64,000 bases of DNA, taken from the NCBI RefSeq assembly GCF_000003815.2, contig NC_049988.1, positions 15,327,016 to 15,391,015 on the forward strand, written 5' to 3'. The notes beneath the pieces were generated by a model. The model did not search any database and was not told the DNA's origin. It saw only the letters and a program-made list of their open reading frames with translations. The translations under genes and the position numbers were made by a program. The stretch comes from Branchiostoma floridae (lineage: Eukaryota > Chordata > Leptocardii > Amphioxiformes > Branchiostomatidae). Each line of letters begins with the position of its first letter. The stretch's first letter is position 1. Of the stretch, positions 1 to 64,000 are shown in pieces.

Positions 1-1200
1 CGTGGGACCACTGTATTGCGCATCCATAACGTTTTGGGCACCAAACTGCGTACGAATGATAGTTTTGTGCATGTCCAAAACTATCAGGCGAACTGGGCGT
101 ACATTTTCGTTTGCCTGCGTTCGTGAAACTGTCTAAAAACGATTCAGATGCGATAGAGGTGCGACTTGTCCGTGCGGCCGCGTATTGAAGAAATTAGTCA
201 AAATGTCGAAAAATGTCAAAACGGAACTCATGCGGCATGAAAATATACGCAGGTGTAAACCCACCTTAAGGTGGGTTCACACATGCGTATATATTCAAGT
301 CCGTTTGAGGTGCGTATGAAGCTCTTAGTCTCTACTAGGCTCCACAGGTCGTGGGAAAAATAGTACAAATTGGACAAATAAAGATTCATAACATGCCAGA
401 TGAGTTACATGTAGCTGACCGAGAAGTATGGTTAGCGACCCAGCTAACTCGTCTGACATGTTACCTGTTAACGTTTGTCCAATTTCTATTATTTTCACAA
501 CGACCTGTGGGGCCTGGTGGAGGCAAATACCCCCATGCGCGCCTCATACGGACTTAAATATATACGCAGGTGTGACCCCACCTTTAAGTCCATGCATTCC
601 TTTGACTACGAAGACCAGTTCGAGACAGAACGATGCAATCGCAGATCCTGAAATTGCAAGTCTAATTTGCAAGTGGGTGGGTTGGTGGGTGTTTGGTTTC
701 GGCCATGGATAAAAAAATATATGCTTTGTGAAGTTTTCCAATGTATTCATTCCTCTTTCTGTTAAGTCCATAAAAACAGGAACAAAATGCATAAAGGTGT
801 GGTTGCGGTATTTGACATCGTTATAATTCACCTTGCAATTCACTTTCTAATTCAGCCATTAGACACCCATCGTAACGACGGATCGTCATGAAGTTTGGTA
901 TGAAGATAGCTTAAAAGATCTTTGTGTAATTTGCATAATCAATGAGGAAAGTTTATAAGCCCGCTCCGTTCCATGCCCCATGGACCATGTGACATGTGTA
1001 AATGAGAACGAGAAGAACATTACTAGACGGCAAATTGGCGAAGGTGTGGGATCGTGGACCATTGTGCAACTACAGAAAACGCTATAAGCCTATAGTCCGC
1101 AATGACAGTCTAGGGTCAGTATGAACGTTAGTTTGAACGCAATTTTCGATTGAAATGTGTCTAATATAAAAAGTAATATTTCACAATCTTCTGTTGCTAG
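1..1200. other. Upstream non-coding or intronic stretch of the RTK gene
   Basis: Apart from the nested inverted-repeat elements I see no convincing exon here. The open frames overlap the repeats and have no domain signature. It is probably the intron between an unseen signal-peptide exon and the first Ig exon. Confidence 0.5.
268..590. mobile_element. MITE with a second MITE nested inside it
   Basis: The outer ends are inverted copies: AAGGTGGGTTCACACATGCG around 268-287 and CGCAGGTGTGACCCCACCTT around 565-584, with further matching TATATATTCAAGTCCG / CGGACTTAAATATATA sequence inside. Another inverted copy of the left end abuts it at 237-267. The inner element at about 328-524 has its own ends, CTACTAGGCTCCACAGGTCG and CGACCTGTGGGGCCTGGTGG. 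The inner family recurs at 20580-20704. Confidence 0.65.
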
Positions 1201-1521
1201 GTGAGCCCAGATTCACGTCCGTCCCGGGGAACATTGTAGCCACCATCGGAGAAGATGTTGTCTTTTATTGGGACGTCACTCACGAGCCCGAGCAAACAAT
1301 GCTTTTCATCGCCTATTCTACCATTGATGCCGGTTCTATCATGTATGGGCGTAATGATGATTTTACAGTCCTACCTCAATACGAAGGCCGTGTAGAAAGA
1401 GTCGGACAAGTAGGACTTAGGCTACGTCATGTCAAAGCGAGCGATTCAGGAACATACAAACTTCATATCCTTTTCCTCAACGACGTGGAGTTGGAAAACA
1501 CGGCCAGTCTGGATGTTAGAT
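1201..1521 (+). CDS. RTK exon: Ig1, V-like domain without the usual cysteines
   Basis: The exon follows a CTGTTGCTAG acceptor and ends before GTAAGC; both boundaries are phase 1, as is typical for single-exon Ig domains. The fold signature is clear in the segment ending [10 protein letters not shown]. Position B has VVFYWDV and position F has YKL, so neither of the two disulfide cysteines is present. Cysteine-less V domains of this kind are known at the N termini of CEACAM and SLAM/CD2-type adhesion receptors. An exon carrying the signal peptide must lie upstream of the window. Confidence 0.75.
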
Positions 1522-4500
1522 GTAAGCATCTTTACTAATTTCTCAGTGGTATATTCAATTCCCTGTGGGCTTTTGATGCCCTTTTTTTGCGCCACATAAG
1601 AGCCTCCAGTGTCCAGCTGTGAAATCTAAGAACAGACAATGGAGCCAGCTGAATAGAACATACTTTTATGGGGTAATAACCCAAATTTAACATTAGAAAA
1701 TGCGCAATTTGTTAGAACAAGCGGTAAAAGTGAAAAAATCACATACTAGTAGGTATTTGATAATTATTCTGGACAAAGAGAAGTCTATGCAGTTACTTTC
1801 AAAAGTTTGCCAACATATGTAAATAATTCTAAACATTTTCAAGCTATCAATTCCATTTGTTTTAACAATTCAAAACTCTTGTGACTGAAATATTCTTTCA
1901 TCTATTATATTTAACATTTATTACAAACATCATCTGAAAACCCACTCACTCGGTGACTTGGACTTCATTTACTACATATGGCATATAGTCGTTCTTGAAG
2001 CACACCAGCATAAAAAAAGGCAAGAAATGCTTGTTTTTGAAGAAAATAACATACTGTTATTTCAGAGTTTCACGTGCCTTTTTAATTTTTTTTGCAGATC
2101 CCCCGACTGGTACTTTCATACGTGTAGACCTATCCCAGAAAACACGGAAAGAAGAAAACGTTAACCGTTTTAAGGTTGCAGCTAAAAAAGGGACAGTTCT
2201 GAAATTGACGTGCGTAACAGACTCAAACCCTCCTGCTGAGTTCTCCTGGATCAAACCTACCGGGGACATTTCAGCTGTTAACAAGACATCAGGTGTTCTC
2301 GTCATTCCAAACGTCCGTGAAAACGACGCAGGGCTCTACAATTGCAGGGCGAGGAACGGCATCCAGCCAGATGGAATAGCAAGTATCAACGTGACTGTTC
2401 AAAGTAAGTAGAATCCATCTTTACGTTACGAATTTAAATCGAGAAAAATATAGCTTTGTGTAGGGAGAAAATATAGGGACATTTTGCTTTCAATGTACAT
2501 GTGCTTCTAACGGGATAATAACACAGTTACATGCTTAACTTTTGCACCGCATATTTGAAAGGCGTAATTGTTAGAATCGAGTCTGTAGACTCAAGTCATC
2601 AAACACCGTGCAAAACATTTGAATAACCGTAAACATGACATCTACAAACATAGTTATAAAGAGTGGGTTAAGACGAGTGAGCAATCCTTTGTGATGATTA
2701 ACACTATTGTTTTTTCTCGTATAACGTTAACGTTAAGAAGTATGAAGTATGATGAAGCAACAGGCACAGGTTTTGTGGCAAACACGCACCTAGCGATCCT
2801 TTGCTTAAAGTTAGTCGATGTGCAATATGCCATATGTGTGCAATAATTGTAATGAAATGTCTCATTTGTCAGATGAACCCTGTCAAATTTGTTTGGAGCA
2901 GCTGCTGTCCTGAGAAAGTCATCTGTCATGTACACTGCCATCTTGTCATATTTGTGCAATAGCATGAACGCCTGATGTGCAATATTTCATTCTGAACGTT
3001 GTTTCTATTGACTGGTAACATTATACGTTGTTTTTCTTCTAATGTACTGTTGTATTGTGAAGCCATGAATGGCGGTGGAAAGACTATTCTTTTAGACCCG
3101 AAACTGGAAGCAATCGCATGAAGATAGACATGCTGTCCCTGAGCAACAGTACCACACTTCTAAAAATCTTCTGCATGCAGATCCTCCGACGATGACGACA
3201 ACATACATCGTCTCTCCAAGGAGAGAGATAAGAAAAGGTGACGAAGTCAGAATCGGATGTCGTGTTGGCGACGCTCGACCCCTTCCTCAATTCCAATGGA
3301 CACGGAGCGACAGCAAGACAGAAGAACTTCCAGACACCGCAGTAGTAGACGAAGAGACGGGTCTCCTTACCATCGCTAGCGTGAAGCTGGAAGACGCTGG
3401 TGTTTACCGTTGTGTCGCCGACAATAACGTGAAACCCGCTGGATTCGCCCTGATCATGTTAAACGTCTCAGGTGGGAATTTCCGTCTTGGACAAGCCGCG
3501 CACTTTGTAGAGTCACACAAGTAGTAGCACGCTTTCCCACACCGTGATGTTTCTCGGCGTAGTTAAGGGACTGGGGTTTAGCTTTTTTGACTCGAGTTCG
3601 TACTCGAGTTGGTGCACTTTCTTTTCTTTCTATAATTGTTTTTCCATTTATCCGTACATCTTTTTTAAATGTTGCTTCATATACGATTTTGCTTCTTGCC
3701 CCCCCCCCCCCCTCCAAAAGGTTCTGAAACGCTTTGATATGTCAGTGACATGGCAACGACAGTTTATATGACAGAAAAATGCGTCGCTGATTTTCAAAAT
3801 CAAAAGAGAGTCGAGCGTATTTTTTTGCCGAAAAATCCATCCCATAACATTAGCTCGGTGACCCCAGTGGTCGAAAGAACACCTGTCGTATGGCTACCGA
3901 AAATGTTATTTAAAGCCAGCTATTTTCTTGCTGTGTGACGCCGGTTAAAAAGCACACACGCCGTCCACCTTCTAAAGCTGCTCTAGCTATCTGTTTATGA
4001 TCTTTTTTGTATTCTAATATTATGACAATATACGCCTTGGCAGTGCCTTTGGATCATGTGCTACATCGTATAATTCGGCCCGTCAATGAGTTTGTCGAAG
4101 AAGGCTAAGTACCTTATTTTGGTCCTTGGAGCGCGAACATCCTTATTGCAGCTGCCCCTCGCCATTCATGGTACAAGTATTTCTATCCGACACCTTTCTT
4201 CCTGAACAGATGCACTTTACCATAAAATAAGTTTTCTAGCATTTTTCCTGGTTACATGCACCTTGATTTTTTGCACAAAAAATACAAAATAGGTGATTAA
4301 TCGATGGAATTATCTTGTTTAGTCTGAATTCTCCGTATGTTTTCGTCTCGCCGTGAATTACTGATGAAGTGCATTAGCGTCATCCGTGATGTCAGATAGC
4401 AGGACGACTAATTGAACAGCTATCAGAAAAACAGAATATTCTACATGAAATATCATATGATATTGTCTTTAATTTTGTCGCTTTTGCAGCCGAACCCCTG

Positions 4501-7500
4501 ATTGGGCCTGTTGTCAACAGCACCAGAAGATCAGGGGAATGGATTTTACCTTTGGCTGTATCGCTGCCTTCAGTGGGATTTTGCCTTGTTTGCATCGCCG
4601 TTTTAGTCAAGCTGCATGTGAGGGCAAAGAGCAGTGAGTGTCCCCGGCAGCGCAATGAATTAGATGAAGAAGAACCAAGCGAGAACGACCCAATAATGTA
4701 CCTCAGTCCAGATCCTTCTGTTATACGTACGTATATTTCAAACATCTCCCTTCTTTGACACCATTATCTTCCCTTTTGATGGGTCGATTTACCATTTAAT
4801 AACTAAAACTTCTTTTTTGGCAGTTTTATCTGCGGCGACTGAAGAAGACCAAACGATGAATCCAATTTTGCAGGAATTCTGGGATTGCCTTATCAAAATG
4901 GATGCCGACCCTGTCCTGGTGTATTTTCAAAAAGACCAGGTAAGGAAACAATTCAACATTTAATTCCCCTGGCTTCCTTGCGATTATTGTAGGAGGCTGA
5001 ATTGTATGCATGCAATATAGTGATGTATATTTATTGCAAATTCTTGCCCGAGGGCTAATTGCAGGTACAAACAACATGTAAAATAAGGAAAATACAAAGG
5101 TGCTAGGAACTACATTCTATGACTATGCTATGCTAGTGTACATTATACTGGTTTTGTCGGGTTGACTTCTTCTCGTTAGGCAGTGGAAGACGAATTTACC
5201 CACTTCTTTTATAATGTGTGGATTCTTTGATTTAATATAATACAAATCTCTATTGGCCATATTCCTATCATTAACTGCTGGAATGGAACCGGGTGATAAA
5301 GAGCTGTCATCGGGGTTCTCATCACACCAAAGTTTCCTCTTGGTCTATGGGAAATTAGTCTACAGAAAGAAACTTGGTATATACTGATCATTCTTGCAAT
5401 GCTAATAACGCCCTTGGAATAAGAAGATACTATTATATTTTTCTGTGTCGTCTAGGTTTTGTCAGCCGACCACACCGCCGTGATCCGCTCGGCACCGTTT
5501 GTTGTGAACAAGCTGTTAAGGACAATCAACATACTGGAAGGAGACAAGACTCCTCATGTGCTCAGCAAGGCACTGAGGCACACCGAACAGAATCATCTTG
5601 CAGATCTACTTGAAGGAAAAGGTACGTCATTCACATGCACACGAGTGAATGGAATGAATGAAGTTACGTCATTGAGCGACATTCCTCAGGCAACATATAG
5701 TGAACGCCCACTAAATTGCAGTATGTTTCTTTACAATTTAAAAATGAACAGCAATAAACATACATACATAATCTAAACATTATAAATCTTACAATATTTA
5801 TTTTAGATAGCTGATAGCTGTGTATACATCCAGACGTCTATTGACGACGCTAGTGCTATGAGTTGTTAAGTATGTCGATAAGTAGTGTGGTCTTCCTATA
5901 CCTAGCAGTTCTACACTGGAATTGCGTTATCTGGTGTTTATTCATTTCTTGAAAAGGCTGTAAGTTGTAGTATTGTTGTGCTTGGAAAAATTGGTCGACC
6001 GTTTTAGATGTTTAAACTTATGTTCTTTTTGAATTGATATCCAGTGATGCCGTAAAAGAGACTAAAACTGATGATAATGCTTCGCGCTCCTAAGATCACG
6101 ACCTAGCATATAAGTAATCTTTTTGGATGCCCTAGCTGTATGAACTTGGTAGACATACTCTACTTTTTCCTAGTCCTCCCAGATGCCAAGTGTTTATCTG
6201 TGTTCAACGCCACGGACTCAACATTCAGCATCCGATTCAAGCCAGCCTATACCAACATCCAACACTTCGGTGATGTGGACAAGTATGCCGTCACGCTTGA
6301 AATAGCAGTCCTGGAGACTGAGGTAAAATCCTATTTAAGATACATGTATGTAGATTCAAATCTAATCTCATATTTAAGACATATGCATGAATATGAAAAA
6401 GGTACCCGTTTGGATTTGAGCGGCTTTAGCACCACTTTGCCTCAAGGTCGACATGGAACAAATACATTTTGTTTTGTATTGCTTGATATTAAACAGTCGA
6501 AACAACAAGCCACAAGCTATTTGACGGTAATAAGATCCCAAACAATTTACAAAATGATCTCTGTACATCTTGTCATTTTTCAGGCACACTCTGTAACTGG
6601 AAATGTTTTGTTTTCTGAACTATTGACAGCATTTTCATGTGAGATGATTTTTGATAATCGATATGTTTTTATTGCTGTCACAAACACGACAAAGTGCAAT
6701 TGAAATACCAGTTTTAGTTGACTCAACATTGTTTGCATGATTTCAGACAATCGCAACTCGCATTTTGAGTGCATCAGACAACCTACAGGCAGAGTTCACC
6801 AATCTGGCGTCAGGAACGTCATACAACGTCACCGTCGTCTGTGTGAGAGGCGAGACCAGGAGTGCCGGCGTAACCATCACCGTCACGACAAGTCATGTGT
6901 TTTTTGTTAGCTTGTTGTCTGTTTATTTGTTTGTTTACATTCAATGTCTACGCATCCTCTACCTACGGTGCGATTAACCTTGCTAAATGTTATTACGATA
7001 TACAATTTCAACTCGATGACCTATCCACTGTATGTTTTATCTTTTTTAATAGTCGGTGGCTATGAAGAACCGAGCAGTCTTTTGACAACATTCAGCGAAC
7101 AGAAAAGATCCCAAATTAGCCAGGTCCTCATCTATAAGGACAAAATCACTCTCATGGAAGCACTAGGAAAGGGTAGGTCATTCATTCTTTTAAAACAGTA
7201 CTAGTAACAAATATCATCGTATTCAAGCAAGGAAAATAGAATAGAATATCAGTTTATAACTCTCCTGGTCTCCCTAATGTCTATTCCCTACAAATAATGT
7301 CTTTTAAAAGTCCCCCAACTATGAAATGCTGGTTGATAATAGGTTCGATAATTTCAGGAAATTTTGGTGAAGTTCGTTACGGAGTCTACGTAACTCAGGA
7401 TAGGTGCGTGCCCTGTGCCGTGAAGACCCTATTTGGTACGTTCGTGGTTACACAGACTTTAAATTCAGTTGCTCATCACCTTACTGGCCTTACTGGTCCC

Positions 7501-10500
7501 TTGACCAGAGCTGGACGTTGGTACCCTGAGCTACTGTATACACCAACTCCGCCATCTTTGCCGATCATGCGCCTGAGCCTGGCTTTCAGCAAATCTGTTT
7601 CCTGGGTTGATTCAGTTAATATGTTCTCGGTCCATTTCTTCGCTTGTGTCACCGTCTATTGCTTTGGACTTGCCGCTGTATACGTTTCAAGAAGCCTCCA
7701 ACTCTTGTCACGTTGCCACACTAACTCAGTTCTCTCTTGTTGGCTGTTGTGAGATGGGTTAACGTTTTGGTCTGCTGGCTCCTCTGTTGATGTGCGTTTC
7801 TTCAGTTGTGATGGGTAATCCTGATTTGGGTTGTTGTCGTTTGTCATGCATTAATCAAGCCAAGTTGTACGTCTGTAGACACGGCATCGTTCCCAGAAAT
7901 GAAATCTCTCCTGTGGGAAGGACTTCGCATGGTGAACTTTAAGCACGACAATGTGTTACAACTCATCGGCATGTGTGTCCATGGTAACGAAGCTATGATC
8001 GTTCTGCCATACATGAAGAATGGAGATCTGCACAAATACCTAAGAGACAAACAGGTATCTAGTACTGTGTCGTGATTTTGGCAAGGCCATACTAGTCATG
8101 GCAATCGTTATATTAAATCTTTATCAAATCAACATTGCTAAAGTCATATCTAACACATAGGTGGAGTCGTACCAATTTTCAAAAGTTATAAAATCATCTT
8201 GCTGACGAATATTTTTTTAATAGTTTTATGACGTGTCATGTGTTTCAGCTTGCTACTTCCATTTCATTTCTAACAGGGCACTGATTTCACACCATGCAAA
8301 ACCTTATATGGTTATGTCAGATATTCATCATTTATAATCATTGATAGAGTCATGAATATGTAGTAGCATACTCCTGTGTTTAAAAGTATTACTATATGTA
8401 ACAACGTTATGTTTAGGAAGATTTTACACAAAGCCACTGAGAGTTCACGTTATTTGTAACGTTAGCTGTCACAGTCACTAATGGAGATCTGTATAACCAA
8501 ACCAAACCAAAACAAACCAAACCTAGGTCTGTGAATTGTTTTTGAAATGACGCAATATATAGATGTCCACGTCCGTCATCTAATCTCCTGCGATGTGTAC
8601 GGTTTTTGTAGACACTGCCTCTGGAAGATAACCTGCGACTTTGCTTGGAGATCGCCCATGGCATGGCATATCTGGCAGCTCAGGAAATTGTCCACAGAGA
8701 CCTGGCTGCAAGAAATTGCATGTAGGTATTTCTGATAGTGTCATTCGTCTTGCTCTGTCTATTTTTTCTGGTACAATTATTGTCGTATTTCTCTATTTGC
8801 AACAGATATGGACAACCTTGTGCTGGAAACGATAACCTGGTGTAATTTCAACACACGCCAAGAAGATTCTGCACTGACTTTCAAACTGATCAGTTTTCAA
8901 TAAGGAACGTCTTCTTTTCCAGGTTGGATCATAAGATGCAAGTGAAAGTAGCCGACTTTGGCCTTTGTCGGGACGTTCACGAAAAGGGCTACTACAGAAT
9001 ACAGAACTGGGAGGTACATGTACGTTTTGTCTGCGTGTTTTACTCCTCTCTCTTTCAAGCCTCCCCAAACGAGCTTTAGATGCATTGTCTGCCATATCGG
9101 CACTATGTAAGCAGCCAAATTAGTACACCATAAAAGAAAGACCGAAGAATTGATCCAATCCGCTGCTTATGTGACGTCACATTATGGACATAGAACACGT
9201 GACTCGGTGAGCTGTTGATCACAGATAGTTTATGTTGTCATTAGTCTAGTATTGATATAACAATAACTAAATGCAAGCATCTTGCTTATGGCGCCTGTAT
9301 AGGAACCATATATGCTGAACTGATTGTTATTCTACAATTTCTCTCTTCCTTCTGTGTGCTGTGCAACCTCAATAAACACCCGCAGAAGTGCCACGGATAC
9401 CTCCCCTCACTACAGGTGAAGCTACCGTACAAGTGGATGGCACCGGAGAGTCATGAAGAATACATATTTGACACAAAAACAGACGTGGTAAGTTTCCACA
9501 CAAAGTTGGTAATCAAAAGAAGTGCGTCAGTGCGAAAACAACTTTTGCTGTCTAGGGCTTACCGGCCCCCTTTGCGTCTTTAGGGTCCGGTTTTAAGTTA
9601 GCAAAGGAGGCTATCAATGCTTTATGACGAAATTTCTATTCCAGTGGTCCTATGGTATCGTCCTCTGGGAGATCTTTTCCGGGGGAAAGACACCTTATCC
9701 TGACGTGCCTAGCGCCCATTTCATAAGCTACCTGAGGGAAGGACACCGCATGAGTCGGCCCAACAGGTGTCCCATTAGATTGTAAGTACAGTTTGACGCT
9801 CAGCCGGGCCCTCTCCCGGTCCCAACAATAACCGCCCCAAATGTACTTGGAGGCTTGCTCTTCGTGACTTTAAATACCGGGTCACCGATATGTACATTGT
9901 GGTAAGAGATTCACAACAGAAGGATACTTCTTATGTTTCCCTTTATGACGCTAGGCTACCGTTCTCCGTAGTGATCACTGGCACAATACTTTCACTTGCT
10001 AATTCCCTGATTAGCAGTTGAAAGTATTGAGCCAGCGGTCACTGCGGAGGATGTTACACAAGCTATTATGACGCCTCAGGATTTGTTTCATTGTTTTCAC
10101 AGATAGAGTACCCTGTGAAGATTATCATTTCTCTGAATCACATCTTAGATTTTACTAACTTTGATTAAAAAAACTGTATCTACATTTCGTTTTAGGTACA
10201 ACGACGTTGTGAAACAATGTTGGCAGAAAGACCCAACCAAGCGACCATCCTTTAAAGAAATCCTGGCAAGAGCAGAACAAATTAGCAAAACCGTCAAGCA
10301 ACGACAAGAGGCTGACGATGTTTCCGTTATGCAACAACGAAGCCCCAGTGATTCACACTTCCAACATTCAAACCGCAACTCTGACCCCGAAAATATGCCT
10401 GACCCTGGCAGTGGCCCTTGCCCTGACCTTGCCCCTTGCCCTAACATTGGCCCTGGCCCTAACCCAAACCCAAACCCTGGCCCTCGCCCAAACCTTTGCC

Positions 10501-10709
10501 CTGGCCCTAACTCTAACCTTGGCCATGACCCTGGCCCTAACCCTAGCCTTTGCCCGGACCCTTACCCTGAGCCTTGCCCTGGTCCTAATCCTAACCCTGG
10601 CTATAACCCTAACCATGACCTTAAACCTAACCCTAGCTATTGCCCTAGTCCAGTGGACCCTGGTCCTGCCGTTGACCGACCCTGGCCTTGGCGCTGGCGC
10701 TGGTCTTAA
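1201..10709 (+). CDS. Receptor-type tyrosine kinase with Ig, CARD and FN3 domains (16 exons, 5' end outside window)
   Basis: I joined these exons by GT-AG sites and matching phase: 1201-1521, 2098-2403, 3181-3471, 4490-4726, 4824-4939, 5456-5621, 6183-6322, 6747-6891, 7053-7172, 7358-7435, 7879-8054, 8612-8721, 8923-9013, 9416-9487, 9645-9781, 10196-10709. They keep one open frame of about 1005 residues to a TAA. Domain order, numbered from the first visible codon: Ig1 1-106, Ig2 107-208, Ig3 209-305, transmembrane helix about 323-347, CARD about 390-478, FN3 about 479-573, tyrosine kinase about 605-870, Pro-rich tail to 1005. The kinase has every catalytic motif ([23 protein letters not shown]), so it should be active. 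Its [10 protein letters not shown] hinge and KLPYKW segment resemble the MET/TAM class. The signal-peptide exon is not visible. The CARD and FN3 exons fit by phase, but whether one mRNA carries all 16 exons needs transcript data. Confidence 0.7.
2098..2403 (+). CDS. RTK exon: Ig2, I-set domain
   Basis: The acceptor TTTTTTTTGCAG precedes the exon and the donor is GTAAGT; both boundaries are phase 1. The encoded domain has the canonical I-set pattern: LKLTC, then FSWIK, then NDAGLYNC. Both disulfide cysteines and the core Trp are intact. The sequon NVT lies near its end. Confidence 0.85.
3181..3471 (+). CDS. RTK exon: Ig3, I-set domain
   Basis: The exon lies between a TGCATGCAG acceptor and a GTGGGA donor, phase 1 on both sides. 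It encodes VRIGC, FQWTR and LEDAGVYRC, a complete I-set Ig domain with both cysteines and the core Trp. The linker starts with PPT, the same way the Ig2 exon starts, which suggests the two exons arose by tandem duplication. Confidence 0.85.
4490..4726 (+). CDS. RTK exon: transmembrane segment and acidic juxtamembrane region
   Basis: The exon starts in phase 1 after CTTTTGCAG. After a short stalk with an NST sequon comes a hydrophobic run of about 24 residues (from WILPLAVSL to CIAVLVKL), then HVRAK and further basic residues, the usual stop-transfer arrangement with a cytosolic C-terminal side. An acidic stretch (DEEEPSEND) and the tyrosine motif PIMYLSPDP follow. The donor GTACGT gives a phase 1 exit. 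This is the only confident membrane helix of the joined model. Confidence 0.8.
4824..4939 (+). CDS. RTK exon: first part of the CARD
   Basis: The acceptor TTTTTTGGCAG and donor GTAAGG bracket 116 bases, entering in phase 1 and leaving in phase 0. It encodes [20 protein letters not shown] and then VYFQKDQ. That matches helix 1 and helix 2 of a caspase recruitment domain, where an amphipathic helix with a conserved LI pair is followed by a short helix rich in Leu. Together with the next exon it makes an 80-residue death-fold domain. Confidence 0.7.
5456..5621 (+). CDS. RTK exon: second part of the CARD
   Basis: It enters in phase 0 after GTCTAG and leaves in phase 1 at GTACGT. It encodes [28 protein letters not shown] and [18 protein letters not shown]. 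These fit CARD helices 3 to 6: the LS/T-x-x-D/E start of helix 3, the kLL.....G turn after helix 4, and the alternating Leu pattern of helices 5 and 6, as in the CARDs of RIPK2 and NOD1. CARDs assemble by homotypic contact in innate immune and cell-death signalling. This assignment is by eye; a death domain is the main alternative. Confidence 0.72.
5753..5776 (+). promoter_or_regulatory. Possible alternative stop and poly(A) signal after the CARD
   Basis: If the donor at 5622 is not used, the frame reads on for about 50 codons and stops at the TAA at 5774-5776. An AATAAA hexamer sits at 5753-5758. Intronic polyadenylation here would give a kinase-less Ig-TM-CARD receptor. AATAAA occurs often by chance in AT-rich introns, so this is only a possibility. 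Confidence 0.25.
6183..6322 (+). CDS. RTK exon: first half of a fibronectin III domain
   Basis: The exon enters in phase 1 after CCTCCCAG and leaves in phase 0 at GTAAAA. It encodes [20 protein letters not shown] and then [11 protein letters not shown], the A to C' strands of an FN3 domain. The read-through 5' of the exon from an ATG at 6140 spells [16 protein letters not shown], which looks like a signal peptide but is also what a polypyrimidine tract would encode. Confidence 0.7.
6747..6891 (+). CDS. RTK exon: second half of the fibronectin III domain
   Basis: It enters in phase 0 after TTTCAG. It encodes [19 protein letters not shown] and then GVTITVTT, the diagnostic FN3 E-F-G strands with the L..G..Y.V.V pattern. 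The 3' boundary is uncertain: the phase 1 donor at 6892 reads GTCATG, a poor match to consensus. Reading through gives [18 protein letters not shown], a hydrophobic run that could be a second membrane helix if another phase 1 donor (GTCTAC, also poor) near 6944 were used. Confidence 0.65.
7053..7172 (+). CDS. RTK exon: kinase juxtamembrane segment and start of the glycine loop
   Basis: The acceptor is TTTTTTAATAG and the donor GTAGGT; both sides are phase 1. It encodes a polar segment with GGYEEP, then [16 protein letters not shown], the first strand of the kinase N lobe and the start of the nucleotide-binding loop. The juxtamembrane tyrosine in GGYEEP is a possible phosphorylation site. Confidence 0.8.
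7358..7435 (+). CDS. RTK exon: glycine loop and catalytic lysine
   Basis: The exon enters in phase 1 after TTTCAG and leaves in phase 1 at GTACGT. It encodes [12 protein letters not shown], completing the GKGNFGEV loop, and PCAVKTLF, whose Lys is the ATP-contacting residue of strand 3 (the VAIK position). Confidence 0.85.
7879..8054 (+). CDS. RTK exon: helix C, N-lobe strands 4-5 and hinge
   Basis: It enters in phase 1 after GTCTGTAG and leaves in phase 0 at GTATCT. The Glu of SLLWEGLRM is the helix C residue that pairs with the catalytic lysine. [15 protein letters not shown] is the classic strand 4 region, and [16 protein letters not shown] is the hinge with a MET/TAM-like sequence. Confidence 0.87.
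8612..8721 (+). CDS. RTK exon: catalytic loop HRDLAARN
   Basis: It enters in phase 0 after TTTTTGTAG and leaves in phase 2 at GTAGGT. It encodes [20 protein letters not shown] and continues DLAARNC. The DLAARN form is that of receptor tyrosine kinases rather than Src-type DLRAAN kinases. Confidence 0.9.
8923..9013 (+). CDS. RTK exon: DFG motif and activation loop
   Basis: The acceptor CTTTTCCAG leads into [23 protein letters not shown] is intact, and the paired tyrosines in GYYR occupy the position of receptor kinase autophosphorylation sites. The exon leaves in phase 0 at GTACAT. Confidence 0.88.
9416..9487 (+). CDS. RTK exon: P+1 loop and APE motif
   Basis: Phase 0 on both sides, between CTACAG and GTAAGT. 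It encodes [18 protein letters not shown] and then [16 protein letters not shown] is the P+1 loop and APE motif of a tyrosine kinase. Confidence 0.88.
9645..9781 (+). CDS. RTK exon: kinase C lobe, helices F-G
   Basis: It enters in phase 0 after ATTCCAG and leaves in phase 2 at GTAAGT. It encodes [20 protein letters not shown] and [13 protein letters not shown], the strongly conserved helix F to helix H region. Confidence 0.88.
9964..10049. repeat. Short hairpin element in the last RTK intron
   Basis: The two ends are near-perfect inverted copies: CTCCGTAGTGATCACTGGC at the left and a matching GCCAGCGGTCACTGCGGAG at the right, with inner arms around AATACTTTCA and TGAAAGTATT. The 86 bp form a long stem, typical of a miniature inverted-repeat element. 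Confidence 0.6.
10196..10709 (+). CDS. RTK terminal exon: kinase C-terminal helix and Pro-rich tail
   Basis: It enters in phase 2 after CGTTTTAG. It encodes [15 protein letters not shown], the end of the kinase domain, then a polar segment, then about 100 residues of Pro-Asn, Pro-Gly and Pro-Cys units, and stops at TAA (10707-10709). The DNA is a degenerate array of CCCTAACCCTGG-like units. Confidence 0.85.
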
Positions 10710-10750
10710 CCATAAACCCTGGCCGCAGCGCAAGCCCTAGGCCTAACCCT
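10381..10750 (+). repeat. Degenerate telomere-like CCCTAA / CCCTGG minisatellite inside coding sequence
   Basis: The tail of the kinase is written by imperfect six-base units (CCCTAA, CCCTGG, CCAAAC, CCTTGC). Because the unit length is a multiple of three, the frame stays open; other forward and reverse frames across the array are also open. The array extends past the stop codon into the 3' UTR. Confidence 0.8.
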
Positions 10751-11043
10751 AACTCAGCCGATCCATCCTACTAGCGATCAAATGATGAGGTTTACAGTAC
10801 CATCAGCAATAGCCAAAAAGCTGATTTGTCGCCATTCCAATATCACATGTGTGATTGCGAAACATATAGGTTATTTCATACATGACTTATCTATGACAAG
10901 ATGGAAGGATGCCTACTACTATCTATGACATTTAGAGATCTTTCAATCTGACGAAACAATTGGCACCAGGGGAAGGGTACTGGTGTTTGAGATTTCAACA
11001 CTTGTAACAAATCAAGGAGAAAGCATATCCTTCCGTCACACCA

Positions 11044-11125
11044 AATAAAATGTGCAATACGGTGAAGGATAGAAAGGCACAATGAGTTACATGTGCTGTA
11101 TATCTTCGTAAGATATTAAAATAAA
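11044..11125 (+). other. Candidate poly(A) signals for the RTK gene
   Basis: Two AATAAA hexamers lie at 11044-11049 and 11120-11125, 335 to 411 bases after the stop. They are the first good candidates downstream of the terminal exon. Confidence 0.45.
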
Positions 11126-11514
11126 ATTGATCGCAGAAATGGTTGCTAGAATGTTTTACCGTGAATGGCAGCTTATTGATGTTAGAGAGAGTGTAGTTTC
11201 AGATGTAGAAGTACATGTACTTCCCTTAGAATGTAGCAGGTCAAAGAACAATTGTGTCAAAGAACAATTGTTTCACAGATAACCCAGACGACTTCACTAG
11301 AATGAGATGCATAGACGATTGGCCTATTCGTCCAATACTTCTGATGCATGCAAAGCTGTCACATTGTTTGTAGTTTGATTTTGCATATTGCAGTGAATTT
11401 GTGTTTCATAACGTTATCGGACCCAATGGCATAACACATCAGGTCTGTACTAAATAGTACTAGCTGCATATCCGGTCAGATTTGATTGATCCACCCACAC
11501 CAGGAAGGACCCCT

Positions 11515-11625
11515 ACTCCTTTCCATAAGTGCGGTGGGATCTTTAACGTGCTCGAGGTGTGGCTCTCCTCAAACAGGGGGCCTCGACTATTTAACGTCCT
11601 AACCGAGGGACGGACCTGACTTGAG
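11515..11625. repeat. Interspersed repeat fragment with TTTAACGT motifs
   Basis: The segment carries GTGGGATCTTTAACGTGC and, 60 bases on, TTTAACGTCC with CCGAGGGACGG. I recall very similar motif pairs as repeats in other invertebrate genomes, so this is probably a repeat-derived fragment. That is from memory and unchecked. Confidence 0.35.
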
Positions 11626-11861
11626 GCTCATGTTCACCTTCGTGCAGTGAAGAAAAGTACCTTTTCATCTTCATTTCTGAGTACAGAGTGCCGTAGGCCA
11701 AAATCATTATGTCAGTTATAAAGCTAGACTAAGTGTAACTGGCTAATAGTAAACGGATTTTGTTTATTTGGATATTGTATGATTGTATTTGTACATGTAT
11801 TATTGCCAAAATGAATTGTCCTTGACTTGTGTGATTTTATATTTTTACCAGAATGCATGTT

Positions 11862-12027
11862 ACAGTCGAATCGTTTGCGAACATGGTGCATTGANNNNNN
11901 NNNNNNNNNNNNNNNNNNNNNNNNNNNNNNNNNNNNNNNNNNNNNNNNNNNNNNNNNNNNNNNNNNNNNNNNNNNNNNNNNNNNNNNNNNNNNNACAGTC
12001 GAATCGTTTGCGAACATGTTGCATTGA
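11862..12027. repeat. Direct repeat bordering the assembly gap
   Basis: Both copies run from ACAGTCGAATCGTTTGCGAA to GCATTGA. The gap either hides a tandem array or is an artefact of two overlapping contig ends. Confidence 0.85.
11895..11994. other. Assembly gap of 100 N
   Basis: Exactly 100 unknown bases, the conventional placeholder for a gap of unknown size. The 33 bases before it (11862-11894) and after it (11995-12027) are the same sequence with one G/T difference. Confidence 0.98.
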
Positions 12028-12359
12028 TACTAGTACTTTGGCTCCTTCTATATCGTTGGATAGAGGGGATTTGCGTAAATAAACCGCTTGATTAAATTTT
12101 GTATGTGATACAACTTATTACAAAGACATTTGTGTAATTCTGGCACAATGTATTTCTGTTATAGGAAGTCGCTATATATGACGTAAGCAATGTAGGGTGG
12201 CCAGAACATCTGTGGGATTTTAGTAGCGCCTAACAAATTATGCAAATTGTATTTATTTCCATAATTCATAATTCCTCCCTATAGTACTTATGTGGCAAGT
12301 TTGCAACTGTATCGGTAATATTTAATATCAATTTGACAATCGAAAATTACGAATATATC

Positions 12360-14275
12360 GAGCCAATTTCAGCAAAAAAGTCCTTTGCTCTCAGAGCACT
12401 CGTATTCAAGTACTAGTATTTTGCCTCCATTCCAGGACAAGGTGGCCACTCGTGTACTAGAATGAAGCGAAATACAAGAATTATGACGGCTTATAGAGAA
12501 CAAAAGACTTTCACTGCTTATAATGTAAATGAATGGGCACACAACAAAAACCCATTTATTGAACAATCGTACACGCTATCAGAACAATAATACAACATCC
12601 TAGCCTGTTGTCCATCTGATCTACAACAAAGTTTACATTCAGTACCTGAATCCGGTACATAAACGTGAAAGACTATTCGGAACAATTTTACATCTGTCAT
12701 ACCTTTGTATCGAAAGCTGTGTAAAGCAATCTTCCTCGGTCAATTTCAGTTCGTCTTTTTGGCAAAGAAGGTAATGTTTCATGATTTAAATTATCAGGCT
12801 TAAGATACTAGTAGAAGCAAGACGCTTACAAAGAATGCTCTACAATCATATTAGCAAACGATTCAGTCACCAAAACAGCAAGACAAGACAAAAATGTAGT
12901 CGAATTTTCAAATGGACATCGACAAATTGTCAAATATTGTGGCTTGACTTAGATCTACAATTCAATACAATACAATTTCTAAGAAGTACCCTGGCACTAT
13001 TAGCTTACTTGATTACAACTACCTCGTTGATATTTAATGTCATCTCTCAAGATATTTAGACAATTTCAGCGGGAAAAGACCATGGCTCTCAAAGCACTTT
13101 CATTCAAGTGTTTTGCTGCAATTCTAGGACAATGTGGCCACTATTGTACAAGAATGAAGCGAAACACAAGAAATATAAAAGCAAAGTGAGAGCAAAAGGC
13201 TCTTTTATTCACTGCTTTCAGTGTAAATGAATGGACACACAACTAATATTCATTTATTTTCAGATACTGGACTGAAAATACGACAGAGGTAGTCGACAAC
13301 GAACAAGCGTAGATCCTATCAGAACAACAAAACAGTCGTCTATCTACACTGCGTTTACATACAGTATCTCATTCGGATACGTTTAGTTTGCTTCTTCCTT
13401 TTTGCCTGACAAATTCCACTAAGACAAAATTTAGGTACACGTAATCAAGGTCAATGCTTTATTTACAAGATTATGAAACAACAGTAAAGCGGTCTACAAA
13501 GGCCACGAACAAGAAACACAAGCAGACCAAGTCAAGCATAATAGCTAGCGATACGTGACACAACCTACAGCTGAATAATGAATTACATATCAGCTATGAA
13601 AACAATAGTCTCACATGCACTCATAACTGCATGGAAATGCAACACATCGCTAAAAGTACAGAACTGTCAATGACTTAAGCAAAGCTTACAACTATATATA
13701 AAGACCACATTTGAAAACAAAAGACCTTTACTCTCTAAGCTCGTGTGTTTTCACATATTTTGCCTCTATTCTAGGACAACAGTGGCGAACAGTTCAGAAT
13801 TAGCAAATGTTGATATCATCAGTGCATTGGTGGGGATAACCTGAAGCCTTCCGTACTTGTAGTCCCGTGGAAAGTTTTTTTTTGCTGCTTTTTTCTTTAA
13901 GGCCGAGACATTTGTTCCCAATGTTAGTGTATTAATATGTTATTGGCTTATTGTGCTGGGTGGTGGTCGTAGACGTTAAGGCGCCATTGTTAGATGTAGT
14001 GTTAGTGTGTGCGTGCATGTGCGTGTGTGCTTTAGCACGCGATGTTAAGTGTCCGAACGTCAGCCTAAGCCTTCAGCAGCCAACTTTCTACAGGGCTTCA
14101 AGTACAAAAGACCCCAACCTACCTCAACACCAATGACACCGGCAATACCAACATTTGCTAAATTCTAAACCGTTGACCACTGTTGTACAAGAACGGAAGC
14201 AAAATACGTGAATCAAAAACGGCTCAAATAGAGAGCAAACGTCTTAGTCAGTGCAAAGGCATAGAAACAAGAAAA
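12360..14275. repeat. Diverged three- to four-copy local duplication, about 700 bp apart
   Basis: The stretch 12362-12545 (CAATTTCAGC ... CACTGCTTATAATG ... GGGCACACAAC) recurs diverged at 13060-13245 (CAATTTCAGC ... CACTGCTTTCAGTG ... GGACACACAAC). Parts come back at about 13715-13790 and 14165-14250. There is no sustained coding potential. These look like old tandem duplications of a non-coding block. Confidence 0.6.
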
Positions 14276-14511
14276 TTTAGTGCTAGTCATCTCGAGTTCT
14301 GTACTGGAATAGCTTAATATATTTTGGGAAAATGACGTTGCTAACAAAAGGCTGCTAAAACGGTCTGCATGGGTTTGCTTGTTCCGATAACGCTTTACGC
14401 TAAGTTCACCAAATAACATCCTTCGTATTGCGCTAGAAAATTTGACATTTCCGCCTCACTACGAATCATGTGCCGACTGCCTTTTCTAAAAATAACATCA
14501 ACACAGCCTGC

Positions 14512-14729
14512 CTATGCTACATGGAAAATGGGCACGTAGCAAGATTTCCTTATGCGCTCTACCAGGTGACATCCACTGGTTCCTCTAGCAGGCCGCACAC
14601 ACGGACACCGACTGTTCTGGGCATGGACAATGCGTTCTTCCTGGTCCGGTCGCCATGAACAACAGTAAGATCCCGTGTCGCCAGTTGGTGTTAACGTAGG
14701 GCAGGTCCGCACGCACGCATCACATTCCG
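14512..14729 (-). CDS. Candidate cysteine-rich exon, unrecognised
   Basis: On the minus strand a good acceptor (CTTGTCTCTTACAG) precedes an open frame of about 71 codons ending in TAG. It starts ECDACVRTCP, continues TGSYCCSW and RCPCVRP, and ends CYVPIFHVA. Ten cysteines in about 70 residues suggest a small disulfide-rich secreted domain. The W..R..CxC spacing recalls the IL-17 fold only weakly. No signal-peptide exon was found. It may be part of an unannotated gene running left from the CCAAT array near 16 kb, or it may be chance. Confidence 0.25.
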
Positions 14730-15175
14730 CTGTAAGAGACAAGGGTTTCAAGTTAACGGTTGTTCAATGCCAAGTGGAAATTACAGTTGCAACCGGGCAT
14801 GTACAGTTTCGGTTAAGGACAAAGTCAAATCACAGGCTACAGGAACGAGGTAGTCAGGCTACTAAAGTAGTTTTGCTTTAAGCTTTGTTCTAATCATGTA
14901 GCAAAGTGTCAAAGAATTAGCGATAAGTAACTGCGTAGGATAATCGACTCACTGTGCGTGGTGATTCAAATCCAGTCATCAGTCGAGTCTTGACGGTACC
15001 TCAGGTACTGCGTATGTACGTGTAACACGGAGTCGGTTCGGGGACGCACGCGTCACATTCCTCACCCACCACTGCAAGAGACAAAGGCTTGTTAACGGTT
15101 GTTCAGTGATATGACTTATTACAGTTGTAACCGGGCGAGTACATTGTTCCGACTTCGCAGTACATGTACAGTGGC
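14702..15175. repeat. Two-copy duplication of an intron-exon junction (minus-strand sense)
   Basis: Copy one (14702-14815) and copy two (15037-15175) share, on the minus strand, GCCCGGTTGCAACTG-like sequence, TGAACAACCGTTAAC, a CTTGTCTCTTRCAG acceptor and the codons ECDACV. The offset is about 340 bases. In the second copy the frame stops soon after ECDACVPEPTP. Confidence 0.55.
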
Positions 15176-15413
15176 GATACGCGATATAAGCGAACATAAG
15201 CGGTCGTGAAGAAACGGAACAAAATAGAAAGCCCGACAAAAACGCTCGAAAAAAAAAACGTCAGAAAACAGCCGGAGCCGAACTTCTTTAGATAGAATAG
15301 GGAAATAGAGCATAGGATTGTGCATGTTCTCGACCTAGCCGTCTGTCTCACCTTACCTTGAAAAATACAGCCAATCTCCTCGAAGACGAGTCCGGAGGCT
15401 ACCTTTGCGGCCT

Positions 15414-15812
15414 CTTGGCGAGCCAGCCGGCTAGTTTGGCGGTGTCGTGGACGTTGTCGCGGACGGTACGGTAGCTCTTATCACCTGTCTTCCCCAGCCG
15501 CTTGTATTCTTTCCGGCGGCCCAAATTTCGTAGCCGAGCCCGGGGGAAGTTCCCTTGAAAGTTCCTTGGCGAGCCAGATGGCTAGTTTGGTGGTGCCGTG
15601 GGTGTTGTCGGACGGTACGGTAACTCTTCCCCGGCCTCTTAACTCAGTTCCTGCGGACCACGCATTTCGTAGACGAGCCCGGAGGTTCTCTTGAAAGTTC
15701 CTTGGCGCGCCAGCCGATTGGCGGTGACGTGCCTGTTGTCGTGGACGGTAAGGCGACTCTTAGCACTCTCCCCTGGCGCTTACCACCGTTCCCGCGGCCA
15801 CACATTTCGACT
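15414..15812. repeat. GC-rich tandem repeat, three units of 110-150 bp
   Basis: Units start at CTTGGCG at 15414, 15564 and 15701. Each carries GGACGGTA(C/A)GG, an ACTCTT-like element, a GCGGNCC-ATTTCGTAG block and, in the first two, TTGAAAGTTCCTTGG at the joint. The units are diverged by perhaps a quarter. Confidence 0.75.
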
Positions 15813-15949
15813 TACGGCGTGCTCTCCGTGAGAATAGACGGATACGATCTTCACTGGTTGCTGAATCGACCGTGAATTAAAAATCTGGGCTGGTGTCGGA
15901 CGAAGGTGTCCCCTCCACAGGTGCAAATATCACCCAGTCACCTGCTGGT

Positions 15950-16145
15950 CTGTGATTGGTCAATTGAAGGAATCCTGGTCTGTCATTGGTCTGTAAAATG
16001 CACCCGCAGAACCTTTCATGATTGGCTGTCTCTGATGATTATATCTAAGCACTAATAGTTTCGATTGGTCCATTGAAACTGAATTCTGGTGTGTCATTGG
16101 TCAGAAGGATTCGCTCCAGACACGTCCACGATTGGTCATCTATGC
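15950..16145 (-). promoter_or_regulatory. Six-box CCAAT array in a two-unit tandem duplication
   Basis: ATTGG (CCAAT on the minus strand) occurs at 15955, 15985, 16021, 16064, 16096 and 16131. The two triplets form two units of about 110 bp with matching order and internal spacing of 30-36 bp. CCAAT boxes about 32 bp apart are typical of NF-Y-driven promoters. Which transcript it would drive is unclear; a minus-strand transcript running through 15.8-14.5 kb is the best guess. Confidence 0.45.
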
Positions 16146-16282
16146 TGATGAGATCCGTAGCTGCCAGCACTATCGAACATGGCCCTCCTCGGCTTTACAC
16201 CACCCAAATTCCACGATCTGTCCTTGGTGCTGAACACATTTGCACAGAAGCAAACATACCTGTCCTTTTTGCGGAACACCAT

Positions 16283-16284
<2 letters not shown>

Positions 16285-16339
<55 letters not shown>
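16285..16339. repeat. (CA)n microsatellite
   Basis: About 55 bases of uninterrupted CA. Short CCTGTCCTTG-TNCTGAACACC-like segments recur on both sides (near 16218, 16260 and 16350) and again near 22140. Confidence 0.95.
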
Positions 16340-16340
<1 letters not shown>

Positions 16341-18599
16341 GCAAACCTACCTGTCCTTGTTACTGAACACCATCCACACACAGCTAAATACACGTGCTAT
16401 CATACAACCAGACCAACCCAACCTAGACACGTTACCTCGGTCTGTAAATAATAGAAGTAGCTATATCCTTACGGACAGACTGTTCGAATGATTACGTCAG
16501 TTCTATAAGTGCTAAATCTCAAGTTATCTTTTATATGTCTATTATGATATGGTAAATGATAAAATATTCATTCTACAGCTAGGTAGGTTGACTTGTGAAC
16601 TCTATGAAAAGACACACTGATATCTGACTGTACCTGCATTACTGTATACATGGAAATAATGCAGTTAATACAATGCAGATGCCACAAACAAAATTTTACA
16701 TGTACATACAAATTTTTGAAATCTTCTGGCTATCAAAGGTGTGATCCTGTGTCTGTGTATAAATTTCTTTTGTTTGCAAAAACAAAATGGGATGAAGCCT
16801 TTTAACACTTAATGCTGTCTGGCCAACAAGTAATATACTAGCTATAAGGTTCCATGCAAGACGGCATTAATAAATGCAGTGGTGTAGAGCATCACCATCC
16901 TTTATTACAACTGCTATCTCTCAGAAATATGCAAATAGTCCTTAAGTAGATAAAATACATATATAAATTGTTATTAATAACACTCTCTCTGAGAACAACC
17001 ATAACTTTGGTCCCATTCAAACAATGCAATTGCTTTTTGTACCTTGTATAAAAGTCCATTGAACATCATACCTTGCAATGGATAGTGACAGGTGGTATAA
17101 AAATTGATAAACCATTGGACTGATATGAAATTCATGTACAATCATGTAACATACACATGTTATACAATGAGTAGGGAGGAATTATAACATTAACACTCTA
17201 TTGAGACAAATTCATGTTGCATATATTGCTTTGGTAGTGTTGATAGCTGGACCCGAGTACCATTTCATGTACATTGTAAAATACATACTTTCATTTACTT
17301 TCATTAGGCCACATCAATTCAATTTCTTGGTTCACGGATTTTTCATAAAAAATATGGAGCAAAAGGGCGAAATAAAAATAAGAATTGTTAAATGGTTTGG
17401 GTAAAGGTAGGGGCTAATCAAAAACATAAAGAATAAAAAGTTTTCAGCTTGAAAAAAGTACAAAACCACTATTACTGTACAGTAACAGTTTTCGTTGAAA
17501 ATTACAAAAGTGTCAGTTTTTATGTTTGTCCCATTCTTCATGAATGAAAAATATAACTGCAATAATAATACCTACATTTTAAGGAGCTTATGATATAAAG
17601 GCCAATTTACTACACCAGAAAGTTGGTAAATGGTTTCATTGATGGTGAAAATTTGCTGAGTGGTAATTTTTATTTTTTTTCTCCAAAAAATAGGAGCGAG
17701 CGAATCCGTGAACCAAGAAATTAAATTGTTGTGGCCTAAAGCTATCCATATCTATCAAATGATAATACAAGTTTTTATGCCATTGACATCTAACATACAT
17801 ACAACATTTCATATAAATGATATAATCCATCTTTCATGTAAAAACACTGAAGAAAAAACTTGTCATTAGATATCGTCTTAAAACATATTTATATTTAAAA
17901 TCCTTCAGCTATCCAGACGAAACAACAATGCCACTGCAATCAAACCCCTTAGTAGTGACCAATGATGGACCTATTATACATGTAGGTATTATCTTATGGT
18001 TCTGTAGATAATTTTTTCAATTGACTCAATCTAGTCAATACTGTGACAATATTCTTAAAATTTCTTGAATGTGTGGTCACTATAGAAGGATTGACTGCAA
18101 GTAAAACTGACCGAGCTATGGATTACTCAGTCCTAGAATGATTGGTCCCACTGCCATATGCCTCATTTCTAACAATCACACAGTTATGAAACCATAGTCT
18201 AAAATGGCCACAATGTCAACATAAGTTCCAATTCTAAAACAGACATGAGCTACATTTTGTACCCAACCCCTCTCATTTGAGAAAAACAAATCATGCTTGA
18301 ACAAAATACAAAGTGGAGGTGCTTACTGACCTATGGTAGCTGCAAGTGCATAGCTATATTGTGCATAATAGTGCAAACAACATCATCAGCAACTTACACA
18401 GTAAACGTAATTTCATAAGACTAAATTCATAAAAGTAGCTGCTATGTACTTTGCTAAATTCAGCAGGTTGGCTCTGCTTCAGGCACTGATTGAATTTGGC
18501 CCGTTCAGCCACAACTTACAAGGAATAAAAATGTCTTATTCTACTCTGCAGCAAAAGGCATGCATTCCCCAAATACTTAGTTGACTTATCCAAGTCTCT
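16340..18599. other. Intergenic region without a visible gene
   Basis: Apart from the inverted-repeat element at 17305-17738, this AT-rich stretch shows only short open frames without domain signatures. It includes the 3' flank of the FAM111-like gene. The nearest minus-strand AATAAA I noticed is distant (TTTATT at 16911-16916), so the 3' end of that gene is not defined. Confidence 0.5.
17305..17738. mobile_element. MITE with 36 bp terminal inverted repeats
   Basis: The left end starts TAGGCCACATCAATTCAATT and continues to TTGGTTCACGGATT; the right end is its inverse, AATCCGTGAACCAAGAAATT to TGTGGCCTA. There is no coding capacity across the 434 bp, so it is a non-autonomous element. Confidence 0.8.
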
Positions 18600-19691
18600 C
18601 TAGGATGTTGTTTCAGTAGTGGATAAGCCCCGTGATGTAGGAAACAATTCTTCACACAGATCTGGATTTCTCTGTCTCAGATCATCCCTGATAGCAGTCA
18701 TCTTTACTCCCTGCTCTATATTCTGATCATGTGGGCGGTAGCGGCAAGCGTGCATGACCACAAGGTCTCCATCCTCGTTAAACCCAGGGGACCCAGAGGA
18801 TCCAAGCCCCATGAGAGAACAGTAGGTTACCCTACGTGGATCATTAAGCTGAGAAGGCTGAGGATTGAGTTTCCGATACACCCCTACATATGGGTGTGGA
18901 TAAGGGCAGTTGGGATCCATGACTTTGGGGTCACCACCAGGGTGCCCAACCAAAGTGATAGTACCTGAATGCTCTACATCGCAAACCAGGGTTCCAAGTG
19001 CTGGCAGATGGGTCTTAACTGTTTCAGTTAGGTCAGCAGGAATTGAGAATTCGAGGACACAGTAGTCAAGATCATCGATGTTGCTGAGGGCAACCTGTTT
19101 TATGAATTGGAATCTTATTGGCTTAAAGGTCTTAAAGTCCTTCAAGAAGTTGAATTCTACAAAGGCATTCTCTGGAGGGCCTTTGTTAGCTATTTCATCA
19201 AGAACATGCTTACAGGTCATCACATACTTTGTGCCAACCCGAAAACATGTTCCGCATGCAAAGATTGAAAGGCGACCACCAGATTGTACTTCCACAAAGA
19301 TGATCCCAACTGACCTTGCAGCTGGCAGAAGTTTTTGCAGGAGCAGAATTGTGACTGGACCAAACTTCTGGCAGCTGACCGGCTCAGGTAGATTATAATT
19401 ACCCTGAGCAGAACCTGTGTCAGTTCCCTCTTCCTCTTTTATGACCTCTTTTATGTCCTTATAAAGCCTCTCAATGTCCTGGCTTAATTTGGAACATCTA
19501 TTTAGCAAAGACCTTAGAAGATCCATGTTATGTCTATTGTGTCCACGACGTTCAATGTTGTTTGCACCTTCAGTAGCACTGCGGGATATGTCCTCAAACA
19601 GCTTTTGTATTGATACAAGCACAGGATCCCTCAGATGTACGTCCCAGGCTGCACCAGCCCCTTGTGAGTCAGTGTTCTCGTCTGAGGCACC
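18600..19691 (-). CDS. FAM111-like peptidase, terminal exon with catalytic domain
   Basis: The exon starts after CCGTGTGTCTGCAG with GASDENTDSQGAG and carries the entire peptidase domain without interruption. The open frame extends further upstream through the intron, but the strong acceptor and the exon 1 phase favour this boundary. It ends LSTTETTS-stop. Confidence 0.85.
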   Translation of the reverse strand, partial: GASDENTDSQGAGAAWDVHLRDPVLVSIQKLFEDISRSATEGANNIERRGHNRHNMDLLRSLLNRCSKLSQDIERLYKDIKEVIKEEEGTDTGSAQGNYNLPEPVSCQKFGPVTILLLQKLLPAARSVGIIFVEVQSGGRLSIFACGTCFRVGTKYVMTCKHVLDEIANKGPPENAFVEFNFLKDFKTFKPIRFQFIKQVALSNIDDLDYCVLEFSIPADLTETVKTHLPALGTLVCDVEHSGTITLVGHPGGDPKVMDPNCPYPHPYVGVYRKLNPQPSQLNDPRRVTYCSLMGLGSSGSPGFNEDGDLVVMHACRYRPHDQNIEQGVKMTAIRDDLRQRNPDLCEELFPTSRGLSTTETTS

Positions 19692-20251
19692 CTGCAGACA
19701 CACGGAAAAAAACAACAACCGAAATCCTAGTTCTGAATAGTAAAATACAAGACTATTTGATACATTTATATTGATAAGGAAAGAATGTGAATGCCCATAT
19801 GCAGCCCTCTGTTCGATATTTGTATATTTTCCTGAGGTGTATTCAGATCTATCATAATTATCTTTTGTAAAATTTGTTACAAGCAAATGATGTTGACTTA
19901 TAGATTGCATAAAGGGTCTTTGCATAAAGCGGCATTGCCCAGGTGGTCCTTACATATAGAGGTCCATTTATTGACTGTTCAACAAAGTTCTGTGCACTGA
20001 GTTTTTTTTTAATCACTGCGTATGCTCCATAAACATAAAAGCTCTCTGTAACTTTACAACTTGTACATTTAATAAGAAGGTACTAGTAGCCTGAGCAAAA
20101 ATGATTTGAGATACATCTACTGCAATGATATAAATATGATCACCTCTGAGGATTCCTGGCTGAACTTAAGCTGCTCCTCCTCCTGACATTCCATGCCTTC
20201 AAGTTTGTGATCCACTGGTGGGACTGAAGCTGGCTGTTGAGTGGCATCCAT
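18600..20251 (-). CDS. FAM111-like trypsin-fold peptidase (399 aa)
   Basis: Two coding exons on the minus strand, 20251-20144 (36 codons) and 19691-18600 (363 codons plus stop), join in phase 0. After a polar N terminus and a helical segment around SKLSQDIERLYKDIKEVIK comes a chymotrypsin-fold peptidase domain. His198 in CKHVLD, Asp245 in DDLDYCVL and Ser335 in GLGSSGSPGF fit the triad, so the enzyme should be active. The GSSGSP motif and domain layout resemble the vertebrate FAM111 peptidases, which act in the nucleus and clear protein-DNA crosslinks; human FAM111A also restricts some viruses. The ubiquitin-like N-terminal repeats of human FAM111 are not seen. The start chosen is the ATG in frame with exon 2; an out-of-frame ATG lies five bases upstream. 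Confidence 0.82.
20144..20251 (-). CDS. FAM111-like peptidase, first coding exon
   Basis: It encodes MDATQQPASVPP to LKFSQESSE, a polar acidic leader, and ends at a GTGATC donor in phase 0. On the 5' side an acceptor (TAACAACAG at 20257-20258) leaves five untranslated bases before the ATG, which implies an upstream non-coding exon. Confidence 0.7.
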
Positions 20252-20579
20252 CTCATCTGTTGTTAGACTGTTTGTCAGATAAAGAACTGACTGACCAAAG
20301 TAAGGAAGTAACAAGGGAACATTTTATCTTAGTTAGGACAGGGGACCGTTATGACTTTCTGTCATGACACTTTTGTAAGGTGACATGGTCATGACTTGCC
20401 ACCTTGGAATATCTGGAATGTACATTTCATCTGAAGAAACATCTATTCATATTCAATCACAAATCTATTCATTTCCACCATTTATCAATGAAGACTATTG
20501 AGTAGAGGTGATCAAATGGCCTTGGACGGGACAAGCCCGTAAAAAAATTGATTCAGTTTTTGATGCATCACTAGTTTTA

Positions 20580-20704
20580 GCCTCTACCAGGCTCCACAGG
20601 TTGCAAACTGTACTCCTCAGCCATCTAACTCCTCTGGCGTGTTTTCTGTCTTAATTGGCCAATTTCTACTATTTTTCGGGCGACCTGTGGCGCCTGGTAG
20701 AGGC
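20580..20704. mobile_element. MITE, same family as the inner element at 328-524
   Basis: The ends are GCCTCTACCAGGCTCCACAG and its inverse CTGTGGCGCCTGGTAGAGGC. The internal CCAATTTCTACTATTTTTC also matches the copy near 478-495. At 125 bp it is shorter than the first copy (about 197 bp). Confidence 0.8.
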
Positions 20705-21241
20705 TTCTTTAATTTACAATCTTTCAGCACCCACCTGTTGACTGACTGTTGTAACGTTTAGTACACTGGCAGAATGATCCAAAGTCCAAAAGTCCAACGT
20801 CTCACAATGCTCACCTGGACACACAATCAATCCTCTTGCAAGGAGTCCGTTGATTCAGGCAGGGTCACTTACAGCTACACAATACATGGTAATGAAGTAT
20901 ATGTTTGTGCAAATTATGATGAACAGAAAAGTTTGGGATGCTATTGGTTTAAAACAGTAACGATTTGTGTTCAGTATATATCACTAAATACCTAAACCAT
21001 ACGTCTCCATATCCCCGGTGCAACTGTGGTTGTTTCACCACAAGAACAGGCACTTTTATGTCTTTTGTTGCCACGAAATGAATGTACATTTCTGATTTCA
21101 TCCCATTCTCGAACGGGACAACATGGCGGATTTTCAAGGGAAGCGTCCCACACCACATTTTAGTCTAAAATGCATTCCTTCCAGGATAGGAATCATTTAC
21201 ACTTTGACTAAAGATAGGAGAAAGTATTCATGATGTCTTAC

Positions 21242-21300
21242 CAACCTAGTTTGTAGTCGTCAGCTGATGTTTTGACGATTTTATGGCTTTTTCGTCGAAG
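21242..21300 (-). other. Probable non-coding first exon of the FAM111-like gene
   Basis: On the minus strand a strong donor, TTG|GTAAGA, lies at 21241-21240 and would splice to the acceptor at 20257, with no coding sequence in between. The start of transcription is inferred from the promoter-like motifs just upstream; its exact position is unknown. Confidence 0.4.
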
Positions 21301-21315
21301 ACACGGTCCTAGCGT

Positions 21316-21390
21316 ACTTTCACTTTCGCGGGGAGAATGTAAATGGCTCTCAGCAGCAGCACAGGAAGGCTTTGATTGACCAATCAGCGT
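21316..21390 (-). promoter_or_regulatory. IRF-element, E2F-like and CCAAT motifs upstream of the FAM111-like gene
   Basis: Read on the minus strand, GAAAGTGAAAGT (21327-21316) matches the GAAANNGAAA core bound by interferon regulatory factors. It directly adjoins CCGCGAAAG, which resembles an E2F site. A CCAAT box in GATTGACCAATC lies at 21374-21385. The cluster is placed where the promoter would be expected. It is motif evidence only. Confidence 0.45.
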
Positions 21391-21586
21391 CGAGAGCGTC
21401 ATTATCATGGTGTACACCGATATCCGCTAGATGACGCTGTTGTATGGAATAAAGAAATAAAGAAGTCTAACCTCCTGTTCCTCATCTTGCAGAATAGCCT
21501 TACACTGTTTGTCAGATTTCGCGGAACTTCACCCGTACAGGCATTGGTCGTTGTGTTTCCGATAACAATTGATAGTTAGTTGGGAT

Positions 21587-21616
21587 TCTCTCTCTCTCTC
21601 TCTCTCTTTTTTTGTC

Positions 21617-21647
<31 letters not shown>

Positions 21648-21682
21648 TCACTCGCTCTCTCTCTCGCTCTCGCTCTCTCAAA
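21587..21682. repeat. CT-rich microsatellite
   Basis: About 95 bases of TC/TCTCTCG repeats broken by TTTTTTTGTCTTTC. The resulting Ser/Leu and Arg/Glu dipeptide open frames are not genes. Confidence 0.95.
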
Positions 21683-21774
21683 GGGGCTATCGTAGACGCT
21701 GCGTCTGTTGAAACCCTGACCATGGTGCTGATATGGACAGTGCCAAAAATTCTATTGCCACTGTCCTTGGTACT

Positions 21775-21949
21775 AGCCTGGGTACCATCCGGATAGTAGT
21801 TCGCTCCTATGTTCGCTTCTGCTATCAGAGACTAACAGAGAAGCGACTGTATATAGTGTATAATGAATGTCAGAGCTAGAAGCGACTGAATACTAGTATA
21901 GTATATAATGAACGCCGGAGCGAACTACTTTCCGGATGGTACCCAGGCT
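21775..21949. mobile_element. AGCCTGG-family MITE with perfect 11 bp target duplication
   Basis: Terminal repeats of 33 bp start AGCCTGGGTACCATCCGG and differ at one position. The element is flanked on both sides by TCCTTGGTACT (21764-21774 and 21950-21960). An 11 bp duplication points to a Mutator-type transposase supplied in trans. Confidence 0.88.
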
Positions 21950-21960
21950 TCCTTGGTACT

Positions 21961-64000
<42,040 letters not shown>

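What the first reader, a model, noticed from the sequence alone, without database searches (positions are those of the whole stretch)
4490..9781. A receptor tyrosine kinase that carries a CARD between its membrane helix and kinase domain
Seen: exons in consistent phase encode three Ig domains, a membrane helix with stop-transfer charges, an 80-residue segment with the six-helix CARD pattern ([32 protein letters not shown]), and an intact tyrosine kinase. Known: CARDs make homotypic filaments in innate immune and death signalling (RIPK2, NOD1, MAVS), while receptor kinases are driven by dimerisation. I know of no receptor tyrosine kinase with a CARD. Inference: ligand-driven clustering of the Ig domains could nucleate a CARD assembly, or a CARD adaptor could cluster the kinase, directly linking surface recognition, tyrosine phosphorylation and death-fold signalling.
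Basis: partly seen in the sequence, partly recalled or inferred. Interest (0 to 1): 0.88.

Follow-up and report, generated by a model that had tools for sequence, protein, structure and literature searches.

The report
Lancelet receptor kinase carrying a CARD
This animal genome, probably a lancelet's, has a small family of cell-surface receptor kinases that carry inside the cell a CARD, the docking domain of cell-death and immune proteins, joining two signalling systems normally kept in separate proteins.

Summary
Three further genes 11 Mb away on the same contig carry the same modules in the same order with matching intron phases. The CARD is under purifying selection (dN/dS 0.22-0.30 in the 5 of 6 pairs not saturated), as are FN3 and kinase; all modules give the same split of the copies. 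This argues against a mis-joined gene model. Each CARD alone is below Pfam's cut-off, but the family profile fits CARDs better than death domains, DEDs and shuffles. Weak points: no transcript could be examined; the window copy's FN3-to-kinase splice donor is the weakest of 58 scored; one paralog has a frameshift. I read it as a receptor tyrosine kinase with an intracellular CARD and FN3, a new variant of a known kind. CARD-driven clustering is plausible but untested.

The parts
1201..1521 (+). Ig domain 1 exon (phase 1-1), joined upstream to a signal-peptide exon outside the window at C10:15323121-15323196
2098..2403 (+). Ig domain 2 exon (phase 1-1)
3181..3471 (+). Ig domain 3 exon (phase 1-1)
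4490..4726 (+). Transmembrane exon (phase 1-1): hydrophobic helix [27 protein letters not shown], then RAK, an acidic linker and a YLSP (YxxP) motif
   Evidence: hydropathy maximum 2.55; membrane segments also in the 3 paralogs; YxxP at the same place in 3 of 4 copies
4824..4939 (+). CARD exon a (N-terminal part; starts in phase 1, ends in phase 0)
5456..5621 (+). CARD exon b (C-terminal part; starts in phase 0, ends in phase 1)
6183..6322 (+). FN3 domain exon a
   Evidence: Pfam fn3 28.9 bits against cut-off 25 for the joined FN3; paralogs 27.1-30.4 bits
6747..6891 (+). FN3 domain exon b; ends at an atypical donor CAA|GTCATG (paralogs GTGAGT)
7053..7172 (+). Juxtamembrane-like exon up to the start of the kinase glycine loop
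7358..7435 (+). Kinase exon 1: rest of glycine loop GKGNFGEV and ATP lysine CAVKTL
7879..8054 (+). Kinase exon 2
8612..8721 (+). Kinase exon 3: catalytic loop HRDLAARNC
8923..9013 (+). Kinase exon 4: DFG and twin activation-loop tyrosines GYYRI
9416..9487 (+). Kinase exon 5: APES motif (another in-phase acceptor, exon start 9386, would add ten residues)
9645..9781 (+). Kinase exon 6
10196..10709 (+). Last kinase exon and C-terminal tail, stop at 10707-10709; the tail from about 10403 is a degenerate CCCTAA-like repeat read as a Pro/Asn/Gly-rich sequence

Best explanation
A genuine single-pass receptor tyrosine kinase: signal peptide, three Ig domains outside, one membrane helix, then inside a CARD, an FN3 domain and a MET-like tyrosine kinase. 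It is one of four such genes on one chromosome-sized contig. Shown by sequence: module order, in-phase splice sites, intact catalytic motifs, selection on the CARD. Inferred mechanism: ligand binding or homophilic contact of the Ig domains clusters the receptor; clustering lets the kinase phosphorylate its twin activation-loop tyrosines in trans, and brings the membrane-tethered CARDs together so that they recruit or seed one of the genome's many CARD proteins (adaptors, caspases or NLRs), with the FN3 domain as spacer. The reverse direction (a cytosolic CARD assembly clustering and switching on the kinase) is equally compatible. The CARD module is bounded by phase-1 introns on both sides, so exon shuffling could have inserted it and alternative splicing could remove it in frame.
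For: Four copies with the same module order. End phases agree at 15 of 15 junctions in three copies and at 13 of 14 in the fourth, the fourteenth being unassignable because of a frameshift; paralog sites were partly chosen among those that keep the window's phase, so this agreement shows that such sites exist, not an independent test. dN/dS of the CARD 0.22-0.30 (5 of 6 pairs; one saturated), FN3 0.20-0.38 (6 of 6), kinase 0.07-0.36 (5 of 6). All four modules give the same split WA|BC. CARD identity: profile-profile score 35.9 (88.5% probability) against 8 genomic CARDs, versus 20.9 for 10 death domains, 10.4 for 10 DEDs, 9.7 for the FN3 set, and at most 19.0 in 60 column shuffles; best solved-structure match is the ASC CARD (E 7.8e-4), with CED-3, APAF-1 and CED-4 CARDs at E 0.05-0.75. 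A clear membrane segment in 4 of 4 copies, basic residues after it in 3 of 4. Catalytic motifs in 4 of 4 copies. Kinase closest to MET among solved structures (248 bits).
Against: No transcript was seen. Pfam CARD scores are below cut-off in 4 of 4 copies (20.7, 18.6, 17.9, 23.6 vs 23.9). The profile-profile match leaves out the first 26 columns, and TAL-effector repeats rank above CED-3 in the solved-structure list. The window copy's FN3b donor is atypical, so its CARD-FN3 part may often fail to join the kinase; reading through gives a stop after a short hydrophobic tail. Poly(A)-like hexamers occur in 3 of 4 CARD-FN3 introns, and in the window copy an in-frame ATG just before FN3a would start a hydrophobic stretch. 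Copy C has a frameshift in Ig3. An FN3 domain inside the cell is unusual. Nothing tests CARD binding, kinase activity or ligand.
Confidence: 0.62

Rival explanations
1. Two adjacent genes wrongly joined: an Ig-TM-CARD receptor gene followed by an FN3-kinase gene, as reported for other lancelet gene models.
For: Chimeric lancelet gene models refuted by ESTs are documented (PMC4967905, passages). FN3 is usually an extracellular domain (general knowledge). The CARDb-FN3a introns of W, A and C hold AATAAA/ATTAAA hexamers (chance not computed), and in W an in-frame ATG in the intron would read [15 protein letters not shown] straight into FN3a.
Against: The CARDb-FN3a gap is only 561, 289, 364 and 1090 bp in W, A, B and C, with a donor and an acceptor in matching phase in 4 of 4. 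No spliced start exon with a hydrophobic stretch was found in any of the four gaps (one non-hydrophobic candidate in W), the in-frame intronic ATG occurs in W alone, and FN3a has no Met in 4 of 4. The FN3-kinase half would lack a membrane helix after FN3 in A, B and C: read-through there meets a stop after two residues. All modules share one split.
Confidence: 0.12
2. The window copy itself no longer makes the kinase: the degraded FN3b donor makes it mostly a kinase-less Ig-TM-CARD-FN3 receptor (decoy or pure CARD receptor), while A and B are the working CARD kinases.
For: Donor CAA|GTCATG scores -2.1 against a next lowest of 0.7 among 58 donors, and three paralogs have GTGAGT at the aligned site. 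Read-through adds a 28-residue hydrophobic tail and then a stop.
Against: The kinase exons of the window copy have no stop and all catalytic motifs looked for, with dN/dS 0.13 and 0.07 against A and B, so loss, if real, would be recent. An assembly error or polymorphism at that site is possible.
Confidence: 0.2
3. The segment is another helical bundle (a different death-fold subfamily or an unrelated domain), not a CARD.
For: Below Pfam cut-off in 4 of 4 copies; CARD_2 scores slightly above CARD in copy A; the first 26 columns are outside the profile-profile match, and the death-domain score (20.9) is slightly above all shuffles too; the only structure run, on exon b alone without an alignment, was low confidence (mean pLDDT 64, pTM 0.31) though all-helical.
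Against: The family profile clearly prefers CARD over DD, DED, FN3 and 60 shuffles, and its best solved-structure match is a CARD over positions 12-90.
Confidence: 0.08
4. The CARD is present but is only a passive spacer or autoinhibitory module that makes no CARD-CARD contacts.
For: CARD surface residues were not tested; the CARD (aa identity 0.49-0.58 in the five pairs other than B-C) is less conserved than the kinase (0.59-0.72 in the same pairs).
Against: Purifying selection, 33 invariant columns and a length of 93-94 in 4 of 4 copies.
Confidence: 0.2

Closest known systems
MET/RON receptor tyrosine kinases
   Same: Closest kinase domain among solved structures (MET 248 bits, RON 232); twin activation-loop tyrosines.
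   Different: MET's Sema-PSI-IPT ectodomain (recalled) is replaced by Ig domains; CARD and FN3 lie between membrane and kinase; I see no MET-type YVxV docking pair in the tails (pattern recalled; W, A and B tails read). A survey found one Met RTK in B. belcheri (PMC6374515, passages).
RIPK2 and IRAK kinases (death-fold plus kinase)
   Same: A death-fold domain and a kinase in one chain (recalled).
   Different: Cytosolic, Ser/Thr-type kinases, no ectodomain or membrane helix (recalled).
Eph receptors (RTK plus SAM domain)
   Same: RTK that carries a self-associating helical domain inside the cell (recalled).
   Different: SAM lies C-terminal to the kinase and is not a death fold (recalled).
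Amphioxus death-pathway hybrid receptors such as TNFR-caspase
   Same: Same lineage (if this genome is a lancelet's), membrane receptor wired straight to death-pathway domains, cDNA support reported (PMC2575513, section 9 read).
   Different: No tyrosine kinase; the 12 of 13 places shown for kinase, CARD and transmembrane in that paper name no such hybrid.
Sea anemone 'NG3' (kinase-death-TIR)
   Same: Tyrosine-kinase-type domain with a death-fold domain (PMC5094078, passages).
   Different: Death domain rather than CARD, with TIR and Roc/COR; no Ig receptor described in the passage.

Membership tests
Receptor tyrosine kinase | Signal peptide | tested here: met
   MSFGNVPGSALLLFLAGVSTLTVSS exon upstream of the window, phase-compatible, hydropathy peak 1.67; no dedicated predictor was run
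Receptor tyrosine kinase | Extracellular domains and a single membrane helix | tested here: met
   Ig Pfam matches in W; one clear hydrophobic segment per copy (peaks 1.86-2.97) beyond the signal peptide, plus one marginal 1.55 peak in W
Receptor tyrosine kinase | Complete tyrosine kinase domain with catalytic residues | tested here: met
   PF07714 295.3 bits for W; glycine loop, Lys, [14 protein letters not shown] in 4 of 4 copies
Receptor tyrosine kinase | Ligand-driven dimerisation and kinase activity | not testable with these tools
   needs experiments
CARD | Passes Pfam PF00619 or PF16739 cut-off | tested here: not met
   0 of 4 copies; PF00619 20.7, 18.6, 17.9, 23.6 vs 23.9
CARD | Profile similarity to CARDs above other death folds and shuffles | tested here: met
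   35.9 vs DD 20.9, DED 10.4, FN3 9.7, 60 shuffles up to 19.0; ASC CARD E 7.8e-4
CARD | Six-helix death fold | tested here: inconclusive
CARD | CARD-CARD binding | not testable with these tools
   needs experiments
MET family | MET-like kinase domain with twin activation-loop tyrosines | tested here: met
MET family | Sema-PSI-IPT ectodomain | tested here: not met
   the ectodomain's matches over Pfam cut-off are Ig families; no Sema, PSI or IPT row among the 14 families listed; the defining feature is recalled
FN3 domain | Passes Pfam PF00041 cut-off | tested here: met
   28.9, 29.7, 27.1, 30.4 vs 25, 4 of 4 copies

The most novel reading that the evidence does not exclude
A class of receptor tyrosine kinase in which a membrane-tethered CARD is a working oligomerisation and recruitment module, so that surface recognition, tyrosine phosphorylation and CARD (caspase/NLR/adaptor) signalling are one molecular event; possibly with an alternatively spliced, CARD-less form of the same receptor.
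Probability: 0.45. Interest if true: 0.86.

Novelty: new variant of a known kind. Interest (0 to 1): 0.72.

Why it matters
Receptor tyrosine kinases and CARD assemblies are two major ways of signalling by clustering, normally linked only through chains of intermediate proteins (general knowledge). A natural receptor that holds both would be a ready-made test of whether surface clustering can seed a death-fold assembly, or a death-fold assembly can switch on a receptor kinase. It would also be a well-supported hybrid receptor in a lineage where claimed hybrids have been shown to be gene-model errors (PMC4967905, passages), because four old copies, three of them intact in this assembly, keep it.

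Tried and rejected
A second membrane helix after FN3 in the window (read-through [26 protein letters not shown]) was considered, as it would change topology; rejected because the three paralogs read SE-stop there. The EGFR entry 9p9u as best kinase match was rejected: it is two EGFR kinase copies in one chain scoring 154 bits each. TAL-effector rows in the CARD profile search (E 0.02-0.13) are repeat artefacts with 0 passing stretches; a designed protein (7vty, E 0.32) and a dynein (2rr7, E 0.47) also appear. In the kinase search of the genome the only matches above 60% identity are exons of the four genes; other matches over 100 residues or more are at most 43% identical and shorter ones at most 55% among the rows listed (151 matches; 150 of 557 candidates scored, list cut). 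Comparing by eye the 149 CARD rows with those kinase rows, I saw no other CARD within about 40 kb of a kinase; both lists are capped and miss intron-split domains (the four CARDs of this family are absent). A structure of exon CARDb alone was uninformative. Ten paper searches gave no listed title or abstract start describing a CARD-bearing receptor tyrosine kinase; I read passages of 7 papers and one section of one of them, none whole.

Limits of my own counts: paralog exon ends were chosen partly to keep the window's phases; in copy C the Ig3 end is arbitrary and the TM end was set 3 bases too far, so 58 of 59 donors entered the donor score; copy A's last exon was ended past its stop. Loci L026, L027 and L029-L032 were fetched and not analysed.
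Full report
WHAT THE SEQUENCE SHOWS. The window is bases 15327016-15391015 of a chromosome-sized contig (C10) in a 513.4 Mb genome of 431 contigs. Reading 1-11000 gives sixteen exons with AG acceptors and GT donors in matching phase, open from Ig1 to a stop at 10709. A signal-peptide exon that fits in phase lies at C10:15323121-15323196, 3.9 kb before the window. Order: signal peptide, Ig, Ig, Ig, membrane helix, CARD (two exons), FN3 (two exons), kinase (juxtamembrane exon plus seven). Pfam supports Ig (Ig_3 107.7 bits), fn3 (28.9, cut-off 25) and tyrosine kinase (295.3 bits); CARD is the best family for its segment but below cut-off (20.7 vs 23.9, E 4.3e-4).

FOUR COPIES. A search with the 93-residue CARD found three further two-exon CARDs on the same contig, 11 Mb away. 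Fetching 19.8 kb around each (29.7 kb for C) showed that all three carry Ig, CARD a, CARD b, FN3 a, FN3 b, juxtamembrane and kinase exons in the same order. Membrane-helix exons were found by reading the Ig3-CARD gap, and hydropathy supports them in 4 of 4 copies. Copies A (C10:4290946-4300546, +) and B (C10:4373430-4362451, -) are open from Ig1 to stop. Copy C (C10:4401409-4419663, +) lacks a detectable Ig1 and has a frameshift at the end of Ig3, so it may be damaged or wrongly assembled. End phases agree at 15 of 15 junctions in W, A and B, and at 13 of 14 in C, the fourteenth being the frameshifted Ig3. The paralog sites were partly picked for keeping the window's phase, so this is consistency, not an independent test.

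SELECTION. Pairwise Nei-Gojobori estimates: CARD dN/dS 0.22-0.30 in 5 of 6 pairs (W-A saturated); FN3 0.20-0.38 in 6 of 6; kinase (juxtamembrane to K6) 0.07-0.36 in 5 of 6; Ig2-3 0.24-0.44 in 4 of 6. B-C has dS 0.33-0.53; the other pairs lie between 0.79 and saturation, so most copies are old and the estimates rough. No stop occurs in any of the CARD, FN3 or kinase models of that call. All four modules give the same best split, W+A against B+C, as expected if they travel as one gene; for the kinase the margin is small (0.58 against 0.67 and 0.69).

IS IT A CARD? Alone, 0 of 4 copies pass Pfam (20.7, 18.6, 17.9, 23.6 vs 23.9), though CARD or CARD_2 is the top family each time. The four-sequence profile scores 35.9 (88.5% probability) against eight CARDs of the same genome, 20.9 against ten death domains, 10.4 against ten DEDs, 9.7 against the FN3 set, and at most 19.0 in 60 column shuffles against the CARDs. 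The match covers columns 27-90 of 93 only. The death-domain score is also a little above its own shuffles (17.3), as remote kinship of death folds would predict. Among solved structures its best match is the ASC CARD over positions 12-90 (E 7.8e-4); CED-3, APAF-1 and CED-4 CARDs are weaker at E 0.05-0.75; most TAL-effector rows (E 0.02-0.13, no passing stretch) rank between or beside them, and a designed protein and a dynein appear at E 0.32 and 0.47. A fold of the second CARD exon alone was helical but of low confidence (pLDDT 64, pTM 0.31). I take it as a divergent CARD.

ONE GENE OR TWO? Mis-joined lancelet genes are a real hazard (PMC4967905, passages). Here the CARD-FN3 gap is 561, 289, 364 and 1090 bp in W, A, B and C, with in-phase splice sites in four copies. 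No spliced start exon with a hydrophobic stretch lies in any of the four gaps; FN3a has no Met; after FN3 three copies read straight into a stop, so no second membrane helix exists there. Against this: W has one non-hydrophobic start-exon candidate and an in-frame intronic ATG that would read [15 protein letters not shown] into FN3a, and W, A and C have a poly(A)-like hexamer in the gap. The ATG is not in A, B or C. A two-gene arrangement would have to keep matching splice sites four times for no reason, so I leave its odds at 0.12.

WEAK POINT IN THE WINDOW COPY. The donor after FN3b is CAA|GTCATG, the lowest of 58 donors scored leave-one-out (-2.1; the next, 0.7, is the arbitrary C Ig3 end); A, B and C have GTGAGT. 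The window copy may splice poorly into its kinase, giving a kinase-less CARD receptor, or the base may be an error or allele. Its kinase exons are intact.

HOW IT PROBABLY WORKS. Topology follows from signal peptide (seen for W), one membrane helix and, in W, A and B, basic residues after it: Ig outside, CARD-FN3-kinase inside. The kinase has the catalytic motifs and the MET-type twin tyrosines GYYRI in 4 of 4 copies; MET is its closest solved relative. A YxxP motif sits between helix and CARD in 3 of 4 copies; pYxxP as a CRK-type SH2 site is recalled. Inferred: clustering of the Ig domains drives trans-phosphorylation and brings CARDs together to recruit CARD partners, of which this genome has many (149 rows), or a CARD assembly clusters the kinase. 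The CARD module is phase 1-1 on both sides, like the Ig and FN3 modules, which suits exon shuffling, described as extreme in lancelets (PMC4284660, passages), and predicts an in-frame CARD-less splice form.

COMPARISON. Amphioxus is known for hybrid death-pathway receptors with cDNA support, such as TNFR-caspase (PMC2575513, section 9). A sea anemone gene joins kinase, death domain and TIR (PMC5094078, passage). Lancelet Met itself is reported as one gene in B. belcheri (PMC6374515, passages). My ten paper searches listed no CARD-bearing receptor tyrosine kinase, but the amphioxus tyrosine kinase survey of 2008 is not held, so prior description cannot be excluded.

VERDICT. Architecture: very likely real (about 0.88). 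CARD identity: likely (about 0.9). Mechanism: plausible, untested. A new variant of the receptor tyrosine kinase kind.

Noticed in passing
window 6891-6977: Atypical splice donor CAA|GTCATG after FN3b; read-through adds a 28-residue hydrophobic tail and a stop, a possible kinase-less isoform.
   Followed up: partly
C10:4401409-4419663 (L023, L024, L028): Copy C has a frameshift at the end of Ig3 and no detectable Ig1, while its CARD, FN3 and kinase exons K1-K6 have no stop.
   Followed up: partly
window 10403-10709: Degenerate CCCTAA-like tandem repeat read in frame as a Pro/Asn/Gly-rich C-terminal tail.
   Followed up: no
genome, e.g. C12:0.60-0.98 Mb, C8:24.05-24.14 Mb, C7:24.41-24.45 Mb: Dozens of tyrosine-kinase matches lie in single open frames of roughly 900-1000 residues, many in clusters, suggesting expanded intronless receptor-kinase-like genes.
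   Followed up: no
window 18603-19949 (-): 449-residue open frame with a Trypsin_2 peptidase domain (PF13365, 42.7 bits, cut-off 27.6).
   Followed up: no
C17:18.28-18.90 Mb: Dense cluster of dozens of death effector domain matches, with death-domain matches in the same stretch.
   Followed up: no
window transmembrane exon 4490-4726 (end) and matching exons of A and B: YxxP motif (YLSP, YQSP, YLCP) at the same distance before the CARD exon in 3 of 4 copies; absent in C.
   Followed up: partly
window 11895-11994: Run of 100 N in the window.
   Followed up: no
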